From positions 496,001-560,000 of the forward strand of contig CAIFER010000001.1 in the NCBI GenBank assembly GCA_903789525.1: a stretch of 64,000 nt of DNA, in the 5' to 3' direction. This document shows positions 1 through 64,000 of this stretch, piece by piece (within the stretch, counting starts at the first letter, position 1; the number at the start of each line of letters is the position of its first letter). Position numbers and translations under genes: made by a program. The DNA comes from an uncultured Aeriscardovia sp. (GTDB lineage: Bacteria > Actinomycetota > Actinomycetes > Actinomycetales > Bifidobacteriaceae). The notes under the pieces were generated by a model that saw only the letters and a program-made list of their open reading frames with translations, was not told the origin of the DNA and did not search any database.

Positions 1-539
1 CCACCGGCCAGAGCCGGATCCATAATGCGCGCTTTGTGACTTGTGGGATACGACAAACTTGCGGAAATCTCCGTCACATCGCCGATCACACCGGATGCAA
101 TGGTATCGGCAATAATCTGGCGGCTCGGCATGAACCGAGTCCATATCGCTTCAACGCACGCCTGACCAGTCTGTGCGCTGACTTTTATGACACGGCGAGC
201 CTGATCAGCATTCGCAGTAAATGCCTTCTCAACGAGAACGGCCTTGCCAGCTTTCATACACGCGATCGCTTCTTGCTCGTGCAGCGCATGCGGCGTAGCA
301 ATATAGACGATATCGACGTTCGGATCAGCTAGCAGATCTGCATAACTTCCATATGCGTGTGCGAAACCGTACCGAGCAGCAAACTGTTGCGCACGATCGA
401 GACTATTGTGCGTTGCTACAGCATATGGTGCGATCGCATCGGCATAGCGCTGATCGTGCGACATCTGGACGAGAGTGTCAGCCATTGAATGTGCAATGCT
501 GCCCAAACCGAGAATTGCAATATTGCAGCGATGTGTCAT
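1..539 (-). CDS. Gfo/Idh/MocA-family oxidoreductase (3' end outside window)
   Basis: The N-terminal 179 residues of an NAD(P)-dependent sugar-type dehydrogenase are visible; the rest lies left of the window. The protein opens with a Rossmann fold containing the dinucleotide-binding run ILGLGSIA, then DPNVDIVYIATPHALH and the LVEKAFTANADQA segment, whose EK(A/P) lysine is conserved in this family. The start ATG at 539 is preceded by a GAGGAAG ribosome binding site. It sits 36 bases after the era stop on the same strand, so it may be the last gene of the era operon or a separately acquired sugar gene. The substrate cannot be told from sequence; inositol, glucose-fructose or trans-dihydrodiol type activities all occur in this family. 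Confidence is good for the family and low for the substrate. Confidence 0.85.
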   Translation of the reverse strand, partial: MTHRCNIAILGLGSIAHSMADTLVQMSHDQRYADAIAPYAVATHNSLDRAQQFAARYGFAHAYGSYADLLADPNVDIVYIATPHALHEQEAIACMKAGKAVLVEKAFTANADQARRVIKVSAQTGQACVEAIWTRFMPSRQIIADTIASGVIGDVTEISASLSYPTSHKARIMDPALAG

Positions 540-575
540 ATTCTTCCTCACTTCATTGTTCGCGGTTGAATACTG

Positions 576-1592
576 TCACTCAAAACCAAGACGATCGAGT
601 TCCTTCGGATTCGACTGCCATCCACGAGCGACGGTGACATGCATCTCGAGATGTGCGCGTCCGCCGACAATACGTTTGATTGCCGTTCGCGTCTTTGCAC
701 GCACCCACACCAGATTTTGAGCATGCTTTCCAATAATGATCGGCTTTTGCGATGTGCGCTCCACGTACAAAGACACGAGCACACGAATCGGAGCTGGCCG
801 TCCTGCCTCATCAACTTCGCCTTCGCGTGGACGAATGATCGCATCAGTGACGGCAGCGAGCGAGTGTGGAAGCTCATCATTCAGCTTGCTCAAAAACGCC
901 CCGCGCACGATTTCGGAAATCTGCCGTTTTTCGCTCTCTTCAGCCACCACGGAATCCGGATACATTTTGGGCCCAACAGGAACAGAAGAGATGAGCACAC
1001 GCGCAACTTCGTCGACGTTATCGCCCGTCAATGCGCTCACAGGAACAATCTGCGTGAAATGCCCGAACCGATCGACATCGATGATCTTATCGACGAGCTG
1101 ATTCTTGGTGAGCCGATCGATCTTCGTCACAATCGCGATCACCGGTTTGCGCCAGTACTTCGCAGATGTAAACGGCTCATGCGGTTTGGCAAATTGACTC
1201 CCCAACTGATGGAGAATACGCTGATCACCCGGCCCTAACTTCTGATCAGCCGGGAGCACAAAACACACCGCATCGACTTCTGAAAGCGAATCCTTGACCA
1301 TATCGTCAAGCCGCTGACCGAGCAATGTGCGAGGACGATGGATACCAGGCGTGTCGACAAGAACAACTTGGCTGCCGGGCCGGTTCATGATGACACGCAA
1401 ATCATGCCGTGTCGTCTCCGGTCGATCACTCGTTACCGCGACCTTTTTGCCAACGAGTGCATTAATGAGCGTTGACTTGCCGACATTCGGCCGTCCTACG
1501 ATCGAGACAAACCCTGAACGGAAATCAGGATTGCCGGTTGTCTTCTGTGCTGCCGCGCGGGCGAGCGATTCTCGAGACTGCGTTTCAGCCAC
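576..1592 (-). CDS. era: GTPase Era
   Basis: Era is an essential GTPase that binds the 3' end of 16S rRNA and helps mature the 30S subunit. The GTPase domain shows G1 GRPNVGKS (residues 33-40), G3 DTPG (80-83) and G4 TKID (146-149). The C-terminal KH RNA-binding domain contains IIGKHAQNL near residue 287. At 338 residues it is slightly longer than the usual 300 because of a 25-residue N-terminal tail. The start is GTG at 1592 with GAAGG about seven bases upstream, overlapping the end of the CorC-like gene by eight bases. The order phoH-ybeY-corC-era is conserved in Actinobacteria; recO and uppS, which often follow, are not here. Confidence 0.96.
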   Translation of the reverse strand: MAETQSRESLARAAAQKTTGNPDFRSGFVSIVGRPNVGKSTLINALVGKKVAVTSDRPETTRHDLRVIMNRPGSQVVLVDTPGIHRPRTLLGQRLDDMVKDSLSEVDAVCFVLPADQKLGPGDQRILHQLGSQFAKPHEPFTSAKYWRKPVIAIVTKIDRLTKNQLVDKIIDVDRFGHFTQIVPVSALTGDNVDEVARVLISSVPVGPKMYPDSVVAEESEKRQISEIVRGAFLSKLNDELPHSLAAVTDAIIRPREGEVDEAGRPAPIRVLVSLYVERTSQKPIIIGKHAQNLVWVRAKTRTAIKRIVGGRAHLEMHVTVARGWQSNPKELDRLGFE

Positions 1593-3069
1593 GATGTACC
1601 TTCTTTTCTGACTTCAGCGAATGATCCTCATCCTGAGATTTTCCAGGTGCCTTGGCATCGTGCGACGGCTGAGATGTATCAGCAGCGGATTGATCTGCCT
1701 TTTCGTCTGCCACGATCGGATTGCTCGTCAGCTCGACAGCAGACTTCACTGGCTCAATGCGCAACATCGACACGCGCTTACGCCGACCCGACTGTCCTAT
1801 CGCGGTCAGCTTGAGCCCATGTGTTTGCGCGGATTCGCCGACAACAGGCACATGCCCGAGGATCTTCGTCAGCAAACCAAAGACAGTATCGACGTCATCC
1901 TCGTCCATGTCGATTTCAAAGATCTCTTCCACATCGGCAATCGGTGTGCGGGACGGCATGTTCCACACATCTGGCGAGACTTCCACTGACTCAATCTTGT
2001 CGGACTTCTCATTCTCGTCCTCAAGCTCACCGACGATCTGCTCGATCGCGTCTTCGATCGTCACCAGGCCTGAAATCCCGCCATACTCGTCAAAGACCAT
2101 TGCAATGTGCTCATGCTCTTGTTGCATCTGATGGAAGAGATCATCAACCGGCTTTGACTCAGGGACGAGAAGCGGCTTGCGGGCGAGCGACTTAATCGGT
2201 TTCGACGTGTCGTTCGGATTGAGCGCCACCAAGTTCACTGCATCCTTGATGTACGCGATACCGACGAGATCATCTGGCGTATCACCGACGACCGGCAGGC
2301 GAGAAAAACCTGAACGAGAAAACAGTTTGAGTGCCTGAGTGACACTTTCGTCTTCGCCAATGCACACCATATCAGTGCGCGGAACCATGATTTCACGAGT
2401 CAACGTATCAGAAAGCGAAACGACATTGCGCAACATCTCGGCTACAGCTGGGTCGAAATCGCCACCTTCGATCATGCGATCGACGATGGCGCGAGATTGC
2501 TCGTTGTGGATGCGCTCAATTTCCTCATCATCGCTGAGATTGCCATCACCTTCACGCTGAAACGACTGACGTAATCCTGAAATCTTGGCAAATGGCGTGA
2601 TTGCGTGGACTGCTGTCATCATGCGCGAATGTTTGATCATGATTTCGAGAGGACGAGCAACTCCTGCCATGCGCGGACGCGCCAGAATAGACAGGAATCC
2701 GACAAGCAGCGCAGCCACGACACCAACAACGAGATAGATCCACAGCTCACTTGTGAACTGTGCAACAATGACGGCAACGCACACACCTGTCAGCACGTTC
2801 ATCACGATCCGCCAGAACGATGCGGCGGATGAGGCTTCATTCCGGGCAGCGACAAGCTTTTGAACTTGAGCGATGCGCTTGAGTCTGCGTGTTCGCTCAA
2901 AATCAGTCAGCTTTGTATCCATCTGAGTTTTGAGTGAACGATTATTCAGCTCCGTACGGGTGACGCGAGCAACTGCGGCTTCTTGGCCTGCCAACGCCAT
3001 GGAAAACCAAATACTGAGAATGATTGCAATTCCTAGTACGACACAGATAACGATCTGTTCAGCTGACAT
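1585..3069 (-). CDS. CorC/HlyC-type CBS-domain membrane protein (UPF0053)
   Basis: This is a membrane protein of the CNNM/CorC family, whose members are linked to divalent cation efflux. It has an N-terminal transmembrane helix (about residues 5-27), a charged linker, and further hydrophobic segments around residues 85-130. Two CBS domains follow, beginning at REIMVPRTDMV near residue 225, and then a CorC_HlyC transporter-associated domain. The last 60 residues are a polar, lysine- and serine-rich tail. I place the start at ATG 3069, which has AAGGGA eight bases upstream; a GTG at 3075 overlaps the ybeY stop (GTGA) and is the alternative. The membrane part is weaker than in classical CNNM proteins, so the transport role is inferred from the family only. 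Confidence 0.85.
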   Translation of the reverse strand: MSAEQIVICVVLGIAIILSIWFSMALAGQEAAVARVTRTELNNRSLKTQMDTKLTDFERTRRLKRIAQVQKLVAARNEASSAASFWRIVMNVLTGVCVAVIVAQFTSELWIYLVVGVVAALLVGFLSILARPRMAGVARPLEIMIKHSRMMTAVHAITPFAKISGLRQSFQREGDGNLSDDEEIERIHNEQSRAIVDRMIEGGDFDPAVAEMLRNVVSLSDTLTREIMVPRTDMVCIGEDESVTQALKLFSRSGFSRLPVVGDTPDDLVGIAYIKDAVNLVALNPNDTSKPIKSLARKPLLVPESKPVDDLFHQMQQEHEHIAMVFDEYGGISGLVTIEDAIEQIVGELEDENEKSDKIESVEVSPDVWNMPSRTPIADVEEIFEIDMDEDDVDTVFGLLTKILGHVPVVGESAQTHGLKLTAIGQSGRRKRVSMLRIEPVKSAVELTSNPIVADEKADQSAADTSQPSHDAKAPGKSQDEDHSLKSEKKVHRG

Positions 3070-3071
3070 GT

Positions 3072-3719
3072 TCACTGTCCCTTCTGACCGGACTCAGTGC
3101 CATCGTCTGATGTGTTCGATTGATCTGATTCATCAGGTTTGAGATCTGAAGCTCCTCCACGAATCATTTTCTCATGCCCTGGCTGAATATGTTCTGGATG
3201 CTGCTGCCAATAGCGTGCGAGCATATCAGGGGATCCTGGTAGTGGCGTGATGTCAGTGAGCTTGCCTGATCGCTGCGCCAAAAAAGTGAGCATGAGTTGA
3301 CGCTGAAGTGTAAACATCTGATGCTCTTGCTGATTCGTGGTGTGGTCAAAGCCGAGTAAATGCAAAATACCGTGTGCCGTGAGCAGCAGCATCTCTTCAA
3401 CCGCTGAATGACCTGCCGCTTGGGCTTGTTGTGCCGCCACATCAGGGCAAATGACGATATCGCCAAGAATACCGGCCGGCGTCACATCTCCATCACTGCC
3501 AGGACGCAACTCGTCCATCGGAAAGCTCATCACGTCAGTCGGACCTGCAAGATTCATCCAATGCTCATGCAACTGGGCTATCGGCTCTGGGTCGACAAAA
3601 GTAATTGACAGCTCTGCGTCTGGGCTGACCTTCATCTGATCCAACACCCACAGACCGAGGTCTGAGAATTCCTTTGGATCGATCTGCCACTGCGTCTCAT
3701 TGGCGACTTCAACGCTCAT
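3072..3719 (-). CDS. ybeY: Endoribonuclease YbeY (rRNA maturation factor)
   Basis: YbeY is a zinc-dependent endoribonuclease involved in 16S rRNA 3' maturation and ribosome quality control. The diagnostic metal site H-x3-H-x5-H is present as H116, H120 and H126 in the run [11 protein letters not shown], and the upstream strand [10 protein letters not shown] is also typical. The protein has 215 residues; most homologues have 150-180, and the excess is a polar, Ser/Asp-rich C-terminal tail after about residue 165. The start ATG has AAAGGCG upstream and overlaps the phoH end by 11 bases. It lies between phoH and the CorC-like gene, as in most Actinobacteria, which supports the assignment. Confidence 0.94.
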
Positions 3720-4923
3720 TTTTCGCCTTTCGGCCGTTTTGTGAGTATGTGTTATATGCTTCTACGATCTTGCCGACGAGTGAATGACGAACAACGTCAG
3801 CTGACGTCAACTGCACGAACGCAATGTGATCAATCCCACGCAGAATCGAGTGAATCGTGCGCAATCCTGAGCGCCGAACCGCCAGATCAACTTGCGTAGA
3901 ATCGCCCGTGACAACCATCTTCGTATTAAAACCAAGACGTGTCAGAAACATTTTCATCTGCTGCTCGGTCGTGTTCTGCGCCTCGTCGAGGATCACAAAA
4001 GCGTCGTTGAGCGTCCGACCGCGCATGTATGCCAACGGAGCAACCTCGATCGCGCCGTCTTCCAGTTCATGGTGCATTTGCTCCGGACCGAGCATATCGG
4101 TTAAAGCATCATACAGTGGGCGAAGATACGGATCAATCTTGTCATTGAGCGTTCCAGGCAGAAAACCAAGGTTCTCCCCTGCCTCCACCGCCGGACGCGT
4201 CAAAATAATACGGCGGACACGATGTGCTTCAAATGCTTGCACAGCTTTAGCGACAGCAAGATATGTTTTACCTGTTCCAGCCGGGCCGATACCGAACGTA
4301 ATGATGTTGCGCTCGATTTGCCGCACATAGCGTGCTTGCCCTGCGGTCTTCGGTCGAACTGGAACACCACGCGCAAACGTGATCGGCGCAGCGTCTCCCT
4401 CCACGGCAGTCGAATTGACAGCATCGTTACTCGCGGTATTTACCGTGTTATTTACGTTTGCAGTGTGTTCGACATGATGAGCTGGAGCAAATCCGTCACG
4501 CCGCTGATCGCTGAGGGTACGGCGTTGCGGAGTTTTTCCACTCGTCGCCCGATGATACCGGTGATCCACGTCACGCTGATGCGTATTTTCTTCGAGACGA
4601 TGTGCACGCGGTCGGGCTGTCAACATGCGACCCACGGAGTCAGCAGAGTACGGTTCATGCGCCTGCGCAGCCGTAATAAGACGATGCATGAGGTGGACTG
4701 CTTCTATTGCATCCGGCTCGTCTGAAGCGGAATGACTAATGATGGAGATCACAGAACCGCGGACGACAAACGCCAGATGAGGATATGCCCGCTCCACTTC
4801 CCGCAACACCGAATCAACCGGCCCCAAGATGAGAGTCGGATCTGTTCCCTCTGGAATGTGGACACGCCGCGTGGCAGAACTGCGATAGCTGCCAGCATTT
4901 TCGGACATCGAGCGCTCGCTCAC
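3709..4923 (-). CDS. phoH: PhoH-like P-loop ATPase
   Basis: A cytoplasmic ATPase of the PhoH family. Walker A is GPAGTGKT at residues 223-230 and Walker B is VILDEAQN near residue 318, followed by TGDSTQVDL. Ahead of the ATPase domain is a 200-residue region with a small alpha/beta domain (about residues 25-90) and then a low-complexity Thr/Asn/His linker, which makes the protein longer (404 residues) than the usual 320-350. The start is GTG 4923, overlapping the HIT gene stop as GTGA; an ATG at 4908 is possible. PhoH proteins have been associated with phosphate starvation and RNA metabolism, and its fixed link to ybeY and era points to RNA processing. Confidence 0.93.
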
Positions 4924-5255
4924 TCTGGCAGCACCTCACCCGTCAGCACGTGAGCATGAACATGGAAGACAGATTGACCGGCATTCTTACCTGTGTTGAA
5001 GATAAGCCTATACGAGCCATCAGCCTCATCAGTGGCAATCTTTTGAGCAACTTCAACCATATGCGACAACGTCAGTGGAGCTTTCTTCGCCAACTCATCA
5101 ACAGATGCATAATGCACCTTCGGGACGATCAGCACGTGAACCTTTGCCTTCGGATGAATATCGCGGAATGCATAGACCTGATCGTCTTCATACACCTTCG
5201 TGCTCGGAACTTCCCCAGCAATAATCTTGCAAAATAGGCAATCCGAATGAGCCAT
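4920..5255 (-). CDS. HIT-domain nucleotide hydrolase
   Basis: A 111-residue histidine-triad protein of the HinT type, which hydrolyses purine nucleotide phosphoramidates such as adenylyl-lysine adducts. The [13 protein letters not shown] opening and the HVHAHVL triad near the C-terminus are both present. I start it at ATG 5255 because AAAGG lies seven bases upstream and the protein then begins in the usual way for the family; an in-frame start six codons earlier (5273) has no better support. It is the first gene of a run with phoH, ybeY, the CorC-like gene and era, all nearly or actually overlapping, so they are probably cotranscribed. Confidence 0.94.
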
Positions 5256-5390
5256 GTGTGCACCTTTCTTCAACAGCTCCAGTACTTTCTACTGCCATTG
5301 TGTCACTTAGTATCAACGCTTCTCGGCTACCAGCTGAAGACATGAAGACACGCTGATTGCCACACAGCACTTTTTCTTTTCGTCACATCA

Positions 5391-5399
5391 TGCTATAGT
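5391..5399 (+). promoter_or_regulatory. Extended -10 promoter of tRNA-Leu
   Basis: TGC-TATAGT, an extended -10 box, lies 27 bases before the mature tRNA-Leu 5' end. No convincing -35 is seen. The identical TGCTATAGT lies upstream of the tRNA-Pro gene near 60.2 kb, which supports it as a real promoter element. Confidence 0.5.
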
Positions 5400-5425
5400 G
5401 TGTGATGTTGCCATTAAGGCGATGT

Positions 5426-5514
5426 GTCCGGGTGGCGGAATGGTAGACGCGCTAGCTTGAGGTGCTAGTGGCCATTTTTGAACGGCCGTGCGGGTTCAAC
5501 TCCCGCTCCGGACA
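5426..5514 (+). tRNA. tRNA-Leu (GAG)
   Basis: The 89-base sequence folds as a class II tRNA. The acceptor stem pairs GTCCGGG with TCCGGAC (one G-T wobble) with discriminator A. The D arm has GGTAGAC, the anticodon loop is TTGAGGT giving GAG, the long variable arm is GGCC/GGCC-like, and the T arm carries GTTCAAC. It reads CUC and CUU. CCA is not encoded; the base run CTTTTTATTT follows directly and may end transcription. Confidence 0.96.
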
Positions 5515-5599
5515 CTTTTTATTTCTCGTATTTATTTCATTTCTTCTTTCTCGCGTTCGGTGGGATTATTAGTGCTTTCGGCGTGATCATTGAGCTGTA

Positions 5600-6286
5600 T
5601 TACGCTCTCTTCTCCTTATGCGCAGCTAAATAGTCGAGAAGAGCAAAGACGGCACGCTTATTTTCAGCCGGAACGCCATGTGCAATGATGTCCTGTGCAC
5701 TTTGATGAAGGTCATTGTTTTCGACCGGGTAATCACTGTCATTGCAAGCAATCTCCCGAACATTATCCACATCTGGCTCACAGTGAAACTGCAGGCCGAC
5801 TACGTTGCCGTGATACACGAATCCCTGGTTTTCTACAAGATCACTGCTGAACAGTAGATGCGCACCCGTCGGAATAGCGAACATATCTTGATGCCAGTGC
5901 AAAACGGTCATCTTTTCCGGTAAACCAGGTATTGAATGATCCTTCAGGTAGACAGGAGCCCATCCGACCTCTTTATGCGGTGATGCACTCACTGATGCAC
6001 CGAGGATGACGGCAATCTGCTGTGCTCCAAAGCACACACCTAAAACTGGCTTCCCTACGCGCATAACTTTCTCGATCAGCTCACGTTCGGGTTTAATCCA
6101 CGGATCTGAATCATACGGATTTGCTGGGCTTCCGAGGACGACAAGCAAATCTGTCTCAGCTTCGGTCGGGAATTTTCCGAACGTTTCTGGATGATAAACC
6201 CACGTTTCATGTCCGCGCGCCTGTGCCCACTCTTGAATCATGCCCGGACCTTCGTTAGCAACATGTTGGATCACGCTGATTCTCAT
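5600..6286 (-). CDS. Class I glutamine amidotransferase domain protein
   Basis: A free-standing 228-residue glutamine amidotransferase-like protein. The catalytic triad is visible: nucleophile Cys85 in GVCFGAQ, and His168 and Glu170 in QFHCEP. Stand-alone members of this group include GMP synthase-like and gamma-glutamyl amide-hydrolysing proteins; the physiological partner or substrate is unknown. The C-terminal 50 residues are helical and lack the synthetase half found in GuaA, which is encoded separately near 35 kb. The gene is divergent from the downstream RNA methyltransferase gene and shares an 80-base promoter region with it. Confidence 0.85.
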   Translation of the reverse strand: MRISVIQHVANEGPGMIQEWAQARGHETWVYHPETFGKFPTEAETDLLVVLGSPANPYDSDPWIKPERELIEKVMRVGKPVLGVCFGAQQIAVILGASVSASPHKEVGWAPVYLKDHSIPGLPEKMTVLHWHQDMFAIPTGAHLLFSSDLVENQGFVYHGNVVGLQFHCEPDVDNVREIACNDSDYPVENNDLHQSAQDIIAHGVPAENKRAVFALLDYLAAHKEKRA

Positions 6287-6320
6287 TTTTCACCTTTCCT
6301 TGGGCATACTTACCCCACAT

Positions 6321-6346
6321 ATTTACCGTTGATATTTACCCTTGAT
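6321..6346. repeat. Tandem 13-bp direct repeat in divergent promoter region
   Basis: ATTTACCGTTGAT (6321-6333) is followed immediately by ATTTACCCTTGAT (6334-6346), one mismatch in 13. The pair lies between the glutamine amidotransferase gene and the RNA methyltransferase gene, which diverge. It could be a tandem activator or repressor site. What binds is unknown. Confidence 0.5.
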
Positions 6347-6368
6347 AGCGACGTTCTACGCTAGAACC

Positions 6369-7244
6369 ATGCAGTTTATCAAAATCAGCACACTTGACGA
6401 CCCACGGCTGAAAGCATACGTGTCACTAACGGAACTCCAATTGCGCAACCGTCTCGAACCGAGTAAAGGCATCTTCATCGCTGAACAGCCTAAAGTCATT
6501 GACCGTGCACTTGACGCCCATGTCCAACCGCTTTCATTTTTGATTGAAGCGAAATGGATCGATACTATGGCTTCAGAATTCTCTTATGTCGATCATGTGT
6601 GGGGACCCGATGTTCCTGTTTTTATCGGTAATGAGCAGCTGCTGACGCAACTGACCGGTTATCGTCTCAATCGTGGTGCCTTGTGCGCTATGCGTCGATG
6701 GAAATTACCGAGCGTCGAAGAGATTTGCGTCCATGCTCGCCGTATTGCCGTCCTCGAAAACATTGTGAATCACGAGAATATTGGTGCAATCATGCGCTCA
6801 GCAGCAGCACTCGATGTGGATGCTGTTTTGGTTACTCCATCGTGTGCAGATCCCCTCTACCGGCGAGCTGTCCGTGTTTCAATGGGAACATGTTTTCAAG
6901 TTCCGTGGACGCGTATTGGTGGTGACAACCGGCACACATGGCCGCATCCTGGACTCGACAGGCTGGAATCACTGGGATTTACGACAGTCGCAATGGCGCT
7001 GACGGACGATTCAATCGGGCTCGATGAACTGTCCGATCGCACGCACAGTCCTGCTACCGATCCCAGCCATATTGACAAACTAGCGCTCATCTTCGGTACT
7101 GAAGGAACTGGGCTCCTGAAGTCGACCATCCGCGATGCGGACATAACCGTTAAGATCCCTATGAGTCACAACGTCGATTCCCTCAACGTCGCCGCATCTT
7201 CAGCCGTTGCCTTCTGGGCAACACGGCCACACACTGCTCGGTAA
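6369..7244 (+). CDS. SpoU/TrmH-family RNA 2'-O-methyltransferase
   Basis: An SAM-dependent RNA ribose methyltransferase of the SPOUT superfamily. Motif 1 is the NHENIGAIMRSA segment, motif 2 is IFGTEGTGL, and motif 3 is the IPMSHNVDSLNVAASSAVA knot segment, which binds SAM. The N-terminal 100 residues form the substrate-recognition domain seen in TrmH/RlmB relatives. I use ATG 6369, where homology-like sequence begins; there is no clear ribosome binding site, so the message may be leaderless or start at 6342. It is a single gene in plus orientation, ending just before a terminator that serves the opposite strand. The target RNA cannot be told from sequence. Confidence 0.9.
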   Translation: MQFIKISTLDDPRLKAYVSLTELQLRNRLEPSKGIFIAEQPKVIDRALDAHVQPLSFLIEAKWIDTMASEFSYVDHVWGPDVPVFIGNEQLLTQLTGYRLNRGALCAMRRWKLPSVEEICVHARRIAVLENIVNHENIGAIMRSAAALDVDAVLVTPSCADPLYRRAVRVSMGTCFQVPWTRIGGDNRHTWPHPGLDRLESLGFTTVAMALTDDSIGLDELSDRTHSPATDPSHIDKLALIFGTEGTGLLKSTIRDADITVKIPMSHNVDSLNVAASSAVAFWATRPHTAR

Positions 7245-7254
7245 CTGAGTAATA

Positions 7255-7294
7255 CAAAAATGGCCTCGATGAGGATTATTCCCCACCGAGGCCA
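7255..7294 (-). terminator. Terminator of the uracil permease gene
   Basis: An 8-bp stem TGGCCTCG/CGAGGCCA (7261-7268 with 7287-7294) is followed on the minus strand by TTTTT. It lies between two convergent genes, 20 bases after the permease stop. Confidence 0.85.
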
Positions 7295-7314
7295 ATTCAC
7301 AGATCACATCGTAT

Positions 7315-8805
7315 TTATTGTGCAGAATGAGTTGTGCTCGTCGATTGACGAGACTTCTTCACGTCTTTCTTCTGGCTTTCCAGCTCGGTGACCTGCTCCT
7401 GATGCTCAACGCGACCAGCGAGATCACCCACTCCCGCGCCAGATGCATCAGCAACCTGTGCCTGTGCCTTCTCTGGCAGAACAGTTCCACACAGACGACC
7501 AAGCCAATACAGACCGTGATAGAGAACAAGGCACAGAACCGAACCGATTGCGATGCCGTTAAACGTGACACCCTTGACGGCGAAGGTGAAGTCTGCGATG
7601 CCGACGATCATCGTGACAGCTGCGATCGCCAAGTTGACGTTCTTCGAGAAATCAACGTGATTCTCAACCCAGATGCGCACACCGAGCATGCCGATCATGC
7701 CGTACAGCAAAGTCGTGACGCCGCCGAGCACGCCTGCCGGAATCGTGTTGATAATCGCACCGAACTTCGGGCACAGCGAGAGGATGAATGCGAAGGCTGC
7801 AGCGAACCAATATGCCGCGCTTGAGTACACCTTCGTGGCCGCCATCACGCCGATGTTCTCAGCGTACGTGGTGGTGCCAGAGCCGCCGCCGAAACCTGCA
7901 AATGTCGTACCAAGGCCATCAGCGAACAGAGACATGCCAATCTGATCGTCGTAATTGCGACCTGTCATGAGAGCAACGGACTTGACGTGACCAACGTTTT
8001 CAGCGATGAGGACGAGGACGACTGGGATGAACATGGCGAGAACAGACCAGTCAACGATTGGCAGATGGAATTGCGGCCATCCGATCCATGCGGCCTTCTC
8101 CACCGGTGTGAAGTCAACCTGATGCGTGCACACTGCGAAAATGTATCCGACAATGACACCGAGCAGAATGTTGAGACGACCAATCAGTCCGCGGAAAAGC
8201 ACAGAAATGAGCAGAACAGCAGCGAGCGTGATGATCGCTGTCACTGCAGAACTCGCGGTTGCACCTTTCGGTGTCTTCGCATTCCAGTTGTTCCACACGC
8301 TAGGAGCGAGGTTAAAGCCGATGATGGAAACGATGCTGCCTGTCACAATCGGCGGCATGATGATGTCGATCCACTTGGAACCGGCGAAATGCACGATCAA
8401 GCCAATGAGAGCCAGGGTAATGCCGGTGCACATGATGCCGAACGATGCGCGTGCAATGCCGTTCAAGCCCGTGAAACGTGCTGTCACCGCTGTAATAGGT
8501 GCGATGAAACCGAAGGAGCTACCGAGGTAGCTTGGCAGCCTGTTTTTGTTGATCAGCAGGAAGAGTGCCGTTGACATTGCTGTGAAGAACAGTGTTGTTG
8601 ACGGATCAAATCCTGTCAGAATCGGAACGAGGAATGTTGCTCCAAACATTGCGATGACGTGCTGAGCGCCAATGCCAGCTGTGCGACCCCATGTCAAACG
8701 TTCATCAGGAGCAACAACTTCACCTGGCCCCAGGTGCTTGCCGTCCCCGTGGAGCTTCCATGTAAACATATTGTGTTTGACAGATTGATTTGGTTTTTCT
8801 GCCAT
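7315..8805 (-). CDS. uraA: Uracil permease, NCS2 family
   Basis: A 496-residue nucleobase:cation symporter of the NCS2 (uracil/xanthine) family, with about 14 hydrophobic segments in the membrane. The family signature is seen in the AENVGHVKS motif and the GGGSGTTTYAENIGVMA segment, whose residues line the substrate site in E. coli UraA. The polar N-terminal 30 residues and the C-terminal 55 residues are cytoplasmic tails, the latter rich in Gln, Glu and Lys and longer than usual. Uracil is the most likely substrate because the sequence resembles UraA/PyrP more than the xanthine permease encoded near 29 kb. The ATG has a GGAAGGA ribosome binding site directly beside a strong GC hairpin, and a 425-base leader region precedes the gene. 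Confidence 0.9.
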   Translation of the reverse strand: MAEKPNQSVKHNMFTWKLHGDGKHLGPGEVVAPDERLTWGRTAGIGAQHVIAMFGATFLVPILTGFDPSTTLFFTAMSTALFLLINKNRLPSYLGSSFGFIAPITAVTARFTGLNGIARASFGIMCTGITLALIGLIVHFAGSKWIDIIMPPIVTGSIVSIIGFNLAPSVWNNWNAKTPKGATASSAVTAIITLAAVLLISVLFRGLIGRLNILLGVIVGYIFAVCTHQVDFTPVEKAAWIGWPQFHLPIVDWSVLAMFIPVVLVLIAENVGHVKSVALMTGRNYDDQIGMSLFADGLGTTFAGFGGGSGTTTYAENIGVMAATKVYSSAAYWFAAAFAFILSLCPKFGAIINTIPAGVLGGVTTLLYGMIGMLGVRIWVENHVDFSKNVNLAIAAVTMIVGIADFTFAVKGVTFNGIAIGSVLCLVLYHGLYWLGRLCGTVLPEKAQAQVADASGAGVGDLAGRVEHQEQVTELESQKKDVKKSRQSTSTTHSAQ

Positions 8806-8818
8806 AATGGTGTCCTTC

Positions 8819-8840
8819 CGCGCTGCCCACCGGGCTCGCG
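8819..8840 (-). promoter_or_regulatory. GC hairpin next to the uraA ribosome binding site
   Basis: CGCG (8837-8840) pairs with CGCG (8819-8822) and GCCC with GGGC (8832-8835 with 8825-8828), with a small internal bulge and a 3-base loop. The permease ribosome binding site TCCTTCC (plus strand, 8812-8818) begins one base beyond the stem. Such placement can affect ribosome access, which would suit uracil-dependent control; that is inference. Confidence 0.45.
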
Positions 8841-8980
8841 CATTTCATACGACCGCCGCAACCTGCGACAATCTTCAGAACGGTTCAAGCTGTGAGGTAC
8901 ACCTTTAAGCTTGTGCCGTAGGCATAATATGGCACGAATGAGAACAACACATGACAGTGATGTAACAAATATGCTACACA

Positions 8981-9009
8981 ATAATTTGACTCCACCCACA
9001 AACTGTCAA
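8981..9009 (-). promoter_or_regulatory. Candidate promoter of uraA
   Basis: On the minus strand TTGACA (9009-9004) is a perfect -35 box; a 17-base spacer leads to AATTAT (8986-8981), a 4/6 match to the -10 consensus. Transcription would begin near 8974, leaving a leader of about 170 bases. Confidence 0.45.
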
Positions 9010-9060
9010 GAACAGTGGAGCCATTAGGTTATCACTTCATCCAGATTCGCGCAACTTGCA

Positions 9061-9167
9061 GTGTGAAATGCTTTACACCACTGCGATCAGCGCACCACAA
9101 TCAATCGCATCAGAATTCACACAGTGGTGTGCGTCGTAGCACGACATTGTGCCTGAGCGCACACCAC
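9061..9167 (-). promoter_or_regulatory. Cluster of alternative inverted repeats downstream of suf operon
   Basis: Stem A pairs GTGGTGTGCG (9124-9133) with CGCACACCAC (9158-9167), 10 bp perfect. Stem B pairs ACACCACTG (9075-9083) with CAGTGGTGT (9122-9130), 9 bp perfect. The two share 9124-9130 and cannot form together. A third element, GTGTGAAA-TGC-TTTACAC (9061-9078), is an imperfect palindrome. No U-run follows stem A, so it is not a standard intrinsic terminator. Confidence 0.5.
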
Positions 9168-9230
9168 GTCTCATTGCCCCACAAACACTTCCTCATAGCG
9201 AAGTGATGAATGAGCGGATGGATGAATGGA

Positions 9231-9797
9231 TCAGAAATCGTATCCAATTGCGTTGAGCTGTTGACGACCTTCCGGCGTGATCATGGACAAATTCCATGCT
9301 GGCGACCACACCCAGTCAATACGGAACAGATCGACGATTCCTGCCAAAATGCTGGCAGTCTCATCTTCGATCAGGTCAGTGAGTGGGCATGCCGGTGTTG
9401 TCAGAGTCATGGTCAGAATTGCGCGCCCCTTGCGGTCAATTTCCACAGCGTAAACGAGCCCGAGATCAATCACATCCAAACCGAGCTCCGGGTCGATCAC
9501 ACCGTGCATGGCATCGCGCACAGCCTTCGCCGTATTCATGCCAGTCGCATCAGCAGCTTTCAGAGTGATCTCGCGCGGACGAGACGCACCTGCTTCCTGT
9601 GAGTCCTCCAAACTCGGGGCAAAGGATCCGGTTGCCAGCGGATTAAATTGCCCACTCGACGCATACTCCTTTGCCAGATCAATAGCACTCACTTGCGATC
9701 CCGCATCGTCAGAAAGTTTCTTCAGACGTTGCGAGGCAGCGCGAGCATCTGCTTGCCGACTGGCCTGTCGACTATCAGTTCGATTGTGTTCGGCCAT
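9231..9797 (-). CDS. SufT-like DUF59/MIP18 Fe-S assembly protein
   Basis: A 188-residue protein whose C-terminal 100 residues are a DUF59 (MIP18-like) domain, from MHGVIDPELGLDVIDLGLVY through the TLTTPACPLTD segment containing the conserved Cys. Such proteins act late in Fe-S cluster delivery (SufT, PaaD and eukaryotic CIA2 are relatives). The N-terminal 85 residues are polar, Arg/Gln/Ala-rich and probably disordered. The start ATG 9797 has GAAAGGA seven bases upstream; an in-frame start at 9812 is less likely. It is the last gene of the suf operon, overlapping nothing but only 11 bases after sufU, as in many Actinobacteria. Confidence 0.88.
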   Translation of the reverse strand: MAEHNRTDSRQASRQADARAASQRLKKLSDDAGSQVSAIDLAKEYASSGQFNPLATGSFAPSLEDSQEAGASRPREITLKAADATGMNTAKAVRDAMHGVIDPELGLDVIDLGLVYAVEIDRKGRAILTMTLTTPACPLTDLIEDETASILAGIVDLFRIDWVWSPAWNLSMITPEGRQQLNAIGYDF

Positions 9798-9808
9798 TGT
9801 TATTCCTT

Positions 9809-10507
9809 TCACTGAACAGATTGATGTGAGGTCTTATCTAAGGCAGCCAACCCACGAGCAATCGCATCGCGGACTCCTTCCCACCCGAGCAATGCACATT
9901 TAATGCGCATCGGGAATCGGGAAACGCCTTGAAACGCCATCGCATCGCCAAGGTCATCTGCCACATGAGAATCTGAAACACCTTTTCCGCGCGAATCCAT
10001 CAATTGATGAAATTCATTACGAAGACGCGTGAACTTCGAAACTTTTTGCCCAGTTGCCATATCATGCATGACCGAGAGACTCGCTTGAGAAATCGCACAT
10101 CCATGCCCATCCCACTCAATCGACTGGATTGTCGGATCATCCGAATGTGGAGAGCCAATCTTCACGCGAATCATAACCTCATCACCGCATGTCGGGTTGA
10201 ACTGATGCGACTGCGATAGGCAATATTCATGCGTCTGGCTCACGACTGCCGAACTTGTTGTACTGTCGCTGTGAGCTGCGCTCTGCTCGTGAGCGACATC
10301 CGGAGCAAAATGAGTTTTGCCATGGGGTGCACGAGACTGTTCCAAAATGAACTCTTGATACATTTGCTCCATTTGCGGATCAAGTGCGCTGTCAGGATCG
10401 TCCAAATCAGAATCGAAATCAGAATCGGGATCCGACGTGATACCAAAATCCGACAGTGCTGCGTCGACATCTCTGTCAGACTGATCGCTATCAAAGAAAT
10501 CACTCAT
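9809..10507 (-). CDS. sufU: SufU-type zinc-dependent sulfurtransferase with acidic N-terminal extension
   Basis: SufU accepts persulfide sulfur from SufS and passes it to the SufBCD scaffold. The zinc/catalytic residues are visible: Cys107 and Asp109 in NPTCGDE, Cys137 in GHGCAIS, and Cys204 in MRIKCALLGWEG. The core resembles family members from MEQMYQEFIL (residue 46) onward. Two features are unusual: the first 45 residues are an Asp/Ser-rich acidic stretch, and about 35 extra polar residues lie between the first helix and the cysteine motif, giving 232 residues against a usual 150. It follows sufS by 30 bases in the operon. The start at 10507 has GAGG upstream; M46 is an alternative start without a clear site. 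Confidence 0.92.
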   Translation of the reverse strand: MSDFFDSDQSDRDVDAALSDFGITSDPDSDFDSDLDDPDSALDPQMEQMYQEFILEQSRAPHGKTHFAPDVAHEQSAAHSDSTTSSAVVSQTHEYCLSQSHQFNPTCGDEVMIRVKIGSPHSDDPTIQSIEWDGHGCAISQASLSVMHDMATGQKVSKFTRLRNEFHQLMDSRGKGVSDSHVADDLGDAMAFQGVSRFPMRIKCALLGWEGVRDAIARGLAALDKTSHQSVQ

Positions 10508-10537
10508 GTTCGTTCGCCTCTTCTCGTGCCGTTCTGT

Positions 10538-11875
10538 TCAATTTCGGGTTCCCAAGAAATATGGCCGAATCTGAGCAACTGCGTCGATCAGTCGATCGAC
10601 ATCATCGACGCTCGTATACACTCCGGCAGACGCACGATTACTCGCAAATACGCCGAAGTGCCGATGAATCGGCTGAGCACAATGATGACCGGTTCGGATA
10701 GCGATCCCCTGCGCATCCAAAAACTGACCGACATCGTGTGGATGAACGCCGTCGACCTCAAAACTGACGGTGCCGACGCGCTGAACGGCATCCAGTGGGC
10801 CCAAAATACGGACACCAGGCACACCGGCGAGTTTGAGAAGTTCGGTAGTGATCTGATGCTCATGCTCAGCAATCGCCTTCAGCCCAAGCGACTCCATCCA
10901 CTGAGCTGCAATCCCTGCGCCGATTGCCTGGGCAACAGGTTGTGTCCCCGCTTCAAAACGATATGGCGGATCCATGTACTGTGCAGGTTGATCAAGCCAC
11001 GCGAGATTGACCATCTCACCACCAAACTGCGCAGGTGGAAGCGCATCGAGCAATTCTCGCTTACCGTACAGGAAACCGATACCGGTCGGCCCATACATCT
11101 TGTGCCCTGACCAGGCCGCAAAATCGCAATCCAATGCTTTGACGTCGATGGGCAGATGTGGCACTGCTTGGCACAGATCGAGGACGACAAGCGCTCCCAC
11201 CTCATGAGCACGGGTGATAATCGGCTTGACGTTCGTAATAGCGCCAGTCACATTGCTCACGTCTGTGATCGCAACCACTTTCGTGTGCGGCGTAATGACA
11301 GAATCTGCTGTATCGGAGAGAATTCGGCCATCTTTGCTGACGTTAAACCACTTCAGCGTTGCACCCGTCCGTCGTGCCAGCTCTTGGAAGCTCAACAGCA
11401 CGGAATGATGTTCAGCCATAGACACAACGATCTCATCACCGGGACCGAGTGCGAAGCGCTTCTCCGCTTCTGATCCCGTATGATGCTGGGCATCGAGTGA
11501 CGCATTACCAAAACTCGTGGCGAGCAGATTCAATGCCGAGGTAGCCCCTTGAGTAAAGACAATCTCCTCGTGGCCTTCCCGAGCATCCGCATTGACCAAA
11601 TGTGCAATCCGTCGACGTGCTTGCTCAAATGCGAGTGTCGACCGAACGGCCAGTTCATGCGTACCCCGATGCACTCCCGCATTGATCGTGGAGTAAAACT
11701 CAGGATCAGCCGCTATCACACGCTTCGGCTTTTGCGACGTAGCAGCTGTATCCAAGTAATCCAGCGCATGACCATGGATCTTTTGCTGGAGAATCGGAAA
11801 CTGTGCACGCACGGATGAAACCCACTGATCAGCTTGGGTATGTGGGGATGCTTGTTGATTGGATACGGTCATCAT
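10538..11875 (-). CDS. sufS: Cysteine desulfurase SufS
   Basis: A pyridoxal-phosphate enzyme that removes sulfur from cysteine as a persulfide for Fe-S cluster assembly. Lys259 in AAWSGHKMYGPTG is the Schiff-base lysine, and Cys399 in RTGHHCAQP is the persulfide-carrying cysteine of the type II (SufS) class. His155-His156 in MAEHHSVLL is also typical. At 445 residues it has about 25 extra residues, and an insertion around residues 125-140 (Gln/His-rich). Two ATG codons lie side by side at 11875 and 11872. It lies 53 bases after sufC and 30 bases before sufU on the same strand. Confidence 0.96.
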   Translation of the reverse strand: MMTVSNQQASPHTQADQWVSSVRAQFPILQQKIHGHALDYLDTAATSQKPKRVIAADPEFYSTINAGVHRGTHELAVRSTLAFEQARRRIAHLVNADAREGHEEIVFTQGATSALNLLATSFGNASLDAQHHTGSEAEKRFALGPGDEIVVSMAEHHSVLLSFQELARRTGATLKWFNVSKDGRILSDTADSVITPHTKVVAITDVSNVTGAITNVKPIITRAHEVGALVVLDLCQAVPHLPIDVKALDCDFAAWSGHKMYGPTGIGFLYGKRELLDALPPAQFGGEMVNLAWLDQPAQYMDPPYRFEAGTQPVAQAIGAGIAAQWMESLGLKAIAEHEHQITTELLKLAGVPGVRILGPLDAVQRVGTVSFEVDGVHPHDVGQFLDAQGIAIRTGHHCAQPIHRHFGVFASNRASAGVYTSVDDVDRLIDAVAQIRPYFLGTRN

Positions 11876-11928
11876 CAGCTTCTCTCTGACTTCAGTTCAC
11901 AGACATCAAAGCACATGGGCAGCGTGTT

Positions 11929-12738
11929 TTACGCGAGCGCTGACTCGCTCTTGCCTTGCGGCAGATAGCGATCATAACCAGTTTCCTCTAGCTCATCGGC
12001 CAGTTCCGGACCACCTGTACGGACGAAATGTCCATCCGCAAAGACGTGAACGTAATCGGGATGAATATAGCGGAGAATACGCGTGTAGTGCGTGACGAGC
12101 AGCGCACCAAAGTGATCGTTCTTCTCTGCTCGGTTGATACCTTCGGCAACAATCCGGAGTGCATCGATATCGAGACCCGAATCAACCTCGTCGAAGATGG
12201 CAAATTTCGGTTTCAGAAGTTCGAGTTGCAGGATTTCCGACCGCTTCTTTTCGCCGCCAGAGAAGCCCTCGTTGACGGAACGCTGTGCAAACTTCGGGTC
12301 AATGCGCAATCGCTTCATCGCGTCTGACATCTCTGAAACCCACTGACGCAAGCCTGGCGCATGCCCCTGCACTTCGGTGACTGCCGTGCGCATGAAATTC
12401 GTCATCGACACACCAGGGACTTCGACTGGTGCCTGCATCGACAAGAACAGTCCCTTGCGTGCACGCTCGTACGGCTTGAGCTTGAGGATATCCACGCCAT
12501 CGAGCAGCGCTTGCCCGGATTCGACTTCATACTTCGGATGCCCGGTCAGCGTGTATGCGAGCGTCGACTTCCCGGAACCGTTCGGGCCCATGATGGCATG
12601 AATCTCTCCGGTATGGATCGTCAGATTGACACCTTTGAGAATCTCTTTAAATCCGCGTTTCGTCTCCACACCAGCGCGCAGATTACGGATTTCAAACGTG
12701 TGTGATTCGCTGACGTGTTGTGCTGTTGCCTGTGCCAT
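11929..12738 (-). CDS. sufC: Fe-S assembly ATPase SufC
   Basis: The ABC-type ATPase of the SufBCD scaffold complex, which drives the shape change needed for cluster assembly on SufB-SufD. Walker A GPNGSGKST is at residues 51-59, the ABC signature SGGEKKR at 160-166, and Walker B with catalytic Glu FDEVDSGLD at 182-190. Length (269) is slightly above the usual 250. Its ATG overlaps the sufD stop by one base (TGATG), so translation of the two is probably coupled and the subunit ratio kept close. Confidence 0.97.
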   Translation of the reverse strand: MAQATAQHVSESHTFEIRNLRAGVETKRGFKEILKGVNLTIHTGEIHAIMGPNGSGKSTLAYTLTGHPKYEVESGQALLDGVDILKLKPYERARKGLFLSMQAPVEVPGVSMTNFMRTAVTEVQGHAPGLRQWVSEMSDAMKRLRIDPKFAQRSVNEGFSGGEKKRSEILQLELLKPKFAIFDEVDSGLDIDALRIVAEGINRAEKNDHFGALLVTHYTRILRYIHPDYVHVFADGHFVRTGGPELADELEETGYDRYLPQGKSESALA

Positions 12739-14237
12739 CAGTTATCCTCCAAAACTTCCGTCATGGCCGCTGATTCGCCGTGTGCGAGTCGTCGATCGAT
12801 GACAGACATCAAATTCTTTTGAACACTTTCAATACCGATTTGGCTAATGAGCTCGTCGAAGAAACCACGGACAACGAGCTTGCGCGCTTCAACTTCTGGA
12901 ATTCCACGCGATTCGAGATAGAACAACTGTTCCGCATCAAATCGACCGACCGAGCTCGCGTGACCAGCGCCGACGATATCGCCGTTCTCAATCTCCAACT
13001 GTGGCTCCGAGTTCGCAATTGCACCTGGGCTGAGAACGAGATTGCGGTTGAGCTCATACGAATCTGTCTTCGGCGCACGCGGAAGAATCAGGGCATTGCC
13101 AACCCATGCGGATCGCGCTCCCCGACCTTCCAGTGCACCCTTGTAGATGACACGAGACTTGCAGCCCGGGTGATTATGAACCACCATCGTGCGATGCTCC
13201 ATGTAAGCATGTGGATCGGCGAAATAGATTCCGAGCATGTTCAGGAAACCTTGCGGTCCGCCAAAATCAGGATCCATCCGAAGACGAATGATTTTGCCTG
13301 AGAGCGAGACGACGTTATGTTGAACCTGAGCGTCTTGACCGACATGCAATCGCTGATTCCCGAGGTGCCGTGAACCGTCATCCCACTGCTGAATAGACGT
13401 GACGTTGAGATTAGATGCCTGTCCAGCATCGACCTCCACGCCTTCGGCCAAACTCGCCACTCCCGTGTGCAACAAAATAACTTGTGCGCTCGTTGCTGGT
13501 TTCAACGTGATGACGATATGGATTGCGTCGAGCTTGTTCGAGGTGCCGTGAATACGGATAATGATTGGTTTCGTGACATCGCCGGTGACGTTGAGCCACC
13601 AGAAGCGACCACTATGCTTGGACGCCTGCCATTCCAATGCTGAGGGCAGATCAGTCGGCTTTCCCACTGTCCCAGCCGGTGAATGAGCAAGCTGATCGGA
13701 GCTGAGACGACTGAATGTTACCGGTGTTGAACTCGTCCCCTTGTTTGCAGGCGTCTGGGCAGCTAACTGTGTCCCATCTTCAAATGCCGCAGTCACTTGA
13801 GTTGTTCCGGATGCTTCAAACGGCGAGAAGAAGTCCTGCAAATCGTTGATCGGTGCGTATCGCCACTCATCCATCGAATGCGAAGGAGTTGCAAAATCTG
13901 ACGGGTCAAACGACCGAACAGCCCGATCTGCGCTCGATGGCATGAGCGCCGGGAACTGATACGGATGCTTCGGATCAAAGTGAGGAACCTTCACCTGATC
14001 AGCAGTGGCAGCGTCATCTGAAACAGCAGAAGACATCGCGGTCGGTGATGTGCTCTTCTGAGCAGCTTTTTCACGGTCTTCGCGATCCTTTTGGCGCGCT
14101 TTCTCGATACGCTGTGCCTCGCTGGCGTTCGCTTGAGCTGCAGCTAAACGAGCTTTCTGTTCAGCGGAGAGAACTTTTCGACCCGTCCCAGAACGTCGAA
14201 ATCCTGCAGCGTCTGTCTGATGTGCCTGAGTCATCAT
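12738..14237 (-). CDS. sufD: Fe-S scaffold protein SufD
   Basis: SufD pairs with SufB to form the Fe-S scaffold. The C-terminal half has the SufBD beta-helix core with [16 protein letters not shown]-type sequence and a conserved His, and then [17 protein letters not shown]. The final helical segment [21 protein letters not shown] is a SufBD hallmark. The N-terminal 95 residues are charged (Ala/Lys/Arg/Glu, with a likely coiled coil around 22-60) and extend beyond most homologues of about 400 residues. Start ATG 14237 (second ATG at 14234) overlaps the sufB stop and has GAAGGATCAG upstream. Confidence 0.95.
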
Positions 14238-15760
14238 CCCACTGATCCTTCCATTTGCAGTTCAACCAAACGATTGAGTTCGAGTGCGTATTCCATCGGA
14301 AGTTGACGTGCAACCGGCTCTACGAAGCCACGGACAATCATGCCCATTGCTTCCTTCTCCTCAATTCCGCGCTGCTCCAAATAGAACAGTTGATCTTGTG
14401 AAACCTTGGAAACAGTTGCCTCATGGGACATCGTGACATCGTCTTCACGGACGTCCACATGCGGGTATGTGTCAGAACGCGAGAACTCGTCAACGAGCAA
14501 CGCATCGCAGACAACCGACGATTGTGAGCCATGAGCACCTTTTGGAATGGCAACAAGACCGCGGTAAGCAGACCGTCCGCCACCGCGGGAGATTGATTTA
14601 GCCACGATCGTCGATTTCGTGTGTGGAGCGAGGTGAATCATCTTGGCGCCCGTATCCTGGTACTGTCCTTTGCCAGCAAAGCTGAGCGACATCGTCATAG
14701 CCTTGGCGTATTCGCCGGCCAAAATGCACGCCGGATACTTCATGGATGCCTTCGAGCCGATGTTCCCATCAACCCACTCCATCGTGCCGTGAGCTTTCAC
14801 GAGCGCACGCTGAGTCACCAAGTTGTACACGTTATTTGACCAGTTCTGTACGGTCGTATACCGCACACGAGCGTTCTTTTCGACGATGATTTCGACGACT
14901 GCTGCATGCAGCGAATCTGTCGCGTAAATCGGCGCCGTGCACCCTTCGACGTAATGCACGTACGAACCTTCGTCAGCAATAATGAGTGTGCGCTCAAACT
15001 GGCCCATATTCGGCGTATTAATGCGGAAATATGCCTGCAAAGGGATGGTGACGTGCACGCCTTTAGGAACGTAGACGAATGATCCACCGGACCATGCAGC
15101 CGTGTTGAGTGCCGCAAACTTGTTATCGTTATACGGAACAACGGTGTTGAAGTATTTACGCACGAGCTCTGGATACTTGCGCACTGCAGTATCAGTATCG
15201 CAGAAGATCACGCCCTGCTTCGACAGCTCATCGCGAATCGAATTGTAAATGACTTCGGACTCGTACTGAGCTGCGACACCTGCGACAAGCCGCTTCTTCT
15301 CGGCCTCCGGGATGCCGAGGCGATCGTACGTGCGCCGAATATCCGGCGGAAGATCGCTCCAGCTTTTTGCTTCGTGATCGACAGGCTTGACGTAGTACTT
15401 GAAGTCCTGCGCATTAAAGCCAGACAGATCAACACCCCAGCGAGGCATTGGCTTGTCGACGAAAGCATGATAGCCCTTTAAACGCAAATCGAGCATCCAT
15501 TTCGGCTCATGCTTATCAGCCGAAATGGCGCGAACCACATTCTCGTCAATGCCCTTTTTTGCAGCTTGACCTGCTGCATCCGAATCGTGCCAGCCGTACT
15601 TATAGCTACCGAATTCGGAAATAATTTGATCGTCTTTCTGAACCTTTTTTTCATCGACGCGCGTGCGATCATACACGTACTGACCCATCTCTACATCGGC
15701 CGACTCGTGCGATGCCGCCGGTTGCGATGACGAATGGGGAGATTGAGGATTCCCTGCCAC
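14234..15760 (-). CDS. sufB: Fe-S scaffold protein SufB
   Basis: SufB is the main scaffold on which the nascent cluster is built. Recognisable segments include the [20 protein letters not shown] run, [24 protein letters not shown] with its conserved Cys, and the C-terminal [20 protein letters not shown] segment. At 508 residues it is full length with a 30-residue polar lead. The start codon is GTG 15760, chosen because GAAGGA lies seven bases upstream and the protein begins as expected. It is the first gene of the suf operon (B-D-C-S-U-SufT-like). No sufR-type regulator gene precedes it. Confidence 0.96.
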
Positions 15761-15790
15761 GGTATTCCTTCCTGGTTGAAGACTGTTTCT

Positions 15791-15825
15791 ATTATGCAGC
15801 GTGAAACGCTGGATGACACGAATTT
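15791..15825 (-). promoter_or_regulatory. Candidate suf promoter with palindromic operator
   Basis: On the minus strand CATAAT (15796-15791) is a good -10 box 31 bases before the sufB GTG. Directly upstream lies a perfect dyad CAGCGT-TTC-ACGCTG (15811-15797 on this strand), which would sit in the -35/-10 spacer. The -35 itself is weak (GTGTCA). A repressor bound there would block RNA polymerase; an iron- or redox-sensing factor is a guess from context. Confidence 0.4.
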
Positions 15826-15893
15826 GAGTAACATTATTTGACTTTTGTTTGTGATGAACGATATATCTTCACATTTTTATCACATAATGGAGT

Positions 15894-15929
15894 AAAAAAG
15901 AAGGCAAGATCGCGGTGATCTTGCCTTCT
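15894..15929 (-). terminator. Terminator of pyrG
   Basis: A perfect 13-bp stem AGAAGGCAAGATC/GATCTTGCCTTCT (15899-15911 with 15917-15929) with a 5-base loop, followed on the minus strand by a run of T. It lies 20 bases beyond the pyrG stop. Confidence 0.9.
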
Positions 15930-15949
15930 CGTACGAGGTTTTACAGAAC

Positions 15950-17632
15950 TTACTTTGTTTGTGTGTCCTGTGTTTCCTCTGCGCCTTGAGCCTGATGCTC
16001 CAAAGCGGCCTTGATAAATCCTTGGAACAGTGGATGTGGCGCATATGGACGTGACTTGAACTCCGGGTGCGCCTGCGTTCCCACATAGAACGGATGATCC
16101 TTCTGATCAAGCTCAACGAACTCGGTCAGACGTCCATCAGGAGACGTGCCAGAAATCTTCAAACCAGCATCATTGAGGCGATCCATGTAGTTGACGTTGA
16201 CCTCATAACGATGACGATGGCGTTCAGAAATATTCTGGCTACCGTACAGCTTCTCGACCAATGAGCCCTTCTTCAGGACTGCTGGATACGAGCCGAGCCG
16301 CATCGTATGGCCCATATCAGAATTGGCGAGAATTGCCTTCTGCTCCTCCATTGTGGCGATGACTGGATTGGTGGCATCCGGCTCAAACTCCGTCGAATTC
16401 GCATCTTCGAGGTGAAGCACGTCGCGTGCATACTCAATGACCATGCACTGCAAACCGAGGCACAGTCCAAGTGATGGAACTTTATTCTCGCGAGCCCACC
16501 GCAGAGCCGTGCACATTCCTTCGACACCGCGCACACCAAATCCGCCAGGGATCAGGATTCCATCGCAATCAGACAGTTGCTTCTTTGCGGCGGCCATCGA
16601 AGTAATCGTGTCTGAAGCAACCCACTTGATTGAAACCTTTGCCCAGTTGCCGAAACCGCCTGCTTTGAGTGCTTCGACGACAGACAGATATGCATCTGGC
16701 AAATCGACATACTTGCCAATGAGCGCCACCTGCACGTGCTTCTTGAGATTGTGGATACGCTTGAGGAGGTCTCCCCACTGACCCCACTTCACATCGTGGA
16801 ACGGAAGGTTGAGGCGACGAACAATGTACGTGTCGAGGCCTTCCTTGTACAGAACGGATGGCACATCGTAAATGGACTCACAATCCGGATTACTGACGAT
16901 ACCATCCTCGTCAACATCGCACATCAAGGAAATCTTGTCCTTGATAGCCTTTGTGACCGGCTTGATTGACCTCAAAACGAGAGCATCTGGAGTGATACCG
17001 AGCTGACGGAGTGCCTTGACGGAATTCTGCGTCGGCTTCGTCTTCATTTCGTGTGCAGCCACGATGTACGGGACGAGCGAAACATGCACAAACATGCAGT
17101 TATCAGCGCCAAGCTCACGGCGAATCTGACGTGCTGCCTCCATGAACGGCTGCGACTCAATATCGCCCACAGTACCGCCAATTTCCGTGACGATGACATC
17201 GACATCATCGCCAGCTTGTGCGCGCATACGAGCCTTGATCTCATTCGTGACATGTGGAATGATTTGCACACACTGGCCGAGATACTTGCCTTCGCGCTCC
17301 TTGCGCAACACGGATTCGTAAATCTGACCGGTGGTGACATTAGCACGCTGAGTGAGATTGACACCGCTGAAGCGTTCGTAATGGCCAAGATCCAAATCTG
17401 TTTCCGCACCGTCTTCCGTAACGAAGACTTCACCGTGCTGGAACGGATTCATGGTTCCAGGATCAACATTGACATAAGGATCTAGCTTCTGCTGCAGAAC
17501 GCGAATACCACGCATTCTCAGAAGCCGTGAGAGTGAAGAAGCGGTGATTCCCTTGCCCAGAGAGGACACAACGCCGCCAGTGACAAAAATGTGCTTTGTA
17601 ATGTGATGATGTTCGATACCTTGTTCGACCAT
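15950..17632 (-). CDS. pyrG: CTP synthase
   Basis: Converts UTP to CTP with ATP and glutamine. The N-terminal amidoligase domain opens with [15 protein letters not shown] and includes [20 protein letters not shown] and [11 protein letters not shown], which bind ATP, UTP and the CTP inhibitor. The C-terminal glutamine amidotransferase domain has the nucleophile Cys in GLCLGLQC and the His/Glu pair in AHPEFKSRP. At 560 residues it is of normal length. ATG 17632 has GAGG upstream. In this gene-poor pyrimidine setting it acts on UTP that may come largely from salvage through the uracil permease. Confidence 0.97.
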
Positions 17633-17803
17633 GGAACCTCAGGTTATCAGATAGCTCAGATAAGGACACGCGCAGCTCCGTATGCCCGCTTTTATCCACA
17701 GAGTTGACAGCTAAGTTACGGCTCAATTTCAGCGATGAGCGTTGTGCCGTCCACATGTGCGATATCCCTCGGTTCCACACTTGAATGGTGCTGAACTGAA
17801 TGC

Positions 17804-18283
17804 ATGACATATTCGATGATGGACCAGCTGTGCCAAGGTGCGCTCCTCGCTGTGTTTGCAGTCGGTGCGCTTCTGCTTTCTGCACACGATTGCGCGACCC
17901 GACTGATTCCACGTGCTCCAGTTTTCGTCAGTGCACTCATTGTCGCTGTCATATGTGGTTCACACGCCCTGTCTGTCTGCACGTTCGGATTTTGCGTTGC
18001 CCTTTGCGTGTCCGCACTACGAACCATTTCCCGGCATCAATTGGGCCGAGGAGATGTGTGGTGCACTGCATTCTTCGCGATGCCGATCAGTTTTTATGCT
18101 CACGATCTCTTGACAGCAGTAACGAGCGAATGTTCGTCGCTGGCACTCGCCGGTTTCATAGGACTGATATGGTCATTCTTCCGGCCCCACCGTGCCTCCC
18201 CGCTTCCGTTTGTGCCACCACTAGCCATCGGGCACGCGTGCACGCTCCTGGTTTTACTCGCGGAAAACGGTATCAGTCACTGA
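17804..18283 (+). CDS. Prepilin peptidase, family A24 (TadV/CpaA-like)
   Basis: A 159-residue membrane protein with about five hydrophobic segments. The two catalytic aspartates of the aspartyl prepilin peptidase family are recognisable: Asp29 in AHDCATRLIPR (the D-x5-IP motif) and Asp84 in LGRGDVW (the GxGD motif). The C-terminal LPFVPPLAIG matches the PFGPFLALG pattern of the family. It lacks the N-methyltransferase domain of PilD, as in TadV and CpaA. In Bifidobacterium breve a tadV gene is known to lie apart from the rest of the Tad pilus locus, so an isolated copy is expected. It is the only plus-strand gene between pyrG and mltG. No clear ribosome binding site is seen for ATG 17804; ATG 17816 or 17819 are alternatives. 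Confidence 0.8.
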   Translation: MTYSMMDQLCQGALLAVFAVGALLLSAHDCATRLIPRAPVFVSALIVAVICGSHALSVCTFGFCVALCVSALRTISRHQLGRGDVWCTAFFAMPISFYAHDLLTAVTSECSSLALAGFIGLIWSFFRPHRASPLPFVPPLAIGHACTLLVLLAENGISH

Positions 18284-18293
18284 TCAAGATCGA

Positions 18294-19598
18294 TCACTGA
18301 TTCTTGGCGGCCCACTGGTGATACTGGCGGGAAAATTCCTCAAACTGCTTCTCACTATTGGTGAACTTTGTTTCTCCTGTATCGAGATTGACGGTGACGA
18401 AGTAGAGCCAATCGCCCTTCGCAGGATGCTGTGCGGCCGTAATCATCGCCCCATCAGGTTGGTTGATCGGTGTCGGAGGAAGTCCTGTGCGAATACGGAC
18501 GTTATAAACGTTCGATTTGTCGTGAAGCATAGAATCTGTCAAGCCAGATGGCTGCACATTATTTCCATACGCCACCACGGAATCCATGCCTAAGCTCATA
18601 TTCCGATCGAGTCGGTTTTGAATAACACGTGAGACCTGCGCATAATATTCCGGCCTATTCACTTCGCCGCCGATAATTGAGGCACGAATGAGGATTTGTT
18701 CGCGCTGATTTCCTTTCGGAACATTTTGCTCGTTCAGGAAAGCGATCCTCCGGTGAACCATATCTGCAAGCAAGTCATGAGCGGATTTGTACTGATGCGG
18801 ATCATACGTATCCGGCTGCAACCACCCTTCAAAACTTCCTTGTGCTTCGGGAGGAAGGATCCCCTGTCCGTGCGCAGAAATGATCGCATGAAAATCGGAT
18901 ACCGGCTTCTTCATGAGCTGTGCAGCTTCGGCAACAATCTGTGATACGCGCGAAGAACTTGTCACAGTAATCATTCCGCGTGCTTTCGAAGGATCGGTCA
19001 AGATCTTGATCACCTCAGCTGAGCTCATGCGATATTTGAGCGTAAATGTGCCCGGCTGCAGGTTGCTCTCCACTCCTTGTGAAACGACCGTCCCCGAAAA
19101 TGCAGATGCTGAGGCGATAATCCCCTGTTGAGCCAGATGTTGAGCTATCGATGCGCTCGACTCACCTTTTTTAACGGTGAACTCCACCGAACCGTACCCA
19201 GGACCAGGCCAATCTTCGCTCTGCTGAACCGAAGTGACGCTATTGCGCTGTGCAGCTAAATGCCGACCGATCAGCTGCTGCACACCAATCATCACAGCAA
19301 TGACCACAACGACAATGAGGATGATTAACCCGAGACGCCGAACAAATGTGAGCCGCTTGCGACGTTCCAGGCGATGTGCAGCTGTACGAGAAAGAACCGG
19401 TGATCCGGATTCACCATGTGAGGGTGAAGAATCACCCGCTTGAGCCGAGCGACGGTCTGATTCCTCAGAACTGTGATCGCTGACAGATTGAAAAAACGAC
19501 TCAAGATCTTCGTCATTCTCGTCCGGAAAATTGTCCTCGCTCCCATCCTGGCGAAGCGAAGAGTCAGACGGATGCGATGAGTGGTGTTGATCTGTCAT
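18294..19598 (-). CDS. mltG: Endolytic peptidoglycan transglycosylase MltG (YceG-like)
   Basis: MltG cuts nascent glycan strands and helps set their length. The protein has a long charged, Ser-rich cytoplasmic region (residues 1-85), one transmembrane helix LGLIILIVVVVIAVMIGVQQ near residues 88-108, and then an extracellular YceG domain. The catalytic Glu is in GSFEGWLQPDTYDP. Further family segments are ASIIGGEVNRPEYYAQVSRV and TGLPPTPINQPD. Length 434 is typical for Actinobacteria. It starts five bases after ruvX ends, in the conserved alaS-ruvX-mltG order. Confidence 0.94.
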   Translation of the reverse strand: MTDQHHSSHPSDSSLRQDGSEDNFPDENDEDLESFFQSVSDHSSEESDRRSAQAGDSSPSHGESGSPVLSRTAAHRLERRKRLTFVRRLGLIILIVVVVIAVMIGVQQLIGRHLAAQRNSVTSVQQSEDWPGPGYGSVEFTVKKGESSASIAQHLAQQGIIASASAFSGTVVSQGVESNLQPGTFTLKYRMSSAEVIKILTDPSKARGMITVTSSSRVSQIVAEAAQLMKKPVSDFHAIISAHGQGILPPEAQGSFEGWLQPDTYDPHQYKSAHDLLADMVHRRIAFLNEQNVPKGNQREQILIRASIIGGEVNRPEYYAQVSRVIQNRLDRNMSLGMDSVVAYGNNVQPSGLTDSMLHDKSNVYNVRIRTGLPPTPINQPDGAMITAAQHPAKGDWLYFVTVNLDTGETKFTNSEKQFEEFSRQYHQWAAKNQ

Positions 19599-19602
19599 TC
19601 GG

Positions 19603-20052
19603 CTATCTGCCTTCCTGATGTGCGAAACGATCTAATGCTGTTTGCAGAATGATGACAGCTGATTGTTGGTCGACCATTGGCCGATGCTTGCGTTCTCGAT
19701 ATCCTGCTTCTTCCAGTTGCTGGTGAGCCGTCACCGTGGTTAATCGCTCATCTTGCAGCTGAACTGAAACTGATGAAATACCTCGCCGCGCAAGCCGGAT
19801 ACGAAGCTGCTGTGCCCACCGGCGATCTTTACGAGCAGATTTGCCCTCTTCACCATTCAAAAGAAGCGGGTATCCAACAACAACGTGGTTGACATGGTGA
19901 TCGTCAATGATCTCAATGCACTCGTCAAGTGCTTGGAAGGAGTCGCCATAGACGGTGATATCACGCAATGGGTATGCCATACTCCCCTCGGGATCACTCA
20001 CTGCAATCCCGACACGTGCATCGCCTAAGTCGACTCCCATCCACACTGCCAT
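19603..20052 (-). CDS. ruvX: RuvX/YqgF-family putative pre-16S rRNA or Holliday junction nuclease
   Basis: A 149-residue RNase H-fold nuclease. The first catalytic Asp is in WMGVDLGDARVGIAVSD; ERLTTVTA carries the conserved Glu, and the C-terminal DQQSAVIILQTALD carries the last Asp. In E. coli YqgF matures the 5' end of 16S rRNA; a Holliday junction resolvase role has been shown in mycobacteria. It lies between alaS (30 bases) and mltG, as is usual. Confidence 0.94.
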   Translation of the reverse strand: MAVWMGVDLGDARVGIAVSDPEGSMAYPLRDITVYGDSFQALDECIEIIDDHHVNHVVVGYPLLLNGEEGKSARKDRRWAQQLRIRLARRGISSVSVQLQDERLTTVTAHQQLEEAGYRERKHRPMVDQQSAVIILQTALDRFAHQEGR

Positions 20053-20082
20053 AATCTTTGCCTCTTGGTTTGAGAGCGCGAA

Positions 20083-22764
20083 TCAACGCGAAAGCTGGCT
20101 GAGGACTTCTTTCAGTGCAGCATCAACCTTCGCTGGATCTTTGCCACCGCCTTGAGCAAAGTCAGGACGGCCGCCTCCGCCTCCACCAAGAATCTTGGAA
20201 GCAGAACGAACGAGATTTCCTGCCTTAATCCCTTTCGTGCGAGCAGCTTTGTTGGTGGCTACAAAGATGAGTGGACGATTCTGAGCAGAATTACCAGCCA
20301 ATGCAACGACAACCGGCTGATCTTCACCCAGCTTGCCGCGAATAGCTGTCACGGCATCGCGGACACCAGAGATGTCACCAAACGTCCCGATGTTACGAGA
20401 AGCGAAACGAATGCCGTTGACATCAGCTGCATCGTGCACAATGCTCGGGACAGATTGCGTGAGCTGAGATGCGTACACATCTGCCAGTTTCTTCTGTGTA
20501 TCCTTCAATTCCTCCGACAGCGACGCAATGCGCGATTGAAGCTTTTCAGTCGGCACGTTGAGATCGTTGGAGAGCGAAGTGACGAGTGAATGCATCTGAT
20601 GATTGAATTCGTAGCCCTTTTGACCCATAAACGCATCAATTCGGCGTACACCTGAGCCGTTCGAGAACTCAGATGTGATGACGAAGTTGCCGACTTTACC
20701 TGTCCGATCGAGATGAGTTCCACCGCACAATTCACGGCTCCATCCATCTCCGATTGTGACGACGCGAACGATATCACCGTACTTGCTGCCGAACAGATGC
20801 ATCGCTCCGAGCTTTTCAGCGTCCTTGATCGGCATGTTCTTATACGTGACTGGCAGATCTTCACGCACAATCTCATTGACGCGATCTTCTACTTGGTCAA
20901 TGAGCTCCTGCGCAGGAGCCTTGCCCCACTGATAATCGAAATGTAGGAAATCAGGAGCAACGACAGAACCGCGCTGAGTTGCCTGCGGACCGAGAATCTC
21001 ACGCAATGCTTTGTGCAGAATGTGCGTTGCCGTGTGTGAACGAGCCAATGCCGCACGCCGATCTGTATCGATCGAAGCATCGACGTGATCGCCTGCATGA
21101 AGCGTACCGTCACTGAGCGTGCAACGATGAATGACGAGCCCCTTGACGACTTCTTGCACATCATCGACGTCCAATGTGGCACCGTCATCCGAAAGAATCT
21201 GGCCGTGATCAGCTTGCTGACCGCCACGCTCTGCGTAGAACGGCGTCTGATCCAGTACAACTTCGATCTGTGCTGGAGCGGAAATCGATTGAACAGGACC
21301 ATGATCGGTGAGAATGCCAAGCACGGTCGCACGAGATTGAGATTGGGTGTATCCGAGGAACTTCTGCGGTTCCTTGAGCGTCTTGCGGAAGTCATCATAA
21401 ATGCTCAGATCCACGTTATGACGTTTCTTGAGAGCATCCTTTCGCGCACGAGATCGCTGTTCTTGCATGAGCTGACGGAAGCCCTTCTCGTCAACAGCAA
21501 CACCGTGCTCTTGAGCCATCTCAATCGTGAGCTCAATAGGGAAACCATACGTATCGTGAAGCTTGAACGCATCAGAGCCGCTGACCATCGCATCCATACC
21601 ACTGCGCTTAGCTTGCGCTTTTGCACGCGACACAGCGACATCGAGAATATCAGTTCCCTTATCGAGAGTGCGACGGAATGCATCTTCTTCGTCATAAGCG
21701 GCTTCGGACACATCGTGGAACGTCTTCTCAATCTCTGGGAAGCTGAGCTTCATGACGTTTTCGGACACTGGCAACAACGTTGGCATAACCTCACCGTTCA
21801 CACCGAGCATCTTCATGGAGCGAACAGTGCGACGGATCAATCGGCGCAGAACATATCCACGGCCAAGATTGGATGGACGCACGCCATCGGACATGATCAT
21901 GAGCGCCGAACGAACGTGATCGGCGACAATACGGAAGCGAACATCATCCTGTTCGTTGACACCATACTTACGGCCGGAAAGCTTCTGCGCAGCCTCGATG
22001 ACCGGGAACATCTCATCGGTTTCATAGATGTTCTGCTTGCCTTGCAGAAGATATGCAACGCGCTCGAGACCCATTCCGGTATCGATATTCTTACGGTGCA
22101 AATCGCCAACGATGTGTAGATCAGTCTTCGACTTGACGTTATCAACTTGATATGTCTCGAAGACGAGATCCCAAATCTCGATGTACCGGTTGTCATCCGC
22201 GACCGGGCCACCGTCCTTGCCGTACTTCGGACCGCGATCGTAGAAGATCTCTGTGCACGGACCGCCAGGACCAGGGCCACCGGTCGTCCAGAAGTTATCT
22301 GCCATACCTAAGCGCTGAATATGGCTCGGGTCAGCGCCCTCATTCTTCCACATGCTGTATGCTTCATCATCATTCGTGTAAATGGTGAACCACAACAGCG
22401 AAGGATCGAATCCATAGCCGCCTTGATCTTGCGGTGTGGTCAGAATCGTCCACGCGTAATGAATAGCTTCTTCCTTGAAATAATCGCCGAAGGAGAAGTT
22501 ACCCATCATTTGGAAGAATGTGCCGTGGCGTGTTGTCTTGCCGACCTCGTCAATATCCAACGTCCTCACGCACTTCTGTAAGCTCGTCATGCGGCGGCGT
22601 GGCGGAGTCTGTTCGCCCAGCAAATACGGAATAAATGGGACCATGCCAGCGATCGTGAACAGGGTCGTCGGATTTGGTGAAATCAGCGACGAAGACGGAA
22701 CAACGAGGTGCCCGTTCTTCTGGAAATAATTCAAGAACCGCTGTGCGATTTCAGACGTTCGCAT
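20083..22764 (-). CDS. alaS: Alanyl-tRNA synthetase
   Basis: Charges tRNA-Ala with alanine. The N-terminal catalytic domain opens with [19 protein letters not shown] and has class II motifs around [14 protein letters not shown] and [10 protein letters not shown]-like sequence. The editing domain has the zinc-binding pair HTATH and [10 protein letters not shown]. The C-terminal C-Ala domain ends with [16 protein letters not shown] set the start at ATG 22764 (893 residues) because GGGGAG lies nine bases upstream and this matches the family start; a longer frame to 22833 adds 23 unlikely residues. Confidence 0.97.
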
Positions 22765-22811
22765 GCGTTCAGACTCCCCTCTGTGCGGAAGATGATTGGT
22801 CAGCGATATCG

Positions 22812-22856
22812 ATTGTAAAGAGTGTGCTGTCATTCACGTGTGACATTCACGTGTGA
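22812..22856 (-). promoter_or_regulatory. Candidate alaS promoter with tandem 13-bp repeats
   Basis: CATTCACGTGTGA occurs twice in perfect tandem (22831-22843 and 22844-22856). On the minus strand TACAAT (22817-22812) is a good -10 box, and the repeats cover the -35 position. The arrangement looks like a site for a transcription factor acting on alaS; the factor is unknown. Confidence 0.45.
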
Positions 22857-22865
22857 GGAAGGTAT

Positions 22866-23147
22866 TCAGTCATCGTGATGGTGGTGCGCGCGGCCAAATT
22901 CTTCCTCACGATGGGTGAAACGGTCTGTTAATTCTTGCTCACGCTGTGCTTGAGCCTGTTGGAATTCTGTTCGAAGACTCGTCATTGTCGACGTCATAGC
23001 ATCGCTATCCGTCAGCCGCGGACCGTAGGCGAAGTATGCAATAGGCTTCGGCGTGTGAACTCTGGCGTACGCACGGAATTTCGCATACCCGTAAACGCCC
23101 AGTGCCGCGCCGACACTTACCCAAAAAAGTTTGCGGAACAGTTTCAT
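22866..23147 (-). CDS. Small membrane protein (DUF6167-like)
   Basis: A 93-residue protein with one N-terminal transmembrane segment (LFWVSVGAALGVYGYAKF, about residues 7-24) and a charged, helical C-terminal half rich in Gln and Glu that ends in a His/Asp tract. The function is unknown. The position, between a DUF948 gene and alaS, and the overall make-up match a small actinobacterial family found at this locus. It overlaps the end of the DUF948 gene by four bases, so the two are probably made together. Confidence 0.7.
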   Translation of the reverse strand: MKLFRKLFWVSVGAALGVYGYAKFRAYARVHTPKPIAYFAYGPRLTDSDAMTSTMTSLRTEFQQAQAQREQELTDRFTHREEEFGRAHHHHDD

Positions 23148-23605
23148 GCCTGCTCCTTCGACGCTTTCGCCGTCTTGCTCGCATGCGCCGGCATAGCTGA
23201 GCTTTTCACGCTGTTTGCTGTATGGCGAGGCTGACTCGTTTTACCGAAGAATGACTGGAACGTCTTCTTCGCAGCGTACATGCTGGATGCAAGCTTGATG
23301 ACTGGCTTCGACAGCAAAGACGCATACAAATCCGTCAGCGCACCTACGTTACGAGCAGTGTATTGTGCTGAATCAGAAATCTGGTTGATATCAGATAGCG
23401 ATTTGTTGACTTGCGTGACCGTTTTCACGGACTCATCCAAAGCCGGAACTGCATGGTCTCCCGTTTGCTTCACTGTCTGCGCAATCTGATCAAACATCTT
23501 GCCGAGTTTGATAAGCGGATAGATCATGAAACCTGCAAGGATGGCGAAAACGATGGCGGCAATCAGCCCTGCAATATCACCGATTCCCATTTCAACACCT
23601 TTCAC
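23144..23605 (-). CDS. DUF948-domain membrane protein
   Basis: A 153-residue protein with an N-terminal transmembrane helix (IAGLIAAIVFAILAGFMIYPLIKL) followed by a long heptad-like helical region, as in the DUF948 family of general-stress and envelope-associated proteins. The C-terminal 40 residues are Lys/Ser/Ala-rich. The function is unknown. It sits between rpsD and alaS with its small partner, a conserved actinobacterial arrangement. Confidence 0.8.
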   Translation of the reverse strand: MKGVEMGIGDIAGLIAAIVFAILAGFMIYPLIKLGKMFDQIAQTVKQTGDHAVPALDESVKTVTQVNKSLSDINQISDSAQYTARNVGALTDLYASLLSKPVIKLASSMYAAKKTFQSFFGKTSQPRHTANSVKSSAMPAHASKTAKASKEQA

Positions 23606-23665
23606 TGGCAGCGTGTTTTTATCCTACTGAATTCAGCCGACGAAGCCCCGAAATGACCTATTGAC

Positions 23666-24361
23666 CTATTGATTAAAGGAAACAACATGAAGGCAATGAT
23701 CAAAATCGGCGTCCGTATCAAAGTCAAAGGTGGTCACCGATCCGTTCTTCGGGCGATGGGACAAATCGTAACCAGCACCTGCAAATTTGTTCATCAAGCT
23801 CAACAACGTATTGCCGTGCGAGATTTGAAGAACATCATCCCCGTCATGCAATGGACCGTGCGCTGTGCACCCGTGAACTGCATCATGTGCTATCAATGCG
23901 TACCCTTGCGCGATACGATGCCAGTATTCATCATTCGATTCCGCATCGTGAAACGGATCTGCTTCCTTGAGAAAATCCTTCGTAGCTTTTAATCCAAACT
24001 TCTGAACGATCGACTGATACGTGGGAGCTCCGTGTGGCGCACCGGCTGCGTACCATGCCATCGCCATATCTTGGCCTTCAAAATACCCGTAGAACTGCTC
24101 ACGAAAGTAAGGGCTCGAAATCACCTGGGTGACCGAACCTGGAGTTGTATTCTCATCGACGATGATGCGTGCGGTCTGCTGCGCTCGTGTCGTATCCGAG
24201 CAATAAGCAGCACTGAGCTTCAATCCTGCCAACTTGCGAGCGGCCTCATGCGCGTCTGTGATCCCCTGCTGCGTCAGCGGAGCATTCGTCCATCCTTGCA
24301 AACGATTGTACCGATTGAAATACGTTTGCCCATGCCGAACGAGATGAAGATGAAGAATCAT
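23666..24361 (-). CDS. Histidine phosphatase family protein (phosphoglycerate mutase-like)
   Basis: A 231-residue phosphatase of the histidine phosphatase superfamily. The catalytic RHG motif is in HLVRHGQTYFNRYNRLQGW, and the second catalytic His lies in LQISHGNTLLSLMN. Arg residues typical of the phosphate pocket follow the first motif (NR, RLQGW). The family includes phosphoglycerate mutases, cobalamin phosphatases and broad phosphatases; residues fixing a mutase role are not evident, so a phosphatase is more likely. It is on the same strand as rpsD but separated from it by a terminator. Confidence 0.88.
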   Translation of the reverse strand: MILHLHLVRHGQTYFNRYNRLQGWTNAPLTQQGITDAHEAARKLAGLKLSAAYCSDTTRAQQTARIIVDENTTPGSVTQVISSPYFREQFYGYFEGQDMAMAWYAAGAPHGAPTYQSIVQKFGLKATKDFLKEADPFHDAESNDEYWHRIAQGYALIAHDAVHGCTAHGPLHDGDDVLQISHGNTLLSLMNKFAGAGYDLSHRPKNGSVTTFDFDTDADFDHCLHVVSFNQ

Positions 24362-24391
24362 GGCTCTATTATCACACGCAACTTCTCGCTA

Positions 24392-24433
24392 AAAGAAAAG
24401 AAAAAGGCCCTGCGACCGGAGCCGCAAAGCCTT
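24392..24433 (-). terminator. Terminator of rpsD
   Basis: AAGGC/GCCTT outer stem (24404-24408 with 24429-24433) with an inner GCG/CGC pairing, followed on the minus strand by TTTTTCTTTTCTTTT. It lies 34 bases past the rpsD stop. Confidence 0.75.
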
Positions 24434-24467
24434 CAACATCAATAAACCTGAAAACAGGTCGTCCAGA

Positions 24468-25097
24468 TCAGTAATGAGCGTAGTACTCGACAACGAACTG
24501 GATATTGACTTGCACAGGAATCTCATCGACCTCTGGCAGACGCTTCAAAGTTGCCTTGAGCTGAGGAAGATCAACCTCAAGGTAACCAGGAGTGGCAGGC
24601 AGAACATCACGATGATTGCCCTCAGCTGCAATCTGGAAAGGAACCATGGTCTGGCTCTTCGGCTTGACCATGATGACCTGACCAGGACGAACACGATAGC
24701 TTGGACGATCCACGATGTTGCCATCGACGAGAATATGACGATGGACAACGAACTGACGAGCCTGTGCAATCGTGCGAGCAAAGCCAGAACGAAGAACAAG
24801 CGCATCCAAGCGGGTCTCGAGGTTAATCAGCATTGCGTTACCGGTCTGACCCTCAGAACGAGTTCCAACCTCATACGCCTTACGCAGCTGCTTCTCAGAA
24901 ACACCGTACTGAGCACGCAGACGCTGCTTTTCCTTCAGACGAACCGCATAATCGGACTCAGAACGACGACGGCTATTACCGTGCTCGCCTGGACCATACG
25001 GACGCTTATCGAACAGACCCTGAGCCTTCGGGGTCAGAGCAATTCCCAATGCGCGAGACAGGCGAACCTGACGACGTGCACGCTGAACGTTGGTCAT
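24468..25097 (-). CDS. rpsD: 30S ribosomal protein S4
   Basis: S4 is a primary 16S rRNA-binding protein that nucleates 30S assembly. The sequence MTNVQRARRQVRLSRALGIA at the start and the RPYGPGEHG segment are characteristic of actinobacterial S4, and the S4 RNA-binding domain covers about residues 98-160 (LETRLDALVLRSGFA...). I start it at ATG 25097 (209 residues) because upstream frame does not resemble S4; AGG lies seven bases upstream. It is monocistronic here, apart from the alpha operon, as is common in Gram-positives. Confidence 0.97.
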   Translation of the reverse strand: MTNVQRARRQVRLSRALGIALTPKAQGLFDKRPYGPGEHGNSRRRSESDYAVRLKEKQRLRAQYGVSEKQLRKAYEVGTRSEGQTGNAMLINLETRLDALVLRSGFARTIAQARQFVVHRHILVDGNIVDRPSYRVRPGQVIMVKPKSQTMVPFQIAAEGNHRDVLPATPGYLEVDLPQLKATLKRLPEVDEIPVQVNIQFVVEYYAHY

Positions 25098-25330
25098 ATA
25101 AACCTGATTTCTAATCTGTCGTTGTTTGAACGCCACGGCCAAGACTTCTCTTCTCTTGACCGCCGAGCCAGGCCTCTTCAATGCTTCACGCGTTTTTGGC
25201 GCAACAGCCGGACAGCTGAACAACCAGCTATACGAGACTGCCGATCCATTGACGGGCTAAGACTCCAGACGGGTGCTTTCACACCATTTCTGAATCATAC
25301 GCTCAGCCGGTCACAATCTTCTTTTTCAGC
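25098..25330 (-). promoter_or_regulatory. rpsD leader with hairpin
   Basis: A 233-base region between pcrA and rpsD on the same strand, with no gene. On the minus strand it holds a 9-bp stem CGGTCAAGA/TCTTGGCCG (25162-25154 with 25144-25136, one G-U pair) about 40 bases before the rpsD ATG, and a smaller AGCTG/CAGCT hairpin further upstream. S4 often controls its own mRNA through such leaders; whether this one does is unknown. Confidence 0.4.
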
Positions 25331-27826
25331 TCATAACTTTTCGATTGGAGCGAACCGCAGCATTAGTCTCTTGATTCCATCTGATCCAAAATCGACGGTC
25401 GCAACAGAGTTCTTCCCGTGATCTTCTACTGAAACAACTGTGCCGAGACCATACGAATCGTGTGTGATCTTATCCCCTGGCTTCAGGTCAGAAGCAGTCA
25501 GACGTGGTTTCGCGTTCTTCGTCGTATGCGACGACGAGAAGGACGCCGAACTGGCAGCCGGTTTGCGATGACTGTAATGGATCTTGCTGCGCGGATGGAA
25601 GCGCGATGATCCAAATGAGCGACCGAAATTATCGTCACTATCAGCGTCAAAACTGGAGTGGCGGAATCGTGAGAACGAGTTGTTGGAACGGCGCGATGAG
25701 AAACTGTCAAACAGCGAGCTCGACAGATCATCATCCATGTCATCGCCAAAGCTCGACCTCATCGTTTCCGTCGCCGTCTCTTTGCGCTTCCACGTGATGA
25801 GCTTGTCTGGGATGTCATCAAGGAATCGACTCGGCGGCATTTCTTGTGTCCGCCCGAATGTGCTGCGTTCCCCGGCGCGTGTCACATAAAGGAGTTTGCG
25901 AGCGCGGGTGATACCGACGTACGCGAGTCGCCGCTCTTCTTCCAGCTCGTCCTCGTTGTCTAAACTGCGCTCATGCGGGAACGTGCCATCTTCCATACCC
26001 GTGAGAAAGACAACTGGATACTCGAGACCTTTCGCCGTATGCAACGTCATAAGAGTGACTTCACCAGCGCTGGAATCCGGCACAGAATCGGCATCTGACA
26101 CGAGCGCCGTATTTTCAAGGAAATCTGCCAACGTGGCGTTCTGGTTTTGCGACTCAAATTCCGTGGCGAGGGTGACAAGCTGACCGAGATTGTCCAATCT
26201 GCTCTGATCCTGTGGATCAACCGAGTTTTGGTATTGCGCCATCAGACCAGTTTGCTCGAGCATATGTTGAACGATTTGGCTGACACTCGTCTGATCAGCA
26301 ACTTCTTTTTGCAAGCCGAGAATCATGTCTCGGAATGCAGCCAAATGCTTTTGCGCAGCCGAGCCGATCCCCAACTCGCCAATGTGTGTGACTCCATCCC
26401 AAAACGTTGATCCGTTTTGCGCTTGCCAATCGAGAATTGCTTGTTCTGACCGTTTACCGAGTCCACGTTTCGGCTCATTGAGAATACGGCGAACGCTGAT
26501 ATCGTCTTTCGGATTCATCACAACGTGCAAATAAGCGAGCGCATCCTTGACCTCTTTGCGCTCGTAAAATCGCGTTCCTCCGACAATCACGTATGGGATT
26601 CCCGCTGACATAAGTGATTCCTCAAGAATGCGAGATTGTGAATTTGCTCGGTACATGACGGCGATATCCGAGTAACTGTAACCGTTTGACCGTAGACGAG
26701 CGATTTCTTCGGCGATCCACTGCCCTTCGCCTTGCGCTGAATCGGCAGCGTATCCTACAATCGGATCACCTTGGCCGAGCGCTGTCCACAACTTTTTCGG
26801 CTTTCGGTTCGGATTGTGCTTGATGACAGCATTTGCCGCATCGAGAATCGTCTGCGTTGACCGGTAATTCTGCTCGAGCAAGATCGTCTTCGCGTGCGGG
26901 AAATCTTTCTCAAAGTCAAGAATGTTGTGAATATCAGCTCCACGGAACGCATAAATAGACTGATCCGAATCGCCGACCACACTGATCCATGCAGGATGCT
27001 CAGACGGGAAAGCACCGTATCCGGCTAGTTCACGAATGAGTTCATATTGAGCGCGGTTCGTATCCTGGTACTCATCGACGAGAATGTACCGCAGACGGTG
27101 ATGATAATAGTGAGCCGCATCCGGATTCGTCCGCAAAACCTGAACGGCACTCATGATCAGATCGTCGAAATCAACGGCGTTCGCTGCTTGAAGACGATGC
27201 TGATATTCGGCGTACACCATCGCATACAGCTGATCTGGATCCGTGTTAAATCCGATGTGTGTTCCTTCAACACCTGGCTTGAACCCTGGCGCATACTGGT
27301 TGACGCACGTGCGCCAATCGATCAGATTATTCTTGAATTCATCAATTTTGGAAGCAACGGCACGCGGCGTGTATTTTTTTGAATCCACGTTGAATGCAGT
27401 CTCGATGATCTTGAGGAGACGTTGCGAATCTTGCTGATCATAAATCGTAAAGTTTGAATTCAGTCCAATCGCAGACCCAAAACGGCGCAAAATAAGGACA
27501 CACGCGGAATGGAACGTTGAAACCCAGATGTGATGGGCGTCAGGACCGACGATACGGGCAATGCGCTCGCGCATCTCCCCCGCCGCCTTGTTTGTAAATG
27601 TGACTGCAAGTACTTGGCTTGGCCACGCGTGCCACTGGCTGATAATCCATCCGACACGTCGCGTCAGAACACGTGTTTTGCCAGACCCTGCCCCAGCTGC
27701 AATCAGGAGTGCTGGTCCACGATATTGGACTGCCTGTGATTGCTGAGGATTGAGTCCTTTGAGCAATTGAACGCGCGCTTGCGCTGAGCGTTGCGAAGTT
27801 GTGGAATTTGTGAGACTGTCAGCCAC
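25331..27826 (-). CDS. pcrA: ATP-dependent DNA helicase PcrA/UvrD
   Basis: A superfamily 1A 3'-5' helicase for nucleotide excision repair and removal of stalled complexes. Motif I (Walker A) is AAGAGSGKTR near residue 46, motif II is LVDEYQDTN, motif III GDSDQSIYAFRGA, motif IV QNYRS, motif V TLHTAKGLEYPVVFLTG and motif VI VGITRAR. After a Ser/Arg-rich disordered stretch (about residues 680-770) comes a C-terminal Tudor-like domain (DKITHDSYGLGTVVSVED), which in PcrA contacts RNA polymerase. Length 831 is typical. It is divergent from xpt. Confidence 0.96.
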   Translation of the reverse strand: MADSLTNSTTSQRSAQARVQLLKGLNPQQSQAVQYRGPALLIAAGAGSGKTRVLTRRVGWIISQWHAWPSQVLAVTFTNKAAGEMRERIARIVGPDAHHIWVSTFHSACVLILRRFGSAIGLNSNFTIYDQQDSQRLLKIIETAFNVDSKKYTPRAVASKIDEFKNNLIDWRTCVNQYAPGFKPGVEGTHIGFNTDPDQLYAMVYAEYQHRLQAANAVDFDDLIMSAVQVLRTNPDAAHYYHHRLRYILVDEYQDTNRAQYELIRELAGYGAFPSEHPAWISVVGDSDQSIYAFRGADIHNILDFEKDFPHAKTILLEQNYRSTQTILDAANAVIKHNPNRKPKKLWTALGQGDPIVGYAADSAQGEGQWIAEEIARLRSNGYSYSDIAVMYRANSQSRILEESLMSAGIPYVIVGGTRFYERKEVKDALAYLHVVMNPKDDISVRRILNEPKRGLGKRSEQAILDWQAQNGSTFWDGVTHIGELGIGSAAQKHLAAFRDMILGLQKEVADQTSVSQIVQHMLEQTGLMAQYQNSVDPQDQSRLDNLGQLVTLATEFESQNQNATLADFLENTALVSDADSVPDSSAGEVTLMTLHTAKGLEYPVVFLTGMEDGTFPHERSLDNEDELEEERRLAYVGITRARKLLYVTRAGERSTFGRTQEMPPSRFLDDIPDKLITWKRKETATETMRSSFGDDMDDDLSSSLFDSFSSRRSNNSFSRFRHSSFDADSDDNFGRSFGSSRFHPRSKIHYSHRKPAASSASFSSSHTTKNAKPRLTASDLKPGDKITHDSYGLGTVVSVEDHGKNSVATVDFGSDGIKRLMLRFAPIEKL

Positions 27827-27876
27827 GATTGTCCTCCTGCACGTCTTGAAACTCAGTCTCCGGGAATACCCTTAAT

Positions 27877-27916
27877 ATGGTAACTACCATTGAGAACTGT
27901 TACCGTGCAGCGCACG
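27877..27916 (+). promoter_or_regulatory. Structured leader of xpt with alternative hairpins
   Basis: ATGGTA-AC-TACCAT (27877-27890) is a perfect dyad; GGTAAC (27879-27884) can instead pair with GTTACC (27899-27904). A third hairpin CGTGC-AGC-GCACG spans 27904-27916. The first two are mutually exclusive. It could be a DNA operator or an RNA switch upstream of xpt-pbuX. The conserved core of the known purine riboswitch is not present. Confidence 0.4.
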
Positions 27917-27956
27917 AATGTCATATATTCTCATGATTCGCTCGGAAGGATTACGC

Positions 27957-28550
27957 ATGAAAGAGCTGGAGGATCGTATTCGTCGTGACGGAGAGGTCAA
28001 GTCAACTGAAATTCTCAAAGTTGGCTCGTTCCTCAATCATCAGATTGACGTCTCTCTGTTCAATGATATGGGAGCAGAATGGGCTCGCCTTTTTGCTAGT
28101 AAACACATCAACAAAATTCTGACGATCGAAGCCTCCGGAATCGCTATCGCGGCCATTGCAGCTCAGCATTTTGGCAACATTCCAGTCGTCTATGCAAAGA
28201 AGAACCAATCGCGGACGCTCGATAACAGCCAATATGAGACGCAGGTGTACTCGTTTACGAAGCAAAAGTATTACAAGGTCATTGTCTCTACCCGCTATCT
28301 CACCGCGGATGACCACGTGCTCCTCATCGACGACTTCCTCGCGAACGGCAATGCCATGCACGGGTTGATTGACTTGTGCAAGCAAGCTGGAGCACATGTA
28401 GAAGGAATCGGCGTAGCGATTGAAAAGTATTTCGAACCTGGTGGTCGCAAGCTGCGCTCTGAAGGATGGGATCTCCAGTCTCTCGCGTGTGTCAAGTCCA
28501 TGAATCCTCAAACGGGTGACGTCATTTTCGAGGAGAATCCGACTGCCTGA
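27957..28550 (+). CDS. xpt: Xanthine phosphoribosyltransferase
   Basis: Converts xanthine and PRPP to XMP, which GuaA (encoded near 35 kb) turns to GMP. The sequence starts [14 protein letters not shown] and carries the PRPP-binding motif [16 protein letters not shown] near residue 125, together with the YAKKNQSRT segment that is typical of Xpt. Length 197 is standard. ATG 27957 has GGAAGGA seven bases upstream; the frame extends upstream without support. It is 33 bases before a xanthine/uracil-type permease gene, forming a xanthine salvage operon as in Bacillus xpt-pbuX. Confidence 0.96.
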
Positions 28551-28583
28551 ACTGTTACTCACCTGCATCACGAAGAGAAAAGC

Positions 28584-29930
28584 ATGACAAGGATGACAGA
28601 GACGCACACTCCACAGCACACGAATCCACTCACCGAGTTTGACGGCCACATCCGGTTCATCACAGGTCTTCCGTACGGACTCCAGCACGTCCTGGCGATG
28701 TTCGTCGCGAATCTCGCTCCAATATTTCTCGTCACATCCGCAGCTCATATGAACGCTGACCAATCAGCCCAGCTCGTGCAAAGTGCTCTCCTCATGGCAG
28801 GTTTGGGTACTCTCCTCCAGCTGTACCCGATCTGGCGTTTTGGTTCGCGTCTACCAATCGTCACCGGTATTTCATTCACATACGTGGCAGCTATCACAGC
28901 CATCGTTGCCACACACGGTTATGGGACGGCAGTTGGAGCAATCATTATCGGTGGTGTGCTGGAAGCGCTCCTCGGCCTGACTGCTGCGTGGTGGCGTACA
29001 TTCATCCCCACGATCGTGCCTGCCCTCGTCGTCACATCTATTGGTTTGTCGCTTCTCCCTGTTGCAGCGCAAAGTTTCGGTGGAGGCACCAATTCTCATG
29101 ATTTTGGATCGTGGAAGAACATACTGCTTGCTTCCATTACGCTGATTATTTGCATCGCCTTTCAAGTGCTCGCACGCGGATTTGTCAAGCAGCTATCCGT
29201 TCTCGCTGGTCTCATCGGTGGCTATATCCTCGCGCTCTGTCTGCATGCTGTCGATTTCTCGCCCTTCCAGCATTTGACGGTCTTTTCTGTCCCACATTTT
29301 CTTCCTTTCACACCGCGCTTTGACGCTGGCGCAATCGTTTCTCTGTGCGTGCTGTACCTCGTTTCCGCCATTGAAGTAACTGGGGATACGACCGTTCTGG
29401 CACGCGTTGGCTTGAACCGAGATCCAACTAACCGAGAAGTCTCTGGTTCGATTGCTGGCGATGGTGTGATCTCACTCGCCTCTGGACTCTTTGGATGCCT
29501 TCCATTGACGAGTTTTGCTCAGAATATCGGGCTTGTACGCATGACAAAAGTTGTCAATCGCCGCGTTATCGCCTCTGGCGCCGGAATCCTGATCATCTCT
29601 GCCTTCGTACCTGCCATCGCTGCAGCATTCAATTCCATCCCACAAGCTGTGATGGGCGGCTGCACTGTCGTGATGTTTGGCAGTGTCCTCCTCGCCGGTT
29701 TCCAAATGATTGCACAAGCAGGATTTAGTGAACGAAACGTCCTCATCTCCTCATTGAGCTTGACGATGGGCGTTGGTTTCACGCAGGCACCTGCTCTCTT
29801 CGCACACGCGCCGGCTCTCGTTCGCCAAGTCTTTGCCGGAAACCCTGTAGCTGGAGTGTTTATCATTGCACTCGTACTGAGCTTGATTCTTCCGCGATCT
29901 GAGAAAACCTCTCGATCGAAAACGCATTAA
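28584..29930 (+). CDS. pbuX: Xanthine permease, NCS2 family
   Basis: A 448-residue polytopic NCS2 transporter. It opens with GLPYGLQHVLAMFVANLAPIF and has GISFTYVAAI, an SAIEVTGDTTVLA segment in place of the uracil permease AENVGHVKS motif, and CLPLTSFAQNIGLVRMTKVVNR, which together identify the xanthine/urate branch of the family. Pairing with xpt supports xanthine as substrate. About 12-14 membrane helices are evident. The ribosome binding site is GAAGAGAAAAGC before ATG 28584; an internal ATG at 28593 is possible. Confidence 0.92.
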   Translation: MTRMTETHTPQHTNPLTEFDGHIRFITGLPYGLQHVLAMFVANLAPIFLVTSAAHMNADQSAQLVQSALLMAGLGTLLQLYPIWRFGSRLPIVTGISFTYVAAITAIVATHGYGTAVGAIIIGGVLEALLGLTAAWWRTFIPTIVPALVVTSIGLSLLPVAAQSFGGGTNSHDFGSWKNILLASITLIICIAFQVLARGFVKQLSVLAGLIGGYILALCLHAVDFSPFQHLTVFSVPHFLPFTPRFDAGAIVSLCVLYLVSAIEVTGDTTVLARVGLNRDPTNREVSGSIAGDGVISLASGLFGCLPLTSFAQNIGLVRMTKVVNRRVIASGAGILIISAFVPAIAAAFNSIPQAVMGGCTVVMFGSVLLAGFQMIAQAGFSERNVLISSLSLTMGVGFTQAPALFAHAPALVRQVFAGNPVAGVFIIALVLSLILPRSEKTSRSKTH

Positions 29931-29971
29931 CGACTAGTGATAGACGTATCAAACTATTTTGACCTCTAAGG

Positions 29972-30958
29972 ATGAAAATGAAAGCTATTGATGTTTTCAC
30001 GCACATTCTGCCGACTGCGTACCGTCGTGCACTCGACCGCAGTATTCCAAATGTGGGCGGTCGTCATCCATCTTTGCGAGAACCTCTCCTGCAAGATTTT
30101 GATATGAGGCTCGTCGCCAACCCCGTCCAAACATTGCAAGTAACGGCAAGCGTCGTCATCGACGATCAGATTCGAGCGAAGACACAGCCGCGCGTGGCCG
30201 AACAGACGAATGCTGAATTGGCACAAACGGTTCTTGATCATCCTGAGTTGTTCGAAGGCGCAATCGCACGTGTGGCCGCCTCTGACATGAATTGGTCCGC
30301 GCATTATATTGCCGATACGATCGCACGCTCAGATATCCTCTTAGGCGTACAAATGATGACGAAAGAATCAGGTGTTCCTTTGACCGATGCGCACTACGAT
30401 CTGGTGCGCGACGCTCTTTGCCGCAGTCACCGTATCTTGTGGGTCCGTTCCGTCATTGAACATGCACCAGGCAATGCGCATGTTCTTTCCGCCACTCTTG
30501 ACGACATCCGTCAAGTGACCGATTCAATCGCGCACGACCAGTGGACGAGCCGGTTTGCAGGGATGCCGATCATCATTCACATGGGCGTCGCTGCGTTAAG
30601 TAATGCTACAGACACGCAAGCTCGTGAGTATGCTGGGCTATATCTCGACACTGCATGCGCATCATCTGAACAAATTGAACGTGCAGCATCGCTGTTTGGA
30701 GCAGGCCATATTCTCTTTTCCTCCGATGCGCCATTTGGACCGGATCCGCTCAGCATCGAGCAAAATGCGCTTGATGCGATTGACCACACTCATCTCAGTG
30801 ATGAGCAGAAGACAGCAATCAAGCTGAATACATGGGAATCACTGCGGTCGTCAATCCCCATGCACGTGCAAACCGAGAAAGACGCATATCAACTCGATAA
30901 GGCAGAGCAAGCAAAACGCGAAGCGGCAAAAAAGGCTGCCAACAACGATGAAGAATGA
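29972..30958 (+). CDS. Amidohydrolase family 2 (ACMSD-like) protein
   Basis: A 328-residue TIM-barrel metal-dependent hydrolase or decarboxylase-like protein. The start AIDVFTHILPTAYRR matches the opening of the ACMSD/amidohydrolase-2 family, the PIIIHMGVAAL segment has the barrel His, and ILFSSDAPFGPD carries the C-terminal metal-binding Asp. In the usual HxH metal motif the first His is Phe here (FTH), so metal binding may differ. The C-terminal 40 residues are charged (Lys/Ala/Glu). It lies 41 bases after pbuX on the same strand and may share its transcript, but its substrate is unknown. Confidence 0.75.
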   Translation: MKMKAIDVFTHILPTAYRRALDRSIPNVGGRHPSLREPLLQDFDMRLVANPVQTLQVTASVVIDDQIRAKTQPRVAEQTNAELAQTVLDHPELFEGAIARVAASDMNWSAHYIADTIARSDILLGVQMMTKESGVPLTDAHYDLVRDALCRSHRILWVRSVIEHAPGNAHVLSATLDDIRQVTDSIAHDQWTSRFAGMPIIIHMGVAALSNATDTQAREYAGLYLDTACASSEQIERAASLFGAGHILFSSDAPFGPDPLSIEQNALDAIDHTHLSDEQKTAIKLNTWESLRSSIPMHVQTEKDAYQLDKAEQAKREAAKKAANNDEE

Positions 30959-30970
30959 CTTTCCTCACAT

Positions 30971-32299
30971 TTACTTGCCGGTGTGTGTTTCTTTCCACTG
31001 ATCAACAGCCGTCTTCAGCCGATGGAGTGCATCATCGACTTGACGACGCGGGCAAGCGAGTGCCATCCGAATAAAGTCTCCGCCTGCCCCATACGTGGAG
31101 CCAGGTGTCACGATCAAACCTGTCTTCTGACGAATGAAAGCACACAATGCATCTGTTCTGCCAAGCGGATGTGATAGGGCATCGTGCTGATTAACCGTAA
31201 ATCGAGATGCCTGCCCACCAATCGCCTTCCACTCCTCGGATGTAAGTGGGTAACGATCCAAGAGATCAGCGCAATCAATCCATAGTAAATACGTGGCAGC
31301 GAGCTGAACCGGGACAAGCTCCGGAATCGATGTTGCGAGAAAATGCTCGACGTGCTCGACATTCGCTTTCAGATACAGTTTCAGCGCTGAATACCAGTGA
31401 TCTGAGCGCGTATAGGCTGCAATTGTGCCCGGAATCGCCGCCAGATTCGGTTCAGCAATCTCATCCTGATTGAATCCACGAACAGCTTTTTGCCGTAAAC
31501 CTTCGTCAGCAATAATGGCCGTTGCCGCATGCAGCGCCGCTACATTGAACGTTTTCGATGGCGAAACAAGCTCGATGACATTGTGCCGCAACGGATCCGG
31601 CAAAGAAAGAAGTGGAGTGTAGTCTTCCCCTCGCAAAACAAGGTCACCATGGATCTCATCTGAAATGATGGTGACATGATGATTTGCTGCAAGACGGACA
31701 ATACGTGCCAAATCTTCCGGCTCCAACACAAAACCGATCGGGTTGTGAGGATTGCAAACAATCATGAGCGTGGTGAGTGGATCTGCCATCTTCTGCTCAA
31801 GATCAGCCCAATCGATGGCATACGAACGGTGAGCCCGGTCATAGACAAGCGGGGAAGCGAGCGCATGTCGGCCGTTATTAAGTATCGAGTTGAAGAAGAT
31901 GTTGTACACCGGGGTGAGCAGCAGGACGTTGTCCCCCATATTACTGATGTGCCGAACGAGTGAGCTAATTGCCGGCACAACGCCCGTAACAAAGTGCATC
32001 CATGAGCGCGGCGGCTCAAAACCGTGATGACGACTCATCCATCCGGCTACCGCGTTGTAATAGTCGTCGCCTGGCACCTCATAGCCGAAAACTCCTGTTT
32101 TCACCTTGTTTTCCAGAGTATGGATGATTGCCGGTGACGTACGGAAATCCATATCCGCAATCGTCATCGGCAACTCACCAGGCTGGGCTTCCTCATCCCA
32201 CTTATCTGAATCGGTGCCTCGGCGTGAGACCGGCTGATCGAAATACGACGCGTCGCAGGCGACATCGTCGATGTGACTGACAGATTCGTTCTGACTCAT
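30971..32299 (-). CDS. MalY/PatB-type aminotransferase (cystathionine beta-lyase-like)
   Basis: A fold type I pyridoxal-phosphate enzyme. It has the MalY/PatB pattern PMTIADMDFRTSPAI, FGYEVPGDDYYNAV, CNPHNPIG, IISDEIHGDLV and the Schiff-base lysine in VSPSKTFNVAAL. Family members cleave C-S bonds (cystathionine beta-lyase) and some also act as regulators. Length 442. ATG 32299 has GAGGG 11 bases upstream; a GTG at 32317 overlaps the stop of the upstream DUF3737 gene (GTGA), so coupled translation from there is possible. It forms a two-gene operon with the DUF3737 gene, divergent from a TetR regulator. Confidence 0.9.
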   Translation of the reverse strand: MSQNESVSHIDDVACDASYFDQPVSRRGTDSDKWDEEAQPGELPMTIADMDFRTSPAIIHTLENKVKTGVFGYEVPGDDYYNAVAGWMSRHHGFEPPRSWMHFVTGVVPAISSLVRHISNMGDNVLLLTPVYNIFFNSILNNGRHALASPLVYDRAHRSYAIDWADLEQKMADPLTTLMIVCNPHNPIGFVLEPEDLARIVRLAANHHVTIISDEIHGDLVLRGEDYTPLLSLPDPLRHNVIELVSPSKTFNVAALHAATAIIADEGLRQKAVRGFNQDEIAEPNLAAIPGTIAAYTRSDHWYSALKLYLKANVEHVEHFLATSIPELVPVQLAATYLLWIDCADLLDRYPLTSEEWKAIGGQASRFTVNQHDALSHPLGRTDALCAFIRQKTGLIVTPGSTYGAGGDFIRMALACPRRQVDDALHRLKTAVDQWKETHTGK

Positions 32300-32313
32300 C
32301 GTTCGCTGCGCCC

Positions 32314-33315
32314 TCACTCGTTGTATCCAGCGATATGCTCTTGTGACTGATCTGCCGATCGTCCGGCTTGAGCAGTGATACGCTGACCGCCCACAATCAC
32401 AACGGTGTCAGCTGGATTAACCACATTTGGATCACTAATCAATGCACCGACAGCAGGGGCCTCGATGCGCCCCGAAATCGGGTTTTTGATGGAGTCAATC
32501 GGCGTGGTCACCTGTGCGTCAATGTGTGAGCACATCTCAAAAGCAAGATCTGTGCGCAACAGCTTCGTGTTCTTAATAGTGAGGCCGTCAATGTAGCACA
32601 ATCCCTGATCGGATTCGACGATGCAATTTTCGAGCCGAATATTCGAAGAATTCCACGCCAAATATTCGCCATTGATAAACGAATTCTTCACAACCACATT
32701 CGACGTGTTCCAGAACGCGTCCTTTGCCACGATGCGCGAATTCGTTACCGTGATGTTACTGGCACCGTCAAACGCGTAATCACCGATGATGTTGAGATGA
32801 TCGGCAGTGATGTTTTTACTGTTCATCCCAAAGTAAATGCCGTTTGCCTGAACGTGATTGAGAGTAATGTCCTCACAATTCCACAGGGTTTCCTTGGCAT
32901 CAGAGAAGAAGACGTTCGTGAGCGTAATACCTCGCGAGCGGCGGAACAACTTCGTGCCTTGGAGCGAGCAGTCTGACATGGTGAAATTGCGCACGTACCA
33001 CATCCCCGCGTGAGCAATCGTCTCAACGACGGTGTTCTCAACAGTGACATGATCGGCATACCAGAATGGGTATTTCCACTTGAAGACACAATCGCGCACA
33101 TCAACATTGCGCACCTCTTTGAGTGGAGATTCACCCTTCCCGAACGTGCAGTTTTCCACACGCGCATTTTTGATGCCGTAGAGCGGACGTTCACCGGTGA
33201 AATACTTTCCTGAAATGCTCTGAAGATCTTTATCTGACGTTGGAGAGGACGTATTATCTGGCGCTACAGCACGAGAATGTGTTCCACACCACTGCGTCAA
33301 TTCTTGTGAATCCAT
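32314..33315 (-). CDS. DUF3737 beta-helix protein
   Basis: A 333-residue protein built of short repeating strands, each of the form x-N-x-x-(V/I)-x-(N/D)-(C/S) (for example ARVENCTFGKGES, VDVRDCVFKWKYPFW, ITVTNSRIVAKDAFW, IRLENCIVESDQG), spaced about 20-24 residues apart, which predicts a right-handed parallel beta-helix. Recurring FW/YW pairs (PFWYADH, DAFWNTS, YLAWNSS) mark repeat ends. This matches DUF3737, a family of unknown function seen in lactobacilli and bifidobacteria. There is no signal peptide. ATG 33315 has GAAGGA seven bases upstream. The link to a C-S lyase hints at a role in sulfur compound metabolism, which is only an inference. Confidence 0.88.
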   Translation of the reverse strand: MDSQELTQWCGTHSRAVAPDNTSSPTSDKDLQSISGKYFTGERPLYGIKNARVENCTFGKGESPLKEVRNVDVRDCVFKWKYPFWYADHVTVENTVVETIAHAGMWYVRNFTMSDCSLQGTKLFRRSRGITLTNVFFSDAKETLWNCEDITLNHVQANGIYFGMNSKNITADHLNIIGDYAFDGASNITVTNSRIVAKDAFWNTSNVVVKNSFINGEYLAWNSSNIRLENCIVESDQGLCYIDGLTIKNTKLLRTDLAFEMCSHIDAQVTTPIDSIKNPISGRIEAPAVGALISDPNVVNPADTVVIVGGQRITAQAGRSADQSQEHIAGYNE

Positions 33316-33466
33316 TCGGGACTTCCTTCTCTCCTCGCTCGGACACTGCAACTCCTCGTGCAGCCTTCTTACCCCTCGTCTCTTAATATATTGTCACTCA
33401 CACGTATTCAGCGGACAACGAAACGTCGTGCCCTTTCACGTCCGGACTGACCAGGAAGCTAACAGT

Positions 33467-34039
33467 ATGAGCATGAACGAGCATCAACCACGGCGCAAGC
33501 GGCAGATTGAAAAGACGAAAGAGGCGTTTAGCACCGCCCTCCTGTATTTGCTTGCCCGCCAACCACTTGATTCGTTGACAGTGACCGCACTCGTCTCCGC
33601 CTCAGGAATGTCTCGCAAGTCCTTCTACCGCCACTACTCGTCTCTGGCAGACGTCCTCGTGGACGATGCGGTCCGCCTCACCATCCGCATGTCTCAATCG
33701 CTCTCCACTCCAGGCACGCTGTCGATCTCACGGCTATGCGGTTCGATCATCACGTTTTGGACACCGCACACCGACGTGCTCATTGCTCTGCGTGATGCTC
33801 ACCTCATGGCACAATTCCACCGCGAATGGGATCGCTATGCGCTCACGTCCATTCAGCCGCCACTCGTTCGTTCATTTTTCACGGCCGGTACGTTCAGTAT
33901 GCTTTCGCAATGGATCCACCACAACTGCGCTGACGATGCTGACCACATTCGTCATCTGTTCGTTCGCTGTGATCAACCGCATGATGAGTTACCACCTAGT
34001 GAAGATATGCTTGCCAGAAGTAATATCCAGCCTGAATAA
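33467..34039 (+). CDS. TetR/AcrR-family transcriptional regulator
   Basis: A 190-residue regulator. The N-terminal helix-turn-helix region is clear: RRKRQIEKTKEAFSTALLYL, then LTVTALVSASGMSRKSFYRHYSSLADVLVDD. The C-terminal ligand domain is short and not closely like any group I know; it resembles the TetR proteins with a DUF-type C-terminal domain common in Firmicutes. ATG 33467 has AGGAAG eight bases upstream. It diverges from the DUF3737-MalY operon across 151 bases and likely controls it. Its 3' end overlaps the convergent TSUP gene by 44 bases. Confidence 0.88.
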   Translation: MSMNEHQPRRKRQIEKTKEAFSTALLYLLARQPLDSLTVTALVSASGMSRKSFYRHYSSLADVLVDDAVRLTIRMSQSLSTPGTLSISRLCGSIITFWTPHTDVLIALRDAHLMAQFHREWDRYALTSIQPPLVRSFFTAGTFSMLSQWIHHNCADDADHIRHLFVRCDQPHDELPPSEDMLARSNIQPE

Positions 34040-34769
34040 AGGCAAGCACGGCGATAATCCTCCGCATTATTTTCGCAGGAATAAAGCGCAACAAGATTGG
34101 ACCGACATATCCGCCGATAAACATTCCAATAGCCATTGGAATCGCATCAATCCAATAAATCTTCGAGAAAAACGCGTAGATAATGAGCGCAACGAGATTC
34201 GCCATTCCACAAATCACATTGCGAATCGCATTGATCTCGAGAAATGTGCCGCTCACCAAATATGTCAGAATAACGAGAACGACAACACCGCCAGCCGCTC
34301 CAAAGTATGCTTCATAGATTCCCATCGTGACGAGAAGGAGAAGCGCCAGTCCTTTCTGCCACGTTGACAGATGTTTCCGTGTGTTTGTCTGCTGATGCCC
34401 GGAGACGAGAATCATGACACCGGCAAGCGCGATGAAGAACGGAACGATCTTCTCGAACACAGTACCCGGGAATGACAGGAGCAGAATGGATCCGATGACA
34501 GCACCGATGACCGTGCAAAGAGCCAGTTTGCCGACGAGCTTCCATTTGCCATGAAGTTCGCGTGTTGACGAGATCGTGGCTCCGGCACTGTTAAAAATGA
34601 GAGCTACGTCGTTGGTGACGTTAGCAAAGACAGGTGGGATACCCACTGATAGCAAGACAGGATATGAGATCAAGGAAGCGAACGATGCCATCGAGGATGA
34701 CAGTCCTGCAAAGAACCCTCCGACAAGGAGATAGGGCAATAACGCCCATAACGGTAAATGTGCCAGCAC
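33996..34769 (-). CDS. TSUP-family (TauE/SafE) membrane exporter
   Basis: A 257-residue protein with about eight transmembrane helices, typical of the TSUP family. Motifs include FAGLSSSMASFASLISYPVLL near the start, the VTNDVALIFNSAGA segment, and GIYEAYFGAAGGVVVLVIL in the second half, matching the two-repeat fold. Family members move sulfite, sulfonates or other small sulfur-containing acids, usually outward. Next to a C-S lyase cluster, export of a sulfur compound is a reasonable guess. It is convergent with the TetR gene. Confidence 0.85.
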   Translation of the reverse strand: MLAHLPLWALLPYLLVGGFFAGLSSSMASFASLISYPVLLSVGIPPVFANVTNDVALIFNSAGATISSTRELHGKWKLVGKLALCTVIGAVIGSILLLSFPGTVFEKIVPFFIALAGVMILVSGHQQTNTRKHLSTWQKGLALLLLVTMGIYEAYFGAAGGVVVLVILTYLVSGTFLEINAIRNVICGMANLVALIIYAFFSKIYWIDAIPMAIGMFIGGYVGPILLRFIPAKIMRRIIAVLAFIQAGYYFWQAYLH

Positions 34770-34807
34770 GTTTTCACCTTACTGAGACCGCATTACTGAG
34801 ACAGTAA

Positions 34808-34853
34808 AAGAAAAGCACTGCTCGAATCGCATGATGCGTCCAAACAGTGCTTT
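34808..34853 (-). terminator. Terminator of guaA
   Basis: A 9-bp stem AAAGCACTG/CAGTGCTTT (34812-34820 with 34845-34853) with an inner GCAT/ATGC pairing, followed on the minus strand by TTTTCTTTT. It lies 24 bases after the guaA stop. Confidence 0.85.
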
Positions 34854-34876
34854 CACGCTCTCATTGCGAGGGAGTA

Positions 34877-36439
34877 TCACTCCCACTCAATCGTTGCCGG
34901 CGGTTTACTCGTCACGTCGTAGACAACACGGTTGATGCCCTTGCACTCGTTTGTGATGCGATCAGCAATCTTGTCGAGCACATCGTATGGCAGACGATAC
35001 CAATCTGCTGTCATGGCATCAGAAGATTCGATTGGACGGATCACAACTGGGCAACCGTACGTCCGCTCGTCTCCCTGAACACCCACAGAATGAACGTTCG
35101 CCAGCAGCACAACTGGGCATTGCCAGATCTTGCGATCCAAACCAGCTTTCGTCATTTCTTCGCGGGCAATAGCATCCGCATGCCGCAGCAGCGCCAAACG
35201 AGCCGGGGTGACCTCACCAACAATGCGAATGGCCAGTCCTGGACCTGGGAACGGCTGACGCCAGACGATGCGATCAGGAAGACCAAGCTTTGTACCAATT
35301 GCTCGCACTTCATCCTTAAAGAGTGTGCGAAGTGGTTCAATGAGCTTGAAGTCCAGATCTTTTGGCAGGCCGCCCACGTTGTGGTGAGACTTAATGACCG
35401 CTGCACCGTCTCCGCCACCGGACTCGACGACATCTGGATACAACGTTCCTTGCACAAGCCACTTGACGTGTGCACCAGACTTACCAGCTTCCGAGACGAT
35501 CTTCTTGGACTCGCGATCAAACGTCTTGATGAACAAGTCACCGATGATCTTGCGCTTCTTCTCTGGATCAGTCACACCCTTGAGCGCATTGATAAACATA
35601 TCTGATTCATCAACAGTTACGAGTTTGATGCCGGTATTCTTCACAAAGTCATGCTGGACTTGCTCGACTTCACCCTCACGCAGCAGACCATGGTTCACAA
35701 AGACGCACGTGAGCTGATCACCCACTGCCTTGTGCACAATCGTGGCTGCAACAGCCGAATCAACGCCACCAGACAGTGCGCAGATCACGCGGTCAGAACC
35801 GACTTTCTGACGGATAGATTCGATCTGCTCCTGCAACAGACCGCTCGTGCTCCAGTTATCGGCAATACCTGCTTCGACATGGAGGAAGTGAGAAATGAGA
35901 TCTTGACCGAGCGGTGTGTGCTTCACCTCTGGATGCCACTGGACTCCATACAACTTGCGAGCTGGATTCGCCATCGCTGCGACTGGCGCACCTGGCGTAT
36001 GGGCAAGGACGTGGAATCCCTCCGGTGCTTTATTGACAGCAACACCGTGGCTCATCCACACCTTTTGCTCAGCAGGCGAACCTTCGAGGAATGACGTGGC
36101 AGACGTAATCGTGGCAGTCGTGCGACCGTACTCGCCTTGTGCTGCTTCATCAACAACGCCACCGAGCTCTTTTGCCATGAGCTGAAAGCCGTAGCAAATG
36201 CCCAAAATCGGGATCCCAGCAGAGAAGATCTTCGGGTCAATGCGCGGCGTTCCGATTTGACACACCGATGCAGGACCACCGGAGAGAATGATGGCCAACG
36301 GCTTCTTGGCGAGCATCTTTTCCACTGACAGCGTATGAGGGACGAGCTCAGAATACACATGCGCTTCACGCACACGCCGAGCAATCAGCTCAGCGTACTG
36401 GGCTCCATAATCAATAACGAGAACTGGACGCCTGTCCAT
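34877..36439 (-). CDS. guaA: GMP synthase (glutamine-hydrolysing)
   Basis: Makes GMP from XMP, ATP and glutamine. The N-terminal amidotransferase domain has [20 protein letters not shown], the nucleophile Cys in GICYGFQLM, and the His/Glu pair in [11 protein letters not shown]. The ATP-pyrophosphatase domain has the P-loop-like [12 protein letters not shown], and the C-terminal dimer domain ends in KPPATIEWE. Length 520 is normal. ATG 36439 has AAGGAG five bases upstream; the 32 codons further upstream are not part of the family. Its substrate XMP can come from Xpt. It diverges from the xfp region. Confidence 0.97.
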
Positions 36440-36630
36440 ATGGCTCCTTACGGACGTAATTTGTTGATTCCTCACGCTTCTACAAGCTGGAATATGTACG
36501 GTTATTGTGCCGCTCTTTAAGGACATGTACAGCAAGACACGCTCTTCTCATCTTCTCTTCGCTCCGAGAGAAATCATCGTTGTGCAATCGTGCGCACAGA
36601 TGAGGCGAAGACGAAAGAAGAGAATGGAAT

Positions 36631-36645
36631 AGGACACGCTGTCCT
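36631..36645. promoter_or_regulatory. Palindrome upstream of xfp
   Basis: AGGACA-CGC-TGTCCT, a perfect dyad with 6-bp arms, lies 141 bases before the xfp ATG and is followed directly by CACACGTGAA, whose reverse complement matches the repeat in front of alaS. It is a candidate operator in the guaA-xfp divergent region. Confidence 0.35.
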
Positions 36646-36717
36646 CACACGTGAACGTCGTCTCTTTCCAATAAACTGAAGCCGATGAAGGGAACTGAGA
36701 TGTGTGCGAAGGAGGAC

Positions 36718-36789
36718 ATGCCCTCGTTTGCATACAAATTCTCACCTTCAATAAAAACAGATCACATAAGAGTGCAGGAGAACAAATGA
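36718..36789 (+). CDS. Putative 23-residue leader peptide translationally coupled to xfp
   Basis: ATG 36718 is preceded by GAAGGAGGAC, one of the strongest Shine-Dalgarno sequences in the window. The frame encodes [20 protein letters not shown] and three more residues, then stops at TGA 36787-36789, which overlaps the xfp ATG at 36786 as ATGA. In-frame ATGs at 36685 and 36700 lack ribosome binding sites. The peptide resembles nothing I know. The arrangement suggests that ribosomes finishing the short frame re-initiate on xfp. It could be chance; a weak promoter-like pair TTGCAT/ATAAAA inside this frame would, if used, bypass it. Confidence 0.45.
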
Positions 36790-39269
36790 CGAATCCTGTT
36801 ATTGGAACCCCTTGGAAGAAGCTGAATAGGCCTGTTTCTGATGAGGAGCTCGAAGGTGTGGATAAGTATTGGCGTGCAGCCAATTACATGTCCATCGGTC
36901 AGATTTATCTGCGCAGCAACCCGCTGATGAAGCCGCCGTTCACTCGCGCTGACGTTAAGTATCGTCTGGTGGGTCATTGGGGCACCACCACTGGCTTGAA
37001 CTTCTTGCTCGGTCATCTCAATCGTCTGATTGCGGATCATCAACAGAATACTGTTTTCATCATGGGTCCAGGCCACGGCGGCCCTGCAGGCACGTCGCAG
37101 TCGTACCTTGATGGCACATACACCGAAACGTATCCGGAGATTACACGCGATGAGGCTGGACTGCAGAAGTTCTTCCGTCGTTTCTCATATCCGGGTGGCG
37201 TTCCGTCTCACTTTGCACCAGAGACCCCAGGCTCCATCCATGAGGGTGGCGAGCTTGGTTATGCTCTGTCCCATGCATACGGCGCAGCTCTGAATAACCC
37301 GAGCCTCTTTGTCTTCGCAGTCGTCGGTGATGGCGAAGCTGAGACTGGTCCTCTGGCAACGAGCTGGCAGACTAACAAGCTCATGAATCCGCGCACCGAT
37401 GGTATCGTTCTGCCGGTCCTGCACCTCAACGGTTACAAGATCGCCAATCCTTCCATCCTGTCTCGCATCTCTGATGAAGAGCTGCATGACTTCTTCCACG
37501 GCATGGGCTATGAGCCATATGAGTTCGTCGCCGGCTTCGACGATGAGTCTCACATGTCTATCCATCGTCGTTTCGCCAACCTGCTCGAGCAGGTCTTCGA
37601 CGAAGAGTGCGACATCAAGGCTGCCGCACAGACGAATGACATGGAGCGTCCGTTCTATCCGATGATCATCTTCCGTACACCGAAGGGCTGGACATGCCCG
37701 AAGTTCATCGATGGCGAGAAGACCGAGGGCAGCTGGCGTGCCCATCAGGTTCCGCTGGCTTCTGCTCGCGATTCGGAAGAGCACTTCAACATCCTCAAGC
37801 ATTGGCTTGAGTCGTACAAGCCAGAAGAGCTCTTCGATGAGAACGGTGCTGTTCGTCCAGAAGTGACGTCCTTCATGCCGAAGGGCGAACTGCGTATTGG
37901 CGCAAATCCAAACGCCAATGGTGGACGCATTCGCAAGCCGCTCAAGCTCCCGAAGCTTGACGACTACCGTGTTACTGGCGTTGAGAAGTTCGGTCATGGC
38001 TGGGGCCAGACCGAGGCAACACGTCAGCTCGGCAATTACGTGCGCGATATCATCAAGCTCAACCCGACTGACTTCCGTCTGTTCGGACCTGATGAGACCG
38101 CTTCGAACCGTCTCCAGGCTGCCTATCAGGTGACTGACAAGCAGTGGGATGCCGGTTATCTCTCCAAGCTCACCGATGAGCACATGGCTGTCTCTGGTCA
38201 GGTCATCGAGATGCTCTCTGAGCACCAGATGGAAGGCCTGCTCGAAGGTTACCTGCTCACTGGTCGTCACGGCATGTGGAGCTCTTATGAGTCCTTCGTT
38301 CACGTGATCGATTCCATGCTCAATCAGCATGCAAAGTGGCTCGAGGCAACGGTTCGTCACATTCCATGGCGTAAGCCGATCTCCTCTGTCAACCTGCTGG
38401 TCAGCTCTCACGTGTGGCGTCAGGATCACAATGGCTTCAGCCATCAGGATCCAGGCGTGATCGATATCCTGCTGAACAAGAACTTCAACAACGATCATGT
38501 TGTGGGCATCTACTTCCCATGCGATGGCAACGCTTTGCTCGCTGTTGCAGAGAAGTGCTTCAAGTCCACGAACAAGATCAACGCCATCGTTTCTGGCAAG
38601 CAGCCAGCTGCTACATGGCTCTCCCTCGATGAAGCTCGCGAAGAGCTCAAGAAGGGTGTTGCTGAGTGGAAGTGGGCTTCGAACGCCAAGAACAACGACG
38701 AGGCTCAGATCGTTCTCGCTTGCTGCGGTGATATCCCAACACAGGAGATCATGGCAACGGCAGTCCGCCTTGACAAGCTTGGCATCAAGTTCAAGATCGT
38801 CAACGTCATGGATCTGCTCAGCATCCAGAATGCATCCGAGAACAACGAAGCTATCTCCGATGACGAGTTCAAGGAGCTCTTCACTGAGAACAAGCCGGTT
38901 CTGTTCGCTTATCACGCATATGCTCGTGAGATTCGTTCCCTCATCTGGGATCGTCCAAATCACGACAACTTCAACGTCCATGGTTACGAAGAGCAAGGCT
39001 CTACGACCACGCCGTATGACATGGTTCGCGTCAACAACATGGATCGTTATGAGCTGACTGCTGAAGCTCTGCGTATGCTCGACAAGACGAAGTATGCGGA
39101 TGAGATCAACAAGCTCGAGAAGCTTCGTATCACTGCTTACAACTGGGCTGTTGATAAGGGCTACGATTATCCGGATTACACGAACTTCGTGTGGCCGGAG
39201 GTTCGTACTGACCTCAAGGGCGGCGCAGTCAAGGCTGTCATCAACACTGCTGGTGATAACGAAAAGTGA
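36786..39269 (+). CDS. xfp: Xylulose-5-phosphate/fructose-6-phosphate phosphoketolase
   Basis: The key enzyme of the bifid shunt: it splits fructose 6-phosphate or xylulose 5-phosphate with phosphate into acetyl phosphate plus erythrose 4-phosphate or glyceraldehyde 3-phosphate, using thiamine diphosphate. The first 30 residues ([20 protein letters not shown]...), [19 protein letters not shown], the ThDP motif [14 protein letters not shown] and the [18 protein letters not shown] segment are all diagnostic. Length 827 is exactly as in bifidobacteria. ATG 36786 has GGAG seven bases upstream. Codon use is strongly restricted, with almost no rare codons, as expected for one of the most abundant proteins of the cell. 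A strong terminator follows. Confidence 0.98.
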
Positions 39270-39312
39270 GCCTAACGTGTGAAGTTCATTTAGCTTCGCA
39301 CTAAACTCACAG

Positions 39313-39350
39313 AGGCCTTCCAGATCTCGATTGACCTGGAAGGCCTTTTT
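39313..39350 (+). terminator. Terminator of xfp
   Basis: A perfect 11-bp stem AGGCCTTCCAG/CTGGAAGGCCT (39313-39323 with 39336-39346) followed by TTTTT. It separates xfp from pta. Confidence 0.95.
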
Positions 39351-39471
39351 CATATATCTTCGCGTGCCGAAATCCCTACCAGTGAAAAGATGTTGAAAGT
39401 TTCTCCCATACGCTTCCTCGAACCATTCGTTGACAGAGAATAGAGACGTGAACTTTTCAAGGCAAGCATCT

Positions 39472-41241
39472 ATGCAGCACTCTTCGTCAGTTCATACTCA
39501 AACTCAGCAACAAACCGTGTTTCTGTACAGTCCTGAAGATGGAACCGGACGAAACACGATAGCCGTCGGTCTTTTGCATACGATGCGGAATGCTTACTCG
39601 TCCTGCGAGCCATATCAGCCCATCGTCGGCGCTGGAAGCACTATCATGCCTCTGCTGCTTCATTCGATGCACAGGAACACCGCACACGGCATGACCACGC
39701 CTGTATCTTCAGACGATATTCGCGCACATCAAGGTGCCACACTTGAACAAATCCATCGAGATTTCGCAGAATCCGAGTTACGGATTGTCGCTCGCGTCCA
39801 CGAATCACCGGTGCTGAGAACTGCGAAAGCGTTGCTGTGTGTCGGTTCGAATCGTCCTTCATCTGCTGATCCATATTTGCTTGCCGATAATGCTATTGTC
39901 GCCGCCGACCTCGGTGCGCACGTCTTCATTTGTCTCGATGGAGCAGGTCTCACAGCCTCACAAATCACTCACATGGTACGATCGCATCGTCATTTCGTGG
40001 AAAGTCACGGCGCTCATGTGATTGGCATTTTTATTTGCCCGTGTGACCCTCGCATCCGTCCCGAAGTGCTTATCCGACTTGTCGATGACGAATTGCCAAT
40101 CTGGTTTGTTCCGTCTCCCCTTCTTACTGCGAATAACGGAAATGAAGATCGTGACCATGATCACATCGACGCTCGCCTTGCCGCATGGAATGATGCTGTC
40201 AATGAAAAGGACGTCATTGCAGCAGTGAGTGCGCCATCACGCCCCATCATTACACCTGCACGTTTCCAATATGAGATTTTGGCGAAAGCTCATCTAGATA
40301 AAAAGCGCATCGTCTTGCCGGAAGGTGACGATGATCGCATTCTGACAGCTGCTAATTACTTGCTCGCACACGATATCATTGACGCCACGATCGTCGGGAA
40401 CCCGGATCAGATCCTCCGTCACGCACATTCCCTGGGGCTCGATTCGATCGATCGTGCCGAGCTCGTTTCACTGTCGGATCCTCACCTTCTTTCGCGGATG
40501 ATTCCTGAACTCGTCCGTGTGCGCGCATCACACGGTGTCGACGAGCAAAAAGCGCGCGAGCTCCTTACAGATCCGAGTTACTTCGGGACGATGTTCGTCA
40601 AACTCGGTCTGGCTGACGGGATGGTGAGTGGAGCTCGACATTCGACCGCTAACACGGTCCGTCCCGGCCTGCAAATTATTCGCGCTCATCCGGGTGTACC
40701 TATCGTTTCAGGTGCAATGGTCATGTGTTTGCCCCGTCGCATCGACTTGTATGCTGACGTCGCCTTGCTGACGAACCCAACTGCCTCACAACTAGCAACA
40801 GTCGCACAAGAGTCCGCGCAAACAGCACGTATGCTCGGCATTCGACCGATCGTCGGCATGCTCTCCTATTCCACCGGAACTTCTGGAAAAGGCCCGGATG
40901 TCGACCTCGTACGCGAGGCAACTCGACTTGCTCACCACCGCAATCCTCAACTGAGCATTACCGGCCCAATCCAATTTGATGCGGCATGGGATCCAAGTGT
41001 GGCAGCGATGAAGGCACCTGGCGATCCTGCAGCTGGCCGAGTAAATGTGTTTGTTCTCCCCGATCTCTCAGCTAGCAACGTCGCCGTCAAAGCAGTTCAG
41101 CGCATTGGTGGCGGAATTGCAATCGGCCCGATCCTGCAAGGCCTCAACAAACCAGTCAACGATCTTTCGCGCGGTGCAACCACTCGCGACATCATCAATA
41201 CGATTGCGCTGACGGCTGTGATGGCGCAGAACAACGAGTGA
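39472..41241 (+). CDS. pta: Phosphate acetyltransferase
   Basis: Interconverts acetyl phosphate and acetyl-CoA. The C-terminal catalytic domain (about residues 260-589) includes FQYEILAKAHLDKKRIVLPEG, DGMVSGARHSTANTVRPGLQII, MLSYSTGTSGKGPDVD, GPIQFDAAWDP and IGGGIAIGPILQGLNKPVNDLSRG. The N-terminal 250 residues are the regulatory region seen in long Pta proteins, with a P-loop-like fold whose loop (YSPEDGTGRNT) is not canonical. The start is uncertain: ATG 39472 has AAGG nine bases upstream; in-frame GTG 39448 and TTG 39430 are possible. It is transcribed after the xfp terminator and 71 bases before ackA. Confidence 0.94.
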   Translation: MQHSSSVHTQTQQQTVFLYSPEDGTGRNTIAVGLLHTMRNAYSSCEPYQPIVGAGSTIMPLLLHSMHRNTAHGMTTPVSSDDIRAHQGATLEQIHRDFAESELRIVARVHESPVLRTAKALLCVGSNRPSSADPYLLADNAIVAADLGAHVFICLDGAGLTASQITHMVRSHRHFVESHGAHVIGIFICPCDPRIRPEVLIRLVDDELPIWFVPSPLLTANNGNEDRDHDHIDARLAAWNDAVNEKDVIAAVSAPSRPIITPARFQYEILAKAHLDKKRIVLPEGDDDRILTAANYLLAHDIIDATIVGNPDQILRHAHSLGLDSIDRAELVSLSDPHLLSRMIPELVRVRASHGVDEQKARELLTDPSYFGTMFVKLGLADGMVSGARHSTANTVRPGLQIIRAHPGVPIVSGAMVMCLPRRIDLYADVALLTNPTASQLATVAQESAQTARMLGIRPIVGMLSYSTGTSGKGPDVDLVREATRLAHHRNPQLSITGPIQFDAAWDPSVAAMKAPGDPAAGRVNVFVLPDLSASNVAVKAVQRIGGGIAIGPILQGLNKPVNDLSRGATTRDIINTIALTAVMAQNNE

Positions 41242-41312
41242 CTGTTCTCATCGGCGAGTAATCTGGACATGTATGCGTAGTGCGCATGTTTCAACTTGTG
41301 GGAAGGAATGAG

Positions 41313-42545
41313 ATGGCGAAAACCGTTCTCGTAATTAACGCCGGTTCTAGCTCGGTGAAATATCAGCTGATCGATCTACAGACCAGTAAATCAATTGCCT
41401 CCGGTCTTGCTGAGGCGATCAAGGAGCCAGTCGGGGGTCATTACCGCCACGAATATCAGGGGCACAAGTATGATCTCCACGAAAATATCCCTGATTTCCA
41501 TACGGCATTTAAGCGTATCCTCGGCTTCTTCGATGAGCATGGTCCAAATCTGAAGGACTCCGGCATTATCGCTGTTGGTCACCGTATCGTCCAAGGTGGC
41601 TGGCTCTTCCCGAAGCCAGCCCTGGCCACGAAGAAGGTCGTTCAGCAGGTCAAGGATCTCGCTGTTCTCGCACCGCTACACAACGCTCCAGAGGCTGTCG
41701 GCATCGAATCAATGAAGGATCTTCTCCCCGGCGTTCCTGAGTTCGTCGTCTTCGACAGCTCATTCTTCTTCGATCTACCTGATGAATCCAAGTACTATGC
41801 GCTCAACAAGGATGTCGCCGCGAAGTATCACGTCCAGCGTTACGGCGCTCACGGTACGAGCCATGAATATGTAGGATCCCTTGTTCCAGGTTTGGTCGGC
41901 AAGCCAGCTGAAGGATTCCATCAGATTGTCTTGCACATCGGTAACGGCGCTTCTGCTTCTGCACAGATCTCCGGCAAGCCAATCGACACGTCGATGGGTC
42001 TGACCCCTCTCGAGGGCCTCGTCATGGGTAGTCGTACTGGTGATATCGACCCAGCAGTCGTCTTCCATCTGATTCGTAATGCCCATATGAACGTCGATCA
42101 GATCGATGACTTGTTCAACCACAAGTCGGGTATGACCGGTCTGACTGGTTACGGCGATTTGCGCGAGATTCACAAGCTCATCGATCAAGGCAATCACGAT
42201 GCACAGCTTGCGCTGAACATTTACGTCCATCGCATCGTCAAGTACATTGGCGCTTACTGGGCAGAGCTCGGCAAGCTCGATGCAATCACCTTCACCGCTG
42301 GTGTCGGCGAGCACGATGAGATCGTGCGTCAGATGGTGTGCGAGAAGCTTGCTCCGTTCGGCGTCAAGCTCGATGAGGCAAAGAACAATGCACACAGCTC
42401 AGATGCCCGTATCATTTCTGCTCCAGACAGCTCTGTGGCTATTTGCGTGATCCCGACTAACGAGGAGCTGGCTATTGCTCGCAAGGGCGAAGCCATCATC
42501 AACGCCGGACACGATACGTACGGCACCAAGGTCGGCGAAGACTGA
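41313..42545 (+). CDS. ackA: Acetate kinase
   Basis: Transfers phosphate from acetyl phosphate to ADP, giving ATP and acetate, the energy-yielding end of the bifid shunt. Motifs: VINAGSSSVKYQL at the N-terminus, VFDSSFFFDLP, RYGAHGTSHEYV, LHIGNGASASA, DTSMGLTPLEGLVMGSRTGD, and FTAGVGEHD near the C-terminus. Length 410 is normal. ATG 41313 has GGAAGGAATGAG upstream; the preceding 11 codons in frame are not needed. Codon use is biased like xfp. It follows pta and is closed by a strong terminator. Confidence 0.98.
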   Translation: MAKTVLVINAGSSSVKYQLIDLQTSKSIASGLAEAIKEPVGGHYRHEYQGHKYDLHENIPDFHTAFKRILGFFDEHGPNLKDSGIIAVGHRIVQGGWLFPKPALATKKVVQQVKDLAVLAPLHNAPEAVGIESMKDLLPGVPEFVVFDSSFFFDLPDESKYYALNKDVAAKYHVQRYGAHGTSHEYVGSLVPGLVGKPAEGFHQIVLHIGNGASASAQISGKPIDTSMGLTPLEGLVMGSRTGDIDPAVVFHLIRNAHMNVDQIDDLFNHKSGMTGLTGYGDLREIHKLIDQGNHDAQLALNIYVHRIVKYIGAYWAELGKLDAITFTAGVGEHDEIVRQMVCEKLAPFGVKLDEAKNNAHSSDARIISAPDSSVAICVIPTNEELAIARKGEAIINAGHDTYGTKVGED

Positions 42546-42581
42546 TACGTCGCTTCGTAGCTGAATAAAAAGAAAAATAGA

Positions 42582-42619
42582 AGTGGGTTGCTGAGTATTA
42601 ATCAGCAGCCCACTTTTTC
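42582..42619 (+). terminator. Terminator of ackA
   Basis: A 13-bp stem AGTGGGTTGCTGA/TCAGCAGCCCACT (42582-42594 with 42602-42614, one G-T pair) followed by TTTTTC. An A-run on the other side means it may also stop transcripts from the opposite strand. Confidence 0.93.
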
Positions 42620-42697
42620 TTTCTGTTCTTCCTGTTATTCTCACTTTTTCTGTTATTGAGATTTCACCTGTGAATTCTTTCACGCCAGAGCTGTGAC

Positions 42698-45088
42698 TCA
42701 GATCTCCACTTCAGAGTCAAAAAGCGGGGTCAGCTTGAGAGAATCAAGCGAAGCCGATTGATCTTCACTGGTCCCCATTCGTGCCGCCATCGCCTGGTCG
42801 ATCACTACTTTTGCGTTCTTTTTCAGAGGTGTGATGGCAAGAACGAGCTTTCTATCACAATCCTCAATCAGCTCGCGATAGTAACTAAGGTCAATACACC
42901 ACGCGTCACCGTTGGCAAAATTATCGTCAATCAACCGCGATCCAGCAAAGAGCCAGCCAATATCGCCCGTATAGTGGATGGCAAGCATAAGACCATGTGT
43001 CCGGCTGAATTCGAGAGCTTCTTCAGGAATTTCTATGATGTACCGATCGTGGTGAAGCATATCAACACGAGGAGAGAACAAGCAATTAGTATGGCTTTCC
43101 CGGCTATTGTGGCTTTCTTCGCTATGCTGTTTGCGAAGCACTCTCTTCTCTGAGCACCCTAGTTCGGCTGTCTTCACCGTATTCTCCGGCAAAAAGCGTA
43201 AAGAATATCGACCAACTGTCCCAGCGAGCCTCAGATGCGCACGATTGTGGTAGAGAACAGGGACATCATCGTGAATCGTTGGAGCGCTGTGTGAAAGTTG
43301 TGAAGCAAACTTCTGATCATCGCATGTCACAACAAGTGAATCAGCCATTGAATCCTCTGTTGCACGAGAAACCGTCATCCGTTCAGCAACTTCACGTTTC
43401 AGACAAATGATATGAACTGCATGAGTTCCGTCAGACACATCGAATTGACTCACCGGCTGATCTGGAATCACACGCGGTGACTGTTCGTGAGCAAACTTCA
43501 TCCACACCTGACTCATCCCGTCCGGTATGCAGAAAACATAAGAGGAAGGCTTACCGTGTGCGCCTTTCAGCATCGTGATCGGTTGAACAGTTGCTGCCTG
43601 CACAGTGATGCCATCGAGATCCATATTGAAAGGTAAAATCGCGTTCTCTCCAGACGCAAGACCAACTCCAGGAATGCGAATACATGAGTGATCGGCGAGA
43701 TGAACTTCAAGTGTCTGATTGCTCACAGGCTTCATCGATGCGTGATCTTGGAAATTATTGAGAAAGATGAACCCGCGTTGCCCATCAGAACGGACACACC
43801 AGCGCACATCAGTCAAATCAGAAGGAACAATGTCCTTTTGATCAGCAGGAACATACGGAAGAAGTGGGACAAGTTGAGACGCAAACGACGTGGCAAACAG
43901 GTGCAACAAGCGCAACCGACGAGCTGACTGGCGGAATTGCCCGTATTGGCCGATCGGCGCTTGATAATCGTACGAAATCTTTGGCGTCTGGCTTTCATTG
44001 AGGTAAATACCATCACCTGTCGGGTTGGAGCCTCCTGAAAACATGTAATAGCCAACGAAATTACATCCAGACGCTATTTTGACGTTCGCCATTGCATCAA
44101 TAGCGACGAGAGGAAGCACGAACCGATAGTTATACGTGACAACCATTCCGCCGCCCATTTCGCAACACGCATACGGACGTGACGAAGGTGGATAGCTCGG
44201 ATCAAATTCACTCGTTCGCGTCACATGATCATCGTGATAATTTCGGTACAAGTATTCGTCTGTCAGAGGATGCGTGCCAGTCCCGTCATAAAAAATCCAT
44301 GGACGGTACGCATAACCTCCCCACAGCGGCAAAACATCGGAAGGAACAGGAGCCTTCCCCCATCCAGTATTCGTATAAAACGGGACAGCAATGCCAACAT
44401 CCTCAGCACACTTCCGTAGCGCAGAAATGTATTTCATCCCTTCATGGCCGCCGGGAACCCAATCTTCCGTGACCCCAGCAAGAAACTCCCATGGCGCAGA
44501 CGAATGCATGTATTCGTTATCCAACTGAGCGGCGATGATCGGTCCACCATCTTTCCAATACAAGCCTGACAGTTGCGCGGCAATGTGGGAATACAGGTCA
44601 TGCACCAATTTCATGAAAACGGGATCTGTTGAACGAGCTTCACACGGCTCGCTAAACACCCAATCTGGAATGCCCCCGTTGCGCGCTTCCCCATGATCAA
44701 ACAGTCCAATGCGCACGATGACCATGAGAGAATGCCGAGCACACGTTTGAATAAACCGACGCAGGTTTCTCCGACCCGTAAAATTCCACACACCTTTGTG
44801 TTCCTCATGATGATTCCAGAACACATACGTAGAGACAATCGTGACGCCTGTTTCTTTCATTTTGGCGCATTGACTATCCCACTGTGAAGGATCGAGACGC
44901 GAGAAATGGCACTCCCCTGCAACACCAAAGACAGGTTTGCCATTGATCGTCATGTAGTAATCTGTGAAACCGATTTTCTCGCCAGTAGGAGAAATATCCC
45001 ACCCGCGATGAGTGATGTGGAACGGACGTGCACAGTATGGCTTCACTCCTGACAAATCAATGGTGTGAACGGATGATGGTGAAGACAT
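42698..45088 (-). CDS. Beta-galactosidase, glycoside hydrolase family 35
   Basis: A 796-residue GH35 enzyme. The catalytic TIM barrel fills about residues 40-380: GECHFSRLDPSQW, TYVFWNHHEEHKGVWNFTG, the acid/base Glu192 in GGPIIAAQLDNEYMHS, and the likely nucleophile Glu310 in YACCEMGGGM. The remaining residues form beta-sandwich domains. There is no signal peptide, so it acts inside the cell on imported galactosides such as lactose or galacto-oligosaccharides. ATG 45088 has AAAGGAG with good spacing. It diverges from glgX over a 106-base region with a palindromic operator, so both may respond to one sugar regulator. The exact linkage preference cannot be told. Confidence 0.9.
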   Translation of the reverse strand: MSSPSSVHTIDLSGVKPYCARPFHITHRGWDISPTGEKIGFTDYYMTINGKPVFGVAGECHFSRLDPSQWDSQCAKMKETGVTIVSTYVFWNHHEEHKGVWNFTGRRNLRRFIQTCARHSLMVIVRIGLFDHGEARNGGIPDWVFSEPCEARSTDPVFMKLVHDLYSHIAAQLSGLYWKDGGPIIAAQLDNEYMHSSAPWEFLAGVTEDWVPGGHEGMKYISALRKCAEDVGIAVPFYTNTGWGKAPVPSDVLPLWGGYAYRPWIFYDGTGTHPLTDEYLYRNYHDDHVTRTSEFDPSYPPSSRPYACCEMGGGMVVTYNYRFVLPLVAIDAMANVKIASGCNFVGYYMFSGGSNPTGDGIYLNESQTPKISYDYQAPIGQYGQFRQSARRLRLLHLFATSFASQLVPLLPYVPADQKDIVPSDLTDVRWCVRSDGQRGFIFLNNFQDHASMKPVSNQTLEVHLADHSCIRIPGVGLASGENAILPFNMDLDGITVQAATVQPITMLKGAHGKPSSYVFCIPDGMSQVWMKFAHEQSPRVIPDQPVSQFDVSDGTHAVHIICLKREVAERMTVSRATEDSMADSLVVTCDDQKFASQLSHSAPTIHDDVPVLYHNRAHLRLAGTVGRYSLRFLPENTVKTAELGCSEKRVLRKQHSEESHNSRESHTNCLFSPRVDMLHHDRYIIEIPEEALEFSRTHGLMLAIHYTGDIGWLFAGSRLIDDNFANGDAWCIDLSYYRELIEDCDRKLVLAITPLKKNAKVVIDQAMAARMGTSEDQSASLDSLKLTPLFDSEVEI

Positions 45089-45130
45089 GACATTCTCCTT
45101 TGAATGATCTTCGTTTCCCTGTTATCTCTT

Positions 45131-45150
45131 ATGGTACAACCGTGTACCAT
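45131..45150. promoter_or_regulatory. Operator-like palindrome between GH35 gene and glgX
   Basis: ATGGTACA-ACCG-TGTACCAT, a 20-bp palindrome with perfect 8-bp arms, lies midway in the 106-base divergent region, 43 bases from the GH35 start and 45 from the glgX start. The size and symmetry fit a LacI- or GntR-type sugar repressor; the regulator gene is not in the window. Confidence 0.6.
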
Positions 45151-45194
45151 CGGCGAAAGGGTTCTCATCTAGATAGCCGCGATAGCATAGAGAC

Positions 45195-47453
45195 ATGCAT
45201 ACACGTCCAGGAAGGAACTACCCCCTCGGAGCCACATTTGATGGCTCAGGGACGAATTTTGCTCTCTTTAGCGCAGTCGCCACCGGAGTCGACTTGTGCC
45301 TCTTCGACAACGAAAATCACGAAACACGCATTCCGATCACCGAGTGCGACGGATACGTGTGGCATATTTACGTTTCTGGCATTTACCCCGCCCAAAAATA
45401 CGGGTTCCGCGTGCACGGGCCATACGATCCAGAGCACGGCCTGCGCTGCAACCCGCACAAGCTTCTCCTCGATCCGTACGCTCGCTCTATTGCAGGTGAA
45501 TGGCGTGATGATGAGAGCCTATACTCGTATTACTTCTCAGAAGCTTCTCACCCTCAGCGAATGAATACGCTCGATGACGCTGCTTTCATGCCAAAATCCG
45601 TAGTAGTCAGTCCATGGTTTAACTGGGAAAATGATCGCAATCCAAAGATCCCACTGTCTGATTCGATTATTTATGAGACACACGTACGTGGCATGACGAA
45701 TCTTGACCCAAACGTGCCGGCTGAATTGCGTGGCACCTTCGCCGGAATGGCACATCCAAGTGTCATTGAGCATCTCAAGTCACTAGGTATCACCACTGTC
45801 GAACTCATGCCGGTTCAAGAGTTTGTGCAAGATTCGACATTGCAATCCCACGGTCTCTCCAATTATTGGGGATACAACACGATCGGCTTCTTTGCACCTA
45901 ACGCTGCATACTCCAGCTCGGGAGAATGTGGTCAGCAAGTTGCAGAATTTAAATCGATGGTGAAAGCGTACCATCGTGCAGGCTTGGAAATTATTCTCGA
46001 TGTTGTTTATAACCACACGGGTGAAGGCAATCACCTCGGCCCAACACTGTGCTTCAAGGGCATCGATAACAAGTCCTACTACCGCCTCGTTTCCGGCGAT
46101 GAAGAGCATTACTTCGATACGACCGGCACCGGTAACTCGCCGAATATGAATTCGCCGCACACGGTCCAGCTCATCGTTGACTCACTACGCTATTGGGCTC
46201 GAGAGATGCACGTCGACGGCTTCCGTTTCGATCTTGCTCCTACACTCGGCCGCGAGCACGGCGATTTCGACAAATCATCGAGCTTCTTCACTGCAGTCGA
46301 TTCTGATCCGCTGCTGTCGCATGTCAAACTCATTGCTGAGCCATGGGATACGGGCGAAAACGGGTATCAGGTCGGCGGCTTCCCTGTCAATTGGAGCGAG
46401 TGGAACGGTCATTTCCGTGACACCGCGCGTGATTTCTGGCGTTCGCAGACGTCAACGCTTCCTGTTTTTGCTAGCCGTATCACCGGTTCATCGGATCTGT
46501 ACGAGCACAATGGGCGAAAGCCAGGTGCATCGATCAACTTCATCACCGCGCACGATGGGTTCACCCTCACCGATTTGGTGAGCTACAACCGCAAGCACAA
46601 TGAGGCAAACGGCGAATCCAATCGCGATGGTACGAACGACAATCGATCATGGAACTGCGGAGTTGAAGGTCCCACAGACATTCAAGACGTCACTGACCTG
46701 CGTACCCGCCAACGGCGTAACTTCCTCTCGACGCTTATGTTCAGCGCGGGCGTCCCGATGATCCTCGGCGGAGATGAGATGGGCCGCACGCAGCAAGGCA
46801 ATAACAACGCGTACTGCCAAGATAACAAGATCAGCTGGTTTAATTGGAATCTCTCGCAGTCAGATCGAGACCTTCTCAATTTCACCCGTAAAATCATCCA
46901 TATTCGCCGCTCGCACCCAGTCCTCCACCGCTCCACGTATTTCACTGGTCGCAAGGGCGGTGATACTTCGAGCGAAATTCCAGAAATCGAATGGTTTGAT
47001 CACACCGGTCAAATTATGGATCGCGACAATTGGAACGATTTCTATGCTCTCAGTATCATGATCTTCCTCAACGGCCATCACATCGGGGAAACCGACAGCC
47101 TTGGCAACGAGAAAACGGACGACGATTTCCTTCTGATTTACAACGCATATTACGAGCCGATCGCTTTCACTCTCCCACCGCGAGCATACGGGCGAAAGTG
47201 GCAAGTTGACGTCGACACGTATCGTCCAAATTCACCACGGTTCACGTACGATGCCGGGTTCACGCTGACCGCACAACCGTATTCGTTCCTCCTGCTCCAA
47301 TCTGTCCTTCCTGCTGAAGGTCAGACGTTGCACAACACGGCAGAAAATAACATCGGCGTCTCGGAAATCCATCAGAAAGCGGATCTGCGCGAACAAGGTG
47401 GAGAGATGATTGCTGACAAACAGGAAGGCATCACAAGCGACGGATCAGAATAG
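45195..47453 (+). CDS. glgX: Glycogen debranching enzyme GlgX (isoamylase-type, GH13)
   Basis: A 752-residue GH13 enzyme that removes alpha-1,6 branches from glycogen or limit dextrins. It has the N-terminal CBM48-like domain (YPLGATFDGSGTNFALFSA; residues 1-130), then the barrel with DVVYNHTGEG (region I), DGFRFDLAPTLG with the nucleophile Asp (region II), LIAEPWDTG with the acid/base Glu (region III) and FITAHDGFTL (region IV). GNNNAYCQDN is typical of GlgX/TreX. The last 40 residues are polar and extra. ATG 45195 has only a weak GAG upstream. It diverges from the GH35 gene. Confidence 0.93.
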   Translation: MHTRPGRNYPLGATFDGSGTNFALFSAVATGVDLCLFDNENHETRIPITECDGYVWHIYVSGIYPAQKYGFRVHGPYDPEHGLRCNPHKLLLDPYARSIAGEWRDDESLYSYYFSEASHPQRMNTLDDAAFMPKSVVVSPWFNWENDRNPKIPLSDSIIYETHVRGMTNLDPNVPAELRGTFAGMAHPSVIEHLKSLGITTVELMPVQEFVQDSTLQSHGLSNYWGYNTIGFFAPNAAYSSSGECGQQVAEFKSMVKAYHRAGLEIILDVVYNHTGEGNHLGPTLCFKGIDNKSYYRLVSGDEEHYFDTTGTGNSPNMNSPHTVQLIVDSLRYWAREMHVDGFRFDLAPTLGREHGDFDKSSSFFTAVDSDPLLSHVKLIAEPWDTGENGYQVGGFPVNWSEWNGHFRDTARDFWRSQTSTLPVFASRITGSSDLYEHNGRKPGASINFITAHDGFTLTDLVSYNRKHNEANGESNRDGTNDNRSWNCGVEGPTDIQDVTDLRTRQRRNFLSTLMFSAGVPMILGGDEMGRTQQGNNNAYCQDNKISWFNWNLSQSDRDLLNFTRKIIHIRRSHPVLHRSTYFTGRKGGDTSSEIPEIEWFDHTGQIMDRDNWNDFYALSIMIFLNGHHIGETDSLGNEKTDDDFLLIYNAYYEPIAFTLPPRAYGRKWQVDVDTYRPNSPRFTYDAGFTLTAQPYSFLLLQSVLPAEGQTLHNTAENNIGVSEIHQKADLREQGGEMIADKQEGITSDGSE

Positions 47454-47489
47454 AAAATAGAGAGAAGTCGAGAGAAATAATCGAGATTC

Positions 47490-48923
47490 TCACAGACGCG
47501 CTTTCATTTGTACGATGGATGCAGTCGTCCCGTCTCCAGCACCTTGCAAACGAGACATAATTTGCTGCGACGATGATCCAAAGTTGTCGTATGCAATCTG
47601 CACTGTCGTGCGATCCATTTCTATCGCCGCTGCCTGCCGTGTAAAAACGATAAACCACAGCAGATAGAGCAACAGGAACAACCCCTCAACGTTTGTCAGT
47701 GTCGTCGCACCTCCAAGCCAAAACAGGCCTGTGACGACACATCCGCCCATCATCATGTATCCCATCGCGTACATTGACCTGCTCATCTGTGGAGCAAGCC
47801 ATGGTAACGCGCCAATAATGATGGCAACCGGCAGAACCATGGTCCGTCCAAAGAAGTTGTGGAGCAGTGGATGCGCCGAATATCGGAACGTCCCAACGCC
47901 AATAATCCAGACACAACTGATCGTCAGGAGGATGAGCAAAATCATCATCCGAACATGGAAATGCGAAATATGGAGCGAATGATCATCACGAATCTCGGCC
48001 ACCAGAGCTTTTCGCTCAGGACTGTCAGTGGGCAAAGAGCTGATGTGCTTACTCCAACTGTGATACTGATCGTGCGATGCCACTAGCTCGAACACCGCAA
48101 AGTAGCTGATAATCAGCATGCAGATCCCAGTCGCAATGATCGTCACATTGAACAACGTTGCTGCTGGTGTTGTCCGATCTCCCAGTTCAGAAAAGTTATT
48201 ACGCCACCATCCAGGATCAGTACTCGTAATCCCCGCAGTTCCGATTCCGCTGATCACAAAAATGGGTAAGAAACTCGACAACGTTTTTGCTGTGAGCATT
48301 TCACCGGACACATACCCGAAATAGCTGAAGATCGCTCCTCCGCCAGCGACGAGCGCCAACATGTACACATTGGCAGGATCGAACCCGATCATGTGGTACA
48401 AAGCGTAAATAATGACGAAAAAGGCGAGGAAGATCGTATAGCCGTACACGAACGACAGTGCCAGCGTCTCAATACCACGACGGATGACAGCAAAAATTGT
48501 GCGTACAAGACGTCCCGGGGCACCAGAGAAGCGATCAAAAAAGTCTGAAATACGCTCAAAGAGATTCTCATGCCCGTCATCCCATTGCGAGTGCTGATGA
48601 TGAGTTGCGCGCCTGAAAAAATGAGATGTTGAATGCGCATATCCACACAGGAAAGAGATCAAACCGCCAATACCGACGATTGCTGCTCCCACGATGAATC
48701 GCATGAGTGGATCCAGCCACTGACCGTTTGCAAAACGCTGATATGCCAGCATCGCGCATACCGCAAAAGGAAGGATAATCAATGCTGAAACCAGGCCAGC
48801 GGATTCTGCCCGAAAATTGCGATTGAGCACCACAGGACGAATTGTTCGTGCAGACGACTGTGCACGTGACTGTTCTGATGCCTGTGTGCCTGATTGTGAG
48901 TGTGTTTTCTGCTCTTCAGCCAT
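47490..48923 (-). CDS. Polytopic membrane protein of unknown function
   Basis: A 477-residue integral membrane protein with about 11-12 hydrophobic segments after a 35-residue polar N-terminal tail rich in Gln and Ser. Segments of note are LVSALIILPFAVCAMLAYQRF, GLISFLCGYAHSTSHFF, FVYGYTIFLAFFVIIYALYH and MRMLLILLT-like helices. A cytoplasmic or outer loop around residues 285-320 is His/Asp/Glu-rich (SHDQYHSWSKHISSLP). I recognise no catalytic or transport motif; similar bifidobacterial proteins are usually left as hypothetical membrane proteins. It is convergent with glgX and followed upstream by the tRNA-Arg gene. The start ATG 48923 has a weak AGAAAA-type site. Confidence 0.75.
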   Translation of the reverse strand: MAEEQKTHSQSGTQASEQSRAQSSARTIRPVVLNRNFRAESAGLVSALIILPFAVCAMLAYQRFANGQWLDPLMRFIVGAAIVGIGGLISFLCGYAHSTSHFFRRATHHQHSQWDDGHENLFERISDFFDRFSGAPGRLVRTIFAVIRRGIETLALSFVYGYTIFLAFFVIIYALYHMIGFDPANVYMLALVAGGGAIFSYFGYVSGEMLTAKTLSSFLPIFVISGIGTAGITSTDPGWWRNNFSELGDRTTPAATLFNVTIIATGICMLIISYFAVFELVASHDQYHSWSKHISSLPTDSPERKALVAEIRDDHSLHISHFHVRMMILLILLTISCVWIIGVGTFRYSAHPLLHNFFGRTMVLPVAIIIGALPWLAPQMSRSMYAMGYMMMGGCVVTGLFWLGGATTLTNVEGLFLLLYLLWFIVFTRQAAAIEMDRTTVQIAYDNFGSSSQQIMSRLQGAGDGTTASIVQMKARL

Positions 48924-48977
48924 ATTTTCTAGCGTAACATCGTGATTCGAACCGTACTGCTGCGCTTCAATTCTCAG

Positions 48978-49051
48978 TGCGCCAGGTGAGACTCGAACTC
49001 ACGACACTCGGTTCCGAGGACCGATGCTCTCATCCACTGAGCTACTGGCGC
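48978..49051 (-). tRNA. tRNA-Arg, anticodon read as TCG with C at position 33
   Basis: A 74-base cloverleaf: acceptor GCGCCAG/CTGGCGC with discriminator A, D arm GCTC/GAGC with a 9-base loop containing GGATGA, anticodon stem TCGGT/ACCGA, and T arm GTGAG-TTCGAGT-CTCAC. The anticodon loop is CCTCGGA, so positions 34-36 are TCG (reads CGA) and position 33 is C instead of the near-universal U. An Arg-CCG tRNA would need CTCCGGA. CCA is not encoded. Identity as Arg is likely from the body sequence and A20-type D loop; the exact anticodon needs checking. Confidence 0.85.
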
Positions 49052-49105
49052 ATCCACCCTTATGATCAGTCATCTCCACGACATTCAGCACAATGGGTGC
49101 AGTGA

Positions 49106-50038
49106 TCAATCAGGGACAATCGGTGGCATCTCCTGTGTGCGCTCAAATTCATCCGTTGCACTCGTCTGCTGTTGTGCTTGTGCAGCAGGGCGTGAATGGC
49201 GAGCAAGCACTGGCATGAGCTCTGTATCAATGACTGCGTTCGTGGCGACAACATCATTTGCTTGATGCCAGTCAATGAGGCTGCCATCCCAGCGACTCAA
49301 ATGCCCTTGCGCTTCCCATACGACAATAGCGCCTGCCGACACAGCCGGGATATCCCATGAATGAAGTGACGGCTCAAAATACGCGTCGTATGTGCCGTCT
49401 GCGACTTTGCACAAATCAAGGGAGACCGGTCCGATACGTTTAATATCAGCAGGACGACCAGCTAAATCACCCACTGTCGCGAGCGCACGTTGTGATTCAG
49501 AACTGAAGTAACTCATGCCGAAGCTGATCACAGAATCGTAGAGATGTGGCCACGTCGTTGGAATAATGCGCTCACGCTTGTCAACCTCAGATGTATGGCG
49601 AATGCGAATGGCACCCTGTCCGCGCGCTGCTAAGTACGTCAGACCGAGTGCAGGGGCGTACACGATACCGAGAATTGGATAAATCTGGCGACGCTCATTT
49701 GCCTCGAAAAGCGAGACAGTGATAGCCCACTCGGAAAGATTGCGAGCGTAATTAATTGCTCCGTCGATGTTCCCTGCACACCAGAACCGATCGCCCGGTT
49801 GAACGTCTCCGGACATCTCATCCCAAAAGCTCTTATGCGGTTCGAGACGGTTCAGCCCTTCCAGCAAGAAACTCTGCAACTTGTCATCAATATCGGAGGC
49901 ATACCGATGACGACCTGACTGTCTTGCTTGATGGCTGTGCACCAGATTCGTCCGAGGAATCAGCTGATTGCGCAAAGCATGTTCGCCCGCTTGAGCACAA
50001 ACTTTTTGGGCTTCTTGAGCAAGCTGACGCAAATCCAT
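49106..50038 (-). CDS. Degenerate inositol monophosphatase family protein
   Basis: A 310-residue protein of the IMPase/FBPase-like metal phosphatase fold. The second half retains LHSWDIPAVSAGAIVVWEAQG, which matches the WDxAAG...EAGG motif with its metal-binding Asp. The first metal motif, normally WxxDPxDGTxNF, is WCAGNIDGAINY here: the first Asp is Gly and the Thr is Ala, while the second Asp is kept. The GEE motif is DEM. It may therefore have altered or no phosphatase activity. ATG 50038 has GGTGAG nearby; the C-terminal 40 residues are Gln/Ala-rich. It follows rsmB-side genes only loosely, 83 bases upstream of rsmB's end. Confidence 0.75.
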   Translation of the reverse strand: MDLRQLAQEAQKVCAQAGEHALRNQLIPRTNLVHSHQARQSGRHRYASDIDDKLQSFLLEGLNRLEPHKSFWDEMSGDVQPGDRFWCAGNIDGAINYARNLSEWAITVSLFEANERRQIYPILGIVYAPALGLTYLAARGQGAIRIRHTSEVDKRERIIPTTWPHLYDSVISFGMSYFSSESQRALATVGDLAGRPADIKRIGPVSLDLCKVADGTYDAYFEPSLHSWDIPAVSAGAIVVWEAQGHLSRWDGSLIDWHQANDVVATNAVIDTELMPVLARHSRPAAQAQQQTSATDEFERTQEMPPIVPD

Positions 50039-50121
50039 GGAACTCACCTTCACCCTTTCAGACCAGAGCCGCCATGTCATCCATGATTGTTGAATTATAT
50101 TGTGATTTTATTTTACGTTAT

Positions 50122-51582
50122 TCAGTACTTGCGCAGAAGCGAGACAAACATCATGTCCGTCTGCGTTTGGTCAGCAAACATTTGAATATCGCCCTGAGCG
50201 GAAAGCCCGAACGAACGTGCTTTGCTGCCGAGCAACTTTTCAGCCACGCCTACGGCATTCACGCGAATCACATGCGGATAGTGCGAGAGAACCGCATCAA
50301 CGACGTGACGTGTTTCAGCAAGAGCGGGTGAACATGTGACGTACGCCACGACACCACCCGGTGCCACACAATCGAGAGCAGAGACGAGCAAATCGTGCTG
50401 AATGCGGCTTAAGCTGCCCAATTCTTGTTCACTCTTCATCCACCGTGCTTCAGGACGCCTGCGTAACGCACCAAGCCCAGAGCATGGAACATCGACCAGT
50501 ACTCGCGAAAACTGTCCGCGCATGTGATGACGATCCGCATACCCTCGCCCATCTTCGACGGTGATTTTCTCGATCGGATCAAAACCGGCGTGTCGCAATG
50601 CTCTCACATTCTCTGCGACAAGTTTGGCCCGAGTCGCATTCACCTCATTTGCCCACAGTTTGATCTTCCGAGATCGTGCAAGTGAACCGAGCAGAGCAGT
50701 TTTCCCACCAGGTCCAGCACAGAGGTCGAGCCAGCGCGTTTCAGTACACGTGAGCGGAGCCATTCCTGTAACGAGTGCAGCAATCTGACTGCCTTCATCC
50801 TCGACCCCCGCCTTTCCCTGTTGGATAGCAGGAAGTTTTTCGGGAGTCACTGATTTAACGCGCACCGCATAAGGTGACCACCTGCCACGTGAGATATGCG
50901 CGTGAGGAAATATCCTTGTGACCTGATCGCTGAGCTGCTGAACAGTCATCAGACCCGGGCGAACTGTAAGGGTCACTTCTGCAGGCTCGTTATCGGCAGC
51001 AAGAATACGACTAACTGGTGTGATGGAATTGCGGACGTCAGTGACACCGCGGGCATACATCCAGCTAGAGGCGAGCTGACGGACGATCCATATCGGGTGT
51101 GAGTAGCGAATTGCGAGCCTGTGCAACGGCTGTGAGTGTGGGATTTGTGATGTGAGAATCACTTCCCACGTCTGACGATCACGCGTGGCAATCTTGCGCA
51201 ACACCGCGTTGAGAAAACCTGCGCTCGAACGAGTTCCCTTCGTCGCACGTGCTAAGGAAACACTACTGGACACAGCAGCGTACGACGGAACTGACATAAA
51301 TAGAATCTGATACGCCCCTAGGCGCGCAAGGTCGAGCACATCAGGATCTATTGCGGAGACGGCACGATGCGAAACTTGCTCGAGAAGCGCATCGAGAAAC
51401 CCTTGCCACCGAAGAGCTCCGTACACCAGGTCGGTCGTAAACGATGCTTGACGAGGATCCTTCATGCGGGTGAGCACATGCGGAAGTTGCAAATTCGCAT
51501 ACACGTGACGAGTGCGGACAGCCTTTAAAACTGCAGCAGCCGCACTGCGAGACGGATTTGCTACGCCCTGCGCTTTACTCAC
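50122..51582 (-). CDS. rsmB: 16S rRNA m5C967 methyltransferase RsmB (Sun/NOL1 family)
   Basis: A 486-residue SAM-dependent cytosine methyltransferase. The N-terminal 140 residues are the NusB-like RNA-binding domain (SAAAAVLKAVRTRHVYAN..., TTDLVYGALRWQGFLDAL). The catalytic domain has DLCAGPGGKTALLGSLA for SAM binding, the first catalytic Cys in DVPCSGLGALRRRPEARW and the second in VTCSPALAETRHVV. The start is GTG 51582, with GGAAGG ten bases upstream, overlapping the last eight bases of fmt. The fmt-rsmB order is widely conserved. Confidence 0.95.
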   Translation of the reverse strand: MSKAQGVANPSRSAAAAVLKAVRTRHVYANLQLPHVLTRMKDPRQASFTTDLVYGALRWQGFLDALLEQVSHRAVSAIDPDVLDLARLGAYQILFMSVPSYAAVSSSVSLARATKGTRSSAGFLNAVLRKIATRDRQTWEVILTSQIPHSQPLHRLAIRYSHPIWIVRQLASSWMYARGVTDVRNSITPVSRILAADNEPAEVTLTVRPGLMTVQQLSDQVTRIFPHAHISRGRWSPYAVRVKSVTPEKLPAIQQGKAGVEDEGSQIAALVTGMAPLTCTETRWLDLCAGPGGKTALLGSLARSRKIKLWANEVNATRAKLVAENVRALRHAGFDPIEKITVEDGRGYADRHHMRGQFSRVLVDVPCSGLGALRRRPEARWMKSEQELGSLSRIQHDLLVSALDCVAPGGVVAYVTCSPALAETRHVVDAVLSHYPHVIRVNAVGVAEKLLGSKARSFGLSAQGDIQMFADQTQTDMMFVSLLRKY

Positions 51583-52597
51583 AATGTGCACCTTCCTGCA
51601 ATCGAGCTCCACGCGCCCAATCGGCTGCACGCATTGGCTTCTTTCCTGGAGCTGTCACGTTCAGAATTTCAAGCAATTGCCCATCTGCACACACAACGTT
51701 GACGTGCTTTTTCGTGACAATCACAGTTCCAGGTTTTTCGGGCGAACTCACGTGATCAGTATCGGCAATGACCGTATGAACTGCATTGAGATGCAATTTG
51801 ATACGTTGATCGCCGTTGACAAGCGTCGTCCACGCTCCCGGATCCGGATTACACGCACGAATATGCGCACCGGCAATCGCAGCTGGCAGAGTGAAATCTG
51901 CTCGCGCATCGTCGGTGGTGATCTTAGCGGCATGAGCCCGGGAACGATCTGTCAGGCGTGGCTGATCTCGTAGAATCGCCTGAACGGCACCGATATCCGG
52001 CTGTGCATCCGCTGGCAGATCTGCCACATCACTCGTATGGAACGCAGCCTTTTGGATGGAGTCAAGTGCGCGAATGAGCAACGGTGCCCCCACGTGTGCC
52101 AGATGATCCATCAGCTCACCACTCGTCGGCTCGCCCTTAATCTCTTCGCTGTGCTGCAGCACCATTTTGCCAGAATCCACACCGGCATCGAGCTGGAAAA
52201 TGGTGATTCCCGTCTTCTGATCCCCTGCCCAGATCGTGCGTTGGACAGGTGCCGCGCCACGCCATTGCGGAAGAAGCGAGAAATGAACGTTATACCACCC
52301 GAGTGGAACGGCATCGAGAACGTTTTGACGCAAAATTCTGCCATACGCAACAACGACTGCCGCATCAACGTGCCCAGAAATCCACTGCACAAAATCGGGA
52401 TCACCTGGTTTGCAGTCAAACACAGGAATCCCCAACTCTTCCGCAGCCTCTTTCACTGGGCTGGGAGTAAGCTTCCGGCCACGGCCTCGAACAGCATCTT
52501 TACGAGTGAGTACCGCTACCACGTCATTGTCGGATTGTGTCAGCGCCTTTAAAAAAGGAACAGCAACGTGCGGAGTACCTGCAAAAAGAATTCTCAT
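51575..52597 (-). CDS. fmt: Methionyl-tRNA formyltransferase
   Basis: Formylates Met-tRNAfMet for translation initiation. It starts MRILFAGTPHVAVPFLKAL and shows the catalytic-domain motifs VVAYGRILRQNVLDAVPLG, NVHFSLLPQWRGAAPVQR (with the active-site His) and FQLDAGVDSGKMV. The C-terminal oligonucleotide-binding domain (about residues 225-340) ends with the KKPMRAADWARGARLQEG segment. At 340 residues it is slightly longer than E. coli Fmt. It is followed without a gap by rsmB. Confidence 0.97.
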   Translation of the reverse strand: MRILFAGTPHVAVPFLKALTQSDNDVVAVLTRKDAVRGRGRKLTPSPVKEAAEELGIPVFDCKPGDPDFVQWISGHVDAAVVVAYGRILRQNVLDAVPLGWYNVHFSLLPQWRGAAPVQRTIWAGDQKTGITIFQLDAGVDSGKMVLQHSEEIKGEPTSGELMDHLAHVGAPLLIRALDSIQKAAFHTSDVADLPADAQPDIGAVQAILRDQPRLTDRSRAHAAKITTDDARADFTLPAAIAGAHIRACNPDPGAWTTLVNGDQRIKLHLNAVHTVIADTDHVSSPEKPGTVIVTKKHVNVVCADGQLLEILNVTAPGKKPMRAADWARGARLQEGAHCE

Positions 52598-52623
52598 TGT
52601 CTCTCACGCTCGCTTTCTCTTTA

Positions 52624-53448
52624 CTACTTCAATTCACTATCGTCGCTATCGTCCGGGCGGGCAGCCAAATCGCCCGAATGAATCAATGCTGGAATCGCTA
52701 CACCCATTCGCCGCAAGTCATGACGAACCTGCTGTGGATTCTTCTGGACAATCCCATGAAAACCGAAACTCTGGGAAGCAGCAACATTCTTCGGCTTATC
52801 ATCAATAAACACCGAGGAAGCTGGCGTGATTCCAAACTTGCTGCACGCCTCATCGAAGATTTCTTTATGCGGCTTAAACTGGTGAATAAATCCGGAGACG
52901 AGATATCCGTCCAACTCACTGATCACTGGATAGCGACCTGGCACCCAATAGAAGTTTTCGGGTGACCAATTGGACAGCCCCCAGCAGCGATAGCCTTTGC
53001 GATGCAAATCGTCGACCAATTGCCGCGCGCCCGGAATCTCACCCATGAGCGACTGGTCAAAGTGATGGAGGTAGAAGCGCATCATCGCGCCCCAAAACGG
53101 ATCGTGCTGATCCATGACACGGCACGCAGCAGAAAGTGAACCGCCGTGATCGCTCACATCATTCGCATCATCGAATCCAGATATCGCATTTGACCTGAAA
53201 TCACGAATGACATCGCTCTCATAGCGTGCTGAAAGCGGCCCAAATGGATCCCAATGGACGAGCACTTCTCCAAAATCAAAGATCACATTGCGAATAGGAC
53301 CATCTGGTTGCGCGACATTCTTCCACCGATCATGCACAGACTGGTTAATCTGACCTTGTGCGCGCTTGATCTGCTCGACGCTCATATGCGTGCGCTCAGG
53401 TGTGAGCGGAACGAACTGCGGCTCCTCTACAGAATTCTGGTGTGCCAA
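52624..53448 (-). CDS. HAD-superfamily hydrolase (YihX-like)
   Basis: A 274-residue haloacid dehalogenase-type phosphatase. Motif I is VIFDFGEVLVHWD (DxxG class as in YihX/epoxide hydrolase N-domain relatives), motif II is GLSNWSPENF, motif III is the Lys in FKPHKEIFDEA, and motif IV is VFIDDKPKNVAAS. A helical cap lies between motifs I and II. The first 55 residues are an extra polar segment. Substrate unknown; relatives hydrolyse sugar phosphates such as alpha-glucose 1-phosphate. It lies between priA and fmt on the same strand, an insertion relative to the usual priA-fmt adjacency. Confidence 0.88.
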   Translation of the reverse strand: MAHQNSVEEPQFVPLTPERTHMSVEQIKRAQGQINQSVHDRWKNVAQPDGPIRNVIFDFGEVLVHWDPFGPLSARYESDVIRDFRSNAISGFDDANDVSDHGGSLSAACRVMDQHDPFWGAMMRFYLHHFDQSLMGEIPGARQLVDDLHRKGYRCWGLSNWSPENFYWVPGRYPVISELDGYLVSGFIHQFKPHKEIFDEACSKFGITPASSVFIDDKPKNVAASQSFGFHGIVQKNPQQVRHDLRRMGVAIPALIHSGDLAARPDDSDDSELK

Positions 53449-53499
53449 TGCGTGCCTCCTGTCAAACGGTCCGACACTATGATAAATCTTCTCCCGTTT

Positions 53500-55944
53500 C
53501 TACCGTTCAACTAAATCTTTCGGATCGATCCAGAACCTAATTTCACCGCGAGCACGACTAGCGATGAGCTGCGCCACAGCGGTGTGAAGTCGATCAGCTA
53601 ATTCCTGGCGATCTTCGCGCGGAACGCGCACGATAGCACGAACACGGTCTGAAGCACCTTTCAAGACTGGTGCATGCCGCTGTGTTTCTGGAAGACGAAT
53701 TGGGATGGGGCCAAGAACTGACGGAACGGGAAGCTCATCTGCATCTTGATCCGAAGATGGATGATGAATGCGAGGTAAGTCTCCACCATCTGCTGCCCCA
53801 ATTTCATCGATCACGCGCATGACCAAATCGTACGTTCCCCACACGGTTGCCGCCGCAACAGTGGGAGGCAAGAACGTCGATTGTCGGTCAGCGAGTTCGG
53901 ATGCGGCCACAATACGCGGATCCCACATAATGAGCGATTGCGCAAGATCGTCGTCACAGTCTCCAATGAGGATGAGTCTACCGCCCTGTGAAGCTGGAAG
54001 TGCCGATGATCCAATCGCCATCCACGTGCCTAACACGTCTGTGCGGGCATCTAGCCGCTGCGTAAAACGTGAACTCCATGCGTCCAAGATGACGACTGCA
54101 CTGTATCCGCTGGGGCCTTCCTCAGACTGTACTGTCGGGATTGCTGAGGCAGTCGCTACAACGACGCGAGCGCTTGAATCGACATGGTCAATCGGACCGC
54201 GCGGAAAACGCGGAGAAGCGGGTACAGAGACGACAATGGGAACAGTGCCCATGAGGTGAGAAATTTGAGTCGCTGTCCCCTGGGCGCCTATCCTCAATGG
54301 ACGCATCTCGTGCGACCCACACCATCGGCATGTCCACCGCACCGCTGGCTGACCACACCATAAACACACGGGTGCTTCTCCCGGTCTTGCTCGCAAAGGA
54401 CCGGCGCATCGAGTACACCGTGCTTGGCGATGACAGCGAGCACAACCGAGTACTTCAATAAAGCCTTCTAACCCCGCAACGACGAGAACAGGACCACTCT
54501 TCAGCGCCTGAGTCATGAGTGCAACAGCGGTGTGGGGAATACGAGAGCCGGCTGTCACATCACCGCGTGATCGCACATTCTCAGGAGTGAGCCAAATTCC
54601 CTCTGGTCGTAGCCGTGTCAATGCCTCTTCAGTCGCATGTATTTCAAGAATCGGCATCGCATCGGTATCACTCGTCACATCCATTTGTGACTGGGGACTA
54701 CGAGCGAGGCCCATGCAGACGAATATGCCTGAATGAAGGCGTGCACGCAACTGCAAAACATCGCGTACATTAGCGTACGGCTGGTCACCATCACTGTTTT
54801 GATATGCATTGTCATCGACGACTGCAAAAACTGCACCGGGACCGACGGGAGCGTACATAGCTGCGCGCGTCCCAATTGCGCATCGCACGAGACCGGATGA
54901 CAGGCCAAGAAATGCCCGATATCGTTGCGATGGCGTGGATGCTGAATCAAGAACAGCGAAGTCCCCTTTATCGTTTGGATGGGTCGTATCCGCGCTGACA
55001 TTTCTTTTTACGTTGGTACTCCCGTTTTTATCGTGGGAAACGTGCGCTTGTGCTGTCACGGCTTGCACACCAAAACGCCGTAAGCCGAACGACTCGAGTT
55101 GCTGTGTCAACGCGCGAATTTGACGTGACCCTGGGACGACCGCGACGACGGGCTTTCCTGCCATCAGTGCCGTGAGGATCATCCATGCCATATCCTGCGC
55201 CCACCGACCTTTGCCTGGTGCGACGTCCCAAATTACTTCTGGAGCACGGCGGTCAGGAGTGTGGATTTTCTGTGTTTCCTGGGTCTCTTGCGGTTCGTGT
55301 AACGGTGACCGTGACTGTAATTGTGGCTGAGCTTGGATCCATTCCTGTAACTTCTCGATGGAATAATCTGCCTGCTCACGTGCACATAAATCTGTCCATT
55401 CTGTGCGGAACTGATCAGCAATACGCAATCGAGGACGGCCAAACAGGTAATTCCACGACCGTTCTTTCTCTACACGGGACGTTCGCGGCGGAACCGACAA
55501 CGAAATAATCTGTGCGGTCGTTCCCCCAAAAAAGCGGGCAATGTGATCGATGTCTCGACGCTGATCGGCATCCAGCACGTGAACAGGCGAAACGACGCGA
55601 TCAAGCGGACGAATTGTATGGCGTGCGACACTAGGAGCAGGCACACGCCTCCAGATGAATCCTTCGACATGCCGGGCACCGAACGGCACTTCGACACGTA
55701 CACCTGGTTGCGCCTCATCAGATATATCGTCTGGGACGAGATAGTCGAAAGTTTGTGAGAAATGCATAGCACCGATCAGTACGACAACCTGTGCAATGGG
55801 ATTGACACGTGCCAACGGCACTGACGTTGTCACCGGGTGATAGACGCGTTTGTGCCGTGCGCGGTGTGCTCGCTTCACCGCTGGCAGCGTAGAATCAGCT
55901 AAACCGGAAAAACCAGGCTGCTGATACACAGACGTACGTCTCAT
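53500..55944 (-). CDS. priA: Primosomal protein N' PriA (helicase-inactive actinobacterial form)
   Basis: PriA restarts stalled replication forks. The N-terminal DNA-binding domain ([21 protein letters not shown] onward) and the zinc region with paired cysteines ([17 protein letters not shown], then [18 protein letters not shown]) are clear. The Walker A loop, GVTGSGKT in E. coli, is here APGKGRWAQ, and motif II is VVDDNAY rather than DEEH. Loss of the ATPase motifs is known for actinobacterial PriA, which may act only as a structural loader. Length 814. It overlaps the metK end by four bases, in the usual metK-priA order. Confidence 0.92.
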
Positions 55945-57218
55945 GAGTTGTGCGATGCCGTCCGATGAGTACGCGTCAGATGACCGACTTTCCCTCCTGC
56001 ACGCCGAACAGCAGCCAGCAGGTCATCTGTTCGATCCGTTCTCTCCCACGTGAAATCAGGGTCCTCACGGCCGAAGTGACCGTAGCACGCCGTCTTCTCG
56101 TAAATCGGCCGCAACAAATCGAGTTCATCGATGATTGCAGCTGGCCGCAGATCGAAGACAGAGCGAACTGCGCTTTCGAGTTGATCGTGACTAACTCCCG
56201 GCGCGATTGTGCCAAACGTATCAATATTGATCGCAACCGGGTCTGCCACACCGATCGCATACGCAATCTGCACTTCAACGCGATGCGCCAGATGCGCCGC
56301 CACAATATTCTTCGCAACCCACCGTGCTGCATACGCACCCGAACGATCGACCTTGCTCGGATCCTTACCGGAGAATGCGCCACCACCGTGGTGAGCTGCC
56401 CCACCATACGTGTCGACGATAATTTTGCGACCCGTCAAACCTGCATCTGCTGCAGGACCACCGATGACAAACGAACCGGTTGGATTGACAAGGAGACGAT
56501 AGTGAGAGTCATCAATGTCCCCTGCGCACATCTCTTTCAAAACAGGTTCAATCACGTGAGCTGTCAACTGGTCACGTAACCACGCTTGATCGACTGTCGG
56601 ATCATGCTGAGTGGAAATAACGATCGTATCAATGCGCTGCGGCTTGCCATCATCGCCGTACTCAACGCTCACTTGCGTTTTTCCGTCCGGCCGCAAATGA
56701 GGGACGATCGACTCGTGACGAACTCGAGCAAGTCGCTGCGCCAATCGTTGCGCCATCGTAATCGGGAACGGCATAAGAACGCTCGTCTCGTCGCTCGCAT
56801 AACCGAACATCACACCTTGATCGCCAGCGCCTTGCGTGCGGTACAGCTCTTCTTTCTCTGCCCGGCTCATTCGCGCATGACGCCGGATGCGATCCACTCC
56901 CTGCTCAATTTCAGGGCTTTGCTGGCCGATTGCTGAGATCACACCACAGGAATCCGCATCCAGGCCGATCGCACTGCTCGTATACCCAATGCGACGAACA
57001 ACTGTGCGCACAACGTTCTGAATATCCGTATAGGCATGCGTGGAGACCTCACCAAAGACGAAAAACATCCCCTTTGTGGCACACGTTTCAACGGCAACGT
57101 GAGAGAAACGATCTTGTGAGAGCATATCGTCCAAAATAGCGTCAGAGATCTGATCGCAGATCTTATCCGGATGACCCTCTGTGACTGCCTCTGCCGTCTG
57201 CAGTTGCCGTTCTGCCAT
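55941..57218 (-). CDS. metK: S-adenosylmethionine synthase
   Basis: Makes SAM from methionine and ATP. Motifs include [22 protein letters not shown] at the N-terminus, the [12 protein letters not shown] signature, and [19 protein letters not shown] for the phosphate loop, with conserved His, Asp and Lys residues. Length 425 is slightly above average. ATG 57218 has GGGGGAG upstream. An intrinsic terminator lies only 22 bases before the ATG, so expression must either depend on read-through from rpoZ or on control at that terminator. Confidence 0.98.
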
Positions 57219-57240
57219 CGCCGTTACTCCCCCATATATG

Positions 57241-57285
57241 AAAAAATCTTCCTGATTTGGTTTCTGACCTCCTCAAGGAAGATTT
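57241..57285 (-). terminator. Terminator or attenuator between rpoZ and metK
   Basis: A 9-bp stem AAATCTTCC/GGAAGATTT (57244-57252 with 57277-57285) with a 24-base loop is followed on the minus strand by TTTTTT. It ends 22 bases before the metK ATG, leaving no room for a separate promoter. The loop contains GAGGAGG, a free Shine-Dalgarno-like string. Confidence 0.8.
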
Positions 57286-57300
57286 CTATTTTCACAGTGA

Positions 57301-57333
57301 CCGACGCTCTTTGCATGCGAAGAGCGGAGTCGG
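57301..57333 (-). promoter_or_regulatory. Stable hairpin after rpoZ, before the metK terminator
   Basis: CCGAC (57333-57329) pairs with GTCGG (57305-57301) and GCTCTT with AAGAGC (57325-57320 with 57311-57306), with a 3-base bulge and an 8-base loop. No T-run follows. With the terminator 15 bases further on it forms a two-hairpin leader of metK. Confidence 0.5.
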
Positions 57334-57334
57334 A

Positions 57335-57796
57335 TTACTTCTCAGATGAATCAGACGAATCTGAATCTGACGAGTCCTTTGAGTCTGACTCAGCGGACGA
57401 ATCACTTGCTGAATCAGACTTGTGATCCGTCTGATCTGCAGTATCAGATGCGCTTGAAGTACTCTCGTCCTTGTGCTGAGCCGCAGCTTTACGCGCCTCA
57501 TTGATCTTCTCATCATCGACTTCTGGCTCATCAGAAGCAAGCTTCTCTTCGAGCAATCCCTCGTTAATCTCACGGAATGCGATCGAAAGCGGCTTTTCAT
57601 TGTTACCGTATTCGACGAGCGGGCCGACGTTTTGCAGGACGCCCTCATTGAGCTGATTGAAATACGAATTAATTTGACGAGCACGCTTAGCTGCGAACAT
57701 CGCCAGTGCATATTTGTTTCCATTGGTGTGCGAAACAAGCTCATCAATCGTTGGTTTTGCTACTCCAGTTGGATGTGGCGAAGTCCCAAGTGCCAT
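57335..57796 (-). CDS. rpoZ: RNA polymerase omega subunit with acidic Ser/Asp tail
   Basis: Omega stabilises the beta' subunit of RNA polymerase. The core [31 protein letters not shown] is clearly omega, and [15 protein letters not shown] matches its C-terminal helix. Beyond residue 95 is a tail of about 58 residues made almost wholly of Ser, Asp, Glu and Lys, absent from most omega proteins. Length 153 against the usual 80-110. The ATG has GGAGGATTGAC upstream. It lies between gmk and metK; coaBC, which often separates rpoZ from metK in Actinobacteria, is missing. Confidence 0.93.
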
Positions 57797-57859
57797 GTCA
57801 ATCCTCCACTTCTGATCGGTCTCTCATTATATTCCCCAGCCTAGGCAAACACGGGCTTT

Positions 57860-58567
57860 TCACTCGTCAGGATTGAGACCATATTCCTGTGCAACGAGAC
57901 GCCATAGCTCATCCGCTGCTCGCTCGACACGATCGTTGACGATGACGCGATCAAACTCCCGTTCCGCTCCGAGCTCAATGCGCGCTGTTGCCAACCGTTT
58001 CATGCGCTGTTCCTCATTTTCCGTGCCACGCTCGGCGAGACGCGTGATCAGATCATCAAAGCTCGGCGGCGCTAGGAAGACAAAGAGCACATCAATACCG
58101 AGTTCAGCAGCCTTCTCACGAACTCGACGGGCACCTTGGAGATCAATCTCGAGAATAGTAGGAATTCCCGCTTGCAAGTGCTCTTGGACAGGACGCAATG
58201 GTGTGCCATAGTCCGCCATATTGTGAACAACCGCAGTTTCCAAGAACTCATTGTTCTGCCGCATTTGGCGGAATTTTTCAGGAGTGACAAAGTAGTAATC
58301 CACTCCATTTTTCTCACCGGGACGTGGCTGACGTGTCGTGGCCGAGACAGAAACCCACACGTTTGGATGCTTCGCGCGTAAGGCAGCTTCGACAGTTCCT
58401 TTTCCGACAGCAGTTGGACCGGACAGAACAATCATGCGCCCACGTGGAGCTGACGAATGAGCCCTCTTCTTCCGAACCCGTGTTGCATACGTTTTCGCAC
58501 GTCCGAACCAGTTGCGGACAGGAGAGTGATGAGGTGAAGAATCGTTTTCTGTGTGCTGTCTCGACAT
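57860..58567 (-). CDS. gmk: Guanylate kinase
   Basis: Converts GMP to GDP with ATP. The P-loop is GPTAVGKGT, and the GMP-binding pattern SVSATTRQPRPGEKNGVDYYFVTPEKF follows. Also seen are FLETAVVHNMADYGTPL and the GARRVREKAAELGIDVLFVFLAPP strand. About 45 residues of basic N-terminal extension precede the kinase core (235 against about 200). ATG 58567 has GAGGAGG close upstream. It is directly upstream of rpoZ, in the usual gmk-rpoZ order; nusB is the next gene upstream. Confidence 0.96.
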   Translation of the reverse strand: MSRQHTENDSSPHHSPVRNWFGRAKTYATRVRKKRAHSSAPRGRMIVLSGPTAVGKGTVEAALRAKHPNVWVSVSATTRQPRPGEKNGVDYYFVTPEKFRQMRQNNEFLETAVVHNMADYGTPLRPVQEHLQAGIPTILEIDLQGARRVREKAAELGIDVLFVFLAPPSFDDLITRLAERGTENEEQRMKRLATARIELGAEREFDRVIVNDRVERAADELWRLVAQEYGLNPDE

Positions 58568-58627
58568 ACACACCCTCCTCACGGTATTGGGTGATTATAA
58601 TGATCTTTTTATCCGTTTATACGCATT

Positions 58628-59326
58628 CTACCGGATTCCGGCGTGTCGATGCTCAAAGATCGTCGTTCTTGCCAAAAGACGCTCGGATTGATGAATTTGC
58701 TTCGTTACCGGTCGCTCAAGACGAGCTCCTTCACGCCGCCGAGTGAGCAAGCGATGTCGCTCAACACGGGTCAAAGCCTTCCGCCGCCTTCGTTCAGCTG
58801 CCGGGATCAGCGACTGCAGTGTACCGATTGTCGAGTGATCCGTCTGCGTATTATCTGTATCGCGTCCATTCTCCTGAGCCGAACTCAGTCCCACTGCGCG
58901 CTGTGATTCATCATCATGCTCTGGCCGATCATTCGGATCCTCAGAAATAGCACTGAGCACGGCGTGAATAAACGCCGGCGAATCCGCATCACTGAATCGT
59001 TTAGACAGTTTCAGTGCCTCATCAATTGCTACAGGAGCAGGCGTGTCGTCGTTATAAACTATTTCCCACGTCGCAATACGCAGAATATTCCGATCAATGA
59101 CGGCCATGCGCGAAAGATGCCAACTCGCATGATCATTGATCATGCCGTCAATATGTTTGTAGTGCTGCGCAACGCCGCGGACAATCTGAATCGCATAAGC
59201 AGGGAGAGGCGTCTCAGCTCCGGGCATGGCCATTCGTTCACTGAGCAGATCGAGGATATCTGCGTCTTTTTCATCAGCTTCATAGAGCGTGTTGAGTGCC
59301 CGCTTACGAGCAGTGGAACGAGCCAT
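58628..59326 (-). CDS. nusB: Transcription antitermination factor NusB
   Basis: NusB pairs with ribosomal protein S10 on boxA RNA during rRNA transcription. The N-terminal 140 residues are canonical: RSTARKRALNTLYEADEKD, VRGVAQHYKHIDGMI and DRNILRIATWEIVY...PVAIDEALKLSKRFS. The remaining 90 residues are a polar Arg/Glu/Gln-rich tail with no clear fold, so the protein (232) is longer than the usual 140-160. It lies 191 bases after efp; gmk follows within about 60 bases, with no car genes between. Confidence 0.95.
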   Translation of the reverse strand: MARSTARKRALNTLYEADEKDADILDLLSERMAMPGAETPLPAYAIQIVRGVAQHYKHIDGMINDHASWHLSRMAVIDRNILRIATWEIVYNDDTPAPVAIDEALKLSKRFSDADSPAFIHAVLSAISEDPNDRPEHDDESQRAVGLSSAQENGRDTDNTQTDHSTIGTLQSLIPAAERRRRKALTRVERHRLLTRRREGARLERPVTKQIHQSERLLARTTIFEHRHAGIR

Positions 59327-59348
59327 CGGCCTCTCCCATCTTCAAACA

Positions 59349-59376
59349 GGTGCCAGCCTCACGAAGGACTAGCACC
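59349..59376 (-). promoter_or_regulatory. Hairpin upstream of nusB
   Basis: GGTGC (59349-59353) pairs with GCACC (59372-59376), with a partial AG-CCT/AGG-CT inner pairing. It lies about 25 bases before the nusB start, downstream of the efp terminator on the same strand. It may influence nusB expression; no T-run follows. Confidence 0.35.
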
Positions 59377-59387
59377 TTCATGCAATT

Positions 59388-59418
59388 TTCAAACAACAAC
59401 TCTCGCCACCAGCGAGAG
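59388..59418 (-). terminator. Likely terminator of efp
   Basis: A 7-bp stem CTCTCGC/GCGAGAG (59400-59406 with 59412-59418) and a 5-base loop, followed on the minus strand by TTGTTGTTTG. It lies 100 bases past the efp stop. The T-run is broken, so some read-through to nusB is likely. Confidence 0.6.
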
Positions 59419-59517
59419 CTTTCATATATACATCACCACAGGCTCATCTATGCCAAATGAAAAGCATTCTTGCATAGATGATTGGAAACAGTCTTCGACT
59501 ATTATCGTCTTTCAGTC

Positions 59518-60084
59518 TCAGCGCGTCTCACGACCGAGATAGCTGCCATCGCGCGTATCGACCTTGACGATTTCGCCCGTCTTCACGAAGAGCGGAACCT
59601 GAATCTCTGCACCAGTTTCAACAGTTGCTGGCTTCGTTCCTGCGTTCGAGCGATTGCCCTGGACACCCGGCTCGGTTTCAGTCACCTTCAGCATCACGGA
59701 AGCTGGGAGCTGAACAGACAGTGGAGTGCCATCGTGGAAGCTGATCACGCAATCAGTTCCCTCCACCAGGTACTGTGCCTGATCGCCGAGCATGCTGGAA
59801 GGAATAGAAACCTGATCATACGTTTGCATATCCATGAAGACGAAGTTGTCGCCATCACGATATGAGAACTGAAGATTACGGTTATCAACCGTCTCAAAAT
59901 CAACCTTCATGCCGGCGTTAAACGTGCGCTCAACCTGCTTGCCGCTCAGAACGTTCTTGATGGTGGTACGAACGAAAGCCGGTCCCTTGCCAGGCTTAAC
60001 ATGCTGGAACTTCACGACCGTCCACAACTGGCCGTTCAAATTCAAAACGGAGCCGTTCTTGATATCGTTCGTGGTTTCTGCCAT
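59518..60084 (-). CDS. efp: Elongation factor P
   Basis: EF-P relieves ribosome stalling at proline stretches. It has the three-domain layout: the N-terminal KOW-like domain, with the conserved Lys33 at the tip loop in [13 protein letters not shown], and two OB domains with the signature [23 protein letters not shown]. Length 188 is standard. No epmA or epmB gene is nearby; actinobacterial EF-P often functions unmodified. The ATG has AGGAGG about eleven bases upstream. Confidence 0.97.
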
Positions 60085-60153
60085 GTTTCATCTGCCTCCT
60101 GAATGACGGAAAAGAAAGAATAACTCGCTCTTGCGAGTCACTAAGCTGAGGCC

Positions 60154-60162
60154 ATTATGCCA
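60154..60162 (-). promoter_or_regulatory. Extended -10 promoter of efp
   Basis: On the minus strand TGG-CATAAT (extended -10) lies 70 bases before the efp ATG. A small ACTCGC-TCTT-GCGAGT hairpin (60123-60138) is in the leader. No clear -35 is present. Confidence 0.4.
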
Positions 60163-60208
60163 CGCCGGCTTGTCAACACACGACAATCACATACAAAAGG
60201 AAAACATG

Positions 60209-60217
60209 TGCTATAGT
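60209..60217 (+). promoter_or_regulatory. Extended -10 promoter of tRNA-Pro
   Basis: TGC-TATAGT lies 12 bases before the mature tRNA-Pro 5' end; the same nine bases occur before tRNA-Leu. There is no good -35 box. Confidence 0.5.
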
Positions 60218-60228
60218 AGTTTTTGTTA

Positions 60229-60302
60229 CGGGCCGTAGCGCAGCTTGGTAGCGCGCCTGCTTTGGGTGCAGGATGTCGCAAGTTCAAATCTTGTCGGCCC
60301 GA
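60229..60302 (+). tRNA. tRNA-Pro (TGG)
   Basis: A 74-base cloverleaf: acceptor CGGGCCG/CGGCCCG with discriminator A, D arm with TTGGTAGC, anticodon loop TTTGGGT giving TGG, and T arm with GTTCAAATC. The 5' C opposite G at the acceptor end is typical of tRNA-Pro. It reads CCA and probably other CCN codons. CCA is not encoded. A strong terminator follows. Confidence 0.97.
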
Positions 60303-60309
60303 CGGTTTT

Positions 60310-60363
60310 CCCGTCATCTCAATGGTTTCACGATCACTGAGGATGACGGGATTTCTTTTTTTC
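60310..60363 (+). terminator. Terminator of tRNA-Pro
   Basis: A 9-bp stem CCCGTCATC/GATGACGGG (60310-60318 with 60342-60350), extended by CTCA/TGAG, followed by ATTTCTTTTTTT. Confidence 0.92.
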
Positions 60364-60406
60364 TGGAGCAATGAGTCACGAATGATGGCTCACGATTGCT
60401 GCATCA

Positions 60407-61420
60407 TCATGACGAAAGGCCGAAAGTTGCCTTCCTATTTGGCATCACCGGCGCAACAGGCGATGCAAGATGAAGTGTAAACGGGTCTGTATCGGTCTGA
60501 GATAGTTTGATCGTCACCGTTTTCCCCGTTGCTTGCTCAATCGCATGGCTGATATCAGGGATTGCATAATCGAACCACACCTTTTCTGAGGCATAGTGCG
60601 GTGTGTTGATAATTGCTGGTGTTGAATGGAACTCGGACTGCTCCCCTAATCCCGTGAGACGCCCATTGGTAACTTTGATCCCACGGGCACGCAACAGCGC
60701 TTCCTCGTCAGCTTGCTGCTGTTCGTCTAAAACCGGATGATGGCGCAAATCGGACGTCACGTACACATCTGCACCCGTTGCCCGAACTTGATCGAAGAAG
60801 GAATCTCCTGATCCGCCGAGCACAACCACTTTAGAGACAGGCATATCGAGGTCACCGGCAACATCGACGCCACGCTGCGTCGGTGGAATCACATGATTGA
60901 CACGATCAGCAAATGCACGCAGTGACAGTGGTTGTGGTAAATGCCCCACACGACCTTCACCAAGCTGACCATTCCACGGTGAGGAGGGATCGTCAATGGG
61001 AATGAGCGGCTTTTGATCGAGGATACCCAACTTGTCGGCGAGCGCTTGGCTGACTCCACGGTGCGCTGCATCTGCATTCGTGTGACCTACCCACAGAGCA
61101 ATACCATGCGATTCGAGCTGACGAACAATCGCCCCACGATGTCCCAGACCGCTGACTTGATGCACAGAGCGGAAGAACAGTGGGTGATGCGTAATGAGGA
61201 GATCGGCATTCCACTCGATAGCTTCACGAATGATGTCGAGACTCGGATCAACTGCACAGTAAATCCGGTGCACCGGTGCAAGAAGATCCCCTACGATCAG
61301 ACCGGGGTGATCCCAGCTCTCCGCATATGTGAGCGGATACAACTTTTCGAGCTGTTGAACAACTTGCGCGAGAATCGGCCCCTGATCAGCTGTTGCATTT
61401 TCGTGTGTGGATGATGACAT
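60407..61420 (-). CDS. Nif3-like dinuclear metal centre protein (DUF34)
   Basis: A 337-residue member of the Nif3/YbgI family, which binds two metal ions in a ring-shaped hexamer; the reaction is not settled (GTP cyclohydrolase-type FolE2-like and metal chaperone roles have been proposed). Metal ligands are in LITHHPLFFRSVHQ and WVGHTNADAAHRG near residues 78-110 and TSDLRHHPVLDE near residue 225. It starts 63 bases after polA on the same strand and ends opposite the tRNA-Pro terminator. Confidence 0.9.
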   Translation of the reverse strand: MSSSTHENATADQGPILAQVVQQLEKLYPLTYAESWDHPGLIVGDLLAPVHRIYCAVDPSLDIIREAIEWNADLLITHHPLFFRSVHQVSGLGHRGAIVRQLESHGIALWVGHTNADAAHRGVSQALADKLGILDQKPLIPIDDPSSPWNGQLGEGRVGHLPQPLSLRAFADRVNHVIPPTQRGVDVAGDLDMPVSKVVVLGGSGDSFFDQVRATGADVYVTSDLRHHPVLDEQQQADEEALLRARGIKVTNGRLTGLGEQSEFHSTPAIINTPHYASEKVWFDYAIPDISHAIEQATGKTVTIKLSQTDTDPFTLHLASPVAPVMPNRKATFGLSS

Positions 61421-61483
61421 GATTCCCCTCTTCCCTTGTCGCGCTGAGTGTCGTTGAGCACAATCGTATACATTCGCTTGCGA

Positions 61484-64000
61484 TTAGTGAGCGGCAGCCT
61501 TCCAATTCGGTCCCACACCCGTCGAGACGCTGAGCGGAACACTTAAATGAACCGCATTTTCCATCGCATCCTTGATCAGCGCGGTGACTTTTTCTTCTTC
61601 GCCTGCTGCGAGTCCGACGATGAGCTCATCGTGAATCTGCAGGAGAATTTGGCTACGAGCGCCCATTCTGTCGAGCTCTTGCTGAGCACGAATCATCGCG
61701 AGTTTCATGATGTCAGCGGCAGAACCTTGGATCGGGGCATTCAGCGCCTCACGCTGAGCAGCGAGCCGTGCCATGCGATTGCGTGTATGAAGAGCTGGGA
61801 AGTAGCGGCGCCGACCGAACATCGTCTCCGTGTATCCCCGTTTCTGTGCAAGCCGGACGAGCGATTCGAGGTAGTCGTGCACTTTCCCGAACGTTGCAAA
61901 ATACTTATCCGAGAGAATACTCGCTTCAGCCGGACTGACTTCCAACCGCTGCGAAAGGCCGAAGTTTGTCAAACCGTATGCCAAGCCGTAGCTCATTGCT
62001 TTCACATGTGTGCGCTGGGCCGGTGTGATCTGGTCAATCGGGATACCGTAGACGAGCGAAGCAACGTACTTGTGGAAGTCTGCACCCGACCGGAACGCTT
62101 CGATGAGTCGCTCATCGCCAGACAGATGTGCCATGATGCGCAATTCGACCTGAGAATAATCGCAACTGAGCAATTGAGTAAAGCGCGGAGCCGCCACGAA
62201 TGCAGAACGAATCTGACGGCCTTCAGCACTGCGATTCGGGATATTCTGCAGGTTCGGATCCGCTGAGCTGAGCCGTCCCGTTGCCGCGACCGTCTGCTCA
62301 TACGTCGTATGAATGCGGTTATCTTGCGGATTGATCGTCTCTTGAAGAGTTTCGATCATGCCTTCAAGTTTGCTCTGCTCGCGATAATCCTTGAGTGCCA
62401 CGAGGAATCCGCTCGCCTGTTCATTATCCGCATACTTGACGAGAAGTTTATCGAGTTCAGAGGCGCTCGTCGAATACCCTCGCCGCGTCTTTTTCGCCCC
62501 TTTCAGACCCATCTGATCGAAGAGGACAGTCTGCAACTGCTTCGGGCTACTGAGATTGATGTCATCACGTCCTGCACAGCGATACGCCTGCGTTTGCGCT
62601 TGTGCCTCAGCGGTCGCAAATTCACGGCGAATAGATTCGAGACGATGCCGGTCGACATCTGCTCCCCGATCTTCCATACCTGCTAAGACGCGTGACGTCG
62701 GCATTTCGATGCGATCGAGCAATCCCCGCTGACCACGCCGATCAATCACTGGAACAAACGTGCGCGCGAGCGCTGCAACGAGTGGTAGGCGACGAGCTAA
62801 CAGAGCGTTACGAGAGCTCTCCTGCTCCTTTCGCTCCGCTGCAGTTAATTTCTTCCGTGAGCGGCGCTCTTTTTCAGGCATGTAGTCGGTTTTCATGAAA
62901 GCTGTTGCGCATGCTTCCACACTGACCGGAGATGTATCTGGTTGCACGATATACGACGCAAGTCGCACATCTAACACTGGTGTTGGCACAGAAATACCGA
63001 TTGCATGGGCAAGACGAAGATCTTCCTTATATCCCCATACGATGAGGGGCGCTGATGCCAGTGCCTGTGAGAGAAGATGACGATACTGATCAGCTTGTTC
63101 TCCGCTGATCGCAGAAGAATTACTCGAAGCCTTATCATTCCCCTGGTCATCACTGTCAAGATCAAAGGACGCTTGACCGGAGTCATCGGGATCGGTCTGG
63201 CCCTCCACCTGCTCTACGCGATTGAGTGCGGAAACCGACAACCGCAGTGCGTGACCATCTGGTGCCAAGAAATCAAGCGCTGTAACACGTTCACGACCAG
63301 GTCTACTATCCCCCTCAAAGAGCACAACGAGAGCATGCGCAATTGCTGATGTCAGTGACGTGGATGTCTTCAAGAAGTGCGCAATTGACGCCTGATCTGT
63401 TCCGTCGATCGTTGGATAGACATGCTGCTCTTCGTGCTCGGAATCGTGAGAATCCTCTGAATCCTTTGCGGTTGAAGTTGGCAGCGGACCGACATGCTGT
63501 TCAAACCAGTGCGTCAACACCTGCACATCTGGCAGTGCAATAGGGAACGGTGCAGTCATCGTGGATACAGTTTGCTGCGCGTGCGATGAATGCTGAGCCT
63601 GCTGATAGTTGTCTGATGACGCTGAAGAGTGGGCTGCTGATTGCGATGTAGCGCAGGTGTCAAAAACGGGGACAGTTGGTTGGACTGCCGTAACTGTTGC
63701 ATCATCTGAAGCATCTGCCAAATCTTTCGACAGCTGTGACGACGAAGCAATAGTCTGCCCAGAATTGGCGCTGAACGTGGTCACCAAGCGTCGACGAGTT
63801 CGAACACCAAATTCAAGTTGCTTGAGCACCGAATCGAGTTCATCTTGATTGAATGTCGTGATCCGCAGTTGATCGAAACTGACATTGAGATCGAGGTGAC
63901 GCCTGACCGCGTTAATCCAACGATTTTGCTTCACCTGGTCAATCATCGACCGCAAATCAGCGCCTTTTTTGCCGCCGATTTGATCCGCGTGTGCGAGAAT
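61484..64000 (-). CDS. polA: DNA polymerase I (5' end outside window)
   Basis: The last 839 residues are visible and the frame is open to the right edge. The first residues (ILAHADQIGGKKGADLRSMI) belong to the end of the 5' nuclease domain. The polymerase domain shows motif A LSCDYSQVELRIMAHLSGDERL, motif B RTHVKAMSYGLAYGLTNFG and motif C LLQIHDELIVG. The middle, which would be the 3'-5' exonuclease domain, lacks the DxE exonuclease motif and contains low-complexity Ser/Asp/Gln insertions. Loss of proofreading is usual in actinobacterial PolA. The protein is for repair and Okazaki fragment processing. Confidence 0.96.
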   Translation of the reverse strand: MLAHADQIGGKKGADLRSMIDQVKQNRWINAVRRHLDLNVSFDQLRITTFNQDELDSVLKQLEFGVRTRRRLVTTFSANSGQTIASSSQLSKDLADASDDATVTAVQPTVPVFDTCATSQSAAHSSASSDNYQQAQHSSHAQQTVSTMTAPFPIALPDVQVLTHWFEQHVGPLPTSTAKDSEDSHDSEHEEQHVYPTIDGTDQASIAHFLKTSTSLTSAIAHALVVLFEGDSRPGRERVTALDFLAPDGHALRLSVSALNRVEQVEGQTDPDDSGQASFDLDSDDQGNDKASSNSSAISGEQADQYRHLLSQALASAPLIVWGYKEDLRLAHAIGISVPTPVLDVRLASYIVQPDTSPVSVEACATAFMKTDYMPEKERRSRKKLTAAERKEQESSRNALLARRLPLVAALARTFVPVIDRRGQRGLLDRIEMPTSRVLAGMEDRGADVDRHRLESIRREFATAEAQAQTQAYRCAGRDDINLSSPKQLQTVLFDQMGLKGAKKTRRGYSTSASELDKLLVKYADNEQASGFLVALKDYREQSKLEGMIETLQETINPQDNRIHTTYEQTVAATGRLSSADPNLQNIPNRSAEGRQIRSAFVAAPRFTQLLSCDYSQVELRIMAHLSGDERLIEAFRSGADFHKYVASLVYGIPIDQITPAQRTHVKAMSYGLAYGLTNFGLSQRLEVSPAEASILSDKYFATFGKVHDYLESLVRLAQKRGYTETMFGRRRYFPALHTRNRMARLAAQREALNAPIQGSAADIMKLAMIRAQQELDRMGARSQILLQIHDELIVGLAAGEEEKVTALIKDAMENAVHLSVPLSVSTGVGPNWKAAAH

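Follow-up and report, generated by a model that had tools for sequence, protein, structure and literature searches.

A DUF3737 gene of a predicted beta-helix protein and its linkage to one lineage of PatB-type C-S lyases

The window, a stretch of 64,000 nt from an uncultured Aeriscardovia sp., a relative of Bifidobacterium, contains four adjacent genes that a first-pass annotation had named, and all four were recovered where it had placed them. On the (-) strand, positions 30971–32317 encode a PatB/MalY-type PLP-dependent C-S lyase (88.4 bits to Aminotran_1_2 and 337.6 bits to TIGR04350, just under the cut-off of 340, the latter match in two stretches, the best covering 1–328 of 384). Upstream on the same strand lies a gene of the DUF3737 family (32314–33351; PF12541, 375.6 bits against a cut-off of 23.9, residues 45–318), whose product is assigned to class I of this family and is predicted to be a right-handed beta-helix protein. 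A TetR-type regulator is encoded divergently at 33428–34039 on the (+) strand (PF00440, 23.8 bits, cut-off 24) and a TSUP/TauE-type permease on the (-) strand at 33996–34769, beside guaA (PF01925, 139.5 bits, cut-off 32.6).

The lyase and the DUF3737 gene had been described as overlapping. Their tight packing on one strand holds, and the 4-bp overlap itself depends on a GTG start for PatB, as judged by eye from the sequence; with the alternative ATG at 32299 there is a 14-bp gap instead. The DUF3737 frame more likely begins at the ATG at 33315 (333 aa) than at the annotated start; by eye, a ribosome-binding-like AGAAGGAAG precedes this codon. The regulator likely starts at the ATG at 33467, from which its TetR_N match rises to 24.0 bits, and 151 bp separate these two ATGs. 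Whichever starts hold, DUF3737 and PatB are closely packed on one strand with TetR divergent from them. A search of the locus for sigma-70 promoters yielded none, where shuffling gave an expectation of 3.8.

The linkage of DUF3737 to PatB was followed in genome draws from five groups. A PatB gene is located directly downstream, on the same strand and within 3 kb, for 55 out of 69 full-length class I DUF3737 genes; in class II this holds for 1 gene out of 34 (odds ratio 130, p 1e-14). This count omits the window's own locus, the Bacillota centre G546, one match below the family cut-off (G864) and one fragment (L253); for the Lactobacillales, 22 genomes had a match and 20 loci were taken, G915 being left out and the centre G549 being already included as L079. 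Co-occurrence gives the same picture within the Bifidobacteriaceae: a PatB of at least 264 bits is found in 39 of 48 DUF3737-positive genomes versus 9 of 103 DUF3737-negative ones (Fisher p 6e-19), so that in these nine PatB persists without DUF3737. In a tree of PatB proteins (114 rows, reduced to 94 by dropping those more than 93% identical or shorter than 330 aa) all 75 linked PatBs fall inside one group of 83 rows, with eight unlinked rows among them, and this group spans Actinomycetota, Bacillota, Spirochaetota and Mycoplasmatota. The gene trees of both partners are mirrored, with a Spearman coefficient of 0.85 (n=72 of the 75 linked rows, leaving out DUF3737 frames below 250 aa and the long-branched L126) compared with a maximum of 0.21 in 1000 permutations. 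Linkage, co-occurrence and mirrored trees thus lend strong support to the earlier suggestion that the lyase is coupled to DUF3737. Judged from these comparisons, DUF3737 followed by PatB is a widely conserved two-gene unit, to which only these two of the four genes belong, and we hold with high confidence that they form a functional pair.

The association has its exceptions. No PatB follows 14 of the 69 class I genes, and in five of nine such Bifidobacteriaceae genomes (G061, G065, G087, G093, G101) no PatB scoring 264 bits or more was found in the whole genome; DUF3737 can therefore act without PatB. At two loci (L114, L193) a broken DUF3737 gene stands next to an intact PatB frame.

Neither DUF3737 nor PF12541 was mentioned in the literature that we searched, and no solved relative was found by sequence (best E 0.47). 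The structure prediction that had been proposed as a check was run, and the AF2 model (mean pLDDT 85.9, core above 90) confidently predicts a right-handed beta-helix. Hundreds of beta-helices score alike against it, many of them unrelated and at 15% identity or less, and for this reason no fold match identifies the protein. The alginate epimerases AlgE4 and AlgE6 and phage tailspikes, for instance, have the overall fold in common with DUF3737 (Z about 20; identity at most 15%), a likeness of fold which implies no common function.

Comparison of the two classes (frames of at least 240 aa only, thinned to 74 and 11) yielded 37 positions that are conserved family-wide and a further kind, 21 in number, at which class I is fixed and class II has switched. 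The class I group, window included, is at least 93% fixed at the signature positions; the window sequence departs from it at G132 and T133. The signature is retained by orphan class I genes as well, of which 18 out of 19 carry it at no fewer than 18 of 20 positions. Such switched positions are as in subfamilies that would offer one scaffold to two ligands. Conserved residues with a charged or aromatic side chain return roughly once in each coil, with a period of 19 residues that partly reflects the repeat architecture itself. The neighbours of class II genes (LysR, an S15-type hydrolase, an FMN reductase, the cyclophilin-like PF18050 and glutamine synthetase) point to no single pathway.

For PatB, the active-site residues of E. 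coli MalY, among them the PLP lysine, served as reference: Lys233, Tyr61, Tyr121, Asp201 and His204 have their counterparts in Lys255, Tyr79, Tyr138, Asp220 and His223 of the window protein, each kept in 92 or 93 of 93 aligned DUF3737-linked PatBs. MalY belongs to the same fold-type family but is distant (178 bits), and its operon, malXY, holds a PTS gene and no DUF3737. The nearest solved chains are 8y54, 3dzz and 9m0q at 341–344 bits. Closest is LdPatB of Lactobacillus delbrueckii (PDB 8Y54; 344 bits over 29–351 and 389–438), a PLP-dependent lyase which was chosen and studied for its alliinase activity (PMC13197776). The window PatB is 58 residues longer (448 versus 390), its residues 352–388 being unmatched, and in the passages of that paper that were covered neither a partner gene nor the word 'operon' appears. 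Since the nearest solved relative was studied as a lyase and the catalytic residues are kept, the window PatB is very likely a C-S lyase. The PatBs of B. subtilis and of the infant-gut isolate S001-B are described as members of the C-S lyase family with a physiological role 'not well understood'; the one-operon partners given there are homologues of MetC and MetA, not DUF3737 (PMC8480279). B. longum MalY1, up 9.25-fold in acid adaptation according to an excerpt of PMC3517610, was considered as a DUF3737-linked enzyme and set aside; no result ties the two, its gene number there is near leuCD, and the excerpt names none of the adjacent gene numbers.

In the genome to which the window belongs (completeness 92.2%) we found no PALP-family (CysK/CBS-type) enzyme, no MetE and no MetB/MetC-type enzyme, the sole PF01053 match (26.7 bits) being a class-V aminotransferase. 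Because none of these enzymes was found, the window PatB is probably catabolic or detoxifying.

The best explanation for these findings, to which we give about an even chance, would be a two-gene catabolic operon in which PatB and DUF3737 work on the same small molecule. In its first and well supported step, the PLP-dependent PatB would cleave cysteine or an imported cysteine S-conjugate by C-S beta-lysis, releasing pyruvate and ammonia together with a thiol or sulfide. The class I DUF3737, a cytosolic protein, would bind or convert that small molecule as well, be it the conjugate still uncleaved or the fragment left with the thiol once PatB has acted, at a ribbon of charged and aromatic residues that are invariant and run along its helix; class II proteins would carry out similar chemistry on a different ligand, in operons that lack PatB. 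That DUF3737 acts on the metabolite of PatB is, from sequence comparison, a balanced proposition by itself. No result points to a particular substrate. More tentatively, class I DUF3737 might be a cytosolic enzyme or binding protein of beta-helix fold, so far unrecognised, that shares one sulfur metabolite with PatB, and class II its sibling with switched ligand and a different operon. If true, the whole of PF12541 would represent a new type of enzyme for small molecules, built on a fold that is more familiar from proteins acting on polysaccharides. Gut and food bacteria commonly have PatB lyases, which release sulfide and odorous thiols, and a partner co-inherited with one PatB lineage in four phyla offers a handle on their physiological role; likewise, the two-class signature provides a short list of testable residues for an uncharacterised family.

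Alternatively, DUF3737 could bind PatB physically, to scaffold, stabilise or inhibit it, and not handle its substrate. The fixed gene order, the tight packing and the mirrored trees would suit such a role, and E. coli MalY is described as interacting with the regulator MalT. However, the invariant core is common to class II, which is without PatB, orphan class I genes retain their signature, and no DUF3737-PatB fusion protein occurs in the loci examined, so we regard this as unlikely. Less likely still is that PatB is mainly a broad amino acid racemase and DUF3737 part of a D-amino acid pathway: L. sakei MalY is reported as a racemase with beta-lyase activity (PMC5845896), but LdPatB was studied as a lyase and there is no D-amino acid gene among the annotated neighbours.

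The first-pass annotation had tentatively joined all four genes into a TetR-controlled system that breaks down a sulfur amino acid derivative and exports a sulfur product through TSUP. Such breakdown is plausible for the lyase; the part assigned to TetR and TSUP did not survive. The four genes do adjoin in the window, and many loci of the Lachnospiraceae carry a LysE-type exporter between DUF3737 and PatB, so that export may recur. Yet the count of neighbours across genomes, set beforehand, found DUF3737 usually with the lyase, in class I only, and usually without TetR or TSUP, which are unconserved beside the pair even within Aeriscardovia. In a second species of this genus (L037) a TSUP gene 75% identical to that of the window is again beside guaA, at 2761 bp from DUF3737 with two oxidoreductase genes in between, and no TetR was found at this locus; the DUF3737 locus of A. 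aeriphila has neither a TSUP gene nor an adjacent TetR. A search for a TetR operator in the window gave nothing clear, its sole find being an 8-bp palindrome at 33440–33447. We reject the four-gene system as highly improbable. From these comparisons TSUP and TetR seem to be chance neighbours, and TetR may regulate the pair in the window species only. The most improbable reading makes PatB an ordinary cystathionine beta-lyase of methionine synthesis with DUF3737 as an incidental neighbour: PatB is able to complement the loss of MetC in part, according to PMC8480279, but with none of the enzymes named above found in the host genome (92.2% complete) this role is rejected here, and the cross-phylum linkage of DUF3737 and PatB is far from incidental.

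The four genes that the first-pass annotation had joined into one system are all present where it placed them. DUF3737 (PF12541; 32314-33351, minus strand) lies directly upstream of a PatB-type gene on the same strand (30971-32317), and the two overlap if PatB starts at a GTG codon; with the ATG at 32299 a gap of 14 bp results. A TetR gene (33428-34039, plus strand; a weak match) is divergent from DUF3737 and convergent with a TSUP permease gene (33996-34769, minus strand). The genes that follow the pair (xpt, pbuX and amidohydrolase; 27918-30958) are also kept in Aeriscardovia aeriphila (L036:8456-11717).

DUF3737 was found in 48 of 151 Bifidobacteriaceae genomes, 5 of 396 Actinomycetota (own genome counted), 22 of 246 Lactobacillales, 29 of 296 genomes of the Spirochaetota draw and 10 of 348 of the Bacillota draw (hits over the family cut-off, the draw's centre counted). 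Proteins scoring at least 240 bits to the window DUF3737 were called class I and the rest class II, a boundary of our own choice, and a PatB gene was counted as linked when it followed DUF3737 on the same strand at a distance of no more than 3 kb. Over the five draws PatB follows 55 of 69 full-length class I genes, as against 1 of 34 class II genes; the p-value of 1e-14 for this difference overstates independence, since the draws share some ancestry. The single linked class II case seems to be L114's interrupted gene, given where it stands among the Bifidobacteriaceae loci. Fragments are followed by PatB in 4 of 7 cases. Overall, the gaps mostly measure 0-160 bp. By group, the class I linkage amounts to 34/43 in Bifidobacteriaceae, 14/17 in Lactobacillales, 6/7 in Spirochaetota (where the flanks extend to 1.5 kb only), 1/1 in other Actinomycetota and 0/1 in Bacillota, where locus L148 has a divergent PatB instead. 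The proposed pairing of lyase and DUF3737 is stronger than the annotation knew. Among 5.39 million papers, none was found to mention DUF3737 or PF12541; gene-neighbourhood databases may already show the link. One Bifidobacteriaceae genome (G150) carries two separate pairs, L105 and L121. The DUF3737 frames of L114, L193 and L079 contain internal stops next to apparently open PatB frames, which suggests that DUF3737 can be lost with PatB retained.

With 264 bits as the lower limit for PatB, 39 of the 48 DUF3737-positive genomes among the 151 Bifidobacteriaceae have one, against 9 of the 103 DUF3737-negative ones (Fisher test), six of these nine belonging to one genus. In a tree of 94 PatBs, whose unlinked set was drawn from Bifidobacteriaceae and E. 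coli only, the 75 DUF3737-linked sequences share a single group with 8 unlinked ones (83 rows; SH-aLRT support 82, and 94 for 82 of the rows), and outside it are other Bifidobacteriaceae paralogues and E. coli MalY. In a mirror-tree comparison of 72 pairs, the DUF3737 tree closely matches that of PatB (Spearman 0.85; the highest of 1000 permutations gave 0.21). Beyond the genus, the two window genes are each close both to Lactobacillales pairs (L185, for example) and to a few Bifidobacteriaceae, a pattern suggesting that they move together as a pair.

The host is Aeriscardovia-like; among named genomes, A. aeriphila has the nearest DUF3737 (64% identity). In the host genome (1.44 Mb, 4 contigs, 92.2% complete, hence about 8% possibly missing) no PALP-family, MetE or MetB/MetC-type match was found, so that the host probably needs outside cysteine and methionine. 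The sole PF01053 match is weak (26.7 bits) and Pfam assigns this protein to the class-V aminotransferases (415 bits). With the PALP family, the usual threonine synthase and tryptophan synthase beta chain were also not seen. As no source of cystathionine is visible in this possibly incomplete genome, a catabolic or detoxifying role of PatB fits better than methionine synthesis. Lys255 and four further active-site residues of the window PatB match MalY. Among solved chains, 8y54, 3dzz and 9m0q come closest (341-344 bits), of which 8y54 is the Lactobacillus delbrueckii PatB picked for alliinase work (PMC13197776). Residues 352-388 of the window enzyme (31154-31264) have no match in the L. delbrueckii protein and may be an insertion before the C-terminal part.

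DUF3737 as an unexplained partner of PatB is a real and testable problem. Its predicted model (mean pLDDT 85.9; 90 or higher for 258 of 345 residues, the core confident) is a right-handed beta-helix. No solved structure related by sequence was found, and because the model matches many beta-helices, all at 15% identity or less, these matches indicate the fold only. Conservation is periodic at 19 residues, about once per coil (autocorrelation 0.47; permutation maximum 0.27), and the periodic residues include E54, R55, E74, K78, W97, W118, K134, R137, E154, W157, K210, D211, W214, W233, Q249 and E272. Both classes have 37 positions in common; at 21, class I has a fixed residue from which class II differs. 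Among 19 class I genes without downstream PatB, a few of them on short contigs where PatB may be cut off and one with the divergent PatB of L148, 18 retain at least 18 of 20 class I residues, and L200 retains 12. This retention would argue for a ligand rather than contact with PatB.

The larger four-gene system is not supported. In a second Aeriscardovia species (L037) the TSUP gene, 75% identical to that of the window, adjoins guaA, 2761 bp from DUF3737 and separated from it by aldo-keto reductase and 2-hydroxyacid dehydrogenase genes, and no TetR was found. The A. aeriphila locus gave no TSUP match; a dehydrogenase gene is divergent from DUF3737 there, and the only TetR that shows similarity shares 25% identity and lies over 3 kb from it. 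Regulators and exporters near DUF3737 do recur, but they are of varying kind. A TetR gene is directly upstream in other lineages, at L039 (by Pfam) and L068 (same cluster), and LysR genes take this place in several more. Many Lachnospiraceae have, on one strand, DUF3737, a LysE-type exporter, a cyclophilin-like PF18050 gene and PatB (e.g. L041:3002-4411, whose cluster members recur at other loci of this family). Of the 34 class II genes, 9 also have PF18050 nearby (L149, L150, L151, L152, L154, L231, L239 (weak), L248 and L254), often together with LysR and S15-type hydrolase genes.
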